The notes below the pieces were generated by a model, which was not told where the DNA came from, ran no database searches, and saw nothing but the letters and a program-made list of their open reading frames with translations. From Acholeplasmatales bacterium (GTDB taxonomy: Bacteria > Bacillota_I > Bacilli_A > Acholeplasmatales > Anaeroplasmataceae): DNA of 51,068 nucleotides. This document shows, piece by piece, positions 1-51,068 of this stretch (positions are counted from its first letter, which is position 1; each line of letters starts with the position of its first letter). The stretch lies in assembly GCA_016288855.1 (NCBI GenBank), contig JAEELJ010000010.1, positions 1-51,068 on the forward strand, read 5' to 3'. Made by a program: the position numbers and the translations under genes.

Positions 1-40
1 GATGAGTATAATTTAAGTTTGAATTCACTAAGTTTTCCAT
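1..40 (-). CDS. Putative transposase, N-terminal fragment (cut by window edge)
   Basis: The first 13 codons from ATG at 40..38 would encode MENLVNSNLNYTH. The same start is present in the right-hand copy. The TATAAT box ends only about 6 bases before the ATG, so a transcript from it would be almost or fully leaderless. The identification as transposase is an inference from its position just inside an IS terminus; too little protein is visible to assign a family. Confidence 0.4.
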   Translation of the reverse strand, partial: MENLVNSNLNYTH

Positions 41-141
41 ACTTAAATTATACCAAAAAAATAGGTTCATTCCCAGATTACACTCTAGGTTTGAACCTAT
101 TTTTTTATCTTTTACAGAACTGTTATTTTTTTACAGCCTCT
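1..141 (-). mobile_element. Left-end partial insertion sequence, reading out of the window
   Basis: Positions 6-141 are the exact reverse complement of 50933-51068. The outer edge carries AGAGGCTGT, which resembles the terminal inverted repeats of several DDE transposase IS groups. Inside it lies a 15-bp perfect stem (arms 55-69 and 92-106, AAAAAAATAGGTTCA type) with T-runs on both sides, so it can terminate transcription in both directions and shield the element from outside promoters. A TATAAT -10 box and a short ATG-initiated reading frame follow toward the window edge. Only the first part of the element is present, so the IS family cannot be named. The element ends about 9 bases from the stop codon of the small membrane protein gene at 150-404, so that gene is not interrupted. 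Confidence 0.75.
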
Positions 142-149
142 ATCATTAA

Positions 150-404
150 TTATTCATTTATATCTATATTTTCTTTTAAAATTTTATTTTCTTCATTTAT
201 ATTAGATATATCATTATCTTTATTTGTTTTAACATGCTGATAAATTATGCATGCAAGTTCGATGATAACGAATAACAAAACTACAAAAAATAGAATCATA
301 TTAACAATAGATTGTGTTACAATCCATAAAATTAAACAAACAGTAAATGAAATTACTGGTACAATTAATAACCCTAAATTTTTAAATAAGTTCATTTTAT
401 TCAA
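150..404 (-). CDS. Small two-helix membrane protein
   Basis: About 84 residues if started at TTG 404..402, which has the purine-rich ribosome site AGGGGTGAG just upstream; an ATG at 395..393 is the alternative. Two hydrophobic segments (roughly residues 8-28 and 33-56) form a probable helical hairpin in the membrane. They are followed by a hydrophilic C-terminal tail rich in Lys, Asn and Glu. No catalytic motif or recognised family is visible. It lies downstream of the arginine operon terminator and so is probably a separate transcription unit. The left IS copy lies immediately past its stop codon without truncating it. Confidence 0.55.
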   Translation of the reverse strand: MNKMNLFKNLGLLIVPVISFTVCLILWIVTQSIVNMILFFVVLLFVIIELACIIYQHVKTNKDNDISNINEENKILKENIDINE

Positions 405-454
405 TACCCTCACCCCTTTTTTTATATAATAATATATCATTTTAAAAAAATCAA

Positions 455-482
455 ATAAAAAGAGGACACATAAATGTCCTCT
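455..482 (-). terminator. Intrinsic terminator of the arginine operon
   Basis: The perfect 8-bp stem AGAGGACA/TGTCCTCT with a 6-base loop is followed on the minus strand by a T-rich run. It begins 5 bases after the argF stop. Confidence 0.85.
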
Positions 483-486
483 ATAA

Positions 487-1401
487 TTATTTATTCTTCA
501 TTAGCATTACCATTACAGCCTGTTGAGCATGTAATCTATTTTCAGCTTCATCAAAAATTTCTTCTGCGTGAGCTTCAAATACTTCTTCAGTAATTTCTTC
601 TCCTCTATGAGCAGGAAGACAATGCTGAACCATACAATCCTTATTAGCAACAGCCATAATTTCATCATTTACTTGATAAACACCAGCAAATATTTTCTTA
701 CGTTCATCAATTTCAGCTTCATCACCCATTGATGCCCAAACATCTGTAAAAATAACATCAGCATTCTTTGCGGCAACAAGTGGATCGTTTGTCATTTCAA
801 ACATACCTGGATAATTATTTGCAAATTCCTTAATATGATCACAAACTTCATATCCCTTAGGAGATGCAATTGAAACCTTCATACCTAATTTTAATGAACC
901 AACAATAATAGAGTTAGCCATATTATTGCCATCACCAATAAAGCATACCTTTAAGCCATCAAAAGTACCTTTATATTCTCTTATTGTCATTAAGTCAGCT
1001 AAAACCTGACAAGGATGACAATAATCAGTTAATGCATTAATTACTGGAATTGAACCATATTTTGCAAAATCTTCTACTTCCTTTTGCTCATATGTACGGA
1101 TCATAATAGCATCTAAGTAACGAGATAATACTCTTGCAGTATCTTGAACTGGTTCACCACGACCAATTTGTAGGTCACGATTAGATAAGAATAGACCATA
1201 TCCTCCTAATTCATAAATACCTACTTCAAATGAAACACGAGTACGAGTAGATGATTTTTGGAAAATCATGCCTAGCTTCTTACCTTTTAAGATAGGATGC
1301 TCAATTCCATGCTGTCTTTCGTATTTTAATTGGTCAGCAATATTTAAGATTTCTAAGATTTCATTTTTACTTAAATCTTCTAACTTTAATAAATGCTTCA
1401 T
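487..1401 (-). CDS. argF: Ornithine carbamoyltransferase
   Basis: Cytosolic enzyme that joins carbamoyl phosphate and ornithine to give citrulline, the sixth step of arginine synthesis. The 304 residues match the usual family length. The carbamoyl phosphate motif STRTR is near residue 55, the HPCQ motif near 130, and the ornithine-site HCLPAHRGEE near 260. The start has GGAGG eight bases upstream. It is the last gene of the arginine operon, 3 bases after argD and just before the operon terminator. Catabolic homologs look alike, but the biosynthetic neighbours and the absence of arginine deiminase or carbamate kinase genes here favour the anabolic role. No carAB is present in the window. Confidence 0.95.
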   Translation of the reverse strand: MKHLLKLEDLSKNEILEILNIADQLKYERQHGIEHPILKGKKLGMIFQKSSTRTRVSFEVGIYELGGYGLFLSNRDLQIGRGEPVQDTARVLSRYLDAIMIRTYEQKEVEDFAKYGSIPVINALTDYCHPCQVLADLMTIREYKGTFDGLKVCFIGDGNNMANSIIVGSLKLGMKVSIASPKGYEVCDHIKEFANNYPGMFEMTNDPLVAAKNADVIFTDVWASMGDEAEIDERKKIFAGVYQVNDEIMAVANKDCMVQHCLPAHRGEEITEEVFEAHAEEIFDEAENRLHAQQAVMVMLMKNK

Positions 1402-1404
1402 ATT

Positions 1405-2589
1405 TTATGCCTCCTCTAATGTTTTAATTAGTCTATCTAAACCTAAGTTTAATTCCTCCTTAGTTATAGATAGTGGAGGTAATAAACGTAAGTTCTTCTT
1501 TGCAGTTAAGCAAATAACACCATTGTCCATTGCCTTCTTACAAATATCTAGATTTGTAACTGTATCATCGAATTGAATACCAACCATTAAGCCCTTTCCA
1601 GTAAGCTTTTTAACATGCTTAGCTTTAGATAATCTTTCAACAATTATATTACCCATTTCTTTTACATGTGCTAATAATTTATCATCAATTCTTGAAACAA
1701 TAGAATATGCTGCTGATGCACAAATTGGGTTACCACCAAATGTTGAACCATGTTCACCATATCCTAATGTTTTTTCTGTTTTTTCTGAGAATAGGATTGC
1801 ACCCATTGGTAAGCCACCAGCTATACCCTTAGCTGTTGTAACAACATCTGGATGTACACCATATTCCATATATGAATATAGATATCCTGTTCTACCATTA
1901 CCAGTTTGAACCTCATCAACGATAAAAACTAAATCGTTCTTATCACACACTTCTTGAACATGCTTAATGAATGATGCATCTAAGTTGTTAACTCCAGCCT
2001 CACCCTGAATAGTTTCTAACATAATTGCACAAGTTTTTTCATTAACTAATGCATCAATTGATGAATTATCATTTGCCTTTGCAAACTTAAATCCACCAAC
2101 AAATGGCATGAAATATTGATGGAATACATCTTGTCCTGTCGCAGAAAGTGTTGCGATAGTTCTTCCGTGGAAACTATTTTCTAAGCAAATAATTTCATTT
2201 CTTCCTTCGCCATATTTATCAAAAGAATACTTTCTTGCAGTTTTAATTGCACATTCATTAGCTTCTGCACCAGAATTTGAGAAGAATACCTTCTTCATTC
2301 CAGTCTTTTCACATAAAAGCTTTGCAAGCTTTGTTTGTGGTTCGTTATAGTATAGATTAGACGTGTGCTGGATTAAATTTGCTTGCTGTGTAACGGCATT
2401 AATCCATTCGCTATCTTTTACTCCAAATGATAATGTACCTATACCTGAAGAAAAGTCTACATATGACTTTCCATCAAAATCAATAAGATTTGCTCCTTCA
2501 CCTTTTTCAATTACAATATCAAATCTTTTATAAGTATTTGCGATATAAGTCTTATCATTATTTTCAATTAATTCAGCTTTTTTATTCAT
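1405..2589 (-). CDS. argD: Acetylornithine aminotransferase
   Basis: PLP-dependent class III aminotransferase that converts N-acetylglutamate semialdehyde to N-acetylornithine with glutamate as amino donor. The 394 residues match the ArgD length. Visible signatures are the cofactor-contact segment SNSGAEANE near residue 105, the Asp of FIVDEVQTG near 215, and the Schiff-base lysine in TTAKGIAGG near 245. The ribosome site AGGAGTG precedes the ATG. The gene sits between argB and argF with very short spacers, so it is co-transcribed. Members of this family can also use succinyl-diaminopimelate, so a second role in lysine synthesis cannot be excluded. Confidence 0.95.
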   Translation of the reverse strand: MNKKAELIENNDKTYIANTYKRFDIVIEKGEGANLIDFDGKSYVDFSSGIGTLSFGVKDSEWINAVTQQANLIQHTSNLYYNEPQTKLAKLLCEKTGMKKVFFSNSGAEANECAIKTARKYSFDKYGEGRNEIICLENSFHGRTIATLSATGQDVFHQYFMPFVGGFKFAKANDNSSIDALVNEKTCAIMLETIQGEAGVNNLDASFIKHVQEVCDKNDLVFIVDEVQTGNGRTGYLYSYMEYGVHPDVVTTAKGIAGGLPMGAILFSEKTEKTLGYGEHGSTFGGNPICASAAYSIVSRIDDKLLAHVKEMGNIIVERLSKAKHVKKLTGKGLMVGIQFDDTVTNLDICKKAMDNGVICLTAKKNLRLLPPLSITKEELNLGLDRLIKTLEEA

Positions 2590-2603
2590 AATTTATAACA
2601 CTC

Positions 2604-3458
2604 CTACTTAAATTCAGTTCCTAATCCCTTATCAGTTAATACTTCAATTAAAATAGAATGAGGAACTCTACCATCGATGATAACTACATTGTTAACACCC
2701 ATTCTCTTTGCTTCAAGACAGCATTCAATCTTTGGAATCATACCACCGGCAATAATTCCTTGTTTTTCTAATGATTTGATATCTGAAACGTAAATAAATG
2801 GTAATAATGATTTAGGATCATCCTTATCCTTTAAAACACCAACAATATCAGTCATTGCAATAAACTTTTCTGCCTTTAGAGCACCTGCAATTCTTGCAGC
2901 TGCTGTATCCGCATTAATATTATAAACATTACCATCATTGTCATAACCAATTGTTGATACAACTGGAATATATCCAGCATTTAGGGTATCAATAATGATT
3001 GATGGGTCAACATCAGTAATTGTACCAACATATCCTAATTCAGGATTTTTAGATACTGCCTTAATTAAACCTGCATCTAAACCTGCTAAACCTACAGCTT
3101 TTGCTCCTGCGTTATTTAATTGCTTAACAAGGTTTTTATTAACCTTACCAGCTAATACTTCAGTAACAATTTCTACTGTTTCTTCGTCAGTAACTCTTAA
3201 TCCATTTACGAACTTAGATTCTTTACCAACCTTCTTTAGCATTTCATTTATTTCAGGTCCACCACCATGTACTAAAACAACCTTCATGCCTACACTTCTA
3301 AGCATTACTAAGTCTTCCATTACATGTTTCTTTAAATCTTCATTAATCATGGCATTTCCACCATATTTAACGACAATAATTTTATCTCTATATTTTAAGA
3401 TATAAGGAAGTGCCTCTGATAGCACCTCAGCTCTAACTGCTAAATCTATATTACCCAT
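2604..3458 (-). CDS. argB: Acetylglutamate kinase
   Basis: Amino-acid kinase family enzyme that phosphorylates N-acetylglutamate, usually the feedback-controlled step. The N-terminal KYGGNAM (residues 30-36) and VLVHGGGPEI (near 62-71) are the phosphate-binding loops. AGGMIPKIE near 238 is the conserved nucleotide-site segment. At 284 residues it is close to the norm. The protein has a roughly 25-residue N-terminal helix before the kinase core, which in arginine-sensitive hexameric ArgB enzymes helps form the hexamer; arginine inhibition is therefore plausible but inferred. The upstream ribosome site is weak (AGAAGC), and argJ ends 5 bases before the start. Confidence 0.95.
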   Translation of the reverse strand: MGNIDLAVRAEVLSEALPYILKYRDKIIVVKYGGNAMINEDLKKHVMEDLVMLRSVGMKVVLVHGGGPEINEMLKKVGKESKFVNGLRVTDEETVEIVTEVLAGKVNKNLVKQLNNAGAKAVGLAGLDAGLIKAVSKNPELGYVGTITDVDPSIIIDTLNAGYIPVVSTIGYDNDGNVYNINADTAAARIAGALKAEKFIAMTDIVGVLKDKDDPKSLLPFIYVSDIKSLEKQGIIAGGMIPKIECCLEAKRMGVNNVVIIDGRVPHSILIEVLTDKGLGTEFK

Positions 3459-3463
3459 AATAA

Positions 3464-4687
3464 TTAGCTTCTGTAATCGCCATTTATCTTAACATAATCA
3501 TATGTTAAGTCACATCCGAATGCTTCAGCTACTCCTTCCCCGTCATTTAAATCAATTTCAATTGTAATTTCATCTTCTAATAGAATCTCTTTAGCCTTTT
3601 CTTCTGAGAATGCTACACCAGCACCATTTTCACATGTAACAACTGTACCCTTTTTAGATGTAAATGCCATAAATACCTTATCAACATCAACATCAGCAGC
3701 TGAATAACCAATTGCACATAAAACTCTACCCCAGTTAGCATCTGCACCGAAAATAGCACACTTTAATAAGCTTGATGATGCTACGCTCTTTGCAACAATC
3801 TTTGCATCCTTAGTAGTCTTAGCACCCTTAACAGATACAACTAGTAATCTTGTAGCACCTTCACCATCCTTAGCCATCTTCTTTGCTAATTTGATAGTTA
3901 CATATTTTAATGCAGCTAAGAATTTTTCATAATCTTCACCCTTAGCAGCTTCAATTTCCTTATTACCAGCAAGACCATTTGCAATGATAGCAAGTGTATC
4001 ATTTGTTGAAGTATCTCCATCAACAGTTAACATATTAAATGAATCTGAAACAGCATCATCTAATGCTTCTTTTAAAGCCTCTGATGATATAGCAACATCT
4101 GTTGTTACAAAGCATAACATAGTTGCCATATTTGGAGCAATCATACCAGACCCCTTTGTCATTGCACCCATACGGCAAATCTTACCATCGATTTCAAATT
4201 CAACAGCAACATTCTTCATTACTGTATCAGTTGTCATCATACCTTGGTTAGCAAGCTCTGAATTTTCTTTTTTATTGCCTAATCCCTTAATTATTTCAGG
4301 AATACCTGTCTTAAATGGTTCGATTGACATTGGCATACCAATTACACCAGTTGAAGCAACAATTATATCAGATGAATTAATACTTAAGTTTTCTGCTAAA
4401 ATATCACAAGTTTGCTTTGCAATATCAATACCATCAGCATTACATGTATTAGCATTACCTGAATTTACAATAATAGCCTGTGCATAACCATCTGATAAAT
4501 TCTCTTTAGTTACATAAATTGGTGCAGCTTTAACCTTATTAGTAGTGTATACTGCAGCAGATGTGCCTAACACTTCTGATAAAATTACTGCTAAATCAAT
4601 TTTATTTTTGTTTGCTCTAATACCTGCATGTATACCATTTGCAGTAAAGCCCTTTGGTGCAACAACACCATTCTCAATTTCTTTCAT
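3464..4687 (-). CDS. argJ: Glutamate N-acetyltransferase / amino-acid acetyltransferase
   Basis: ArgJ recycles the acetyl group from N-acetylornithine to glutamate and, in bifunctional forms, also makes N-acetylglutamate from acetyl-CoA. The precursor cleaves itself before the Thr of the ATML motif, seen here in MIAPNMATML near residue 185. KGSGM precedes it, and the C-terminal FGCDLTYDYVKINGDY is typical. I start it at ATG 4687, which has AGGAGG correctly spaced, rather than at an upstream in-frame codon that would overlap argC. The length of 407 residues fits the family. No argA is present in the window, consistent with an ArgJ-based acetyl cycle. Confidence 0.95.
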   Translation of the reverse strand: MKEIENGVVAPKGFTANGIHAGIRANKNKIDLAVILSEVLGTSAAVYTTNKVKAAPIYVTKENLSDGYAQAIIVNSGNANTCNADGIDIAKQTCDILAENLSINSSDIIVASTGVIGMPMSIEPFKTGIPEIIKGLGNKKENSELANQGMMTTDTVMKNVAVEFEIDGKICRMGAMTKGSGMIAPNMATMLCFVTTDVAISSEALKEALDDAVSDSFNMLTVDGDTSTNDTLAIIANGLAGNKEIEAAKGEDYEKFLAALKYVTIKLAKKMAKDGEGATRLLVVSVKGAKTTKDAKIVAKSVASSSLLKCAIFGADANWGRVLCAIGYSAADVDVDKVFMAFTSKKGTVVTCENGAGVAFSEEKAKEILLEDEITIEIDLNDGEGVAEAFGCDLTYDYVKINGDYRS

Positions 4688-4698
4688 ATTAATTCCTC

Positions 4699-5652
4699 CT
4701 ATAGATTTAGACCACACTTAGGATCTAATCCTAGCATAATATTCATACATTCAACTGCTGCGCCTGATGCACCCTTTCCAAGGTTATCTAAGCATGCAGT
4801 AATATCAATTCTTTCATCATTGCCAGCAACATAGATTTCTAAATAATCTTTACCAGCTAATTTATTTGCTGCAAGGAATCCATCAGTTGTTCCTTTTTCT
4901 TCATATTCATGAACTCTAACAAAATCCTTACCCTTATAATAATTTGCTAATTCATCTCTTAATTCTTTAGCATTAATTTTCTTATTTAATCTATTAACAT
5001 ATAGAGGAACTGATACAATCATTCCTTCTAAGAAATCACATACATATGGATTAAATAATGGCTTTTCATCAAGACCAGCAATTATCTTCATTTCAGGTAA
5101 ATGCTTATGTGCTTGTTGCATTGCATATAATCTTGGTGCATCAAATTCAACTGAACGGTTTGGATCTTCATATTGCTTAATACCAGCCTTACCTGCGCCA
5201 CTATAACCACTAATTGCAGAAATTGCAAATGGATAATTCTTTGGTGCAATACCAAGCTTTACTAGTGGATATGCAATTGCTAAGAAACCAGATGCATAAC
5301 ATCCAGGACCTGCAACTAATTGAGAATTTTTAACTTTCTCATATAATTCATCTGATAATTCAGGAAAACCATAAGCCCAATCAGGATTAACTCTATGTGC
5401 TGTTGAAGCATCAATTATTTTTGTATGCTTATTTGATGGATCTAAGAATGTAGAATGTTCTAAAGAAGCATCATCAGGTAAGCATAAGAATGTTATATCT
5501 GATTCATTTATATATTTTTTAATTGTTTCATTATCATGTCTTAATTCTTCAGGAATAACTAATAATTCTATATCGTCTCTTCCTTGGAATCTTTCATTAA
5601 TTCTTAGACCTGTTGTTCCTTTATTACCATCAATAAACACTTTAAATTTCAT
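4699..5652 (-). CDS. argC: N-acetyl-gamma-glutamyl-phosphate reductase, type 2 (short form)
   Basis: NADPH-dependent reductase of N-acetylglutamyl phosphate. The N-terminus KVFIDGNKGTTGLRI and the motif ISGYSGAGK near residue 155 are hallmarks of the short type 2 AGPR, about 310 residues, rather than the roughly 345-residue type 1 found in Bacillus subtilis (N-terminal VGATGYGG). The catalytic cysteine is in GPGCYASG near residue 117. The gene lies between argH (4-base gap) and argJ (11-base gap) and is part of the operon. The type 2 form inside a Firmicutes arginine operon may reflect gene replacement by transfer. Confidence 0.93.
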   Translation of the reverse strand: MKFKVFIDGNKGTTGLRINERFQGRDDIELLVIPEELRHDNETIKKYINESDITFLCLPDDASLEHSTFLDPSNKHTKIIDASTAHRVNPDWAYGFPELSDELYEKVKNSQLVAGPGCYASGFLAIAYPLVKLGIAPKNYPFAISAISGYSGAGKAGIKQYEDPNRSVEFDAPRLYAMQQAHKHLPEMKIIAGLDEKPLFNPYVCDFLEGMIVSVPLYVNRLNKKINAKELRDELANYYKGKDFVRVHEYEEKGTTDGFLAANKLAGKDYLEIYVAGNDERIDITACLDNLGKGASGAAVECMNIMLGLDPKCGLNL

Positions 5653-5656
5653 AGCT

Positions 5657-7021
5657 TTATCCTCTTAAATCTTTTATTTGTGCTTCAACTGACTTAACAC
5701 CTGATGCACCCATACTTGTACGCTTAAATGTACATGTTTCTAAGTTAATATATTCATATAAATCATTTTCAAATTTATCTGAATAAGTTTTATAAATATC
5801 TAAAGATAAATCCTCAAGAATAGTATTCTTTTCGATGCAATATCCAACAATTGAACCAGATATCTTATATGCATCACGGAATGCCATACCTTTTTTAACT
5901 AAATAATCCGCTAAATCTGTTGCATTGATAAATCCTTTTGCAGCGGCACGTCTCATGTTTTCTTTGTTAACAGTTATTGTATCAATCATTGGCGCAAATA
6001 TCTTTAAGCATTGCTTAATTGTATCTACTGCATCAAAAATTGCTTCTTTATCTTCTTGCATATCCTTATTATATGCTAATGGAAGTCCCTTTAACATTGT
6101 TAATAGAGCAATTAAATCTCCATAGCATCTACCAGTTTTACCTCTTACAAGTTCAGCAATATCTGGGTTCTTCTTTTGTGGCATAATAGATGATCCAGTT
6201 GAATATGCATCATCTAATTCAATAAATTTAAATTCCCAACTACAATGAAGAATAATTTCTTCAGAGAATCTTGATAAATGCATCATACATAATGCGATGT
6301 CATTTGCAAGTTCAACAACAGAATCTCTATCTGAAACTGAATCTAATGAATTCATAACAATTCCATCAAATCCTAATGATTTTGCAACCATTTCACGATT
6401 AATATCATAAGTTGTACCAGCTAGAGCACATGCACCTAATGGAGAATAATTCATTCTCTTATAAGTGTCATCTAATCTTGAAATATCACGCTTTAACATA
6501 TAAGCATATGCTAATAAGTAATTTGCATATGTTATAGGCTGTGCACGCTGTAAGTGTGTATAACCTGGCATAATTGTTTCTTTATTCTTTTCTGCTAAAT
6601 TTAGAATTGAATTAATAAGGTTTTGAATTAAACCTTTTATTTCAATTATGTCTTTTCTTAATTCTATTCTTATATCTAAGGCTACCTGGTCATTTCTAGA
6701 ACGTGAAGTATGTAATCTTTTACCTACTTCACCAATTCTTTTTGTAAGTTCAGCCTCAACAAACATATGAATATCTTCTGCTTCTGGATCAAGCTCTAAC
6801 TTGCCATCTTTAATATCAGCTAAAATGTCAGCTAATGTCTCACATATAAGCTTAGAATCATCTTCTGAGATAATTCCTTGATGGCCAAGCATTGTTGCAT
6901 GTGCAATTGAGCCTGTAATATCTGATTCATACATTCTTCCATCAAAAGAAATTGAAGAATTGAAATCATTTACTTCTTTATTCTCTTCTTTTTTAAATCT
7001 TCCTGCCCACATCTTGGCCAT
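5657..7021 (-). CDS. argH: Argininosuccinate lyase
   Basis: Fumarase-superfamily enzyme that splits argininosuccinate into arginine and fumarate, the last step of the pathway. The flexible signature loop GSSIMPQKKNPD (near residue 278) carries the catalytic serine. TSRSRNDQ (near 105) and the TPGYTHLQ-like MPGYTHLQRAQP (near 153) are the other conserved regions. It has 454 residues, the normal length. The ribosome site GAGG lies 9 bases before the ATG. A 72-base AT-rich gap separates it from argG, the largest inside the operon, and I see no terminator in it. Confidence 0.96.
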   Translation of the reverse strand: MAKMWAGRFKKEENKEVNDFNSSISFDGRMYESDITGSIAHATMLGHQGIISEDDSKLICETLADILADIKDGKLELDPEAEDIHMFVEAELTKRIGEVGKRLHTSRSRNDQVALDIRIELRKDIIEIKGLIQNLINSILNLAEKNKETIMPGYTHLQRAQPITYANYLLAYAYMLKRDISRLDDTYKRMNYSPLGACALAGTTYDINREMVAKSLGFDGIVMNSLDSVSDRDSVVELANDIALCMMHLSRFSEEIILHCSWEFKFIELDDAYSTGSSIMPQKKNPDIAELVRGKTGRCYGDLIALLTMLKGLPLAYNKDMQEDKEAIFDAVDTIKQCLKIFAPMIDTITVNKENMRRAAAKGFINATDLADYLVKKGMAFRDAYKISGSIVGYCIEKNTILEDLSLDIYKTYSDKFENDLYEYINLETCTFKRTSMGASGVKSVEAQIKDLRG

Positions 7022-7093
7022 ACAAGTTACCTCTTTTTCTTTAATATATTTTTACTTTCTTATCTTAATCTTTTTTCTTAAATTTTACTTATC

Positions 7094-8329
7094 TTACTTA
7101 TTGTTTTTCTTTTTTGCTTCATTTAATAAAGCTTGTACTCTTACTGGTAGACCAAATAAGTTAATGAATCCAGCAGAATCTGCTTGATTATATGCACCTT
7201 CATCATCACCAAATGATGCAATTTCTTCATTCCATAATGAATTTGGTGAAGTTACACCTGCAGGTACAATATTACCCTTATATAACTTTAATTTAACATC
7301 ACCAGTAACAACTTCTTGAGTATTATCTACGAATGCAGATAATGCTTCTCTTAACTGTGTGAACCATAATCCATCATAAACTAATTCAGCAAACTTATCA
7401 GAAACACTTCTCTTGAAATGCATTGTTTGCTTATCTAATGTAATAGATTCAAGAATTTCATGTGCTTCATATAATAATGTTCCACCTGGAGTTTCATATA
7501 CACCACGTGACTTCATACCAACAAGTCTATTTTCAACGATGTCGATAATACCAACACCATTTCTTCCACCTATCTTATTTAATTCCCAAACTAAATCAAC
7601 AGCATCCATCTTCTTGCCATTAACATGTGTAGGAACACCTTTTTCAAAATGAATAGTTACATATTCAGCCTTATCAGGTGCCTTTTCAGGTGAAACACCC
7701 ATTTCAAGAATCTTTTCATAATTTGGCTCATTAGCTGGATCTTCTAGATCTAAACCTTCATGAGATAAATGCCATAAGTTCTTATCTTTAGAGTAATTTG
7801 TTTCTCTTGAAATCTTTAATGGAACATTATGTGCTTCTGCATAATCAATTTCTTCATCTCTTGATTTAATATCCCATTCTCTCCATGGAGCAATAATAGG
7901 CATATTTGGTGCAACAGCCTTAATAGCTAATTCAAATCTTACCTGGTCATTACCCTTACCTGTACAACCATGACAGATAGCATCAGCACCTTCCTTTAAT
8001 GCAATTTCAGCAAGTCTCTTACCAATTAAAGGACGTGCAAATGAAGTACCAAGTAAATACTTTCCTTCATACTTAGCACCAGCCTTAACTGTAGGGAAAA
8101 TGAAATCCTCAACGAATTCCTTATTTAAATCCATAACAATAAGCTTTGATGCACCAGTCTTTAGTGCCTTAGCCTCAAGTCCATCTAATTCATCAGCCTG
8201 TCCTACATTTCCAGATACTGCAATTACTTCACAATTATTGTAATTTTCCTTTAACCAAGGAATAATAATTGAAGTATCAAGTCCTCCTGAATAAGCTAAT
8301 ACAACCTTTTTGATATTTTTTTTGTCCAT
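7094..8329 (-). CDS. argG: Argininosuccinate synthase
   Basis: ATP-dependent ligase that joins citrulline and aspartate. The PP-loop AYSGGLDTS stands at residues 12-20, and GCTGKGNDQ near 110 is the citrulline/aspartate site. The start is placed at ATG 8329 because the GGAGG ribosome site overlaps an upstream in-frame ATG (8347) that cannot be used with it. That gives 411 residues; the C-terminus ends in a lysine/asparagine-rich tail. It is the first gene of the arginine operon and lies directly behind the T-box terminator, so its expression should be set by that leader. Confidence 0.96.
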
Positions 8330-8368
8330 AGTCTTTTTCTCCTCCATCTTATCTTACTATTATATAAC

Positions 8369-8563
8369 AAAAAAACGTCCCTTTCAATTGAAAGAGACGC
8401 ATAAATACGCGCGGTGCCACTCTAATTGCTTTATTATAAATAAAGCCACTTTAAATTATTCATCTCAATAGATTCATTCAGAAAACCTAACTACAGGGCT
8501 TCCACCATCCCCTGTTCTCTATAAGTATTAGTAAACTTACTACTTCTATATCACAGATGATAT
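8369..8563 (-). promoter_or_regulatory. T-box riboswitch leader of the arginine operon
   Basis: On the minus strand the canonical T-box core AGAGTGGCACCGCG lies at about 8410-8423, followed by the antiterminator partner GCGTCTCT and by an intrinsic terminator (stem CGTCCCTTTC/GAAAGAGACG at 8376-8399, T-run 8369-8375). Stem I is closed by ATAGA (8549..8545) pairing with TCTAT (8472..8468) and has a typical apical segment (AGAGAACAGGGGATGG, then GGAAGCCC). The T-box bulge TGGC should pair with a GCCA tRNA end, so the expected tRNA has G at position 73. The specifier triplet lies in TGAATGAATC at about 8471-8480; I cannot assign it to arginine with confidence. A small hairpin ATATCA/TGATAT (8548-8563) overlaps the 5' side of stem I. 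Confidence 0.9.
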
Positions 8564-8578
8564 TTAAATTAGATTAAA

Positions 8579-8725
8579 GAAAAAAGGACTAATGAAATAT
8601 GAGTCCCTTTTCTCGGAAGGACAATAATTATGCAGTGTACTATTGTTCTTCCATAATTATACTCAAGTTTAAGTTATTAAACTATCTTTGCAAAGTATCT
8701 ATTAAGGAACCGGCCCAAAATAGAT
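8579..8725 (-). promoter_or_regulatory. Unassigned structured leader with its own terminator, upstream of the T-box
   Basis: Reading along the transcript: a 7-bp stem ATCTATT/AATAGAT (8725-8697) enclosing the GC-rich loop GGGCCGGTTCC, then the palindrome CTTTGCAAAG, then a 7-bp hairpin AGTTTAA/TTAAACT (8683-8666). Next is a 12-position stem with one mismatch (arms GGAAGAACAATA and TATTGTCCTTCC, 8652-8615). Last is a terminator hairpin AAGGGACT/AGTCCTT followed by a T-run (about 8612-8579). GTCCTT of the fourth stem can pair instead with AAGGGAC of the terminator, which would open it. That is the mutually exclusive arrangement of an attenuator. I do not recognise it as a known riboswitch class. 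Confidence 0.55.
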
Positions 8726-8731
8726 AATTTA

Positions 8732-8759
8732 ATTATAAATGATAATGAAAAAATGTCAA
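8732..8759 (-). promoter_or_regulatory. Sigma-A-type promoter of the arginine operon
   Basis: On the minus strand TTGACA (8759-8754), a 16-base spacer, and TATAAT (8737-8732), both perfect consensus. Transcription would start near 8725, exactly at the first stem of the upstream leader element, giving a 5' untranslated region of close to 400 nt before argG. Confidence 0.85.
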
Positions 8760-8972
8760 CAATAATATTATTAAAAATCTAGTAAAAAACGTTTTCAATG
8801 TATTTAATTATATTTAAATATAATTTGTATGAATTTTATTTCGAAACTCATTATCTTCTCGAATTAAATTTAAATATTTACGAATAGTTTGAATTTTTTG
8901 TATATTTTAGACTATTTGTGCGTAAAAATATGAATATTATTTCATACATAATTATATTTTACCTGTTAAAAA
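8760..8972. other. Intergenic, no gene seen
   Basis: Very AT-rich spacer between the arginine promoter and the lipoprotein terminator. I see no open reading frame, repeat or RNA gene in it. Confidence 0.6.
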
Positions 8973-8998
8973 TAAAAAAAATGCAAAATTGTTTTGCA
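8973..8998 (-). terminator. Terminator after the lipoprotein pair
   Basis: Hairpin TGCAAAA/TTTTGCA with a 3-base loop followed on the minus strand by an eight-T run, 19 bases past the stop of the gene at 9017-9496. Confidence 0.8.
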
Positions 8999-9016
8999 CT
9001 CTTTTATTAATTTTAA

Positions 9017-9496
9017 TTAGATTTCTACTTCTCCATCATCACATGTAACTTTAGTAAATAAAGAATTATAATTCCAATTTTCTTCTTTTAAAATAGAATT
9101 AAATTCTTCTTTTGTGCCTTTAAAAATTAGATTCTCTAGACTAGTACAATTATTAAAAGCATATTCTTTTATTTCTACTATTGTATTAGGCATTATAACA
9201 GTTTGAATTGGGATATTACTAAAAGTATATCTAGATATTCCTGCGACATCTCTTCCATCATGTTCGCTTGGGATCTCGACAATATCTTTTCCTGCATATT
9301 GATAATAACCAACAAAACATACTGCCCCAATTTTTTTATAATGCAGAGTATTTTCACCCCAATTAGTTACATATGTTGTTGAATGAATACTATCTGATGT
9401 TGTAGTTAATGTTGATGTAGATATAATCTCATTATTTTTACATGAAGCTAATAAAAATAATGAAGCTAAAGAAAACAATAATACTCCCTTTTTCAT
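9017..9496 (-). CDS. LRR_5/BspA-like lipoprotein, paralog 1
   Basis: About 159 residues. An N-terminal lipoprotein signal (KKG, hydrophobic stretch, lipobox LASC) is followed by a Thr/Ser-rich linker and then a short BspA-type leucine-rich module (IQTVIMPNTIVEIKEYAF, then CTSLENLIFKG). The start is ATG 9496 with GGGAGGAAAT upstream; the in-frame TTG further 5' overlaps that ribosome site. It should be anchored to the outer face of the membrane by a lipidated cysteine. It shares its architecture and the identical C-terminal TKVTCDDGEVEI with the neighbouring gene at 9553-10050, so the two are tandem duplicates that have diverged in the middle. A binding or adhesion role is only a guess from the repeat type. 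Confidence 0.8.
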   Translation of the reverse strand: MKKGVLLFSLASLFLLASCKNNEIISTSTLTTTSDSIHSTTYVTNWGENTLHYKKIGAVCFVGYYQYAGKDIVEIPSEHDGRDVAGISRYTFSNIPIQTVIMPNTIVEIKEYAFNNCTSLENLIFKGTKEEFNSILKEENWNYNSLFTKVTCDDGEVEI

Positions 9497-9552
9497 ATAA
9501 TATTTCCTCCCTTGCAATGTCTACATAATAAACGAATTCTAAAATTTAGCAT

Positions 9553-10050
9553 TTAGATTTCTACTTCTCCATCATCACATGTAACCTTAGTAACTAAAGC
9601 CTTATAATTCCATCTTTCATCTTTTTCAATGGAATTAAATTCCTCTTTTGTTCCTTTAAAAATAAGATTTTCTAAATTTGTACAATTACCAAATGCGAAC
9701 TCTTCTATTTTAGTTATAGTATTAGGTAATGTTACAGTTCGAATTGATTTATTAGCGTAAAATGCATATTTACCTATTCCTATAACATTCCTTTCATTAT
9801 GAATATTTGGAACCTCAATCTCTCTTCTTCCTCTTTCTAGAAGAGAGCTTACAAAGTATCCATCATCAACACTCTCATAAAAAAGTACTTTCTCCTCACC
9901 ACAAGTATCATATCCTGTTGTAGAGTGAATAGTTTCAGAAGATGTAGTAAATGTAGTTTGAGTTAATTCTGATGTAAGTGCATTATTTTTACATGCAGTC
10001 AATAAAAATAAAGAAGCTATTGATAATGTAAATAAAATTGCTTTTTTCAT
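9553..10050 (-). CDS. LRR_5/BspA-like lipoprotein, paralog 2
   Basis: 165 residues with signal peptide and lipobox LTAC at about residue 20, a Thr/Ser-rich linker, and a BspA-type repeat segment (IRTVTLPNTITKIEEFAF, then CTNLENLIFKG). The ATG at 10050 has GGGGGTAG upstream. The C-terminus TKVTCDDGEVEI is identical to that of the paralog at 9017-9496. The centre differs (charged ERGRREIEVPNIHNERN). The 56-base gap between the two genes shows no terminator, so they may be one transcript ending at 8973-8998. Function unknown; surface exposure is inferred from the signal. Confidence 0.8.
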   Translation of the reverse strand: MKKAILFTLSIASLFLLTACKNNALTSELTQTTFTTSSETIHSTTGYDTCGEEKVLFYESVDDGYFVSSLLERGRREIEVPNIHNERNVIGIGKYAFYANKSIRTVTLPNTITKIEEFAFGNCTNLENLIFKGTKEEFNSIEKDERWNYKALVTKVTCDDGEVEI

Positions 10051-10254
10051 ATATAGCTACCCCCTATATATTTTATATCGAATTTTAGACTTCAGTTTAA
10101 TTTTAGCACTTAGCTTAAATATTTTCAATAATTCTAATGTGTTTTCCTAATGCATTTCTTATATAATATTTAAATTAATTTCTCATGCTTTTTTCATATA
10201 ATTATCATATATACTTATTATTTTAATTGTGATAAAATATCATAGGTGATTAAA

Positions 10255-11130
10255 TTGAAAGATAATTATTTAGTAAAAGCATATTGTATGCATGAAACAG
10301 TTAGAATTTATGCAGCAATTACAACAGGTATTGTAAAAACAAATCAAGAAAGATTTAATTTATATCCTACATCATGTGCTGCCCTAGGAAGAACATTAAC
10401 TATGGCTGCAATAATGTCTTGTACATATAAATCAAATGATTCTTTAAATATTTATGTTAAAGGCGATGGTCCTATTGGTAAAATTACAGTTGAAGCAACT
10501 AATGGTAATGTAAGAGGATATTGTGAGAACCCAGGAATATTATTATTAGATAAGGATGGTAGACAAAATCTATCATTTGGTGTTGGCAATGGTGAAATCA
10601 CAGTTGTAAAAGATTTACACCTAAGACAACCATTCTCTGGTTCATCTGAAATTATTAGTGGTGAAATTGCAAAAGACTTTACTTATTATTTTACTAAGAG
10701 TGAACAAATCCCTTCTGCGGTAGGATTATCAGAAGTATTCAATAATGATGATACTGCATCTATTAAAGTTGCAGGTGGTTTCTTAGTTCAAGTTATGCCT
10801 GGATGTAAGGAAGAGGATTTAGTAAAGCTTGAAACTAAATTATCTCATATGAAGCCTCTATCAGAAATGCTTACTTTAGGTTATTCTGCATTAGATATTA
10901 TTAATGAAATAACTGATGGAGACTATATCGAATTAGAAGAAAGAGAATTAACTACAAACTGTCCTTGTAATAAAGAAAGATTTCAAAGAGGTCTTCTAAC
11001 TCTAAAAAAAGCTGACTTATTAGAAATTCTAGAACAAGACAAAAAGGCAGAAATTACATGTAACTTCTGTAATAAAAAATATTTATTTGATGAAAATGAT
11101 TTAAAAGAATTAATTGAAGCAAAGAATTAA
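10255..11130 (+). CDS. hslO: Redox-regulated chaperone Hsp33
   Basis: Holdase chaperone activated by oxidative unfolding in the cytosol. The four zinc-binding cysteines that act as the redox switch are present near the C-terminus as CPC (about residue 237) and CNFC (about 270). The N-terminal domain starts with the family-typical KDNYLVKAY. I start at TTG 10255 because AGGTGAT sits 5 bases upstream and the resulting N-terminus matches Hsp33; a GTG at 10246 overlaps that ribosome site. About 291 residues, normal length. It is alone on the plus strand and ends at a bidirectional terminator. Confidence 0.93.
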   Translation: MKDNYLVKAYCMHETVRIYAAITTGIVKTNQERFNLYPTSCAALGRTLTMAAIMSCTYKSNDSLNIYVKGDGPIGKITVEATNGNVRGYCENPGILLLDKDGRQNLSFGVGNGEITVVKDLHLRQPFSGSSEIISGEIAKDFTYYFTKSEQIPSAVGLSEVFNNDDTASIKVAGGFLVQVMPGCKEEDLVKLETKLSHMKPLSEMLTLGYSALDIINEITDGDYIELEERELTTNCPCNKERFQRGLLTLKKADLLEILEQDKKAEITCNFCNKKYLFDENDLKELIEAKN

Positions 11131-11131
11131 A

Positions 11132-11180
11132 AAAACAAATCTGTTTTTTGTTGTAAAGCAACATTAAACAGATTTTTTTA
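11132..11180. terminator. Bidirectional terminator between convergent genes
   Basis: Stem AAATCTGTTT (11137-11146) pairs with AAACAGATTT (11166-11175), with an inner GTTG/CAAC stem and T-runs on both strands. The stop codon of the minus-strand gene (11178-11180) falls in its flank. Confidence 0.85.
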
Positions 11181-11873
11181 TTCCCATTTAAATTCAATTA
11201 ATCTTCCATAACAATATTTAAATTTATGATTACTAGGGTAATCTAATTTCTTTGCAGATTCTTTTGAATCTAATAATAATTGAACGTATTTTTGATCATA
11301 TTTATTAAAAAATTCAATTAATACATTCATTGTTCTCTGTAAATATAGCCCATATTTTTGATATACCACATTACAAAAATATTTTAATACTTTATCTAAT
11401 ATATCAGGATGATTTGAATAATATAAATTAGGTATTATTCCTGTATAATCTCTTCCATCATACAATTTAATTACAATATCCCCAAATCCAGGCTTGCTAC
11501 TTACATCAGCCATAGCTAATTGTGCCCTTATATCATATGTGAAGATATCAAAATAATCATTTTCATACATCAATTTAAATAATAATGGTATATCATCATA
11601 TATAACTTCTTCCGTCATAAAATCAGTTGAAAAAGCTGCAAAGTAACTATATATATTTTTAAATATTAAGCCAGTATAATGGTCTTCTTCTTCGATATTA
11701 TTAAATTTCATTATATAGTCATACATTATTTTACGGCAATTCAAACTGTATTCTGTTCTCCATTCTTTTAATGTATCTTCAGTAATGTTATATTCTTTTC
11801 TTTCTTCAGCTTTTATATTTTTTTCATTGCACGAAAAGAAATAAGCATTTTTTATTTTTTCTAATGTTCTCAT
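11178..11873 (-). CDS. Unknown 231-residue protein, candidate orphan immunity protein
   Basis: I do not recognise the family. The protein is soluble, rich in Tyr, Phe and acidic residues, and apparently all-helical, with no signal peptide or membrane segment. Immediately upstream, with the stop codon only 7 bases before this ATG, lies the end of a broken reading frame (11881-12009) that resembles the C-terminal tail of a polymorphic toxin. Because immunity genes follow toxin genes directly, an immunity role is suggested by context alone. The ribosome site is TAGGAGATAT, which overlaps the stop of the remnant. Low confidence in function, good confidence that it is a real gene. Confidence 0.6.
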   Translation of the reverse strand: MRTLEKIKNAYFFSCNEKNIKAEERKEYNITEDTLKEWRTEYSLNCRKIMYDYIMKFNNIEEEDHYTGLIFKNIYSYFAAFSTDFMTEEVIYDDIPLLFKLMYENDYFDIFTYDIRAQLAMADVSSKPGFGDIVIKLYDGRDYTGIIPNLYYSNHPDILDKVLKYFCNVVYQKYGLYLQRTMNVLIEFFNKYDQKYVQLLLDSKESAKKLDYPSNHKFKYCYGRLIEFKWE

Positions 11874-11880
11874 ATATCTC

Positions 11881-12009
11881 CTATGCTTTTAACATACTTT
11901 TTATTGTTTCAACAGGCGCTTTTGTGTATTCATACCAATTATAGCCGTTTTTATTTATATATTCTAATTCTCTTCCATAAAATGATGGTTTACCATTAAA
12001 AACAGGGCA
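11881..12009 (-). pseudogene. C-terminal remnant of a larger coding sequence, possibly toxin
   Basis: On the minus strand an open frame without a start runs from a TGA at 12012..12010 to TAG at 11883..11881. It encodes PVFNGKPSFYGRELEYINK followed by NGYNWYEYTKAPVETIKSML and KA. The composition is protein-like and unlike the flanking noncoding DNA, and the frame has no ribosome site or initiation codon near its beginning. It looks like the last 40 or so residues of a gene whose 5' part was deleted. Assignment to a secreted polymorphic toxin is inferred from the tail character and the following small gene. Confidence 0.4.
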
Positions 12010-12051
12010 TCAGGACTAGAATCCAATGTCCTTTCACTATTAATTTTTAGG

Positions 12052-12125
12052 TCATCCCCCTATTTTTGATAAGGGGTATCCCCTCCCCCGAATTTGAATA
12101 GGGTTTTATCCCCCTATATTTGTGA
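12052..12125. repeat. Three imperfect tandem C-rich units
   Basis: Three neighbouring units of about 25-28 bases share the pattern ATCCCCC, then TATTTTTG or GAATTTG, then ATAAGGGG or AATAGGG. The first two can fold on themselves through CCCC/GGGG pairing. The runs of C and G are far richer than the surrounding AT-rich DNA. No gene overlaps them. They could be a decayed intergenic repeat element left with the truncated toxin frame. Confidence 0.45.
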
Positions 12126-12136
12126 AGTGCCTTATT

Positions 12137-13129
12137 TTATTCATCTATTTTTTCTTTTTCTATATCTTCTTTATTTAAATATTCTTTTGGGTTATATTTA
12201 AACTTCTCATTAATTGGATGATCCTTTAAATATTTTTCAAATTCAACCTCACCCTCAAAATATTTCTTTCCATTACCATTCTTTTCTTCTTTAGTAATAA
12301 ATTTTACAGCCTTATATTGCTTTATAATACCAAATATAGAGAATCCTAATATTAATACAGCAACTGCAGAAATTATAATTACAGGTACATAGCTATTTTT
12401 ATAAACAACATCATATTTTGACATTACAAATGATATTTGATATCCAGTTGTATTATAAAAATTCATGGCACTATTTTTTAACATATCATAATTTGCTAAT
12501 TCAAAATCAGTGTCATTAATAATTTTAGATTGTTGGGTATTATTCCTATAATGCTTAAATTCTATTTCTTTTGTCACATCATCTAGTGCTTTAGATAGTG
12601 TGCTATAAATATCTAATACCTTATTATCACTACTATCTAAATATGTAATAAGTTTTCTTCCAAATAATGTATTGTCATTTCCAAAAAATTCATCAACACT
12701 TCTATCGATATAATCTCCAACAATTGGCATATAATCAATTTCAGTTTCTGATTCATATAGAACTATATCTATTAAAATATTATATTCATAGCTATCATTA
12801 TTTTCATATATTTCACTATATTTATTTAATGAATATTCTTCTAACTTTGATGGTTGTCTTCCATTATCAGAAAAATAAACAAATATTGCAACACCAAAAA
12901 CAAGAAATGAAACTAAAATCATTATAATTCCATTCATTAAAGAATTTATGGTTCTATTACATCTAGAATATGCAACATAGCATCCTCCATAATAAAATCC
13001 TGGTTTTTTGTAATGCTTTGAATGCAAATTTCCATAGGCATCAAATTTTTGGACATTACCATTACTGCTACTAGAACTTCCACTGTAATGGAATCCTCCT
13101 GAGCTTGAGCCTCCTCCAACATGCGGCAT
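12137..13129 (-). CDS. Membrane protein with Gly/Ser-rich N-terminus
   Basis: About 330 residues. The first 30 or so residues are Gly/Ser-rich (HVGGGSSSGG, SGSSSSS). Two hydrophobic helices (near residues 65-90 and 245-268) flank a roughly 150-residue acidic domain. The cytosolic C-terminal tail is highly charged. Start at ATG 13129 with AGGAGG 8 bases upstream. The layout resembles TPM-type proteins turned around, where a Gly-rich tail sits next to membrane helices, but I see no TPM motif and do not assign the family. It stands between the repeat patch and the exonuclease terminator as its own unit. Confidence 0.65.
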   Translation of the reverse strand: MPHVGGGSSSGGFHYSGSSSSSNGNVQKFDAYGNLHSKHYKKPGFYYGGCYVAYSRCNRTINSLMNGIIMILVSFLVFGVAIFVYFSDNGRQPSKLEEYSLNKYSEIYENNDSYEYNILIDIVLYESETEIDYMPIVGDYIDRSVDEFFGNDNTLFGRKLITYLDSSDNKVLDIYSTLSKALDDVTKEIEFKHYRNNTQQSKIINDTDFELANYDMLKNSAMNFYNTTGYQISFVMSKYDVVYKNSYVPVIIISAVAVLILGFSIFGIIKQYKAVKFITKEEKNGNGKKYFEGEVEFEKYLKDHPINEKFKYNPKEYLNKEDIEKEKIDE

Positions 13130-13191
13130 AAAATACACCTCCTAAAATTCTATCAAAAGAGATTATATATCTAAAAAAATTTTTAATCAAT

Positions 13192-13224
13192 AAAACAAAA
13201 GATGCTAGTAAAATTACTAACATC
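13192..13224 (-). terminator. Terminator after the exonuclease gene
   Basis: Minus-strand stem GATGTTAGTAA/TTACTAGCATC with one mismatch, followed by TTTTGTTTTA. Confidence 0.85.
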
Positions 13225-13230
13225 TTATTA

Positions 13231-14124
13231 TTAAGCCATATTATTTCTAATAATATCTACATATTTTTTATCTTTAATGTCTTCTTTAAAAATTCTAAAT
13301 ACTTCTTTTGTTGCATAAGAATCATCTAAGGCATCATGAACCTGATTATCCTCATGTGAAAGATAAGTATTATAAACCTTAAAAAGACCTGGGTCATTTT
13401 TAAGCTCGTAGAAATTCTTTAATAATTGACATAAATTGATAAATCTACATTTAGATTCTAAACTATTTTTATTATTAATTTTATATGAATTTGATAATAC
13501 TAATTGATCATTTCTACCATATACAACTATTGCTGGATGGTATTTATATAATATAGAATTAAATTCATCATAGAATTCATCATAGCTTATCGCGTTATTA
13601 TTAAAATCATCTATATTAACCTTCAAAAATTCAATTGTTCTATTAGATAGATTTGTATTAATTTTAGGTTTAATATATTTATCATATCTATAAATTTCAT
13701 TGAAATTTTGATCACATATTATAAATCCAGCTTGAATCATTTCAGTAACATAGCCCTTACCACTATATTGGTATGAAGGCATAGTCATTTCTAAATCTAA
13801 AAACATTAGATAATCTAAGCTATCAAGCATAGAATATAAGCTTTTTGATACAGTTGCCTTATCGTAATATATTTTAATATCATTTTTACCTAAGGCAGAA
13901 ATTTGATTAATATAAGATATTGGATGTGCTAAAAAGCGTCCCTTTTTTTGAAGCTTTTCATCATCATAGACAATATCAATAAAGTTATCTTGATAAAGAT
14001 ATCTTTTGAAGGTATTCATTTGGCTATTATAAAAATAGAAAAATTCAATTTTTTTATAAGTTTTTATTCCTATGACCTTTTGATCTAATTCAATCATATG
14101 AATAAGGCCTCTTATTCTCTTCAT
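13231..14124 (-). CDS. DEDDh 3'-5' exonuclease domain protein
   Basis: 297 residues. The last two thirds form a DnaQ-like exonuclease: LFLDLEMTMP near residue 110 supplies the first Asp-Glu pair, VVYGRNDQLVL near 200 the middle Asp, and HDALDDSYAT near 265 the His-Asp pair that coordinates two metal ions. The first 95 residues are an extra domain with no motif I recognise. It is the last gene downstream of trmR in the alaS-ruvX-DUF1292-trmR group (15-base gap), so it is likely co-transcribed. The substrate, DNA or RNA, cannot be told from sequence. Confidence 0.8.
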   Translation of the reverse strand: MKRIRGLIHMIELDQKVIGIKTYKKIEFFYFYNSQMNTFKRYLYQDNFIDIVYDDEKLQKKGRFLAHPISYINQISALGKNDIKIYYDKATVSKSLYSMLDSLDYLMFLDLEMTMPSYQYSGKGYVTEMIQAGFIICDQNFNEIYRYDKYIKPKINTNLSNRTIEFLKVNIDDFNNNAISYDEFYDEFNSILYKYHPAIVVYGRNDQLVLSNSYKINNKNSLESKCRFINLCQLLKNFYELKNDPGLFKVYNTYLSHEDNQVHDALDDSYATKEVFRIFKEDIKDKKYVDIIRNNMA

Positions 14125-14139
14125 AGAATTATCCTTCCT

Positions 14140-14748
14140 CTACTTTTTTATAGATATTGCCATTCCATCTCCTATATCATATATAGAAGTATCATATAAA
14201 TCATTTGAAAGTAAGAATTCATGGAACATGTTTAATTTTCTAACAAGACCGCGTACGCCTCTTGTCATTTCATCAAGATTCTTATTTTCAACCATTCCAT
14301 GGAATAGCATATTATCGCATACAACAATTCCATGTTCATTTAAATTTTTAGTATAGATATCAAAGAATTTAGTATATTGAGCTTTTGCAGCATCAATAAA
14401 TAGCATATCAATTTTAACGTTCTTAACTAAATCATATGCTTCTAAGGCATCCTTAAATAAAATATGAATTCTATCACTAAATCCCGCTTTTTCTACGTTT
14501 TTTACTGCCTCTTCATACATTTTAGGGTCACGTTCAATTGTATATACTTCTTTTGCACCAGCCTTAATCATTCTTATTGCAGAATAACCAATCGCAGTAC
14601 CTACCTCTAAAATTACATTAGGCCTTTTAATTCTTACCATTGATTCTAGAAAAGATAATCCCTCATCTTGAATAATAGGTACAGAATTCTCTTTTGCATA
14701 ATTCTTTAATTCTAAATCTAATTCGTCAAATTTTAAATTATTCTCCAT
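14140..14748 (-). CDS. trmR: O-methyltransferase, probable tRNA 5-hydroxyuridine methyltransferase
   Basis: Class I SAM-dependent methyltransferase of the catechol-O-methyltransferase type. The SAM-binding motif LEVGTAIGYS is near residue 55, VYTIERDP near 75, and the metal-site LFIDAAKAQY and VVCDNMLFHG follow. In Bacillus the gene at this position (yrrM) is TrmR, which methylates 5-hydroxyuridine in tRNA wobble positions; I transfer the name by family and gene order. Start taken at ATG 14748, overlapping the DUF1292 gene by 11 bases, which suggests translational coupling. No strong ribosome site is visible, and an ATG a few codons upstream is possible. Confidence 0.82.
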   Translation of the reverse strand: MENNLKFDELDLELKNYAKENSVPIIQDEGLSFLESMVRIKRPNVILEVGTAIGYSAIRMIKAGAKEVYTIERDPKMYEEAVKNVEKAGFSDRIHILFKDALEAYDLVKNVKIDMLFIDAAKAQYTKFFDIYTKNLNEHGIVVCDNMLFHGMVENKNLDEMTRGVRGLVRKLNMFHEFLLSNDLYDTSIYDIGDGMAISIKK

Positions 14749-15067
14749 CTTCATCATCTGATCCACATCCACTGCAACCACTACAGTTTCCGCCACATTC
14801 ACAAGAACCATTTTGTTGCTGCTGATCATAATAGTCATTTAGAACTTCTTCTAGCATTTTCCATTCTTCTTCAGTTTCAACTGGTCCAAGCTCACCTTGC
14901 TGACCATCTTCAGGATTATAAGTTGCTGCACTTAATTCGCCTGATGCTTTTACTCTAAATACAACATAATCCTTCTTAAAATCATTGTCATGGTATGTAA
15001 ATACGATTTCACACTCAACTTTAGTTCCGTCAGACTGTGATAATATTAATGTTCTATCGTCCTGCAT
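14738..15067 (-). CDS. DUF1292 family protein
   Basis: Small acidic protein of 109 residues. The N-terminal part (beta-strand rich, with LILSQSDGTKVECEIVFTY) is typical of DUF1292 proteins such as B. subtilis YrzB. The C-terminal tail is Cys/Gly-rich (CECGGNCSGCSGCG), possibly metal-binding, and ends in an acidic run. It lies 9 bases after ruvX and overlaps trmR, the conserved order of alaS regions in Bacilli. The biochemical function is not known. Ribosome site AGGAGG is 6 bases before the ATG. Confidence 0.85.
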   Translation of the reverse strand: MQDDRTLILSQSDGTKVECEIVFTYHDNDFKKDYVVFRVKASGELSAATYNPEDGQQGELGPVETEEEWKMLEEVLNDYYDQQQQNGSCECGGNCSGCSGCGSDDEDGE

Positions 15068-15076
15068 AATATCCTC

Positions 15077-15505
15077 CTAAAACGAAGATTTACGGTCAAG
15101 ATAACCCTGTAATATTACTACCGCAGCCATCTCATCCTTCTTTTCGTGTCTTTTCTTTCTTGAATAATTTCCTTCAATCATTGCTTTATCAACAATAACT
15201 GTTGTAAGTCTTTCATCCTCAAGTGCAACTGAAATTTTGTTATCACTTAATGATAAAATCTTATCTTTAAAATCTTTGGAGATTTGGGCACGAATGCCAA
15301 AATCTCCATTCATATGTCTAGGGCAGCCTAAAACTACACTAGTTACTTTTTCTTTGTTGCATATTTCAACTACTTTATTGGCGCACCAGTCATAGTTATC
15401 TTCATCAAAACGTAAGGTATCATAGCTTCTAGCAATCATACCTAATTCATCTGATATTGCGATTCCGCAAGTTCTACTTCCTAAATCTAAGCCAATATAT
15501 TTCAT
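15077..15505 (-). CDS. ruvX: RuvX/YqgF-family RNase H-fold nuclease
   Basis: 142-residue RNase H-fold protein, annotated as putative pre-16S rRNA nuclease and Holliday junction resolvase. The N-terminal YIGLDLGSRTCGIAISD carries the first catalytic Asp. VVLGCPRHMNG near residue 58 and the DERLTT motif near 98 are diagnostic; a late DEMAA supplies the final acidic residue. The start shares one base with the alaS stop region, a sign of coupling. Normal length for the family. Confidence 0.93.
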   Translation of the reverse strand: MKYIGLDLGSRTCGIAISDELGMIARSYDTLRFDEDNYDWCANKVVEICNKEKVTSVVLGCPRHMNGDFGIRAQISKDFKDKILSLSDNKISVALEDERLTTVIVDKAMIEGNYSRKKRHEKKDEMAAVVILQGYLDRKSSF

Positions 15506-18117
15506 TAAAATACTTCCTTAACGTGTGCTAAAGCTTCTTCTACTTTAGATGGATCCTTACCACCGGCTTGAGCCATATCTGGCTTTCCGCCTCCTCCACC
15601 ACCAGTAATCTTAGTAGCTTCTTTTACGATATTAGATGCATTAAATCCTTTATTTGCAGCGCAAACAAATGTAACCTTTTCACCATTTACTGATGCAAAT
15701 AATACATAGTCTAAGCCCTTGTTATTCTTTAATGCAGAAGCCATATCCTTAATTACATTGATATCAGTTGTATCAACTCTTGTAATAAGCTTGTTGTTTT
15801 CAATTAAAGAATCATATTGTGATAAGCTCTTTAATGCTGATTGGCTCTTCTTTTGGTTATATTGCTTTTCTAATTCCTTAGATGCATTTTGGATTAAAGC
15901 TAGTTTAGCCTTTAATGCTAATACATAACGATATCCTTCTTCTTTGATTTCTTCATCCTTAAAATCGAATGTTAAATCAATTCCTTCAGCCTTAGCCTTA
16001 GCTAAAATATCAGAAGCCTTGGTCTTAATAGTTTCAATAGTATCTAAAATGTTCTTTTGAGATTCAATTACATACTTCATTGCATCTTTTGATGTTGCAG
16101 CTTGCATACGGAAAATACCTGAACCAATTGATTCAACTGAATATATTGCAAACTTTTCAACCTCAGATGTATTATCAACATGAGTACCTGCACAGAATTC
16201 CTTTGAAACGCCCATATCAACAACTCTAACAACCTTGCCATATTTTTCTGAGAATAATGACATAGCGCCAAGCTTCTTAGCTTCTTCAATTGGTAATACA
16301 TGAGTTACTACCTGATGAGCTTCAGAAATATATTTATTTACTAAATCTTCAATCTTAATAATTTCTTCATCAGTTAAAGAATTATAGTTATTGAAGTCAA
16401 AACGACAATATTCTGCACAAACTTGAGAACCTTGCTGATGTGCATGGTCTCCAATTACACTTTGTAATGCTGCTTGGAATAAGTGCGCAGCTGAGTGATT
16501 CTTACGAGTAAGATTTCTATTTTCTTTATCTACTTCTGCAAAAACCATATCGCCAATTGAGAATGGATTATCTTCTAAGATGTGTAGATGCTGTCCATTA
16601 GGCATCTTAATTACATCAATTACAGGAATCTCATTTAAAGTACCCTTATCACATAATTGTCCACCTGAGAATGCATAGAATGGAGTTTCATCTAATACAA
16701 CACCATTTCCAAATACTTGGATAACCTTTGCATATTGGTTTGTGCAATTATATCCTGAGAATTTAGATTCTTCCTTATAATCCATGAATGCCTTGTTTTG
16801 GCCCTTCATTGATTCATTTTCGCCTCTTGCAGCTCTTGCACGTTCCTTTTGTTGCTGTAAGAAATTCTTAAATCCATCAACATCAACAGTAAAGCCCTTT
16901 TCTTCTGCTGCTTCAATTGTTAATTCAATAGGGAAGCCATATGTATCATATAATGTGAATGCATCTTCTCCTGAAATAACCTTAGATTCTGCCTTATCAC
17001 AAATATCAGCTAGCTTTTTTTCACCTTGAGTTAAAGTTGATAAGAATTTTTCTTCTTCTTGAGTAATAATTCTCTTACAAATATCCTTCTTTTCATGTAG
17101 ATATGGATAGAATGGATCCATAATATCAATAACTACATCAACTAATTCAGCCATGAAAGGCTTATTAATTCCTAATGACTTTGCATATTTAGAAGCTCTT
17201 CTTAATACTCTTCTTAATACGTATCCTCTACCTTCATTAGATAAAGTAGCTCCATCTGCAACTGCGAATGTAACTGTTCTTACATGGTCAGCAATTACCT
17301 TAAATGCCATTTGGCCAGTATATTTAACACCTGAAATTGCTTCTACCTTATTAATGATAGGTAAGAATAAGTCTGTATCATAGTTAGTGTCTGCACCCTG
17401 CATTACGCAGCATAATCTTTCAAGACCACATCCAGTATCAATATTCTTATGTGGTAATTCTTTATAATTTTCTCTTGCAACACCAATCTTAGAATTATAT
17501 TGAGAGAATACGATATTCCAAATTTCAATGAATCTATCATTTTCGATATCATCACGAATTAATTCAGGTCCTCTCTTATCATATTTTTCGCCACGGTCAT
17601 AAAACATTTCTGTATCAGGACCACATGGACCTTCACCAATTTCCCAGAAGTTTCCATCTAATGGAATTAAATGGTCCTCAGCTATTCCAGCCTTCATCCA
17701 TGTTTCTTTTGCTTCTAAATCCTTTGTGTAATATGTAATATATAATTTATTCTTATCAAATCCGAACCACTTATCTGAAAATAATAATTCACAAGCCCAA
17801 GGGATTACATCCTTCTTAAAATAATCTCCAATTGAGAAATTACCTAGCATTTCAAAGAATGTATGATGTCTTGCAGTCTTACCTACATTTTCAATATCAT
17901 TTGTTCTAATACACTTTTGTGCATTTGTGATTCTTGGATTTTCAGGAACCACAGAACCATCAAAGTACTTCTTTAATGGTGTAACACCAGCATTTGTCCA
18001 TAATAATGTTGGATCATTAACAGGAACTAGTGATGCTGATGGTTCAACTTGATGTCCCTTTGATTTGAAGAAATCAAGCCACATCTGTCTAATTTCTGCT
18101 GAAGTCATATATTTCAT
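15505..18117 (-). CDS. alaS: Alanyl-tRNA synthetase
   Basis: Class II synthetase of 870 residues. The catalytic domain is N-terminal (TSAEIRQMWLDFF, motif 2 around RHHTFFEMLGNFS). The editing domain has the zinc-binding HSAAHLF and CAGTH motifs near residues 560 and 660. A C-terminal DHHA1/C-Ala domain ends in a glycine run and GKPDMAQAGG. It heads the alaS-ruvX-DUF1292-trmR-exonuclease group. Many Firmicutes control alaS with a T-box; none is visible here. A perfect palindrome lies just upstream of the AGGAGG ribosome site. Confidence 0.96.
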   Translation of the reverse strand: MKYMTSAEIRQMWLDFFKSKGHQVEPSASLVPVNDPTLLWTNAGVTPLKKYFDGSVVPENPRITNAQKCIRTNDIENVGKTARHHTFFEMLGNFSIGDYFKKDVIPWACELLFSDKWFGFDKNKLYITYYTKDLEAKETWMKAGIAEDHLIPLDGNFWEIGEGPCGPDTEMFYDRGEKYDKRGPELIRDDIENDRFIEIWNIVFSQYNSKIGVARENYKELPHKNIDTGCGLERLCCVMQGADTNYDTDLFLPIINKVEAISGVKYTGQMAFKVIADHVRTVTFAVADGATLSNEGRGYVLRRVLRRASKYAKSLGINKPFMAELVDVVIDIMDPFYPYLHEKKDICKRIITQEEEKFLSTLTQGEKKLADICDKAESKVISGEDAFTLYDTYGFPIELTIEAAEEKGFTVDVDGFKNFLQQQKERARAARGENESMKGQNKAFMDYKEESKFSGYNCTNQYAKVIQVFGNGVVLDETPFYAFSGGQLCDKGTLNEIPVIDVIKMPNGQHLHILEDNPFSIGDMVFAEVDKENRNLTRKNHSAAHLFQAALQSVIGDHAHQQGSQVCAEYCRFDFNNYNSLTDEEIIKIEDLVNKYISEAHQVVTHVLPIEEAKKLGAMSLFSEKYGKVVRVVDMGVSKEFCAGTHVDNTSEVEKFAIYSVESIGSGIFRMQAATSKDAMKYVIESQKNILDTIETIKTKASDILAKAKAEGIDLTFDFKDEEIKEEGYRYVLALKAKLALIQNASKELEKQYNQKKSQSALKSLSQYDSLIENNKLITRVDTTDINVIKDMASALKNNKGLDYVLFASVNGEKVTFVCAANKGFNASNIVKEATKITGGGGGGKPDMAQAGGKDPSKVEEALAHVKEVF

Positions 18118-18132
18118 AATTTTATTCCTCCT

Positions 18133-18150
18133 TAATGGGTATACCCATTA
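18133..18150. promoter_or_regulatory. 18-bp perfect palindrome in the alaS leader
   Basis: TAATGGGTATACCCATTA is its own reverse complement. It lies a few bases before the AGGAGG of alaS and about 11-28 bases downstream of the predicted transcription start. It could be a repressor operator or a hairpin that masks the ribosome site. Regulation of alaS through it is an inference. Confidence 0.6.
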
Positions 18151-18167
18151 GACACTTAAACATTTTC

Positions 18168-18196
18168 ATTATACCAAAAACGCCTGTCAATATCAA
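18168..18196 (-). promoter_or_regulatory. alaS promoter
   Basis: Minus strand TTGATA (18196-18191), a 17-base spacer and TATAAT (18173-18168). The predicted start near 18161 gives a leader of about 44 nt. Confidence 0.75.
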
Positions 18197-18224
18197 TGCT
18201 TAAACCAATATGCTAAACGTTTTA

Positions 18225-18253
18225 AAATTAAAAAGCCATGGATTTATCCATGG
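18225..18253 (-). terminator. Terminator after the hexapeptide transferase gene
   Basis: Minus-strand stem CCATGGAT/ATCCATGG followed by CTTTTTAATTTT, 18 bases past the stop at 18272. Confidence 0.85.
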
Positions 18254-18271
18254 AATTCTAATTCTATTATT

Positions 18272-19234
18272 TTAAAATGAGCTTTTTATCTTTTCATCTG
18301 AAATTTCATAATCAAATATTCTCTTAAATTTAACGAAATTATTACCTACATTAACTGCAATAATATCATCATCGTCTGTTGTAACTGTATATATTTCATC
18401 ATCAAATTTAGTTGCTCCTAAATATCCTAAATAATAAGAACTTTGATATACATTATCATGATAATCATCCATATTAGATGATGAAATATTTCCATTTATA
18501 ACATTTAAGATATCAGACATCACAAATACTACCTCATCAATATTTTTAACATCTGAATAGCAATCCTTATATGCAAGAATTCTTCTTTCATTTGTCTTTT
18601 TATTGATGAGCCATAAATTACTATCTAAATCCTTAGATACTTGGATATTTTTCAAATCATAAACTAAAATTAATTCATTATCCTTAATAACTTCTATAGA
18701 ATCATTATTTTCTAACACTTCTATTTCTTTTGCAGGATTTCCTGAAACAATTGTATTTTCTCTAACATCCGCATTAACAACAGCGCCATCACAAATATAT
18801 GCATTTTTACCAATTGTTACACCGCCTAATATTAATGTTTTTGCACCAATATATACATTATCATTAATAATTATTGGTTTAGATGTAATAATATTTCTAT
18901 TATAGTAATCTATTATATCTGTCTTTAATATAACATTATCACAAATATTACAATTACTACCAATATATACATTGCTATAAGATGATATTTTACAAGAATT
19001 GCCAATTGTAACATTGTTACTTAATTGAATATTCTTTGCAATATTACAATAAAAATCACTACCAATTTTTACATTAGAAGGGTAATTTATGAATAGATTT
19101 TTAAACAAAAAATCTCTTTCTTCTTTTAAAAGTGGATTTATTTTATTAATATTATAAACTTCACTGATAGTTCTTTTAATCTCATCATTTAAATCTTGAC
19201 TTAAATTATTTAAATCATATTTCTTCTCTTCCAT
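18272..19234 (-). CDS. Left-handed beta-helix (hexapeptide) acyltransferase-like protein with extra C-terminal domain
   Basis: 320 residues. Residues 50-170 carry hexapeptide repeats (NVTIGNSCKI, NVYIGSNC, NVYIGAKTLILGGVTIG) ending in the NPAKEIEVL clamp usual for maltose/galactoside O-acetyltransferases. The catalytic histidine that normally lies between the helix halves is missing: the corresponding stretch LKTDIIDYYNRNIITSKP has no His. A further 140-residue C-terminal domain, acidic and probably beta-rich, follows and is not part of the standard family. Start ATG 19234 with AGAGGTG upstream. The beta-helix may serve binding rather than catalysis. Confidence 0.75.
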   Translation of the reverse strand: MEEKKYDLNNLSQDLNDEIKRTISEVYNINKINPLLKEERDFLFKNLFINYPSNVKIGSDFYCNIAKNIQLSNNVTIGNSCKISSYSNVYIGSNCNICDNVILKTDIIDYYNRNIITSKPIIINDNVYIGAKTLILGGVTIGKNAYICDGAVVNADVRENTIVSGNPAKEIEVLENNDSIEVIKDNELILVYDLKNIQVSKDLDSNLWLINKKTNERRILAYKDCYSDVKNIDEVVFVMSDILNVINGNISSSNMDDYHDNVYQSSYYLGYLGATKFDDEIYTVTTDDDDIIAVNVGNNFVKFKRIFDYEISDEKIKSSF

Positions 19235-19427
19235 ATGACACCTCTAAAAACACATCTATTATATATCATTAATGAAAAAAAATAAAATATCACTATTTAT
19301 ATTATTAGATTATTTTCTAAATAATCATTTACTCCTATATTTTTATAACAAAAATACTATGTATTTTTCTTAATCAAAAGTTCTTTTAAAACTATTTTAT
19401 TTTTATATAATGAAAATAGGTGATCAT

Positions 19428-19667
19428 ATGAATTATAAAAATTTTTGTCAGATAGTTAAAAACAAAAGGATATCCTTAGGGCTTACTCAAAAGGATGTAA
19501 GGCTTAGGATGGGAATAAGCCAATCTAAATATTCTAAGCTTGAAACAGGATATCAGGAGCCAACATTCAATGAGTTACAAATATTAGTTAGAATATTAAA
19601 TATAGATCTAAATGAAATATTAAAATTAAAAGAACCAATCAAGCCTTCAAAGAATAGCTTTGATTAG
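19428..19667 (+). CDS. XRE-family helix-turn-helix regulator
   Basis: 79-residue single-domain DNA-binding protein; the Cro/C1-type HTH covers residues 8-62 (KNKRISLGLTQKDVRLRMGI then SQSKYSKLETG). I start at ATG 19428, which has AGGTGAT four bases upstream; a more distal ATG lies in the -10 region. A TATAAT at 19406-19411 would give a leader of only about 10 bases. The end overlaps the end of the convergent recD2 by 4 bases. Target genes are unknown. Confidence 0.85.
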   Translation: MNYKNFCQIVKNKRISLGLTQKDVRLRMGISQSKYSKLETGYQEPTFNELQILVRILNIDLNEILKLKEPIKPSKNSFD

Positions 19668-21940
19668 TTCTCTAAAAATGAATATGGAGTTATACCATCC
19701 ATATCATATTCTCCTAAATAATCAAATGGAATATCAGGGTCTGTTATTCTTATCATTTGATTATTTATTTTTTTATCTGTATCTCCATTAATAATTTCTT
19801 TTAATGATGTCTGGCGTTGGTATTCTTGGTTTTTTAATGCATTTTGTAACGTATCCTTATTTCCAATTATAATTAGCTTTTCTTTACTTCTTGTTATACC
19901 AGTATAAATAATTCTTTTTTTAAGCATAATTTGATAAGAAGGTAGGATAGGCATTATAACATTATCAAATTCACTACCTTGTGATTTATGTATAGATATA
20001 GCATAAGCAAGTGTTAGATTATCAAATTCAGATGCCCTATATGTAACAATATGCTCATCAAAGGATATTAATAAAGCATCCTCTCCTTCGACTTTTAAAA
20101 CATCTAGGACATAACCAATATCACCATTCATTATATCAAGCTCAGGATTATTTCTTAATTGTAAGACCTTATCTCCCTTTTTAAATAGCTTATCATCTCT
20201 TTTAACAAACTTTTCTTCATGGTTATATCTATATTGTACACCTTGGTTTATTGCATCTATACCACATACACCCTTATACATTGGGGCAAGTATTTGTATA
20301 CCAGATATTAAATCCCCACCTCTTCTAATATAAGCATCTAATATTTTATATATTGCATCAAGACAATCCTTTGTATCATAATCATAAAAATAGATTTCCT
20401 TTTTCTCCATAAATATTCTATAATCTATTTTTTCTTTCAATACCATTTGACTTAATTTAATAATATTAGAATCCCTTGCTTGTCTCATTATCTCAGTAAG
20501 TCTTGTTGTTTCAAATATATTAGTATTCATTAAATCATATAATACATTACCAGGACCAACTGAAGGTAGCTGATTTATATCTCCTACTAATATTACTATT
20601 GTCTCATTAGGTAATGCCTTAAATAAGCTTGAGGCAAGCATTATATCAAGCATTGATGCCTCATCAATTATAACAAGAGATGATGTTAATAAATTATATT
20701 CATTAAAATTAAATGTTTGTTCATAATTATATCCTAAAAGCTTATGGATTGTTTGTGCCTTAAAATTAGTAGCCTCAACCATTCTTTTAGACGCTCTACC
20801 TGTAGGGGCAGCAAGTGATATCTTAGATTGCATTTCTATATCTGATAGTGACTTATCATTAAGCTTTGCATAGCAGTTTAGGATACCTCTTAGGATTGTA
20901 GATTTACCTGTACCAGGTCCACCTGTAATAATAGATAATTTATTAGATAATGCATTAATAATTGCTTCTCTTTGCAAATTTGTATATTTTATTTCTATAT
21001 TTCCTTCAATATATTCTAATGCTTCTTCAACCTTATCTTTTTTATAAATTGGCTTTGATGACATTTTAATTAATTTATCTTTAACATCATTTTCGCATTT
21101 ATAAAGATATGAATCATAATATTTATCATCCTTATATACTATCTTTTTACTATTTACTAATTCATCAATAGAATTATTGATTTTTATATCATCTGTCATA
21201 TTTAATAATGACTTAGCTGAATTAATTAATTGCTCCTTAGTAATATATGTAAATCCTTCCTGATAGCAAATAAAATTAATTGTATATATTAATGCAGCAT
21301 TAATTCTTCTTCTATCATCAAATTCTATTCCCATATTTAATGCTAGATTATCACATCTTTTAAATCCAAATCCATCTACATCATCAATTAATCTATATGG
21401 ATTTTCTTTAATAAGATTAGAAGCTGATGCACCATATCTTTCATATAATTTAGCAACCATCTTAGATGTAAGGCCAAAAGAATATAATTCAATGAATGTT
21501 TTATCAATTAATTCATTTTCCTTTAATACCTCATATATTATTTTCTTTTTTGTATCGTTTAGCCCTTTAACATCATCTAAGACACTTTTGTCTTCTATAA
21601 TCTTTGTAATTGCATCAGTACCTAATACATCAACAATATTTGCTGCAGTCTTTTTACCTATACCAATAAATTTCTCACTAGATAGGTAATCAATTAATCC
21701 TTCTTTAGAAATAGTATTAGATCTAGAATATGATTCAACAAAAAACTGTTCACCATATTTTAGGTTATTTCTAAATTCACCAATGAATTCATAATTAAGG
21801 CCATCCTCTAGATGAGGAAATGACCCAACAATCGTTAGCTCCTCATCTAAAGTTTGAAGCTTACAAACCTTATATAGAGAATCATTTGATTCATATATGT
21901 AATTTGAGATATATCCAACAATTCTTCTTTTTTCCATCAT
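19664..21940 (-). CDS. recD2: RecD2-type ATP-dependent DNA helicase
   Basis: Superfamily 1B 5'-3' helicase of 758 residues, the long RecD form found in bacteria without RecBC. An N-terminal OB-like and helix-hairpin-helix region (FIGIGKKTAANIVDVLG near residue 92) comes first. The Walker A motif GGPGTGKST is near residue 340 and the Walker B IIDEAS near 425, with LVGDINQLPSVGPG behind it. The UvrD-like C-terminal motif AYAISIHKSQGSEFD is near 645. It is involved in repair and replication fork handling. Its 3' end overlaps the convergent XRE gene. Either of two adjacent ATGs could start it. Confidence 0.92.
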   Translation of the reverse strand: MMEKRRIVGYISNYIYESNDSLYKVCKLQTLDEELTIVGSFPHLEDGLNYEFIGEFRNNLKYGEQFFVESYSRSNTISKEGLIDYLSSEKFIGIGKKTAANIVDVLGTDAITKIIEDKSVLDDVKGLNDTKKKIIYEVLKENELIDKTFIELYSFGLTSKMVAKLYERYGASASNLIKENPYRLIDDVDGFGFKRCDNLALNMGIEFDDRRRINAALIYTINFICYQEGFTYITKEQLINSAKSLLNMTDDIKINNSIDELVNSKKIVYKDDKYYDSYLYKCENDVKDKLIKMSSKPIYKKDKVEEALEYIEGNIEIKYTNLQREAIINALSNKLSIITGGPGTGKSTILRGILNCYAKLNDKSLSDIEMQSKISLAAPTGRASKRMVEATNFKAQTIHKLLGYNYEQTFNFNEYNLLTSSLVIIDEASMLDIMLASSLFKALPNETIVILVGDINQLPSVGPGNVLYDLMNTNIFETTRLTEIMRQARDSNIIKLSQMVLKEKIDYRIFMEKKEIYFYDYDTKDCLDAIYKILDAYIRRGGDLISGIQILAPMYKGVCGIDAINQGVQYRYNHEEKFVKRDDKLFKKGDKVLQLRNNPELDIMNGDIGYVLDVLKVEGEDALLISFDEHIVTYRASEFDNLTLAYAISIHKSQGSEFDNVIMPILPSYQIMLKKRIIYTGITRSKEKLIIIGNKDTLQNALKNQEYQRQTSLKEIINGDTDKKINNQMIRITDPDIPFDYLGEYDMDGITPYSFLEN

Positions 21941-22114
21941 TATTACTTTCTTTTCTTAAAATTTAAATATATTAAAGCTTTAAATATTGTACTAAATTCA
22001 ATAAAAAATTTATATTTTTTATCCTACTATTTTTAAAAGTATTTTATCATATTTATTTATTGAAATAAACACTAAATATAGTATAATTAATTCTATGAAA
22101 GGGTGTGAGACGTT

Positions 22115-22909
22115 ATGAATGAAAATAATATTAAAGAAGAAAAAAATAATAACGAAAATACCCATACATATGATAATGGATTTCATCCGAAGGAAGTTAT
22201 ATTAAAGCCAGATTATGTTTTTTATCATCATGGATTCTGGTTTTGGCTTATAAATAAGATTACAGTATATGTATCATCATTTTTCTTATTCTTCCCAAAA
22301 TTCTTTTGGTGGGGATTTAGAGTAAAGGGTAAAAAGAATAAAAAGCATATTAAATCATGTCTTATTATTTCAAATCATACATTACCTTCTGATATATTTT
22401 TAATTAAGACTTCTATAAAAACAAAAAAAGTTTATATGACATCCCTACAATCAAATATGGGATTTGGATTAATATCTACATATTTCAGATGGGGCGGAGC
22501 TGTTCCTATCCCAGATGACATGGGAATGCTTCTAAAGTTTAATAAAAGAACATATGAAGAAATAAAAAGAGGTTCTTCTATTCTTTTCTATCCTGAAGCC
22601 GCACTTGTACCATATTGTGATCATATAAGACCATTCATGCCTGGTGTATTCCACTACGCATATGGTTCTACTAAAAAGATAGTACCTATGGTTTTCACAT
22701 ACCATAAGCCAAAGGGATGGTATAAATTAACAAGACGTGGTAAGCCTGTTGTACACTTAAATATATTAGAACCATATTATATGGATGATAGTATTAATAA
22801 AAAATTATCTATGGAAAAAGCAAAAAATGAATTAGAAAAGATCATGGGTGATTATTTTATTAAAAATTCAGACTTTTATTATGATAAAGACGGAAATAAG
22901 ATCAATTAG
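22115..22909 (+). CDS. 1-acyl-sn-glycerol-3-phosphate acyltransferase-like protein
   Basis: 264 residues of the PlsC family, which acylates lysophosphatidate in membrane lipid synthesis. The NHTLPSD motif (HX4D) near residue 91 and the glycerol-phosphate site FYPEAAL near 162 are present; the usual EGTR is altered to EAAL. An aromatic-rich segment at about 38-68 (FWFWLINK, FFLFFPKFFWW) should insert in the membrane. The hydrophilic N-terminus is asparagine- and glutamate-rich. Ribosome site AAAGGGTG lies upstream. The weak second motif means the substrate could differ from classical PlsC. Confidence 0.82.
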   Translation: MNENNIKEEKNNNENTHTYDNGFHPKEVILKPDYVFYHHGFWFWLINKITVYVSSFFLFFPKFFWWGFRVKGKKNKKHIKSCLIISNHTLPSDIFLIKTSIKTKKVYMTSLQSNMGFGLISTYFRWGGAVPIPDDMGMLLKFNKRTYEEIKRGSSILFYPEAALVPYCDHIRPFMPGVFHYAYGSTKKIVPMVFTYHKPKGWYKLTRRGKPVVHLNILEPYYMDDSINKKLSMEKAKNELEKIMGDYFIKNSDFYYDKDGNKIN

Positions 22910-22924
22910 CATGGTCTTATTTCC
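22892..22924 (+). terminator. Hairpin spanning the stop codon of the acyltransferase gene
   Basis: GGAAATAAGA (22892-22901) pairs perfectly with TCTTATTTCC (22915-22924), extended by two more pairs. The TAG stop lies in the loop. The following tract is A-rich before a T-run, so it may act as a 3' stabilising hairpin rather than a standard terminator. Confidence 0.5.
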
Positions 22925-22972
22925 AAAAATACTACTTTTTTAAAAAAAATTTAAAAAAAGATAAAATAGTTG

Positions 22973-23001
22973 TTGACAATTAAAAAAGTTTTATGTATAA
23001 T
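22973..23001 (+). promoter_or_regulatory. tRNA-Lys promoter
   Basis: Perfect consensus TTGACA (22973-22978), a 17-base spacer and TATAAT (22996-23001), typical of strong stable-RNA promoters. The expected start is near 23008. Confidence 0.9.
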
Positions 23002-23063
23002 TATTAATGCAGTCGCGCAAAAAACAAAAAACAAAAAAAATAAAGCGTGGCTTTAATATACAT

Positions 23064-23139
23064 GGACCCTTAGCTCAGTTGGTAGAGCAACTGACTCTTA
23101 ATCAGTGGGTCTGGAGTTCGAGTCTCCAAGGGTCCACCA
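23064..23139 (+). tRNA. tRNA-Lys (anticodon CTT)
   Basis: Full cloverleaf: acceptor GGACCCT/AGGGTCC with A73 and encoded CCA, D-arm GCTC/GAGC, anticodon stem ACTGA/TCAGT with loop CTCTTAA, T-arm TGGAG/CTCCA with TTCGAGT. The CTT anticodon reads AAG; in most Bacilli the main tRNA-Lys is TTT, so another lysine tRNA is expected elsewhere. Confidence 0.97.
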
Positions 23140-23151
23140 GCTTATAAATTC

Positions 23152-23176
23152 AAGAACCGCAAGGTTCTTTTTTTAT
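23152..23176 (+). terminator. tRNA-Lys terminator
   Basis: Hairpin AAGAACC/GGTTCTT followed by a long T-run. Confidence 0.9.
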
Positions 23177-23238
23177 TTTCATTTTGTTTTTCAAAGATAT
23201 TTTTATCATCATAACTAAAATACTAATAGGTGATAAAA

Positions 23239-23658
23239 ATGTATATGAACGACTATATTTCTTCTTTTTCTTTAATACAATTAGAAAACATGGGTTATTA
23301 TAATTACATAAAGGATATTTCTAATAAGAATATAAAATACTTAAATATAATAAAAAATGTTTTTAGAAAGAATGAGATAACATCAATTGCGAAAGGACAT
23401 ATTAATTTCAAAGGAATTTATGAGATTATATCAAAGCTTAATATTTATATATTAAATAATAAAAAAGCAAAAATCTCATTATTTATCATTGAGACAAATC
23501 CAAATTCAAATATGGAATTTATTGTTCAAGCAAGAAGTGTATTTGCAAATAAATGTAATTTAGTATTAGCTGATGTAAAAACAATAATAATTAAAAGAAA
23601 TGATTATAATATAAATGAATTTAAATATTTATTTATATCTACTTCTTCTTATCGTTAA
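23239..23658 (+). CDS. Unknown 139-residue protein
   Basis: I do not recognise this protein. It starts at ATG 23239 after AGGTGAT; a GTG nine bases upstream overlaps the ribosome site. It is basic, rich in Asn, Ile and Lys, and has no membrane segment or signal peptide. The C-terminal half (KISLFIIETNPNSN, then LVLADVKTIIIKR) looks like an alternating alpha/beta fold. It follows the tRNA-Lys terminator and converges on the NAD operon, with its own bidirectional terminator, so it is a monocistronic gene. Confidence 0.6.
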   Translation: MYMNDYISSFSLIQLENMGYYNYIKDISNKNIKYLNIIKNVFRKNEITSIAKGHINFKGIYEIISKLNIYILNNKKAKISLFIIETNPNSNMEFIVQARSVFANKCNLVLADVKTIIIKRNDYNINEFKYLFISTSSYR

Positions 23659-23685
23659 AAAGAGTGGGAACAATCTCACTCTTTT
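23657..23685. terminator. Bidirectional terminator before the NAD operon end
   Basis: AAAAGAGTG/CACTCTTTT stem with a short GA/TC extension. The T-run serves the plus-strand gene and the A-run serves nadM, whose last codons lie inside the hairpin. Confidence 0.8.
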
Positions 23686-24200
23686 ATGCTATCTAATCTA
23701 TTTTTTATAAAATCATAATATATATCTAATTCCTTAGGCATATATTGATTCCATAAATTCTTTTTCCCATCTAATATTTCTTTTCTTAATCTAGAAGCTG
23801 AAATATCAATTATATCTCTTGATATTTTCTTTATTGTTATATTTTCTAATACCTCAGGTCTAAACCATAAATCAACTTTTGCTTCATTACCAAATAAGAA
23901 TAGATCTGGAGTTATATTATTCTTTTTAATTGTATCAATTAAATAATCACCCCAAAGGTAAACATTACCTACCCCTAAATCATTGATTGCTAAAACTATA
24001 ACATCAGGTCTAGTATTAAGAATCATTTCTTTTCTTTCTTCAAAGGAAAATGGGTTATCTATTGTATTACTTTTATCTGCAGAACCTACTAATACTACTA
24101 CCTTATCAGATAATTTTGATGCTTCATCTATTAAAGATATATGTCCTTTATGAAGCATTTGAAAACGGCCTAAAACAACGCCTATTTTGTATTTTTTCAT
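23676..24200 (-). CDS. nadM: NadM-type nicotinamide-nucleotide adenylyltransferase
   Basis: 174-residue nucleotidyltransferase of the HXGH superfamily that adenylates NMN or nicotinate mononucleotide. GRFQMLHKGH at residues 11-20 is the N-terminal catalytic motif, NPFSFEERKEMI near 48 is typical of the NadM group, and ISASRLRKEI near 133 replaces the ISATKIR motif. The Nudix domain fused to NadM in some bacteria is absent. It is the last gene of the nadE-pncB-nadM operon, 8 bases after pncB. Having NadM rather than NadD next to nadE raises the question of which order NAD is made in. Confidence 0.87.
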   Translation of the reverse strand: MKKYKIGVVLGRFQMLHKGHISLIDEASKLSDKVVVLVGSADKSNTIDNPFSFEERKEMILNTRPDVIVLAINDLGVGNVYLWGDYLIDTIKKNNITPDLFLFGNEAKVDLWFRPEVLENITIKKISRDIIDISASRLRKEILDGKKNLWNQYMPKELDIYYDFIKNRLDSIKE

Positions 24201-24208
24201 AATAGTTA

Positions 24209-25402
24209 TTATTTATTTCTTCTTAATCTAAAATCAATAGAATTCTTTAGATATTTTAGATATACTTCATCATCACACATTGTCTTTGTTTCTGAATCAG
24301 ATATTTTAGCAACTGGTCTATCATTAACATATTGAAGCTTTATTACAATATTTAATGCTTCTACTAATGTATCATTAGTTACATATGTACCAATGCCAAA
24401 AGAAACCTTTATTTGGTCTTTAAAATGTCTATATAGTGCTTCAGCTCTATCAAAATCTAGTGAATCAGAGAATAATAACATTTTTGTTTTAGGATCTACT
24501 CCATATTTTTTATAATGGTTAATTATTTTATCTCCCCAAACATATGGGTCTCCACTATCATGTCTTACACCAGTATAGTTATTAACCATTGAACGATCAA
24601 AGTCTAATAAGAATAAATCAGTAGTTAATGTATCAGTTAAGGCTGTACCATTATCTCCTTTATATTCATCATACCAATCATGTAAGGCATAATGATTTGT
24701 ATATGCTAAAGGAATGGAGTCAATTCCTTGATACATTTGTACATATTCATGAGCAAATGTTCCAATAGGAGTAAGTCCATACTTATATGCAAAATAAACA
24801 TCAGATGTACCAACCATATTAGGGCAAGATTCTTTTAGTCTTCTTATTGCATAATCCATAAATTCTTTAGATAATCTTCTTCTACATCCAAATTCAGCAA
24901 ATTTAAATGTATACTCATTAGTATTAAATTTTCTAATTTTTTCTTCTAATCTTTCTTTTGCAGATTCTAATAATTCATTATAGTTATATTTCATTCTAAA
25001 ATATACTTCATTAATTATTTCAAGAAGATATATTTCAAACTGCATTGCTGAAAATAATGGACCTTTAACAATTACAGTTAATGTACCATCATTAGATAAT
25101 TTTGTTGTAACATAATCTCTAATTGGGTGCCATAATCTTAAGAATTCAACATAGTCAAATTTAATAAATCTAATACTTCTTAAATAATTTAATTCATCAT
25201 TAGTAAATTTTAATGTACATAAATGATCAATTTGACTATTGATTTCATCTAGCATTTCTTTAGTAAATATAACATCCTTATTTCTACATTTAAAATGGTA
25301 TTCACCATTTAAGTCTGTATGCTTATGGAATATTACCTGATCCATATTAAATTTGTATAAATCAGTATCTAATAATGATGTAATAATTGGTTCAAACTTC
25401 AT
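24209..25402 (-). CDS. pncB: Nicotinate phosphoribosyltransferase
   Basis: Converts nicotinate and PRPP to nicotinate mononucleotide, the entry of the Preiss-Handler NAD salvage route. 397 residues match the bacterial PncB length. The N-terminal LLDTDLYKFNMDQ, the central FGCRRRLSKEF near residue 170, and the phosphoribosyl-site VRHDSGDPYVWG near 285 are conserved. It sits between nadE (15-base gap) and nadM (8-base gap), so all three act in one pathway. The upstream spacer has an AGAAAG-type weak ribosome site. Confidence 0.95.
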   Translation of the reverse strand: MKFEPIITSLLDTDLYKFNMDQVIFHKHTDLNGEYHFKCRNKDVIFTKEMLDEINSQIDHLCTLKFTNDELNYLRSIRFIKFDYVEFLRLWHPIRDYVTTKLSNDGTLTVIVKGPLFSAMQFEIYLLEIINEVYFRMKYNYNELLESAKERLEEKIRKFNTNEYTFKFAEFGCRRRLSKEFMDYAIRRLKESCPNMVGTSDVYFAYKYGLTPIGTFAHEYVQMYQGIDSIPLAYTNHYALHDWYDEYKGDNGTALTDTLTTDLFLLDFDRSMVNNYTGVRHDSGDPYVWGDKIINHYKKYGVDPKTKMLLFSDSLDFDRAEALYRHFKDQIKVSFGIGTYVTNDTLVEALNIVIKLQYVNDRPVAKISDSETKTMCDDEVYLKYLKNSIDFRLRRNK

Positions 25403-25417
25403 TTTTTTATCTTCTTT

Positions 25418-26134
25418 CTATATTTCAAATCTTGGCATTAAAGTAATCTTATGTAGGTTAGCTTTATGCATTCTTTCAATATTTTCCTTTGTCTTTAGGT
25501 CGTAGCAAATACCTGTTCTAATATATTCATCTAAAACATCATATGTAAATCCAAGCTTTTCTTCATCACTCTTGCCTGAAAGTCCATCCTCTGGTGTCTT
25601 ATCAACTAAATTAGATGGAATACCAAATTCTCTTGCTAAAGCTTTAACCTCAGTTTTAGTTAGATTTGCAAGTAAGCTAAAGTCACCTGCAGCATCACCA
25701 TATTTTGTGGAATATCCAACATAATCCTCACTTAGGTTACATGTGTTACATACTAATGCTTGATTTAGTGCAGCAAAGCCATATAAAATTGTCATTCTTA
25801 CTCTTGGTGGAGTATTGATATGGAATGCTTCATTATTATCAGGATTATCTCCTATCGCATTTGATACATTTTTATTAATTTCATCTACTATATCTTTAAT
25901 ATTAACCTCATAAGCATTAATACCTAAGAAATCTCTTATTTGGTATGCACAATTTATATCATGCTGACTTCCCTTTGGCAATAATACTCCTATGACATTT
26001 TCCTTTCCTAATGCATGTACTAATATAGTTGCACAAAGTGATGAATCAATTCCACCAGATAATCCAACAACGCATTTATTAATACCTACTTTAGAAAAAT
26101 ATTCTTTAGTCCAGTTAACAATTTTTTCTTTCAT
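25418..26134 (-). CDS. nadE: NH3-dependent NAD synthetase (short NadE)
   Basis: 238 residues, without the glutaminase domain of the long form. The PP-loop GLSGGIDSS is at residues 24-32. TKYGDAAGDFSLLANLTK near 157 and DKTPEDGLSGKSDEE near 187 are the ATP and dinucleotide site segments. The family amidates nicotinate adenine dinucleotide to NAD. The enzyme is shorter than the roughly 270-residue NadE of Bacillus, closer to the NMN synthetase variant of Francisella that works with NadM. First gene of the operon behind a consensus promoter and a long palindrome. Confidence 0.93.
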   Translation of the reverse strand: MKEKIVNWTKEYFSKVGINKCVVGLSGGIDSSLCATILVHALGKENVIGVLLPKGSQHDINCAYQIRDFLGINAYEVNIKDIVDEINKNVSNAIGDNPDNNEAFHINTPPRVRMTILYGFAALNQALVCNTCNLSEDYVGYSTKYGDAAGDFSLLANLTKTEVKALAREFGIPSNLVDKTPEDGLSGKSDEEKLGFTYDVLDEYIRTGICYDLKTKENIERMHKANLHKITLMPRFEI

Positions 26135-26163
26135 AATAATTATCTCCTAAATTAATTAATATA

Positions 26164-26192
26164 ATTTTAGTCGATTAGACTTTTTATGTCAA
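26164..26192 (-). promoter_or_regulatory. NAD salvage operon promoter
   Basis: Minus strand TTGACA (26192-26187), a 17-base spacer and TAAAAT (26169-26164). The spacer contains AGTC and GACT as a small inverted repeat. Confidence 0.75.
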
Positions 26193-26196
26193 TAAA

Positions 26197-26218
26197 TTTA
26201 CATTTTATAAAATGTAAA
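26197..26218. promoter_or_regulatory. 22-bp perfect palindrome just upstream of the nadE promoter
   Basis: Half-site TTTACATTTTA followed directly by its exact reverse complement. It lies 5 bases upstream of the -35 box, the position expected for an operator. A niacin-responsive repressor such as NiaR is a candidate binder, but I cannot match its consensus with certainty. It could also be a weak, GC-free hairpin after cca. Confidence 0.5.
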
Positions 26219-26242
26219 TAAAAGAGAGTCTATTGCTCTCTT
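26219..26242 (-). terminator. Terminator overlapping the cca stop codon
   Basis: Minus-strand stem AAGAGAG/CTCTCTT followed by TTATTT. The TAG stop of cca (26232..26230) lies in the hairpin loop. Confidence 0.7.
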
Positions 26243-27351
26243 CTTATTCTAGCGATATTTAATGCGATTTTTTGATATTCACACATATCATCTAATCGAT
26301 TTATGAGATTAGGATTTTGTCCCTTTATATCTCCCATCATCAAATCAAATATCATATATAATTCATTATCATCAAATCCAAAATCCTCAACGAAATTTGC
26401 AATTGATTCATTATCATATGAGAATCTTCTATCATGATAATAAACTAATTTTGCAACAAGCGCGATAAATTTTTTAGGATAATGCAATTTAAATAAGTCT
26501 TTTGTTGCAGTATCCATTGATAATTTAAAATGTCCATAGAAATGACCAATTCCTTTATCATCTAAGGTAAATGTTAAAGGCTTATCAATATCATGAAATA
26601 ATGCAGCATATCTTGTTTCAGGAACCTTTTTAACTGAATCTATGACCGTTAATATATGTTCAAATACATCTAGATGATGCCAATATCTATTCCTTTGATC
26701 AAAATTATAACAATTCTTTAGATGTGGGAAGAAATAATAAAATATTTCTTTAAATTCTCTTATTGCAAAAGATGGCTTATCTAGAAGCATTATTCTATCT
26801 AATTCATCTCTAAATCTTGAAGAATTTACTTTATCTAATAATGATACGTTATTAATAAAATAATCCTTCAATTCACAAGAAAACATAAGATTATATGTAT
26901 ATATTAATCTAATACCTCTAAGCATTCTTAATGGATCATCATTAACCATCTTTGAAATATCATATGATGGAGTAATTTTTCTATTATTAATATCATCTAT
27001 TCCATTTAATGGATCATATATTTTTTGATTTAAATCAACTGCGATAGAATTAATTTTATAATCTCTTGAAGATAAATCTTCAAATAAATTATTACCTCTA
27101 AAAGGAGTTATTTCGATATGCTCTTCTCCAATCTTAACTAATACAGTTCTTTTATTAGCATAGACTTTAGTTTTATAAGATTCAAAAACATTTAATATAT
27201 CATCTATTGAAGCACTAGTTGTAATATCATAATCTAGTGGTTCTTTATTAAATAAATAATCTCTTACGGCACCACCAACTAAATATGCTTCAAATTGTTT
27301 TGAATTTAATAATTCTAATGCTTCCTTTACTTCTTTAATTAAGGGGATCAT
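26230..27351 (-). CDS. cca: CCA tRNA nucleotidyltransferase with HD domain
   Basis: Class II nucleotidyltransferase that adds or repairs the 3' CCA of tRNAs. The N-terminal YLVGGAVRDYLF (residues 22-33) and DYDITT (38-43) hold the catalytic aspartates. The basic motif RGIRLIYTYN is near 142. The C-terminal half has an HD phosphohydrolase motif FHDIDKP near 252, typical of the HD-containing subgroup. 373 residues. Ribosome site AAGGAGAG precedes the ATG. All three tRNA genes in this window already encode CCA, so it may act mainly in repair here. Confidence 0.9.
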   Translation of the reverse strand: MIPLIKEVKEALELLNSKQFEAYLVGGAVRDYLFNKEPLDYDITTSASIDDILNVFESYKTKVYANKRTVLVKIGEEHIEITPFRGNNLFEDLSSRDYKINSIAVDLNQKIYDPLNGIDDINNRKITPSYDISKMVNDDPLRMLRGIRLIYTYNLMFSCELKDYFINNVSLLDKVNSSRFRDELDRIMLLDKPSFAIREFKEIFYYFFPHLKNCYNFDQRNRYWHHLDVFEHILTVIDSVKKVPETRYAALFHDIDKPLTFTLDDKGIGHFYGHFKLSMDTATKDLFKLHYPKKFIALVAKLVYYHDRRFSYDNESIANFVEDFGFDDNELYMIFDLMMGDIKGQNPNLINRLDDMCEYQKIALNIARIRREQ

Positions 27352-27377
27352 AATACTCTCCTTTCTAAAGGTAAATA

Positions 27378-28187
27378 TTACTTAGATAATATTTCTAATC
27401 CTTCTTCAGTCATTAATAATGTATATTCCCATTGTGCAGATAATGAACCATCATCAGTATAAACAGTCCAATCATTAGATGCATCTAAGAATATTCTTCT
27501 AGATCCTTGATTTACCATTGGTTCAATAGTAAAAACCATACCTGGGAATAAAACCATCCCAGTACCTTTTTTACCAAAGTGTGCAACATATGGATCCTCA
27601 TGTAAGTCTAAGCCAACACCATGACCTCCAATTTCATGAACAACTGAATATCCATGCTCCTTTGCATATTTTTCACAAATATAACCAATGTCACCTAAAC
27701 GCATATAAGGCTTAATCTTTTCTACACATAGGTCTAACATTTCCTTTGTAACTCTAACTAATCTTTTAGCTTCTTCTGAAACATTACCAATTAAAAACAT
27801 TCTTGAAGAATCTCCATAATATCCATTTAGATTAGTAGTACAATCTACATTAATAATATCTCCATCCTTTAATACATCATCCTTAGATGGAATACCATGA
27901 CAAACTGCGTCATTAATAGATGTACAAACACTCTTAGGGAATCCTTCATAATTTAGTGGTGCAGGTATTCCTCCTAATTCCTTAGTTTTTCTATAAACGA
28001 TGTCATCAATTTCTTGAGTAGTCATACCAACACGGATATGCTTTGCAACCTCGTCTAAAACTAATGTATTAGCAATGGAAGCTTTTCTAATTCCTTCAAT
28101 TTGCTCGTCAGTTTTAATCATTTCACGAGTTGGAACCTTACAGCCCATCTTCTTCCATTTATCTGCCACTAAATCGTAATCAATCAT
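27378..28187 (-). CDS. map: Methionine aminopeptidase type I
   Basis: Removes the initiator methionine from new proteins with a two-metal centre. The ligands are in VDCTTNLNGYYGDSS (two Asp, about 114-125), HEIGGHGVG (about 187), TIEPM (about 221) and QWEYTLL (about 252). NDAVCHGIP near 93 supplies the catalytic His. The 269 residues include a 25-residue N-terminal extension beyond the minimal enzyme. Start at ATG 28187 with GGAG nine bases upstream; it overlaps the preceding synthetase gene by 8 bases. It belongs to the yqeY-Nudix-alarmone synthetase-map run of tightly spaced genes. Confidence 0.93.
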   Translation of the reverse strand: MIDYDLVADKWKKMGCKVPTREMIKTDEQIEGIRKASIANTLVLDEVAKHIRVGMTTQEIDDIVYRKTKELGGIPAPLNYEGFPKSVCTSINDAVCHGIPSKDDVLKDGDIINVDCTTNLNGYYGDSSRMFLIGNVSEEAKRLVRVTKEMLDLCVEKIKPYMRLGDIGYICEKYAKEHGYSVVHEIGGHGVGLDLHEDPYVAHFGKKGTGMVLFPGMVFTIEPMVNQGSRRIFLDASNDWTVYTDDGSLSAQWEYTLLMTEEGLEILSK

Positions 28188-28869
28188 TTTCAATGTCTCC
28201 TTCAGTCTTCTTTAAAAATAACTTTTGCATATTTAAATCAACAGCATATAGTTCATCAGAATACTTCTTTAGGTTAGCTTTTTCTTCTTCACTATATGTG
28301 TTTTTTGACTTATATCTTAATTCATGCTCAAGTGATGCCCACATATCCATCGCAATTGTTCTAAATTGAATTTCAATTGGAATGACTCTAACAGCACCAA
28401 CAACATAAATATCGATATCACAAATAACATGGACACTTCTATAACCACTTGATTTAGGATTTTCAATATAATCCTTAACAAATCTTATTTGTATATCCTT
28501 ATGCTTAGATAATAAGTCTATAATTTGATATATATCATTAATATAATTGCAAACAACTCTCATACCAGCAATATCATACAAATATTCTTTAATGGAATTC
28601 ATTGTAATTGGATATGATCTTCTATGAAGCTTTTCAATTATATTTTCTGGTGTTTTAATTCTTGATTCAATATGATGAATCGGATTATGTGAGAATGAAT
28701 TCTCACAATAATCATCTAAATTTTCAATTTTAGCTTGCATTTCTTTTAATGCATAGCGATAAAATTTTTCAATTTTAAAATATTCATTTAATAAATTCTT
28801 ATCGTTTTCAGTAAGTTCACTATATTTTTCGTTAATATCTTGACTTTGTTGTTTGATATAAAATGCCAT
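28180..28869 (-). CDS. Small alarmone synthetase (RelP/RelQ type)
   Basis: Single-domain RelA/SpoT-like (p)ppGpp synthetase of 229 residues without the hydrolase, TGS or ACT domains. IAGMRVVCNYINDIYQI near residue 100 and NPKSSGYRSVH near 137 form the nucleotide site. EIQFRTIAMDMWASLEHEL near 170 is the conserved EIQ(I)RT signature. In Bacilli such proteins make ppGpp or pGpp on cell-wall or alkaline stress. Its 3' end overlaps map. Which of the two subtypes it is cannot be decided by eye. Confidence 0.9.
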   Translation of the reverse strand: MAFYIKQQSQDINEKYSELTENDKNLLNEYFKIEKFYRYALKEMQAKIENLDDYCENSFSHNPIHHIESRIKTPENIIEKLHRRSYPITMNSIKEYLYDIAGMRVVCNYINDIYQIIDLLSKHKDIQIRFVKDYIENPKSSGYRSVHVICDIDIYVVGAVRVIPIEIQFRTIAMDMWASLEHELRYKSKNTYSEEEKANLKKYSDELYAVDLNMQKLFLKKTEGDIEND

Positions 28870-28875
28870 AAAACC

Positions 28876-29361
28876 CTACCTGTTGTTCTTCATAAAATAT
28901 TCATAAAATTGCTTTGCCATTGAAGCTTCTTTTATTGCATCAGTACCATCATCAACTGAATACCAATTGTATTCATCGATTTCAAAATTAGGAAATACAT
29001 CTTCACTTTCTAAAGTCACTAAATAATTTATTAATAAAGTATTTGATTTTTCAAAGTATAGCGTCTTTTGTGGCTTGATTTCTAATGGCTTAACTCCCAT
29101 TTCTTCCATTAGTTCTCTATACAAGCACTCTTCTGCAGATTCTCCCTTATTTACATACCCTGCAACTAATCTGTTTTTACCTGTACCATATTGCTTAACA
29201 AATAATGTTTTTGTTTTATCCTTATTTACAATAACCATCGAAACAGCTGTTGAAAATATAGGAAATACAAATTTATTACATTTAGGACAAAAAGGAATAT
29301 CTCCTTCATGTTCTAAAAATTTTATTGTAAGCTTTGTACCACAGTCATAACAATATTCCAT
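28876..29361 (-). CDS. Nudix hydrolase with zinc ribbon, NADH-pyrophosphatase-like
   Basis: 161 residues. An N-terminal four-cysteine zinc ribbon (CYDCGTK and CPKCNK, residues 4-30) precedes a Nudix domain. The Nudix box begins GYVNKGES near residue 68 and contains the full RELMEEMG core. This is the arrangement of NudC-type enzymes that cleave NAD(H) or NAD-capped RNA, but the protein is much shorter than NudC and lacks its N-terminal domain. Its ATG shares one base with the yqeY stop, so the two are coupled. The substrate is uncertain. Confidence 0.8.
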   Translation of the reverse strand: MEYCYDCGTKLTIKFLEHEGDIPFCPKCNKFVFPIFSTAVSMVIVNKDKTKTLFVKQYGTGKNRLVAGYVNKGESAEECLYRELMEEMGVKPLEIKPQKTLYFEKSNTLLINYLVTLESEDVFPNFEIDEYNWYSVDDGTDAIKEASMAKQFYEYFMKNNR

Positions 29362-29786
29362 TAGTTAAACTCTTTTGCAATTTTATTAACTAATCCCATA
29401 TCACACTTGCCATTAAAATTAGCTTTGAAGTGTTTCATAATAGTTGGAATCTTCTTATCTTCAAGTTTAGCAATTTCTTCTCTAATCTCATCTTCTGACA
29501 TCATTTTAGGTAAGTACTTTGCTATTACCTCTTTTTGAGTCTCAAGTTCAGCTACTGTCTCATCTCTTCCAGCTTTTTTATAACCTAAAGCTTCATCTTC
29601 AAGCTCTTTAATAGTTTTTTGGATTATTCTTATACAATCCTCATCTGGTAAAGATTTAGCATTTAAACCTTTTTCGATGCTTTCATTTTTAAATTTTCCA
29701 TATAAAACTGATAATATTGCTCTTGCAACCTTATCATGTGCTTTTAAGGCATCAATATTTGCCTTTTGTATATCTTCAAATAACAT
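29361..29786 (-). CDS. yqeY: YqeY/GatB-like tRNA-binding domain protein
   Basis: 141-residue helical protein of the YqeY family, related to the tail domain of the GatB amidotransferase subunit and thought to contact tRNA. Conserved segments are AILSVLYGKFKNESIE, LGYKKAGRDETVAELE and YLPKMMSEDEI. Start at ATG 29786 with GAGGATGAT upstream. First gene of the run yqeY-Nudix-alarmone synthetase-map-cca, all on the minus strand with gaps under 30 bases. Confidence 0.88.
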   Translation of the reverse strand: MLFEDIQKANIDALKAHDKVARAILSVLYGKFKNESIEKGLNAKSLPDEDCIRIIQKTIKELEDEALGYKKAGRDETVAELETQKEVIAKYLPKMMSEDEIREEIAKLEDKKIPTIMKHFKANFNGKCDMGLVNKIAKEFN

Positions 29787-29890
29787 TTTTATCATCCTCT
29801 TTCAAACTAGATTATACCACTTTTATATTTCATATAAAACATAAATATTATGTTAGTTTGTTAATTCTAACTTTTTCATTCCCTTTCATA

Positions 29891-29919
29891 TTGCTTTAAT
29901 TTGATATATAGACTATAAT
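29891..29919 (+). promoter_or_regulatory. Promoter of the BrxF-like gene
   Basis: TTGCTT (29891-29896), a 17-base spacer and TATAAT (29914-29919). The predicted start is near 29926, about 44 nt before the ATG. Confidence 0.7.
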
Positions 29920-29969
29920 AAAAATTGCAATACACGATTAAATTTAATAAAATAGAGGAGGTTTTAATC

Positions 29970-30413
29970 ATGAGTATTAAAGATAGCCTTAAAGGCCAAA
30001 AGCACAAATTACTTTTACTAATTGGAAAGCCTGGAAGTGGTAAATCTAAGTATTTGTTGAATTATTCTAAGGAAAACGGAATTCCAGTACTAGATTTTGA
30101 CACAATTCTTGGACAAACTATTCCAAAGGACAAGGACATTAATTATGTTTACAATTTTGTTAGAGGTTTTTTAGAATCCTATAGTCCTGAAGAAATCTTA
30201 ATTGATAAGAAAGCTATTTTATATGATAAAAACAGTAAAATCGATTTGTTAGATTTCTTATTAGAATTATCAACTAAAAAGGTTGTTATCTCTACATGGA
30301 ATGGTTATATTGATCATAACAAGAATCAATTAGTTCATGTATGCGATAAGTTACAAACAGACTTCGTGTATGATTTGAATAAAATTGATTTTAAATATAT
30401 AGAATTAAAATAA
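29970..30413 (+). CDS. BrxF-like P-loop protein, without other BREX genes
   Basis: 147 residues. The Walker A motif LLIGKPGSGKSKYLL is at about 17-31, followed by NGIPVLDFDTILGQ, an IDKKAILYDKNSKIDLLDFL region (the site where BrxF proteins have the LLDNIEILFDPSLKLDPL-type segment) and VVISTWNGYI. This order matches BrxF of type 3 BREX phage-defence systems. None of brxA, brxB, brxC, pglX, pglZ or brxHII is in the window. The gene has its own promoter, a strong GGAGG site and its own terminator, and its base composition is like its neighbours. It may be a domesticated single ATPase rather than part of a working defence system. Confidence 0.65.
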   Translation: MSIKDSLKGQKHKLLLLIGKPGSGKSKYLLNYSKENGIPVLDFDTILGQTIPKDKDINYVYNFVRGFLESYSPEEILIDKKAILYDKNSKIDLLDFLLELSTKKVVISTWNGYIDHNKNQLVHVCDKLQTDFVYDLNKIDFKYIELK

Positions 30414-30420
30414 TAAATAT

Positions 30421-30448
30421 AGTCCTAAGATAAACTTAGGACTTTTTT
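30421..30448 (+). terminator. Terminator of the BrxF-like gene
   Basis: Perfect 9-bp stem AGTCCTAAG/CTTAGGACT followed by TTTTTT. Confidence 0.95.
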
Positions 30449-30453
30449 CATGA

Positions 30454-30479
30454 TAAAAGGGCTCATTTTGAGCCCTTTA
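30454..30479 (-). terminator. Terminator of the Bax1-like gene
   Basis: Perfect 9-bp stem AAAGGGCTC/GAGCCCTTT with a T-run on the minus strand, back to back with the preceding terminator. Confidence 0.9.
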
Positions 30480-30480
30480 A

Positions 30481-31284
30481 TTAATTTCTTTTACCGAATA
30501 TTTGTAATAATAAAACGATAATTCTTAATAATTGTAAATAAATATATGCTAAAGTGATTAATAATCCTAATGCAACACTCCATTCAGATTCTTTTCTACA
30601 ACCACTTTCAACTACTGCTTGTGCTTCATTGAAGCTATAGATTAACGAAAAACAAGCATATACAAGATATAATGTTTCAATTAATAATATTAACCAAATA
30701 ATATTTGTTGAATATGTTGATAATAACCCTGAGAATAGAATGAATAGAATTGTAAATAATCCTAATGCAACTGCAGTAATTAATACTGCGGCTAAGAATC
30801 TTCTTAAGAAAGATCCTACTCTTAGAACACCTGTTACAAATAATAATAACATAACAGTGAAGATTACTAATGTTCCAAATACAGCAAGTGCACCAATATA
30901 TTGGTTAGGGTATACTGCTTCTACAATTCCTGTGATAAATCCTAAAACGAATCCTTCAGAAATTGAATATATAAAAATACAAACTTTAGCTGCTTTATCA
31001 CTTAATCTACCTACTAATGCAGATATAAAAGCTATTATTACTGATACAATAGCTAATACACTTGAAGTTGTAAGCCACTTCATTGCAATCTCAGTATCTT
31101 CTGGATTTTCTGTAATAGCCTTATTAATTGATAGAATCATGAATGTTGCAACTACAATCGCAACAAGCATTGTTAAAGCTAATGATATAAATGTTTTAAT
31201 TGATATTCCTGTATAAGTTGCTTTTACGTCATCGTAACACTTAGAGCCAGTTTCAATTTTACTAAAAATTGGAGTCGGTTTCAT
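30481..31284 (-). CDS. Bax inhibitor-1 / YccA family membrane protein
   Basis: 267 residues with seven hydrophobic helices from about residue 28 to the C-terminus, preceded by a short cytosolic N-terminus (KPTPIFSKIE). The GFVLGFITGIVEAVYP segment near 110 and the sixth-helix region with the acidic residue (LLIETLYLVYACFSLIYSF) are typical of the family, which includes pH-dependent calcium leak proteins. The role in bacteria is poorly defined. AAGGAGG precedes the ATG, and the gene is a single unit with a promoter directly upstream. Confidence 0.88.
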   Translation of the reverse strand: MKPTPIFSKIETGSKCYDDVKATYTGISIKTFISLALTMLVAIVVATFMILSINKAITENPEDTEIAMKWLTTSSVLAIVSVIIAFISALVGRLSDKAAKVCIFIYSISEGFVLGFITGIVEAVYPNQYIGALAVFGTLVIFTVMLLLFVTGVLRVGSFLRRFLAAVLITAVALGLFTILFILFSGLLSTYSTNIIWLILLIETLYLVYACFSLIYSFNEAQAVVESGCRKESEWSVALGLLITLAYIYLQLLRIIVLLLQIFGKRN

Positions 31285-31375
31285 ATACTTTGACCTCCTT
31301 AAACATTTTAGATTATATCATAAAAGTAATATATTATATATTAATATTTGAAAAATAACATATTTTAACATTATT

Positions 31376-34300
31376 TTATACGCCAAAAGCGAACAATCCT
31401 TCAGCTTCAGGTTCGGATTCTTCCTTCAAATCTCCAAATGCACCTAATAATTTGAACTCTTCTACTAATGATGAAGAAAGCTTAGTTCTCTTTTCTACAT
31501 CTTGAATAGAATCAAATGGTTCTTCATTTCTCTTATTTACAATATCTAAAGCCACGGTTTCACCAAGCTTATCTACTGCAACAAATGGGATTCTTAATTT
31601 TCCATCCTCAATTGTGAAATTTAATGCATCTGACTTATTGATATCAACAGGTAGGAATTCATAGCCTCTTAGCTTCATTTCTAAGACAATTTGTAATGAA
31701 GTTATTAAATCTTCTTCCTTAGCTACCTTCTTAGGAATTTGAGTTAATTCTCTTATCTTACCTCTAATAGCTTCAACACCTTGCATGTAGATAAATACAT
31801 CATGGGCCTTAGCACGCTTAGATAACCAAGCTGAATAGAATAGAGGTGGATAATATAATTTGAACCATGAGAATCTTAAGGCATCTAATACGTATGCAAT
31901 GGCATGAGCCTTAGGGAACATATATTCAATCTTATCGCAGCTCCAAATATACCATTCTGGAACCTTCTTTTCTCTCATGTATGCTTGGAATTCCTGCCAT
32001 TTATCAGGAGATTTAACCTTCTTATTTTTACGAACGAATTCCATAATATTGAATGCTTTACCAGGCTCAAGACCCATTCTGATTAAGTCAATCATAATAT
32101 CGTCTCGACATCCAATAGTATCTGCAAATTCAATCTTACCAAATTCTGTTCTACCATTAACTAATTCCTGGCTGTTATTAGCCCAAACGTTTGTACCATG
32201 AGAAAGACCTGAAATTTTTACAACTTCAGCAAATGACTTTGGTAAGGTTTCAACAAGCATTCCTCTTACGAATTGAGTACCAAATTCTGGTAGACCAAAT
32301 GATGCTACCTTAGATCCTAATTGCTCTTCTGTTAAGCCAATTGATTCTGTACTACCGAATAATGCGTATTCTCTTTTATCATCAATAGGAATATCTCTTG
32401 CATCAGAGAATGGGAATTCATCCTGATGAGCATGTACATATTCCATAATATAGTGGAAAATAGTTGGATTATCGTGTCCTAGAATATCGAACTTTAATAA
32501 ATTATCCTCAAATGAGTGATAATCATAATGTGTTGTTCTAAACGCATTATCCTTATTATCTGCTGGATATTGAACAGGTGTTACATCGTAAATATCTACA
32601 TAATTAGGTACAACAACAATACCACCTGGATGCTGTCCGGTTGAACGTTTAACACCAATTATATATTGAGATAATCTTGTGATTTCACAGTCACGTAAAT
32701 TTTGACCTGTTCTTTCACAATAGCCCTTAACATAACCAAATGCATTCTTTTCTGCAACAGTACCAACAGTACCACCACGGAATGCATATTCATATCCAAA
32801 TACATCTCTAATGTATGCATGAGCTGTTGCTTGATATTCACCTGAGAAGTTTAAATCAATATCTGGAACCTTTTCACCATTAAATCCTAAGAATGTTTCA
32901 AATGGTATATCATGTCCATCCTTAGATAGCTTATTACCACATACAGGACATACCTGATCTGGTAAGTCGAATCCTGATGAAACACTTCTTAAGGTTGTTT
33001 GGAATGGCTTTTCGATATCTAATAGACCATATTTATCAATTTCATCATCACTCATTCTTAATGTATGGAAATGACACTTTTTACATACATAGTGTGGGGC
33101 AAGTGGGTTAACCTCTGTAATATTCATTAGTGTCGCAACAATTGATGAACCAACAGAACCTCTTGAACCTACTAAATATCCATCTTCATTTGATTTTTTA
33201 ACTAAAAGATGGCAAACATAATAAACAGATGCATTACCGAAAGAAATAATAGATTTTAATTCTCTTTCAACTCTTGCTTTAATAATTGGATGAGGATTAT
33301 CACCATACATCTTTTGTAATGTATCATAAACAATTCTTGTCATTTCATCAGCAATAGATGGAATGTGTAGCATTGAATCCTTAAACTGATCATCACGAGG
33401 TGAAAACATTTCTTTTGAGAAAGGCTTAATTGTTTCAATTTGATCAGCAACTAAATTAGTATTAGTTACAACAATTTCGTATGCTAAATCATCACCTAAG
33501 AACTTAAACTCATCTAGCATTTCTTCTGTTGTTCTTAAGAATTGATCTGGTACCTGCTTAACTTCTTTTCTTGCAAGAGGATGTACACCACCACCAATTT
33601 GTGGGGCAGCAATTAAAATATCTCTATATTTTTTATCCTTTGGTCTAAGGTAGTGACAATCTGATGTTGCAACAACAATCTTGCCCATTTCCTTACCCCA
33701 TTTGATAATATTCTTAATAACTAATTCAATATCTTCCTTTCCATTCGGAAGCTGACTAAAATATTGAGCATATGACATAGGAGGCTGTACTTCAATATAA
33801 TCACAAATCTCCATTGCCTTCTTACATTCTTCTTCGCTTCTATTTAATGCAAATTCAAAAACTTCGCCACGATTATCACCGCTACCTACTAATATTCCAT
33901 CACGGAATTCATCAAGTACTGATTTTAATAATCTAGCATCACCATATAAATGCTTAGTCATTGCATCTGATAAAAGCTTATACATATTCTTAAATCCAGC
34001 TTGAGTTTTGGCAAGAATATTTAATGAATATGGGAATACTAATTCATAATGTAATTCTGGTTTTATTAATGAATTAATATCTTTATAATTATAAACTCCA
34101 GCCTGATATAGCTGTTGTAGCATTTGTACAAAGGATAATGCTAATACTCTTGTATCATCATTTGCTCTATGGTGCTTTTCTTCTTTAACCTTATATGTTT
34201 TTGCTAAAACCTCAAGATTAAAACGCTTAGGTCTATTCTCTTGATATCCTGCAAGAACTCTAAATAGGTTAAGAGAATCAATTGTGCCTAAAAGAGGGAA

Positions 34301-35872
34301 ATCTATATTATATTTTTTAGATTTAGCATAAATCATGCCAACATCGAATTTTGCATTATGGGCAACAAAAACACAGCCCTTACAAAATTCCATAAATTCC
34401 TTTAATATAGTTTCTTCGTTTTCTGCATCCCTAACCATATCATCAGTAATTGATGTTAATTCAGTTATAGATTCAGGAATATGTCTTCCTGGATTAATGA
34501 ATTTTTCAAACTTTTCAATTACTCCACCTTGGTATACCTTATATGCAGCAATTTCAATTAAAGAATCAAATGTTTGAGAAAGTCCTGTTGTTTCAATATC
34601 ATAAACAATATATGTTGCTGATTTTAAATCTATATTTCTTGATTCCTCATCTAAATCATCAAATGTAATGAAATATTCTTGATCATTAATATAATTTAAT
34701 TCAACACCATAAAGAGGCTTAAAATCGCATTCCTTTGGTAATGAATGTAATACATCAGGAATAGAATATACACCAGAGTGGTCAGTAATAGCTAAAGACT
34801 TCCATCCCCACTTTATTGCAGTTTTAACATATGTTGATGCGTCAACAACTGAATCAAGTGTAGACATTTTAGAATGTGCATGTAATTCAACACGCTTTTC
34901 AACCGCATTATCCTGGGCTATTTCTTCCTTATGTACACCAACCTGTACAATTTCTTGAGCCATAATTAATACCTGGTGCTCGTAGCTATCATCCTCAATC
35001 TTACCTGTGATTTGGAAAATAGTACCATTTTCAATACCAGAATATAGTTTTATTTCCTCTTCTCCTCTTAACCACTTCTTAACTAATATAGAATCAGTCT
35101 CATCAGTTACCGCAAGCATAACCATCTTATTCTTGCTCTTAGGGAATTCCTTAATTTCCTTTTGGAAAACATAACCCTCAATTAAAACTACCTGTTCTCC
35201 TGTTTCATTAAGCATTCTTTGAATTTCATCATAATTACGAGGAAGGTCACATATTTGAGTCTTAACCTCAGGCTTATATTTATAATAGCTCTTCTTAGCA
35301 TTTCTAGAATCCTCATTGAATTTTTGAACCTGTAATGCTTCCATTCTTTGAGCTTCTATTTTTTCATTCATTTTATTATCTAGGTTTTGAATTTGTTGGG
35401 CAACAGATTTACTTTCATCCTCTTTAATTCTAACATCAATTAAAAAACCATAATTTTCAAATTCTTTAACAATTGGATCACATAAATCATCTAATCCCTT
35501 TGCATCAAATGCAACAAGGAATGTAACCTTAGAATCCTCTAGGATAACATCACCATCATTAATACTTAAAGCTTTAAAGCGTGGAGATGTTTCTTCAAGC
35601 TTTAATAGAATAGCGCTTAGGTATTCTTTTAGCTCTTCTTCAGTTAATGATTCATCCTTATAACTTATGACAAGGCTTAAAGAAACCTTCAAATCACTGA
35701 AGGCTTCTTTTATCTTTTTTGTTAAATTATTATAATTCTTAAGGTTTAATGCCTTATCTAGAACAAATGTAATATCAAGCTTTTCAGATGCCTTATGTAA
35801 AACTGCATCCTCAACCATAATATCATTTTCTTTTAGATATTCCTCGTTTTTTAAAATATCTATAATTTTCAT
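31376..35872 (-). CDS. polC: DNA polymerase III PolC-type alpha subunit
   Basis: The main replicative polymerase of low-GC gram-positive bacteria, about 1498 residues. Domains in order: N-terminal region, OB fold (residues 225-320), first PHP half with ELHAHSKMSTLD near 330, an inserted DEDDh proofreading exonuclease (IVYDIETTGLSQ near 425, HNAKFDVGM near 510, HHRANDDTR near 575), second PHP half, and the palm with PDIDLNFSGE near 1040. A zinc-binding CxxC set (CKKCHFHT and CPVCGNK) lies at about 965-1010. The start at ATG 35872 excludes a short upstream TTG extension. The downstream DUF1189 gene order on this strand puts polC second. Confidence 0.97.
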   Translation of the reverse strand: MKIIDILKNEEYLKENDIMVEDAVLHKASEKLDITFVLDKALNLKNYNNLTKKIKEAFSDLKVSLSLVISYKDESLTEEELKEYLSAILLKLEETSPRFKALSINDGDVILEDSKVTFLVAFDAKGLDDLCDPIVKEFENYGFLIDVRIKEDESKSVAQQIQNLDNKMNEKIEAQRMEALQVQKFNEDSRNAKKSYYKYKPEVKTQICDLPRNYDEIQRMLNETGEQVVLIEGYVFQKEIKEFPKSKNKMVMLAVTDETDSILVKKWLRGEEEIKLYSGIENGTIFQITGKIEDDSYEHQVLIMAQEIVQVGVHKEEIAQDNAVEKRVELHAHSKMSTLDSVVDASTYVKTAIKWGWKSLAITDHSGVYSIPDVLHSLPKECDFKPLYGVELNYINDQEYFITFDDLDEESRNIDLKSATYIVYDIETTGLSQTFDSLIEIAAYKVYQGGVIEKFEKFINPGRHIPESITELTSITDDMVRDAENEETILKEFMEFCKGCVFVAHNAKFDVGMIYAKSKKYNIDFPLLGTIDSLNLFRVLAGYQENRPKRFNLEVLAKTYKVKEEKHHRANDDTRVLALSFVQMLQQLYQAGVYNYKDINSLIKPELHYELVFPYSLNILAKTQAGFKNMYKLLSDAMTKHLYGDARLLKSVLDEFRDGILVGSGDNRGEVFEFALNRSEEECKKAMEICDYIEVQPPMSYAQYFSQLPNGKEDIELVIKNIIKWGKEMGKIVVATSDCHYLRPKDKKYRDILIAAPQIGGGVHPLARKEVKQVPDQFLRTTEEMLDEFKFLGDDLAYEIVVTNTNLVADQIETIKPFSKEMFSPRDDQFKDSMLHIPSIADEMTRIVYDTLQKMYGDNPHPIIKARVERELKSIISFGNASVYYVCHLLVKKSNEDGYLVGSRGSVGSSIVATLMNITEVNPLAPHYVCKKCHFHTLRMSDDEIDKYGLLDIEKPFQTTLRSVSSGFDLPDQVCPVCGNKLSKDGHDIPFETFLGFNGEKVPDIDLNFSGEYQATAHAYIRDVFGYEYAFRGGTVGTVAEKNAFGYVKGYCERTGQNLRDCEITRLSQYIIGVKRSTGQHPGGIVVVPNYVDIYDVTPVQYPADNKDNAFRTTHYDYHSFEDNLLKFDILGHDNPTIFHYIMEYVHAHQDEFPFSDARDIPIDDKREYALFGSTESIGLTEEQLGSKVASFGLPEFGTQFVRGMLVETLPKSFAEVVKISGLSHGTNVWANNSQELVNGRTEFGKIEFADTIGCRDDIMIDLIRMGLEPGKAFNIMEFVRKNKKVKSPDKWQEFQAYMREKKVPEWYIWSCDKIEYMFPKAHAIAYVLDALRFSWFKLYYPPLFYSAWLSKRAKAHDVFIYMQGVEAIRGKIRELTQIPKKVAKEEDLITSLQIVLEMKLRGYEFLPVDINKSDALNFTIEDGKLRIPFVAVDKLGETVALDIVNKRNEEPFDSIQDVEKRTKLSSSLVEEFKLLGAFGDLKEESEPEAEGLFAFGV

Positions 35873-35894
35873 ATAACTCAACTCTTTTTAATAA

Positions 35895-36734
35895 TTATTT
35901 TTTTACTCTTAGAATATGTCTAAATGTAATAATAGAATAAATAAATGGTAATAATAATGCTAAATATTGTAAATATGAGAAATTAAACATATACATTAGC
36001 ATCATAATAAATAGATATGGAAGTGAATCGTATAATACAAGCTTTATTCTTACTTTCATTTCTATTGTTGGATTACTAGCTGTAGAGAATAATAATAAGA
36101 AAAATATTAATATTCCATAAAATACTAAAGTCTTTCCAATCTCAGATAGGAAATGATATACCTGATAACGAATATTAGCATTTTCAAATGCGTCAGAAAG
36201 GATTTGGTTAAATACAATAGTCGCTTCTCTTTGACCTGATAATACATCATATAAATCAAAATTTTCTGTAATAGAATTAGCATATTTATATGTTACAGGC
36301 TTATTAGAAAAAATAGTATTATAATAAACATCAACTTCTGTTTCTTTAAAATCCAGGATTACAGAATCATTTGGAATTGAATGCTGATTTTCTCCCATAA
36401 AGAAATAAATATATACTCCAGCATCCTTATAAGAGAAATCCTTATAGCCCTTTAATGTAGTTTGAAATGAAGATGTAGATGAATCGAAAGTAATTTGATC
36501 CTCATTTAATTCAATTACATTTGCAAATTTACAAATTTGCATAAGCTCAGTAACCTCAGATGCTGTTTCATTGCCTAGGTATGTTGTATTAAATGTTAAT
36601 ATTGCAAATACTAAACAATATAATGCAAAAAAAGCTATCGCATGTAAGATGGGTATTATAATTTTATCCTTATTGAATATTCCAACCTTGCTCGGACGAG
36701 TAAGTGAATAAGTTAATCTTAATAATTCCTTCAA
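35895..36734 (-). CDS. DUF1189 family membrane protein
   Basis: 279 residues. One transmembrane helix near 28-48 and four or five more in the last 100 residues flank an extracytoplasmic domain of about 130 residues. The N-terminal RLTYSLTRPSKVGIFNKDK is characteristic of DUF1189 proteins. The likely start is TTG 36734 with AGGAGA upstream; no ATG fits. It lies 22 bases before polC and may share its transcript. A TATAAT at 36765-36770 could be the promoter. Function unknown. Confidence 0.78.
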   Translation of the reverse strand: MKELLRLTYSLTRPSKVGIFNKDKIIIPILHAIAFFALYCLVFAILTFNTTYLGNETASEVTELMQICKFANVIELNEDQITFDSSTSSFQTTLKGYKDFSYKDAGVYIYFFMGENQHSIPNDSVILDFKETEVDVYYNTIFSNKPVTYKYANSITENFDLYDVLSGQREATIVFNQILSDAFENANIRYQVYHFLSEIGKTLVFYGILIFFLLLFSTASNPTIEMKVRIKLVLYDSLPYLFIMMLMYMFNFSYLQYLALLLPFIYSIITFRHILRVKK

Positions 36735-36893
36735 AATACAAAATCTCCTTTTAAAACTTAATCATATTATATCAAAAAAAGAGTAGGTTTTGTATATAAT
36801 ATTCATTTATTTTAAATCTTTATTAAATCATTAAAGTTTATTATAATATCAATGGTAGCTTAGAAATACAAAAAAGAATCCACAGTGCAATTT

Positions 36894-36977
36894 ATTATTT
36901 CATCTAAAAATTAGATGAAATAATCTATTAAGTTAGATAGGAAGGAAAAGTAATCAATAAGATACAAAACTATCTAA
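36894..36977 (+). repeat. Nested inverted repeats before the radical SAM gene
   Basis: A perfect 13-bp inverted repeat ATTATTTCATCTA (36894-36906) / TAGATGAAATAAT (36912-36924) with a 5-base loop. It is followed by TTAGATAG (36933-36940) and its partner CTATCTAA (36970-36977) enclosing a purine-rich loop with GGAAGG. No T-run follows, so a terminator is unlikely. It may be a structured leader or protein-binding site. Confidence 0.45.
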
Positions 36978-36996
36978 ATTGATTATACGTGATTAT

Positions 36997-37932
36997 ATGA
37001 CATATTTTACTAAGGATAAACCTTATAATACATTAAATGAATATAATAAGATTAGATATAATTCTAAGGTTTCAAAAATTGCATTAAATGGTGGCTTCAC
37101 ATGTCCTAATAAGGATGGTAAGGTTGGAATTGGTGGCTGTACATACTGTTCTAGACTTGGAAGTGGAGATTTTGCAGGGGATATTAAATTATCATTTCAT
37201 GATCAATATTATCAAATAAAACAGATAATAGATAAAAAATGGAAAAACACAAAATATATGCCATACCTTCAAGCAAATTCTAACACATATGATAAAGTAG
37301 AAAATCTAGAAAAAATTTATAATGAAATATTAGAAATAGACCCAAATAATACAGTTGGCCTAGCTATTGCTACAAGAGCGGATTGTATTGATAAGGATAT
37401 TGTAAATTTATTAAAAAAGATTAATGAAAAAAAGGATGTAATCATTGAACTTGGATTACAAACCTCTAATGAAAAAACAGCAAATATAATCAATAGATGC
37501 ATGACAAATAAATGCTTTATTGATGCGGTTAATATGCTACATGAGGCTAATATATTTATTGTAGTACATATCATCAATGGACTTCCCTATGAGAATGAGG
37601 AGGATATGCTAAATACAATTCATTTCTTAAATAAATTACCAATAAATTCTATTAAATTTCATTCTCTTTTAATTCTTAAAAATACTAAGATGTATGAACA
37701 ATATATTAAAAATCCATTCCATATTTTAACTGAGGATGAATATATAGATATTGTTTGTAAGCAAATATGTATCTTAAGAGATGATATAATAATCGAAAGA
37801 TTACAAGCTGATTCTTCTTTCCTAGATTTAGTAGAGCCATTATGGACAAGACGTAAGCTTGCAGTAATGGATAAAATTGATATGTATTTAAGAAATAATA
37901 ATTTATATCAGGGTATTTATTATAAAAAATAA
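36997..37932 (+). CDS. TIGR01212-family radical SAM protein
   Basis: 311 residues. The N-terminal YNKIRYNSKVSKIALNGGFT and the cysteine cluster CPNKDG...GGCTYC mark the YtqA/YhcC (TIGR01212) family, whose 4Fe-4S cluster cleaves S-adenosylmethionine. The spacing between the first Cys and the CxxC pair is longer than in classical CX3CX2C enzymes, as usual for this family. Start at ATG 36997 behind GTGAT; upstream TTG is possible. The substrate is not known, although members have been linked to tRNA modification. Ends at a bidirectional terminator. Confidence 0.87.
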   Translation: MTYFTKDKPYNTLNEYNKIRYNSKVSKIALNGGFTCPNKDGKVGIGGCTYCSRLGSGDFAGDIKLSFHDQYYQIKQIIDKKWKNTKYMPYLQANSNTYDKVENLEKIYNEILEIDPNNTVGLAIATRADCIDKDIVNLLKKINEKKDVIIELGLQTSNEKTANIINRCMTNKCFIDAVNMLHEANIFIVVHIINGLPYENEEDMLNTIHFLNKLPINSIKFHSLLILKNTKMYEQYIKNPFHILTEDEYIDIVCKQICILRDDIIIERLQADSSFLDLVEPLWTRRKLAVMDKIDMYLRNNNLYQGIYYKK

Positions 37933-37953
37933 TCGGGAAAATTTTTCCCGATT
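37931..37953. terminator. Bidirectional terminator
   Basis: AATCGGGAAA/TTTCCCGATT stem with T-rich flanks on both strands, between convergent genes. Confidence 0.9.
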
Positions 37954-37956
37954 ATT

Positions 37957-38379
37957 TTAATTATTTTTAACAACGAATGCTGATACACCTATTACAACCG
38001 CAATAAATATTATTGAAACTATAATAGAAAAAATAATACCTACAATTGATAATGCTTGTCCTATTGTTGGAACATTAGTTGCATTTTTACTTTTTTTAGA
38101 AATTGATGAGAAAACAATACCAGGTATTCCAAAGAATAATCCTATAAAGAAACACCAACAGAATGCTATACTTGCAATTCCTAAGCCTAATCCTACATAA
38201 GAGAATACTCTATAGTATTTAGGTTCAGCTTCATTAGTATCTTCTTTAATTTCAGCAAATCCTTCTTCATCATTAGCCTCTTCTTTTTTAATTCTTTTTG
38301 CCTCACTAAGGTTTGCACCACAAACCTTACAAAATGAATCATTTTCTCCAACTTCGTTTCCACAATTAATACAAATCAT
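37957..38379 (-). CDS. Zinc-ribbon membrane protein (DUF4190-like)
   Basis: 140 residues. An N-terminal zinc ribbon (CINCG and CKVCG, residues 3-19) is followed by an acidic linker and two hydrophobic regions: VGLGLGIASIAFCWCFFIGL near 63-82 and the C-terminal IVGIIFSIIVSIIFIAVVIG. This arrangement occurs in small housekeeping membrane proteins often labelled DUF4190 or zinc-ribbon domain-containing. The function is unknown. AAGGGGGG precedes the start. Confidence 0.75.
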   Translation of the reverse strand: MICINCGNEVGENDSFCKVCGANLSEAKRIKKEEANDEEGFAEIKEDTNEAEPKYYRVFSYVGLGLGIASIAFCWCFFIGLFFGIPGIVFSSISKKSKNATNVPTIGQALSIVGIIFSIIVSIIFIAVVIGVSAFVVKNN

Positions 38380-38439
38380 AACATATCCCCCCTTAATAAA
38401 AGATATTTATATTTTAAAATAAATATTTAAATTAATCAA

Positions 38440-40449
38440 CTAAGATAACCATCCTTCATTAATAATAGATGATTTTTTAGAGAATTTTTCTTCATATATC
38501 TCTTCTGCTAAGAATGGCATAAGAGGATATATTGCAATTAAATATAGTTTTAATTGAGATAAATTAAACATTTCTTTAAATACATATATATCAGTAAAGC
38601 TTTTTAAATAATTAATATAAGATGTAATATCTCTTTTTAATAAATAGTTCTTACATTTATCTACAAATTCCCTAAAGTGATAATCCATTCTTACCGAATC
38701 TAAATCCTCTACCTTTAATAATCTTTGTTCTAATCTTTTTACATATAAATCAATAGATGATAAATCTGATTGATTATAAATAAATTCATCTTCTATATTA
38801 TTTGATAAGAAATACCATCTAATTGAATCAGAATAATACCTTTTTAATATACCCATAACATCTAATGTATTATTATTCCATTTAGCCAATCTAGTATATG
38901 TATAGTCTAGAGTCTCAGGAATAATAAATAATTTATTAAATAAATTTGTAATAGTATAATTTGTTTCACGCTTTAAAATATTATGAATAATTATAGGCAT
39001 TAATAACCCTGATACTATTCTTGTTTTTTCAACCATGAATGTAGAAATAGGGACCCAAGATTTCATCTCTTCAATAAAAGATTTAGTGAATAATGAATCA
39101 CTTGATGAATATTCATCATAATTAATTGATAAAATAGGAGCCATTCCATCAACAAATAAAGAATTAATTGAACCCTTTAATGGCGTACCTGAAATATTAG
39201 TTTTATCCGATAATACAGGTCTAAATTGGCTTGAAAAATTATATGGTAGGAAGCCTCTTAATGAGTTTAGTGTACCACTATCCTTATCATATAAGAATGG
39301 GAATAGAGGACCAAATCCATCTGATGATGATAAATTTATAAGTGTATTTTCATAAGTAATTTCTATATCTGCAATACCAGCATCACTAAATACATTTATA
39401 ATTTCTTCATGGGCTTTTTTTAGGGTCATACCATCTAAGAAATCTGAATTAATTAATAATCCATTTGAAATAATATCAATATATTCTAATTCCATATTTT
39501 CTTGTAATAATCTATCATCTTCTATTGCGCCAGGGAAAACCAAATAAATTGCTTGATTATATAACGTAGATATAAAAATAGGTATTTGTCTTCCTGTTAG
39601 TGGATTTAGGGCAGTAAGGCCAGAATCTGCAAAAGGATTTGATGTCATTTCTAATATTTCCTTTACAGCTTCTCTTTCTTCATCTCTAACATATGTTTCA
39701 ATATCAATTAGATTAGGATTTAAGACAACGAATGATAAGCCTCCTAAGTATTCTGGCTTATCTAATATAACATTAAGCTTATTTTTATTTGATAAATCAA
39801 AAGACATTTTTAAATTCCTTTTAATTCCAAATCTTTTTAATAAATCATTTTTATATTCTTCTTTTATATCAAGTAATGTTATATCCTTATATACATCTTC
39901 TATAACACTAGAAATATCTAATGAAAATGATTTAACCTTAACCTTAGAATATTCTATATTATCTTGTAATGTAAAATCATCATATAATTTTTTAGTTTTA
40001 TTATCCTCATAAAGAATTCTATTTTTATAAACGATATATCCCTTTTCATATAAATCGATAAATGCTTCTTGTAATGTAATTAAATATTCGTCATGACGCA
40101 TATTAATTAATTTAGCATCATTTATACCAACACCTAATTCCTTTAATTCCTCAATATAGATATTAGGGATTTCATCATCTAATAAATTATCATTCTTCTT
40201 AGCCTCAGAGAAAGATGAAAAAGAAAGAGTATCTAAGCCAATAGGATATAAGACATTCAAATCATTTAATCTATCGAATCTCGCAAAAACATCAGATGCA
40301 ATAACACCTCTTAAGTTTCCGTTTTGAAATCCAAATTGATTTGCCTTAGGCATAGATGTATAAATATATGATTTACTTTTAAGCATATCGTTTTCGATAA
40401 TAAAGCCTCTTGCGATACACCACTTCTTATACCAACTACCTCTTCCCAT
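38440..40449 (-). CDS. Degenerate leucyl-tRNA synthetase paralog lacking HIGH and KMSKS
   Basis: 669 residues that follow LeuRS from end to end: Rossmann N-terminus (ASDVFARFDRLNDLNVLYP near 51-69), connective/editing insertion (LTGRQIPIFIS, then LLINSDFLDGM), second Rossmann half (YYSDSIRWYF) and the anticodon-binding helices. The ATP-binding HIGH motif is replaced by FQNGN (about 41-45) and KMSKS by KWNNN (about 523-527). The editing-site HDERD and the RQRYWG-type motif are also gone. The protein is shorter than LeuRS (about 800 or more). It cannot be an ordinary synthetase, and a true leuS is expected elsewhere. Start at ATG 40449 or 40452 behind GGGGAGGTGAG. It lies just after acpP but past an intrinsic terminator. 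Confidence 0.8.
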   Translation of the reverse strand: MGRGSWYKKWCIARGFIIENDMLKSKSYIYTSMPKANQFGFQNGNLRGVIASDVFARFDRLNDLNVLYPIGLDTLSFSSFSEAKKNDNLLDDEIPNIYIEELKELGVGINDAKLINMRHDEYLITLQEAFIDLYEKGYIVYKNRILYEDNKTKKLYDDFTLQDNIEYSKVKVKSFSLDISSVIEDVYKDITLLDIKEEYKNDLLKRFGIKRNLKMSFDLSNKNKLNVILDKPEYLGGLSFVVLNPNLIDIETYVRDEEREAVKEILEMTSNPFADSGLTALNPLTGRQIPIFISTLYNQAIYLVFPGAIEDDRLLQENMELEYIDIISNGLLINSDFLDGMTLKKAHEEIINVFSDAGIADIEITYENTLINLSSSDGFGPLFPFLYDKDSGTLNSLRGFLPYNFSSQFRPVLSDKTNISGTPLKGSINSLFVDGMAPILSINYDEYSSSDSLFTKSFIEEMKSWVPISTFMVEKTRIVSGLLMPIIIHNILKRETNYTITNLFNKLFIIPETLDYTYTRLAKWNNNTLDVMGILKRYYSDSIRWYFLSNNIEDEFIYNQSDLSSIDLYVKRLEQRLLKVEDLDSVRMDYHFREFVDKCKNYLLKRDITSYINYLKSFTDIYVFKEMFNLSQLKLYLIAIYPLMPFLAEEIYEEKFSKKSSIINEGWLS

Positions 40450-40471
40450 CATCTCACCTCCCCTGTGATAG

Positions 40472-40500
40472 AAAAAAATTAGGTTATGATTAACATAACC
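40472..40500 (-). terminator. Terminator between acpP and the LeuRS-like gene
   Basis: Minus-strand GGTTATG/CATAACC with a 5-base loop followed by TAATTTTTTTC. The downstream gene begins about 20 bases later, so it needs readthrough or its own promoter. Confidence 0.85.
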
Positions 40501-40516
40501 CAATGATTTTATTTAA

Positions 40517-40756
40517 TTACTTGTTTTTAACAAGACCAGTTACGTAATCTACGATATCCTTAACTGTTTGAATTTTTGTAGCGTCATCCTCATCAATTGA
40601 AATACCGAACTTATCTTCTAAGTCCATTACAATCTGTACTGCATCAATTGAGTCAGCACCTAAATCTTCCTTTAACTTTGCTTCAGGTCTAACCTTTTCA
40701 GGAGCACAGTTGATTTCTTCAACAATGATATTCTTTACTTCTTCAAAAATATCCAT
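40517..40756 (-). CDS. acpP: Acyl carrier protein
   Basis: 79-residue acidic four-helix carrier for growing fatty acids. The phosphopantetheine serine is in GADSIDAVQIVMDLED near residue 37. The motif reads DSID rather than the common DSLD. It has a strong AGGAGG site and its own promoter overlapping the end of thrR, so it can be expressed independently of the threonine genes. No other fatty-acid synthesis gene is in the window, so it may be the main carrier or a specialised one. Confidence 0.93.
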   Translation of the reverse strand: MDIFEEVKNIIVEEINCAPEKVRPEAKLKEDLGADSIDAVQIVMDLEDKFGISIDEDDATKIQTVKDIVDYVTGLVKNK

Positions 40757-40784
40757 TAGTAAATCCTCCTAAATATTTAATAGT

Positions 40785-40813
40785 ATTATACCAAAAATAT
40801 TATTCTACTGCAA
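40785..40813 (-). promoter_or_regulatory. acpP promoter
   Basis: Minus strand TTGCAG (40813-40808), a 17-base spacer and TATAAT (40790-40785). The -35 lies within the last codons of thrR. Confidence 0.7.
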
Positions 40814-41228
40814 GTAGAGTAACATCAATTACGTTTGGCAATTTCTTTAATTCAAGATTTAATGCTTGAACAGACATCTCAAGCTCTAATACCGCAATTG
40901 CTAATGTAACATATGCAATATTATGAACTGGCATTTCTTGTGTTATTGTTAAAATGTTACAATGTCTTTCATTTATTTCATTTAATACGTTTGATAATGT
41001 ACCAGGCTCATCATTAAGCTTTAAAGATAAGATTACTCTTCTCCCTAAATCCTTTGATGGTTTATTAACATAATCCTTATATTTATAGAAAGTTGATCTA
41101 GAAAGACCTATTTCCTTACAAGCATCACTAATATTTACTCCCTTAGATACCTTATCTTTTATTTGTATTACCTTTTCAAAATAATCAGGAAGAACCTTTT
41201 TATTGATTACATAATATTCATCATCCAT
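40800..41228 (-). CDS. thrR: ACT-domain regulator of the UPF0735 (PheB/ThrR) family
   Basis: 142 residues. The N-terminal half holds a helix-turn-helix (VNISDACKEIGLSRSTFYKYKD near 31-52) and the C-terminal half an ACT domain (ILSLKLNDEPGTLSNVLNEI near 66-85) for amino-acid sensing. The B. subtilis member has been described as a repressor of threonine genes (ThrR). Here it follows thrB with a one-base overlap, which supports the same role. The ligand is probably threonine; this is inferred. The name is by family and context. Confidence 0.8.
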   Translation of the reverse strand: MDDEYYVINKKVLPDYFEKVIQIKDKVSKGVNISDACKEIGLSRSTFYKYKDYVNKPSKDLGRRVILSLKLNDEPGTLSNVLNEINERHCNILTITQEMPVHNIAYVTLAIAVLELEMSVQALNLELKKLPNVIDVTLLAVE

Positions 41229-42100
41229 TAGATTTCCTCCAATTTGACACCAGAAGAAACCTTTAATAGCTTAACATCATAATTAAATTTCTTTAATTTA
41301 TTTTTAATTAAAGTAGCTTTCTTTTGGTCTTTTTTTAGAATAATAAGCATAGTAGATCCAGAACCAGATATAGCGAATGCAACCTTAGCCTTATCACAAA
41401 TTTCTTTAATTTCATTATATGTTGGAATAAGCTTTGATCTATATGGCTCATGCATTGAATCAATGAATAATCTTCTAATCATATTAACATCGCCTAATTC
41501 AAATGCACGTGGGATATTAACTATTCTTGAAGTATTATTTACAATTTCTTTATAAGATAAAGATTCAGGTAAAACCTTTCTTGCTTCATGTGTAGATAAA
41601 TGGAAAGGTGGAGTTACTGTTATAAAATCTAGATCCTTTGAAACCTTATAAATATTTGGATAATAATTATCTTCATATTTATATGAAGCAACAAGAGAAC
41701 CATATATAGCAGGTGCAACATTATCAGGATGTCCTTCTAATTCTACTGTTATATCAAATAATTGATTTTTAGTTAAAGGCTTACCCATAAAATAATTTGC
41801 TGCAAAAACACCAGCTACAATTAAGCTTGATGAAGAGCCAAGTCCTCTTGAAACAGGAATTTCCCCCTTAAAGCCAATTCTTACAGGAACAAGCTTCATA
41901 CCTATTTTTTCAAATGTGTATTTATATGAATCATAAACTAAATTATTATCAATAGTTAAGAATTCATCCTCAAATCCATAAAATGAAAATTCATCTGATT
42001 TTTCAAATGTAAATTCATTAAATAATGATAATGCTAGTCCTAAAACATCAAATCCTACACATAAATTTGCAGATGTTGCAGGAACTTTTATTCGAAGCAT
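41228..42100 (-). CDS. thrB: Homoserine kinase
   Basis: GHMP-family kinase that phosphorylates homoserine, 290 residues. The N-terminal VPATSANLCVGFDVLG is the family signature. The ATP loop PVSRGLGSSSSLIVAG is near residue 83 and the C-terminal AFAISGSGSTMLI near 245. It overlaps thrC by 13 bases at its start and thrR by one at its end, so the three genes are tightly coupled. No homoserine dehydrogenase or aspartokinase is nearby, so homoserine must be supplied by genes elsewhere. Confidence 0.95.
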   Translation of the reverse strand: MLRIKVPATSANLCVGFDVLGLALSLFNEFTFEKSDEFSFYGFEDEFLTIDNNLVYDSYKYTFEKIGMKLVPVRIGFKGEIPVSRGLGSSSSLIVAGVFAANYFMGKPLTKNQLFDITVELEGHPDNVAPAIYGSLVASYKYEDNYYPNIYKVSKDLDFITVTPPFHLSTHEARKVLPESLSYKEIVNNTSRIVNIPRAFELGDVNMIRRLFIDSMHEPYRSKLIPTYNEIKEICDKAKVAFAISGSGSTMLIILKKDQKKATLIKNKLKKFNYDVKLLKVSSGVKLEEI

Positions 42101-43506
42101 TTTACTACTTCCTTTACATAGCTAGAAGCATCTTCTAATTTAACAACAGTTCTTTCTGGAGCTGGATAATTTAAGACAGAAGGAATTTCAAGATTGAACT
42201 TCTTAGATAATACTTCAATTGATTTAAATGCATCTTCTTCTTTAATGCTAAACGCTTCAAGAACAGATTGTGGGAACTTGTATGGAGATGCAGTTGAAAC
42301 AACAACTGTAATAGCCTTATCATTTGTTTCAGTAGAATATTCCTTAAATGCGTTATATGCAACTGCAGTATGTGGATCAATTACATAATTAAATTCATTA
42401 TAAACATCCTTGATTACTGATAAAGTCTTTGCTTCATCAGTTGAATAAGCATAGAAATATGGATATGGATTATTAAAATCATAGTATCCATTTGTATTTA
42501 AGCTTGTCATTAATGAAGAAACCTTATTAGTGTCTTCATTATTTGCATAATATAAGAATCTTTCTAGGTTAGATGAGATTAAGATATCCATTGATGGTGA
42601 ATTTGTCTTAAAGAATGGACGATTCTTATTATATTTACCATTGCAGAAGAAATCTGTTAATACATTATTCTTATTAGATGCACAAATTAAATTCTTAATA
42701 GGTAATCCTAACATCTTTGCATAGAATCCCGCAAAAATATTACCGAAGTTACCAGTAGGTACATCAAAGTTAATTTCTTCCCCATCTTTTATAATTCCAT
42801 TTCTTAATAAATAAATATAAGAATAGAAATAATATACAGTTTGTGGTATTAATCTAGCAATATTGATTGAATTTGCGCTAGATAATGATAAATCCTTATT
42901 TTCACTAAAGAACTTCTTTACGAAGCTTTGGCAATCATCGAAGTTTCCTTGAATTGCTAATACTTTAGCATTTTCTCCCTTAAATGAGCACATTTGTGCT
43001 TCCTGTACTGGTGAAACACCTCCATCAGGATATAGTACAACAATTGAAATACCAGGAATTGATTTAAAACCATTTAATGCAGCTCCACCTGTATCCCCTG
43101 ATGTTGCTGTTAAAATAGTAATATTCTTCTTATATCCAAGCTTTTCTTTAGATAGCTTCATTAATCTTGGTAATACAACTAAAGCTAAATCCTTAAAAGC
43201 AAGTGTAGGACCATGGAATAATTCTAAGAAATATGCATTACCGCATCCCTTAAGCTCAACTACATTTTCTGTATCAAATGTTGAATAAGCTTGATCAATT
43301 TCTTTCTTGATTTCATCGAATGAAAATTCAGGGAAGAATGCATTTAAAATCTTTGATGCCATAGTCTTATAATCATCATTTAAATAATCCTTATAATTAA
43401 TCTTAGGAAGATTATCAATTACATATAAACCTCCATCTGATGCTAATCCATTTAAAATAGCCTCAGGTGATGAAACTAATTTACTTCCTCTTGTTGAATG
43501 AAACAT
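42088..43506 (-). CDS. thrC: Threonine synthase
   Basis: PLP enzyme that converts phosphohomoserine to threonine, 472 residues. This is the long form with N-terminal FHSTRGSKLVSSPEAIL. The PLP lysine is in GPTLAFKDLAL near residue 105 and the cofactor loop in TATSGDTGGAAL near 135; FDVPTGNFGNIFAG follows near 240. Start at ATG 43506 with GGAGG 8 bases upstream. First gene of thrC-thrB-thrR. No T-box precedes it; the promoter contains a palindrome that could be the ThrR site. Confidence 0.95.
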   Translation of the reverse strand: MFHSTRGSKLVSSPEAILNGLASDGGLYVIDNLPKINYKDYLNDDYKTMASKILNAFFPEFSFDEIKKEIDQAYSTFDTENVVELKGCGNAYFLELFHGPTLAFKDLALVVLPRLMKLSKEKLGYKKNITILTATSGDTGGAALNGFKSIPGISIVVLYPDGGVSPVQEAQMCSFKGENAKVLAIQGNFDDCQSFVKKFFSENKDLSLSSANSINIARLIPQTVYYFYSYIYLLRNGIIKDGEEINFDVPTGNFGNIFAGFYAKMLGLPIKNLICASNKNNVLTDFFCNGKYNKNRPFFKTNSPSMDILISSNLERFLYYANNEDTNKVSSLMTSLNTNGYYDFNNPYPYFYAYSTDEAKTLSVIKDVYNEFNYVIDPHTAVAYNAFKEYSTETNDKAITVVVSTASPYKFPQSVLEAFSIKEEDAFKSIEVLSKKFNLEIPSVLNYPAPERTVVKLEDASSYVKEVVKCFE

Positions 43507-43533
43507 ATTAATACCTCCAAAATAAACAACACC

Positions 43534-43585
43534 ATTATATATTGTTTTGTACAAATATACAAGTGTTTTTTAAGCAAAAACACTT
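43534..43585 (-). promoter_or_regulatory. thrC promoter with two candidate operators
   Basis: Minus strand TTGTAT (43562-43557), a 17-base spacer and TATAAT (43539-43534). The perfect palindrome TTTGTACAAA (43546-43555) lies in the spacer, where a bound repressor would block RNA polymerase. A second perfect inverted repeat, AAGTGTTTT/AAAACACTT (43561-43585), overlaps the -35 side. Confidence 0.6.
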
Positions 43586-43611
43586 TGAAAATGTTATTAT
43601 ATTTTAAAATA

Positions 43612-43640
43612 TAATAAAAGGCCCTCATAAAGAGAGCCTT
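43612..43640 (-). terminator. Terminator after the lipoprotein at 43645-44223
   Basis: Minus-strand AAGGCTCTC/GAGGGCCTT stem with one mismatch followed by TTATTAT. Confidence 0.85.
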
Positions 43641-43644
43641 AAAA

Positions 43645-44223
43645 TTAATCTACTTTTGCTGGATAATATTCCCATGCATATGCTGCAACAGAGTGGATAT
43701 TAACCTTCTTAGAATCAGATGTTGCGAAATAATCACAGAAGTCATAATCGTATGCCTTAGATGTATCCCATGCAACACTACCATTCTTATATAAAACTGC
43801 AACTAAGCCAGATAATACCTCGTCACTTGAGTTTTCTTCACTATAAGATGGTGATAAAACATTTTTTACGCCTAATTCTTTTCTATATTTTTCACGTACA
43901 GAAACACTAGATGCATCATCACAATTTACAAAATAAATCTTGTTCTTTTGATTTGTTACATAAGCATCATAGCAAAGTCCCTGAACATCCTTAACATCCT
44001 GAGAATCTGATGGTGAACCAAACATTACTAAGAATGTTTCCTTGTTATCCTTCATTTCCTTTGCCTTATCAAAAGAAATATATTCAAATGGTACTTCTTC
44101 ATCAATGTCTGCCCCTGCATTATGCCAATCCTTATAAAAGCTTGTACTTGAGCATGATGCTAATGACATTAAACCTACTGCAGCTACTAAAATCCCTGCT
44201 GCTTTCTGAAAGACTTTCTTCAT
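43645..44223 (-). CDS. Lipoprotein with thioredoxin-like features but no CxxC
   Basis: 192 residues with a lipoprotein signal (GILVAAVGLMSLASC, lipidated Cys near residue 24). The mature domain has FLVMFGSPSDSQDVKDVQGL near 85 and KIYFVNCDDASSVSVREKYRKELG near 117, which follow the strand-helix pattern of thioredoxin folds. The usual redox CxxC is replaced by SPSD. The role is probably structural or binding at the outer membrane face of the cytoplasmic membrane. It is monocistronic between the threonine and beta-propeller units. The family assignment is tentative. Confidence 0.65.
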   Translation of the reverse strand: MKKVFQKAAGILVAAVGLMSLASCSSTSFYKDWHNAGADIDEEVPFEYISFDKAKEMKDNKETFLVMFGSPSDSQDVKDVQGLCYDAYVTNQKNKIYFVNCDDASSVSVREKYRKELGVKNVLSPSYSEENSSDEVLSGLVAVLYKNGSVAWDTSKAYDYDFCDYFATSDSKKVNIHSVAAYAWEYYPAKVD

Positions 44224-44279
44224 ATCGTTGCCTCCAAAAACAAGTTAATTATAACTTATATAAAAGTTATTTTCAAGAA

Positions 44280-46238
44280 CTAATCATTATTAGGGATTAA
44301 ATATTCTCCTCTATAATTGCTAAATCCTGAATCAGGATATCTTTCATAAGTTCTTTTACTTTCTAAAACCATACTGGTTTTATATATATACATTTTTTTA
44401 TTATCCCAAACTAAAATCTCATCTATTCCATCGCCATCTATATCATATGCTTCATTACATACAGTTGGATGTCCATCATCAGGGAATAATAATACCTGAT
44501 CTAGGCTAGAATCTAATATACCACCACTCTTATCTGGATAGGTTAAAATTAGATTATGTATTCCATCATAATTAATTGGTGTAATAGTTGAACCATTACC
44601 TTCCATTTCTCTTTTGCAAATCAAATCACCCTTATAATCATATAAAGAAATAATTCCATTACATCCCCAAAATGATGTAACACAAACCTCAAGCTCATCT
44701 TTTATATTTCTAAATGGTGCAACACTTATTCTTTGCGCATGACCAATCTCATTATGCTTATATAGGGTACCATCAATATTAAACATATTGAATCCTTCAT
44801 TACCTGAAGCTAAAATCAATCTTTTAGGCTCATTCTTTTTTAACGATTGATAAATTATTTCATCAGTATGATCAGTATTATATGGCAAATCAACTAATAT
44901 TTCACCCTTAGCTGATACTAAATCATATCCAATAAATAATTCATCTATACCATCACCATTAAAATCATAAACATATGGGAAATGTCCTGTGTTTTTATTA
45001 TGATACCTAAATAATTCTTTAAAGTTTTTATCATATGCAATTACATTTTGATATCTGTCTTTAATAATTAAATTACCTTTATATCCTAATCCTTCTAAAT
45101 CAGCTACACGAATCATATCAACGTTTAATCTTCTAAATGGCTCATTCTTAAAATTAGGATTATCTTTTATTATAGGTGTTTCAAATTTATGTAATACCTT
45201 TAATGTATAAAAATCACATATATAAATATAAAAATCTCTAAAATATATAAGTTCAAGCTTTGAATCACCGTTAATATCTGATACCTGACATGGTAGGTCA
45301 CATGAAATATATGAATTATCATATGAATTATTAGGCTCACCTATTTGCCATAATATATTACCATCTACGTCAAAGCAGGTCATTGATGATAATCTTTGGA
45401 ATGAATCTCTTATATATCTTTTTTGATTTTGCATCAAAATGAAATAAGTTTTTCCTTTATCCCTTATACATCTTAATTGTCTACCTGAGCCAAAGTTTTT
45501 TAAATCAATTTTATGAATTAATTTTAAAGGTGGAATTTTACTTCTTTTTTCTTCTAATCTAGCTTCTTCAAGCTTTATTCCATTTAGATGTGATAAATAG
45601 TTATCATCACTCATAAATACCTTAAAATTACTATATCTAGCTAATGATTTAGATACAAATGCAATCTTACCAATGTTAAAATTAATATCTAGATCAAATA
45701 CTTTTTTAGAATCTAAGAATAAAGATGCTTTATTATAATCAAGCTCTACTTTTATAGAATAAGTTTTTAAATCATCTAATTCTATTGTCTCTTCTTTTAA
45801 AACTATAATATCTTCATCTAATCTTCTTAATATGGCAATACTTTTAGGCTTTAATCCAACAAAATAATAATCTCTTGATGTTTTATAATAAAAAGCCATT
45901 CCACACCATAAATTAAATTCTAATATTCTAATATCAAAAGAAAAAGAATATGGACTATAAAATGTATTTTTATTAACTAAGGTAGGATATACATTTATAA
46001 ACGCATCATCCCCACAGTTATCTCCTCTGTTTTGTTCTAAATATTTAATTCCATCCTCTTCTGTAAAAATCCAGCTACCATCTAAACTTCTCCATTTATG
46101 AAGTGGAATTGGGTCATAATAATCACCCGAGTTGCCATATTCAAAATGGTTATATTCACCTAGTGCTGTATGAAATTTATCATAAGGAAATTCACTTGTA
46201 TCAAAAATCTTAAAATCCTCATCAATTAAATATTTCAT
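44280..46238 (-). CDS. Cytosolic beta-propeller protein, possible carbohydrate-active enzyme
   Basis: About 652 residues. The N-terminal third looks like a beta-sandwich (FSFDIRILEFNLWCGMAFYY). The rest is a propeller with at least three calcium-binding DxDGDGxDE loops (DINGDSKLE near 330, DFNGDGIDE near 465, DIDGDGIDE near 620). Such repeats occur in rhamnogalacturonan lyases (PL11 type) and FG-GAP proteins, but I do not see a diagnostic lyase motif. There is no signal peptide, so it should act inside the cell. It overlaps the HAD phosphatase gene by 17 bases and is led by a WYL regulator, suggesting a small sugar-related operon. Start ATG 46238 with GAGGGAG upstream. Confidence 0.7.
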   Translation of the reverse strand: MKYLIDEDFKIFDTSEFPYDKFHTALGEYNHFEYGNSGDYYDPIPLHKWRSLDGSWIFTEEDGIKYLEQNRGDNCGDDAFINVYPTLVNKNTFYSPYSFSFDIRILEFNLWCGMAFYYKTSRDYYFVGLKPKSIAILRRLDEDIIVLKEETIELDDLKTYSIKVELDYNKASLFLDSKKVFDLDINFNIGKIAFVSKSLARYSNFKVFMSDDNYLSHLNGIKLEEARLEEKRSKIPPLKLIHKIDLKNFGSGRQLRCIRDKGKTYFILMQNQKRYIRDSFQRLSSMTCFDVDGNILWQIGEPNNSYDNSYISCDLPCQVSDINGDSKLELIYFRDFYIYICDFYTLKVLHKFETPIIKDNPNFKNEPFRRLNVDMIRVADLEGLGYKGNLIIKDRYQNVIAYDKNFKELFRYHNKNTGHFPYVYDFNGDGIDELFIGYDLVSAKGEILVDLPYNTDHTDEIIYQSLKKNEPKRLILASGNEGFNMFNIDGTLYKHNEIGHAQRISVAPFRNIKDELEVCVTSFWGCNGIISLYDYKGDLICKREMEGNGSTITPINYDGIHNLILTYPDKSGGILDSSLDQVLLFPDDGHPTVCNEAYDIDGDGIDEILVWDNKKMYIYKTSMVLESKRTYERYPDSGFSNYRGEYLIPNND

Positions 46239-46872
46239 CAAAGTTCTCCCTCAATTCATTAAAGCTATCATAAATAGCACTACCAGTATTTAATAATACT
46301 TCCCTACTTTGGTGCCCAATTGATAACAAAATCGACTTACAACCTAGCTTTTTAGCTATCTCATCATCATGAGTTGTATCACCAATAAATAATGTTTCAT
46401 TCACCTTTATATCGTTATCTAAAAAATATTTTTCTGCAATCTCACTTTTACTTTTAGCATAAACATCACTTGTTCCTAATACATCCTTAAAAAATCCTTT
46501 AATTTTAAAATAATCTAATTGGCTTAAAAGATTATTTCTTTCTGATGCTGATAATAAATATACATTTAAGCCTTTATTATTTAAGAAACCAAGTGTATCA
46601 AAAACACCATCATATAAGCTTGATTCATCTAAATATCTTCTCATATATTCCTTTATGAACCAATGTGCAATATCTTCATAATCTGAAGTATCAAATGTTA
46701 CACCTGCAGCTATATAATATTTTTTAACTGGAAAACAAAATATATTCTTATATTTATTTATATCTACTGTTTTATGATTTTGATTTTTTAATAATTCATT
46801 TAATAAATCTAAGCATAGATTTACATCATTTAAAATAGTACCATTAAAATCAAAGAATACATTTTTAATCAT
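46222..46872 (-). CDS. HAD-superfamily phosphatase
   Basis: 216 residues of the phosphoglycolate phosphatase-like HAD group. The first motif is FFDFNGTI: the nucleophile Asp is present, but the usual second Asp of DxDGT is Asn. LLSAS near 107 is motif II, the Lys in DVYAKSKSEIAEKYF motif III, and FIGDTTHDDEIAKKLG motif IV. An alpha-helical cap lies between. It overlaps the WYL gene upstream by 8 bases and the propeller gene downstream by 17, so it is translationally coupled to both. A sugar phosphate substrate is likely but not identified. Confidence 0.8.
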   Translation of the reverse strand: MIKNVFFDFNGTILNDVNLCLDLLNELLKNQNHKTVDINKYKNIFCFPVKKYYIAAGVTFDTSDYEDIAHWFIKEYMRRYLDESSLYDGVFDTLGFLNNKGLNVYLLSASERNNLLSQLDYFKIKGFFKDVLGTSDVYAKSKSEIAEKYFLDNDIKVNETLFIGDTTHDDEIAKKLGCKSILLSIGHQSREVLLNTGSAIYDSFNELRENFDEIFN

Positions 46873-47809
46873 ATAATGCTAAAACCTTCCAAACTTCATC
46901 CTTAATATCTTTTATTAACCATTCTGGCTCTATAATCTTACATTTATCTCTAAATGATGAAACAAAGGCCTTAATGGAATTCTTATTCTGCATATCACAT
47001 TCCAAAATCAAGTGATTATCATCTAAAAGAGTAATAGTTTGATTCTTACCATATATTCTTTCCTGAATATAGACATTTAGGTCAGTAAATTCAAGCTTTA
47101 AATGATAATATTCACCATTTTCCTTCATACCAAATTCATCTAAATATTTAGATTCATCATAATCCTTTAATCTTAGGAAATGATTCTTTGTTATATTTGC
47201 TCTATTAATTCTATTAAGCTTAAAATACTTCATCTTCATTTCTTCTTTATCATAAGCTAGGGTGAAATAAGCATTATTAAACATAAAAAGTCTATATGGC
47301 TCAATTATATAATTCTTCTTTTCACCATTTGAATTAAGATAAGATATTTCAACCTCTAATAAATTTTTAATTGCTTCACTAAATAAAATATATCTTTTTT
47401 CTATTGCGCTTTTATCCATTTGAAGTGGGAAACGATCAATCATTAACGCAGGTACATCTCTTTTGATATCTCCATCAATTTGATTTAATATTTTCCCCAT
47501 TACAATAGAATATCCTGTATAGTCTATTTCATCTCTTCCCTCAATATATTTTCTTACCTCTTCAATTGTTGAAATCTCATTTGGTGTTAAAGATAATGAT
47601 GGTAAAAGATTTCTATTAACTAATCTATAACCACCAAATTTACCCTTCTTAGATTCAACTGAATATCCTGCAACCTCAATCTCTTTAATATATTCTCTTA
47701 TATTTCTAGGATTGATTTCTAAAAATGATGCAATTTCATCCTTTGATGTAAAATCATATCTTGATGATAAAAGCTGAATTAACTTTATACATGATGCTGT
47801 TTTATACAT
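46865..47809 (-). CDS. HTH/WYL-domain transcriptional regulator
   Basis: 314 residues of the YafY/PafC-like group. The N-terminal HTH (residues 8-55, KDEIASFLEINPRNIREYIKE) recognises DNA. The WYL domain around residues 140-215 includes INR and LFMFNNAYFTLAYD, where the WYL triplet is FTL. The C-terminal WCX region follows. WYL domains sense nucleic-acid or small-molecule ligands. It is the first gene of the operon with the HAD phosphatase and propeller protein, and diverges from the MocR-like gene across a 120-base region, so it may control both units. Confidence 0.82.
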   Translation of the reverse strand: MYKTASCIKLIQLLSSRYDFTSKDEIASFLEINPRNIREYIKEIEVAGYSVESKKGKFGGYRLVNRNLLPSLSLTPNEISTIEEVRKYIEGRDEIDYTGYSIVMGKILNQIDGDIKRDVPALMIDRFPLQMDKSAIEKRYILFSEAIKNLLEVEISYLNSNGEKKNYIIEPYRLFMFNNAYFTLAYDKEEMKMKYFKLNRINRANITKNHFLRLKDYDESKYLDEFGMKENGEYYHLKLEFTDLNVYIQERIYGKNQTITLLDDNHLILECDMQNKNSIKAFVSSFRDKCKIIEPEWLIKDIKDEVWKVLALYD

Positions 47810-47929
47810 TTATATCACTCTCCAACAAACTAATTTAATTATAACATTATTAATGTCATTTATAAACATTAATTATAGAAAAATCTGATACTATATTATA
47901 TAATAAAAATAATTAAGGAGATGGTACCA

Positions 47930-49258
47930 ATGGATATTGTATTAAAAGGAGAAAAGCCACTTTATATTGAACTTTATATCGAATTAGAAAAAATGATCAA
48001 TGACGGCATATTAAAGCCTAATTGTAAAATGCCTTCTAAAAGACAATTATCAATTGATTTAAATATATCTCTTAATACTGTAATTAACTCATATGAAATG
48101 CTAAAGGATGAGGGATATATTTACACAATAGAAAAGAAAGGTTATTTTGTGACTAAGCAACCATCTCTTTCTAAAAAGCCTTTAAATAAAGAAATTTTAG
48201 TAGATGATGAAATAAAATATAAATATGATTTTACAACTAAAAATATTAGAGATTTTGATAACAAAAGCTGGAATAAAATTGTAAAAGAGGTTTTATTAGA
48301 TAATAATTACCTAAATAAAAGCCCCTTTCTTGGAGAAAAGGAATTAAAGGTTGCAATAAAAGAGCATTTAAAGAATAACCGTTCTATTGACGTTAATGAA
48401 TCAAATATTATTATTACTTCAGGAATGGAAGGATTAAATAAGGTATTAAATCTATTAGATATTAAAAATATATATTTAGAAAACCCAGGATATCATAAAA
48501 TAAAGGATATCTCATTAGAAAAGGAAATTAAATATATTGACCTTGATGAAAAGGGAGTATTAATACCAGATTCTAAAGGTATATTATATACTACCTCATT
48601 TAACCAATTCCCAACTGGGATAAAAATGACAATAGATAGAAAAAAAGAATTAATATCTTATGCAATAAATACTAATTCTTATATTATTGAAGATGACTTT
48701 GATACAGAATTTAGAATTAATTCTTCTCCTGTAACTCCATTATTAAAGCTAGATTATAATCATGTTATATTCTTCTCTTCGTTTTCTACAACAATGTTTC
48801 CAGGTCTTAGAATATCATATATTATTCTTCCAAATGAATTAATGAATAAATATATATCTAAATATAAAAATGATTCAAACCCTGTATCATCATTAATCCA
48901 GCTATCATTAGCTAAATATATAAGCCAAGGTGAATATGCAAGAAGCTGTAATAAATTAAAGAAATTATATTTACAAAGAAGGCAGGCTTTAATTAATGAA
49001 TTAAAGAAATATGATATTTTTAAGCCACTTGAAAAGAAAAATTATATTTCTTTATTAGTAAAAATAAATACTAAAATAGATATAAATAAATTAACTAATT
49101 ATTTAAAAGAAAATGGTATTAATATTAATTCTATAATGGATTACGATATTAATAAAAAATATAGTAATACATTAGTATTAGGATATACAAATATTAGTGA
49201 GGATGAAATAAAAGACTCAATTGAATATCTTTATTTAAAAATTAAAGAATATAAATAA
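47930..49258 (+). CDS. MocR/PdxR-like regulator with aminotransferase domain lacking the PLP lysine
   Basis: 442 residues. The N-terminal GntR-type winged helix (residues 5-70, KMPSKRQLSIDLNISLNTVIN) is followed by a class I aminotransferase-like domain. Cofactor-site landmarks remain: NPGYHKIKD, TTSFNQFPTG and IIEDDFDTEF. In FSKT, the family's Schiff-base lysine motif, this protein has FSTT: Thr287 (48788-48790) takes the lysine place. It therefore should not form the internal aldimine with PLP. Start at ATG 47930 with AAGGAG upstream, preferred over ATG 47921, which abuts the site. It has no pyridoxine gene next to it. Confidence 0.85.
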   Translation: MDIVLKGEKPLYIELYIELEKMINDGILKPNCKMPSKRQLSIDLNISLNTVINSYEMLKDEGYIYTIEKKGYFVTKQPSLSKKPLNKEILVDDEIKYKYDFTTKNIRDFDNKSWNKIVKEVLLDNNYLNKSPFLGEKELKVAIKEHLKNNRSIDVNESNIIITSGMEGLNKVLNLLDIKNIYLENPGYHKIKDISLEKEIKYIDLDEKGVLIPDSKGILYTTSFNQFPTGIKMTIDRKKELISYAINTNSYIIEDDFDTEFRINSSPVTPLLKLDYNHVIFFSSFSTTMFPGLRISYIILPNELMNKYISKYKNDSNPVSSLIQLSLAKYISQGEYARSCNKLKKLYLQRRQALINELKKYDIFKPLEKKNYISLLVKINTKIDINKLTNYLKENGININSIMDYDINKKYSNTLVLGYTNISEDEIKDSIEYLYLKIKEYK

Positions 49259-49290
49259 AATCGGAAGCATATGCTTCCGATTTATTATTA
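49258..49290. terminator. Bidirectional terminator
   Basis: Perfect stem AAATCGGAAGC/GCTTCCGATTT with a 4-base loop between convergent genes, T-rich on both sides. Confidence 0.9.
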
Positions 49291-50544
49291 ATTATTATTT
49301 TCACTAGAATTATTATTTTCTTCTTTTACATCAATTACTTCTTTTTCTTGATTCTTAGTTGCTATATTAATATTCTTAGGTCTAATTTCTTGTTTTGGAC
49401 CCTTATTTCTATTAAATACTAAGTTTGTAATATCCTTTAAGTGGAAGAATAAGAAATATAATACTACTGCGGCAATAATATATACAATAACGATCATTAC
49501 AGTCTTAAATACGATTGATGAATCCTTAATGTAAGATTCAGGTAATGCGTTGTAATAGTTTTCAAATCCAGGATATAATGCTTTATTTTGAAGCTTATAT
49601 GCGAATTCTTCTACATCCTTATTGAACTGTGAAACGGCTGCCTCATATTCAGAATCAGATACATCATTTGTATATTGTGCACCTTCTACTTTGCCATACT
49701 TATCATAAATTGGAATAAATTTAGAATATGCATCAAATAAAGGCTTTGCATTAAGGAAGAATTGTTCATCAAAATCAAATGAATAATTAATATCACCAGA
49801 TACCTTTTCACCTTGTGAATTAATAATTGCAAATGAAGTAATATCTCCACCTAGTAATTCTTCAATATAATAAATTTGCTTACTAGAGAATGATACAGGT
49901 AAGAATCCATAATTAGTATAGAAATTAGATAAATTTCTTTTACTATTTAATAATAATTCTTTTTCTGAATATTGAGTTTCACAATATCCATCAAAATTAT
50001 CATTATAATCATTATAAGTATAACCATCATCACCAGTAACTTTAACAACAGTATAATCAGTATCCTTTACTGCAGTATTATAGCTATCATTTACATCAAA
50101 ATAATAATTATAAGTATTTGTATCAGATGTAAACTTAATACCAGCATAGTGAACAGTCTTTCCTGATGCACCATTAGCATCACCATATAAGAATGAAATA
50201 TCAGTAAGATAAATATAATATGCCATATCGAAGTTATGGTAATAAACTGTCTTTAGGCCATCTTCTTCAGGGCTGTAATATGTACCAGACTGTTCCATAA
50301 CACCAGCATTCATATAAATATCATAAGAATTAGTTTCTTCAAATGATGCTGCAATATTTGTTCCATCAATTAAGCTACCTGAATAAATACGAGATAGTGT
50401 AACATAATCTTTATCAGCTAAAGCATTTTTTACTTTGCTTGTAGCAGATTCAGAAACATTTATATAATAAGATCCAAATCCTACTACTGCGCCCAATACA
50501 ATAGCAAGAGCTAGATAACCGAATTTAAGTAAATTTTTTAACAT
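49288..50544 (-). CDS. Large membrane-anchored extracytoplasmic protein
   Basis: About 418 residues. An N-terminal transmembrane helix (LALAIVLGAVVGFGSYY, residues 12-28) is followed by a 310-residue extracytoplasmic domain rich in Tyr, Asp, Ser and Asn. A second helix (FKTVMIVIVYIIAAVVLYFLFF, in two overlapping parts near 350-372) leads to a charged cytosolic tail ending in an asparagine run. No enzymatic motif is visible. It is likely a surface or cell-envelope protein. Start placed at ATG 50544; a TTG two codons upstream is possible and has a similar spacing to AAAGGA. Confidence 0.7.
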   Translation of the reverse strand: MLKNLLKFGYLALAIVLGAVVGFGSYYINVSESATSKVKNALADKDYVTLSRIYSGSLIDGTNIAASFEETNSYDIYMNAGVMEQSGTYYSPEEDGLKTVYYHNFDMAYYIYLTDISFLYGDANGASGKTVHYAGIKFTSDTNTYNYYFDVNDSYNTAVKDTDYTVVKVTGDDGYTYNDYNDNFDGYCETQYSEKELLLNSKRNLSNFYTNYGFLPVSFSSKQIYYIEELLGGDITSFAIINSQGEKVSGDINYSFDFDEQFFLNAKPLFDAYSKFIPIYDKYGKVEGAQYTNDVSDSEYEAAVSQFNKDVEEFAYKLQNKALYPGFENYYNALPESYIKDSSIVFKTVMIVIVYIIAAVVLYFLFFHLKDITNLVFNRNKGPKQEIRPKNINIATKNQEKEVIDVKEENNNSSENNN

Positions 50545-50616
50545 CTGCAATAATTCCTTTCAAAATGAAAATACAATAGCATTATAGCATTTTATATATT
50601 TTTTTCAACCTTTGTC

Positions 50617-50644
50617 TTTACAAATAAAAAAAATAATGTATAAT
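50617..50644 (+). promoter_or_regulatory. tRNA-His promoter
   Basis: TTTACA (50617-50622), a 16-base spacer and TATAAT (50639-50644). The start is expected about 15 bases before the tRNA. Confidence 0.8.
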
Positions 50645-50665
50645 AATAGACGCACGACCTAAAAT

Positions 50666-50742
50666 GGCGCAATTGGTGAAGTGGTTAACACAGCGGATTG
50701 TGGCTCCGTCATGCGCAAGTTCGACTCTTGTATTGCGCCCCA
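50666..50742 (+). tRNA. tRNA-His (anticodon GTG)
   Basis: Acceptor GCGCAAT/ATTGCGC with the encoded extra G at -1 opposite C73, the identity mark of tRNA-His. Anticodon loop TTGTGGC, T-arm GCAAG/CTTGT, encoded CCA. Confidence 0.97.
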
Positions 50743-50754
50743 TTATGTGCATTT

Positions 50755-50783
50755 AAAAAGACCTTACGGTCTTTTTCTTTTTC
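50755..50783 (+). terminator. tRNA-His terminator
   Basis: AAAAAGACC/GGTCTTTTT stem followed by CTTTTTC. Confidence 0.9.
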
Positions 50784-50795
50784 TTCAAGTTCTAC

Positions 50796-50824
50796 TTGAA
50801 TTTAAAATACTAATATGATATACT
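50796..50824 (+). promoter_or_regulatory. tRNA-Trp promoter
   Basis: TTGAAT (50796-50801), a 17-base spacer and TATACT (50819-50824). The start is predicted near 50831, 13 bases before the tRNA. Confidence 0.7.
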
Positions 50825-50843
50825 TTTATCGTATTTTATTCAT

Positions 50844-50918
50844 AGGGGCATGGTGTCAACGGTAGCACGCGGGTCTCCAAAACCTTTAGTTCGGGTTCGA
50901 ATCCTGATGCCCCTGCCA
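50844..50918 (+). tRNA. tRNA-Trp (anticodon CCA)
   Basis: Acceptor AGGGGCA/TGCCCCT with G73 and encoded CCA; anticodon loop CTCCAAA; T-arm TCGGG/CCTGA. The outermost anticodon-stem pair (C27 with T43) is mismatched. The anticodon reads only UGG, so UGA is a normal stop in this genome. The right IS copy starts 15 bases downstream. Confidence 0.95.
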
Positions 50919-50932
50919 TCTAACAAAACAAA

Positions 50933-51068
50933 AGAGGCTGTAAAAAAATAACAGTTCTGTAAAAGATAAAAAAATAGGTTCAAACCTAGAGTGTAATCTG
51001 GGAATGAACCTATTTTTTTGGTATAATTTAAGTATGGAAAACTTAGTGAATTCAAACTTAAATTATAC
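50933..51068 (+). mobile_element. Right-end partial insertion sequence, reading out of the window
   Basis: Exact inverted copy of 6-141. The terminus AGAGGCTGT is at 50933. The bidirectional terminator-like stem (arms 50968-50982 and 51005-51019) follows, then TATAAT at 51022-51027 and the ATG at 51034. A second perfect 13-bp inverted repeat, GTATAATTTAAGT/ACTTAAATTATAC, runs to the last base of the window and contains the -10 box on one arm. With the same IS at both ends pointing outward, the edges are most simply assembly breaks at a repeat. Confidence 0.75.
51034..51068 (+). CDS. Putative transposase, N-terminal fragment (cut by window edge)
   Basis: Begins MENLVNSNLNY and runs off the window; identical to the left copy. 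The ATG lies about 6 bases after the -10 box, which implies a leaderless message. Assigned by position inside the IS terminus only. Confidence 0.4.
   Translation, partial: MENLVNSNLNY

Follow-up and report, generated by a model that had tools for sequence, protein, structure and literature searches.

The fold of aminoacyl-tRNA synthetases (aaRS) has been reused without tRNA charging in HisZ, a class II protein whose partner is HisG, and in other aaRS-like regulatory subunits. The aa:CP ligases, which are relatives of the aaRS (SerRS-, AlaRS-, or GlyRS-like) and load carrier proteins, are catalytic, class II-like enzymes in which the ATP site is kept, and aaRS paralogs in general usually retain this site. 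Duplicates of leucyl-tRNA synthetase (LeuRS) with partial activity have been described in archaea: LeuRS-I in the Sulfolobaceae and LeuRS2 in the Halobacteria (review PMC9437257). As summarized in that review, LeuRS-I makes leucyl-adenylate and binds tRNA-Leu without performing any aminoacylation (Weitzel et al., 2020, via PMC9437257), and LeuRS2 has kept some charging activity and an affinity for tRNA-Leu (Fang et al., 2014, via PMC9437257).

The protein studied here, which we call pseudo-LeuRS, is encoded in a window of 51,068 nucleotides (the whole stretch of DNA that was analysed) belonging to a genome of the Anaeroplasmataceae. The features of the locus are given in Table 1. Like HisZ and the other regulatory subunits, pseudo-LeuRS has an aaRS fold which would be used without tRNA charging, and its gene adjoins that of a carrier protein, the kind of protein loaded by the aa:CP ligases. 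As far as the archaeal enzymes are summarized in the review, LeuRS-I resembles it in being a second, family-conserved LeuRS present beside a working one, with a disrupted CP1 and no aminoacylation, but LeuRS-I adenylates and binds tRNA-Leu, whereas pseudo-LeuRS has neither HIGH nor KMSKS. On the same basis, LeuRS2 is likewise a divergent second LeuRS beside a working one, but differs in the charging activity and tRNA-Leu affinity it retains. In open-access full text, we found no description of a bacterial LeuRS paralog devoid of any signature motif, nor of a native aaRS that was displaced and has persisted as a pseudoenzyme in the Anaeroplasma group, nor any account of the aaRS of Anaeroplasma.

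Table 1. Positions in the window of the pseudo-LeuRS gene, its motifs, and the neighboring genes.
Feature	Position	Strand	Description or evidence
pseudo-LeuRS gene	38440..40449	minus	669 aa + stop; profile, sequence, and fold searches
Shine-Dalgarno GGGGAGGTGA of pseudo-LeuRS	40454..40463	minus	read from sequence
FQNGN (residues 41-45)	40315..40329	minus	at HIGH position; alignment of orthologs
CP1 (editing-domain) region, residues ~171-360	39370..39939	minus	largest share of the columns showing at least 90% conservation
D312	39514..39516	minus	sole editing-site Asp retained; invariant in 48/48 orthologs
INSDFLDG (residues 333-340)	39430..39453	minus	LeuRS junction motif, strongly conserved; alignment
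RLAKW (residues 520-524), then NNN	38878..38892	minus	at KMSKS position; alignment of orthologs
acpP (acyl carrier protein)	40517..40756	minus	directly upstream of pseudo-LeuRS; Pfam PF00550; synteny
Zinc-ribbon membrane protein (MpPF26/DUF4190-like)	37957..38379	minus	between pseudo-LeuRS and the radical SAM gene
Radical SAM protein	36979..37932	plus	conserved syntenic marker
c3, conserved 279-aa membrane protein	35895..36734	minus	syntenic marker
polC	31376..35881	minus	syntenic marker; basis of the reference tree
Bax-inhibitor-like protein (BaxI)	30481..31284	minus	syntenic marker

The gene, its fold, and its motifs

The first-pass annotation had presented the gene as an intact frame of 669 codons with a strong ribosome site, encoding a full-length LeuRS look-alike. 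The open reading frame was confirmed, as was the Shine-Dalgarno sequence located 5' of the ATG start codon at 40449 (a further in-frame ATG is present at 40452). No riboswitch or T-box was found with Rfam near the pseudo-LeuRS operon. Elsewhere in the window, a T-box leader (100.5 bits; 8390-8563, minus strand) lies 5' of the run of open reading frames 8347-4699, which we take, reading by eye, to be argG-argH-argC.

Pseudo-LeuRS matched the TIGR00396 profile (E = 7.8e-30; 103.7 bits), the curated cut-off of which (548.4 bits) was not reached, and the LeuRS chains of the PDB (E = 2e-13). Judging from these sequence matches, its homology with LeuRS is far beyond chance. The structure predicted by AlphaFold2 from an input alignment of 33 orthologs (pLDDT 89.8, pTM 0.87) is that of a class Ia LeuRS in which the Rossmann halves, CP1, and the helical domain are present, and the top 49 matches obtained with this model against the PDB using Foldseek were all LeuRS (probability 1.00, TMq 0.67-0.74). 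The resemblance to LeuRS was therefore borne out by both the profile and the fold, but the term "full-length" is not quite appropriate: the alignment stops ahead of the VNGKLR region, and the C-terminal tRNA-binding domain is missing. With canonical bacterial LeuRS (TIGR00396), and especially with the native LeuRS of the Acholeplasmatales, pseudo-LeuRS has in common the fold, the gene slot, and the CP1 insertion, along with the INSxFLNG motif, the D345-type Asp, and the D..R of the GADxLR segment; it differs from them in the loss of all the catalytic motifs and of the C-terminal domain, and in its low profile score. A canonical leuS was identified on contig C71 of the same genome (804 aa; 1067 bits with TIGR00396).

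The loss of both ATP-binding signatures, which had been noticed in the window's copy (FQNGN for HIGH, KWNNN for KMSKS), proved to be family-wide. HIGH and KMSKS are missing from all the 48 orthologs compared, where they are typically replaced by GFQNGN and IKRSNNN, respectively, while RQRYWG is replaced by SSxDxFG and the EH..H segment (GGxEHA...H) is gone. Among the 241 columns that are near-invariant in working LeuRS, 24 are occupied by the same residue in 90% or more of these orthologs. The loss of the editing motif announced in the first-pass annotation held only in part: RQRYWG has indeed disappeared, as have the His and the first Asp of HDERD, together with T247, T248, and T252 of the editing pocket, but the last Asp of HDERD (D312) is kept in all the 48 orthologs. 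We take D312 to be the equivalent of D345, in what we assume to be the E. coli numbering (T247, T248, T252, D345). At the position equivalent to T252, Tyr is found in 30 of the 48 orthologs, and Leu, Glu, or Phe also occur, while a new motif, PEY(L)GG, stands at the TTRPDT position. A conservation of 90% or more is reached in 43 columns, which are distributed between the N-terminal Rossmann half (15), CP1 (19), the second Rossmann half (7), and the helical domain (2 of its 124 columns); the Rossmann and CP1 half thus accounts for 34 of them.

Putative roles of pseudo-LeuRS

Given the loss of the ATP site, the editing Thr residues, and the C-terminal domain, any catalysis by pseudo-LeuRS is very unlikely. 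The protein presumably cannot charge tRNA, and since the motifs serving for adenylation are missing, the formation of leucyl-adenylate is also unlikely. A regulatory role, as proposed in the first-pass annotation, may apply; as for toxin resistance, also proposed there, a synthetase without activity would not bring charging back. The pattern of residue conservation suggests instead a non-enzymatic binding function exerted via the Rossmann/CP1 half, and the ligand could quite possibly be a protein partner, a role we propose tentatively.

Two other kinds of ligand were considered. The invariance of D312, which is aligned with the Asp contacting the amino group during editing, and the presence of the new PEY(L)GG motif would both suit a sensor of amino acids or nucleotides, in which a ligand would occupy the old pocket and a change in shape would convey the signal. 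This function is unlikely, however, as Tyr, Leu, Glu, or Phe fills the side-chain pocket position, D312 may do no more than cap a helix, and no conserved effector domain is present. The second candidate ligand is tRNA-Leu itself, as the tRNA-binding role suggested in the first-pass annotation would imply: pseudo-LeuRS would then be a tRNA-dependent regulator or carrier, as suspected in the case of the archaeal LeuRS-I and LeuRS2, which bind tRNA-Leu (PMC9437257), and in the predicted structure both CP1 and the helical domain of the anticodon type retain their fold. This is decidedly unlikely in view of the loss of the C-terminal domain and RQRYWG, the acidity of the protein (mean pI 4.9, with a CP1 net charge of about -17), and the fact that conservation is lowest in the helical domain.

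Gene slot and origin

The local gene order is acpP, pseudo-LeuRS, radical SAM gene (on the opposite strand), c3, polC, and the Bax-inhibitor-like gene; the zinc-ribbon gene inserted after pseudo-LeuRS is confined to the window and its closest relative. On the other side of acpP, the minus-strand genes at 40800-43554, which on reading by eye are presumably those of an ACT-domain regulator, a homoserine kinase, and a threonine synthase, are found directly 5' of acpP in the majority of the genomes of this genus and not in the other genera. In what follows, f1 denotes the Anaeroplasmataceae; f2, f3, and f4 are sister families in the Acholeplasmatales, and f21 and f22 belong to another order of the same class. 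In f4 and f2, a catalytic leuS occupies the same slot, in the order acpP, leuS, radical SAM gene, c3, polC, BaxI (loci L154, L156, and L165), with a few extra genes at two further loci of the sister families (L151 and L162). Family f2 takes in genomes of 0.3-0.9 Mb, which are probably those of phytoplasmas.

The gene acpP is located directly 5' of pseudo-LeuRS at 33 of 37 loci, with gaps of mostly 40-65 nt, while the outer neighbors vary between genera. Taken by itself, this might mean that pseudo-LeuRS works with the acyl carrier protein encoded by its co-oriented neighbor; we regard this as quite improbable, since the adjacency is ancestral and common to the catalytic leuS, and since in G028 (L061) and G029 (L060) acpP is replaced by a gene which we take by eye to encode a HAD-type hydrolase. 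An obligatory coupling with acpP, which is broken in these two genomes, was rejected. The linkage to acpP is both ancestral and dispensable.

Copies devoid of the motifs were also found in f3: genome G143 carries a 703-aa copy without HIGH and KMSKS directly after acpP, and G144 a second one after acpP, 60% identical to the first. The f3 copy is less diverged than the Anaeroplasmataceae pseudo-LeuRS (438 bits with TIGR00396, on a scale where canonical LeuRS score about 1050 bits and pseudo-LeuRS 103.7 bits). Its best matches outside f3 are the native LeuRS of f2 and f4 (up to 529 bits), those with the Anaeroplasmataceae LeuRS amounting to 415 bits at most. In the LeuRS tree, the canonical LeuRS of f1 and f3 cluster with those of f21 and f22 (support 100/99), and two deletions are common to all of these, whereas the native LeuRS and the f3 copy have neither. 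In the PolC tree, f1 and f3 join f2 and f4, far from f21 and f22. Because the LeuRS tree and the two indels conflict with the PolC tree, these sequence comparisons strongly support a foreign origin of the working LeuRS of the Anaeroplasmataceae. In the LeuRS tree, the f3 copy falls tentatively with f2 and f4 (support 88/61, not starred), the window-type sequences being too divergent, with very long branches; the exact attachment of pseudo-LeuRS is therefore based on the synteny, the indels, and the f3 copy, and not on the support values of the tree. Pseudo-LeuRS very probably corresponds to the native leuS, which a xenologous LeuRS would have displaced and which has been kept on as a pseudoenzyme.

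As both proteins are LeuRS and second copies often result from duplication, pseudo-LeuRS might alternatively be a duplicate of the current canonical LeuRS which moved beside acpP and decayed. This is highly improbable: the slot is that of the native leuS in the sister families, the f3 copy does not show the two deletions of the canonical gene and matches the f2 and f4 LeuRS best, and the grouping of the f3 copy with the f1 and f3 canonical LeuRS into a single clade was narrowly rejected by the AU test (p = 0.037).

As regards the number of times the native leuS was displaced, in family f3 (loci L157, L158, L159, and L206) the working LeuRS nests inside those of the Anaeroplasmataceae, whereas PolC places f3 as their sister, and the loss of KMSKS took place through deletion in f3 and through substitution in the Anaeroplasmataceae. 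There may therefore have been two displacements, or a single one followed by an overwrite in f3. The two f3 working LeuRS copies are nearly identical, while their pseudo-LeuRS are 60% identical.

Distribution, selection, and significance

Full-length orthologs were found in 51 of the 55 Anaeroplasmataceae genomes and in six of the seven genera, showing 23-75% identity with the window's copy. As a scan of genome contigs showed, the family includes the cultured Anaeroplasma bactoclasticum ATCC 27112, with an ortholog in NZ_QXEV01000002.1, as well as many MAGs from rumen and gut. In three of the negative genomes (G002, G015, and G032), a contig break truncates or removes polC, so that the gene may nevertheless be present. 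The fourth one, G054, which is 97% complete and is the only genome of the seventh genus, shows no copy; its contig ends near the expected place, and when a cut copy was sought beside its radical SAM gene, the flanking open reading frame was found not to be LeuRS-like. This genome also carries part of a LeuRS of a third type (L161, 8823-9984): the contig end leaves its N-terminal half, which contains a CDRCG segment and is about 52% identical to the canonical LeuRS of the Anaeroplasmataceae, and a further LeuRS replacement is suggested.

No pseudo-LeuRS reading frame was detected outside the Anaeroplasmataceae in a 395-genome sample of the class, where the next hits were canonical LeuRS of about 800 aa, and no relatives were found in viral contigs. 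In two near-complete f22 genomes, G365 and G463, nothing matching LeuRS was found with the profile used on this sample; they perhaps have a very different LeuRS type.

The dN/dS values of pseudo-LeuRS range from 0.08 to 0.33 (20 closest pairs), its dN being mostly two to four times that of the canonical LeuRS in the same genomes, and no stop or frameshift variants were found in the relatives surveyed. Pseudo-LeuRS is under purifying selection, in agreement with the first-pass view that it is not a decaying pseudogene. A role in RNA splicing, for which the CP1 of yeast mitochondrial LeuRS would provide an analogy, since it serves in group I intron splicing and CP1 is kept in pseudo-LeuRS, is extremely improbable, as no group I intron was found in the 55 Anaeroplasmataceae genomes (Infernal, stricter filters; three control genomes positive). 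That the gene is a neutral, slowly decaying pseudogene, as an evolution about three times faster than that of the canonical LeuRS might suggest, is virtually impossible because the frame is full-length in about 50 species with identities down to 23% and because of the dN/dS values.

Returning to the displacement of the native gene, we consider the following account probable as a whole. The gene would be the vertically inherited leuS of the Acholeplasmatales, which still lies between acpP and the radical SAM and polC genes. In the ancestry of the Anaeroplasmataceae, leucine charging would have passed to a LeuRS that came from another order. Instead of being deleted, the old leuS would have become a pseudoenzyme: the ATP and leucine site was lost (HIGH, KMSKS, and GGxEHA...H), the editing pocket filled (mostly by Tyr at the T252 equivalent), and the C-terminal tRNA-binding domain dropped, while the LeuRS fold and the intact frame were kept under purifying selection in the ancestral slot. 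The resulting protein would act by binding, most likely a protein, via its Rossmann and CP1 half.

What is striking here is a whole class I synthetase deprived of all its signature motifs, standing in the native slot and intact across a bacterial family after its replacement. A LeuRS-like name for 38440-40449 would be misleading as to the function, the true leuS being located elsewhere. With pseudo-LeuRS, an enzyme minus its enzymology, it becomes possible to test whether bacterial LeuRS has a non-catalytic function. It is conceivable, if rather doubtful, that a further, non-catalytic job was already performed by the native LeuRS, one which the incoming LeuRS could not do, and that the native gene kept that job alone. 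If this is true, nature would have set a hidden moonlighting function of bacterial LeuRS apart from the enzymology in the Anaeroplasmataceae protein, and in f3 the same experiment may have been run a second time, independently.
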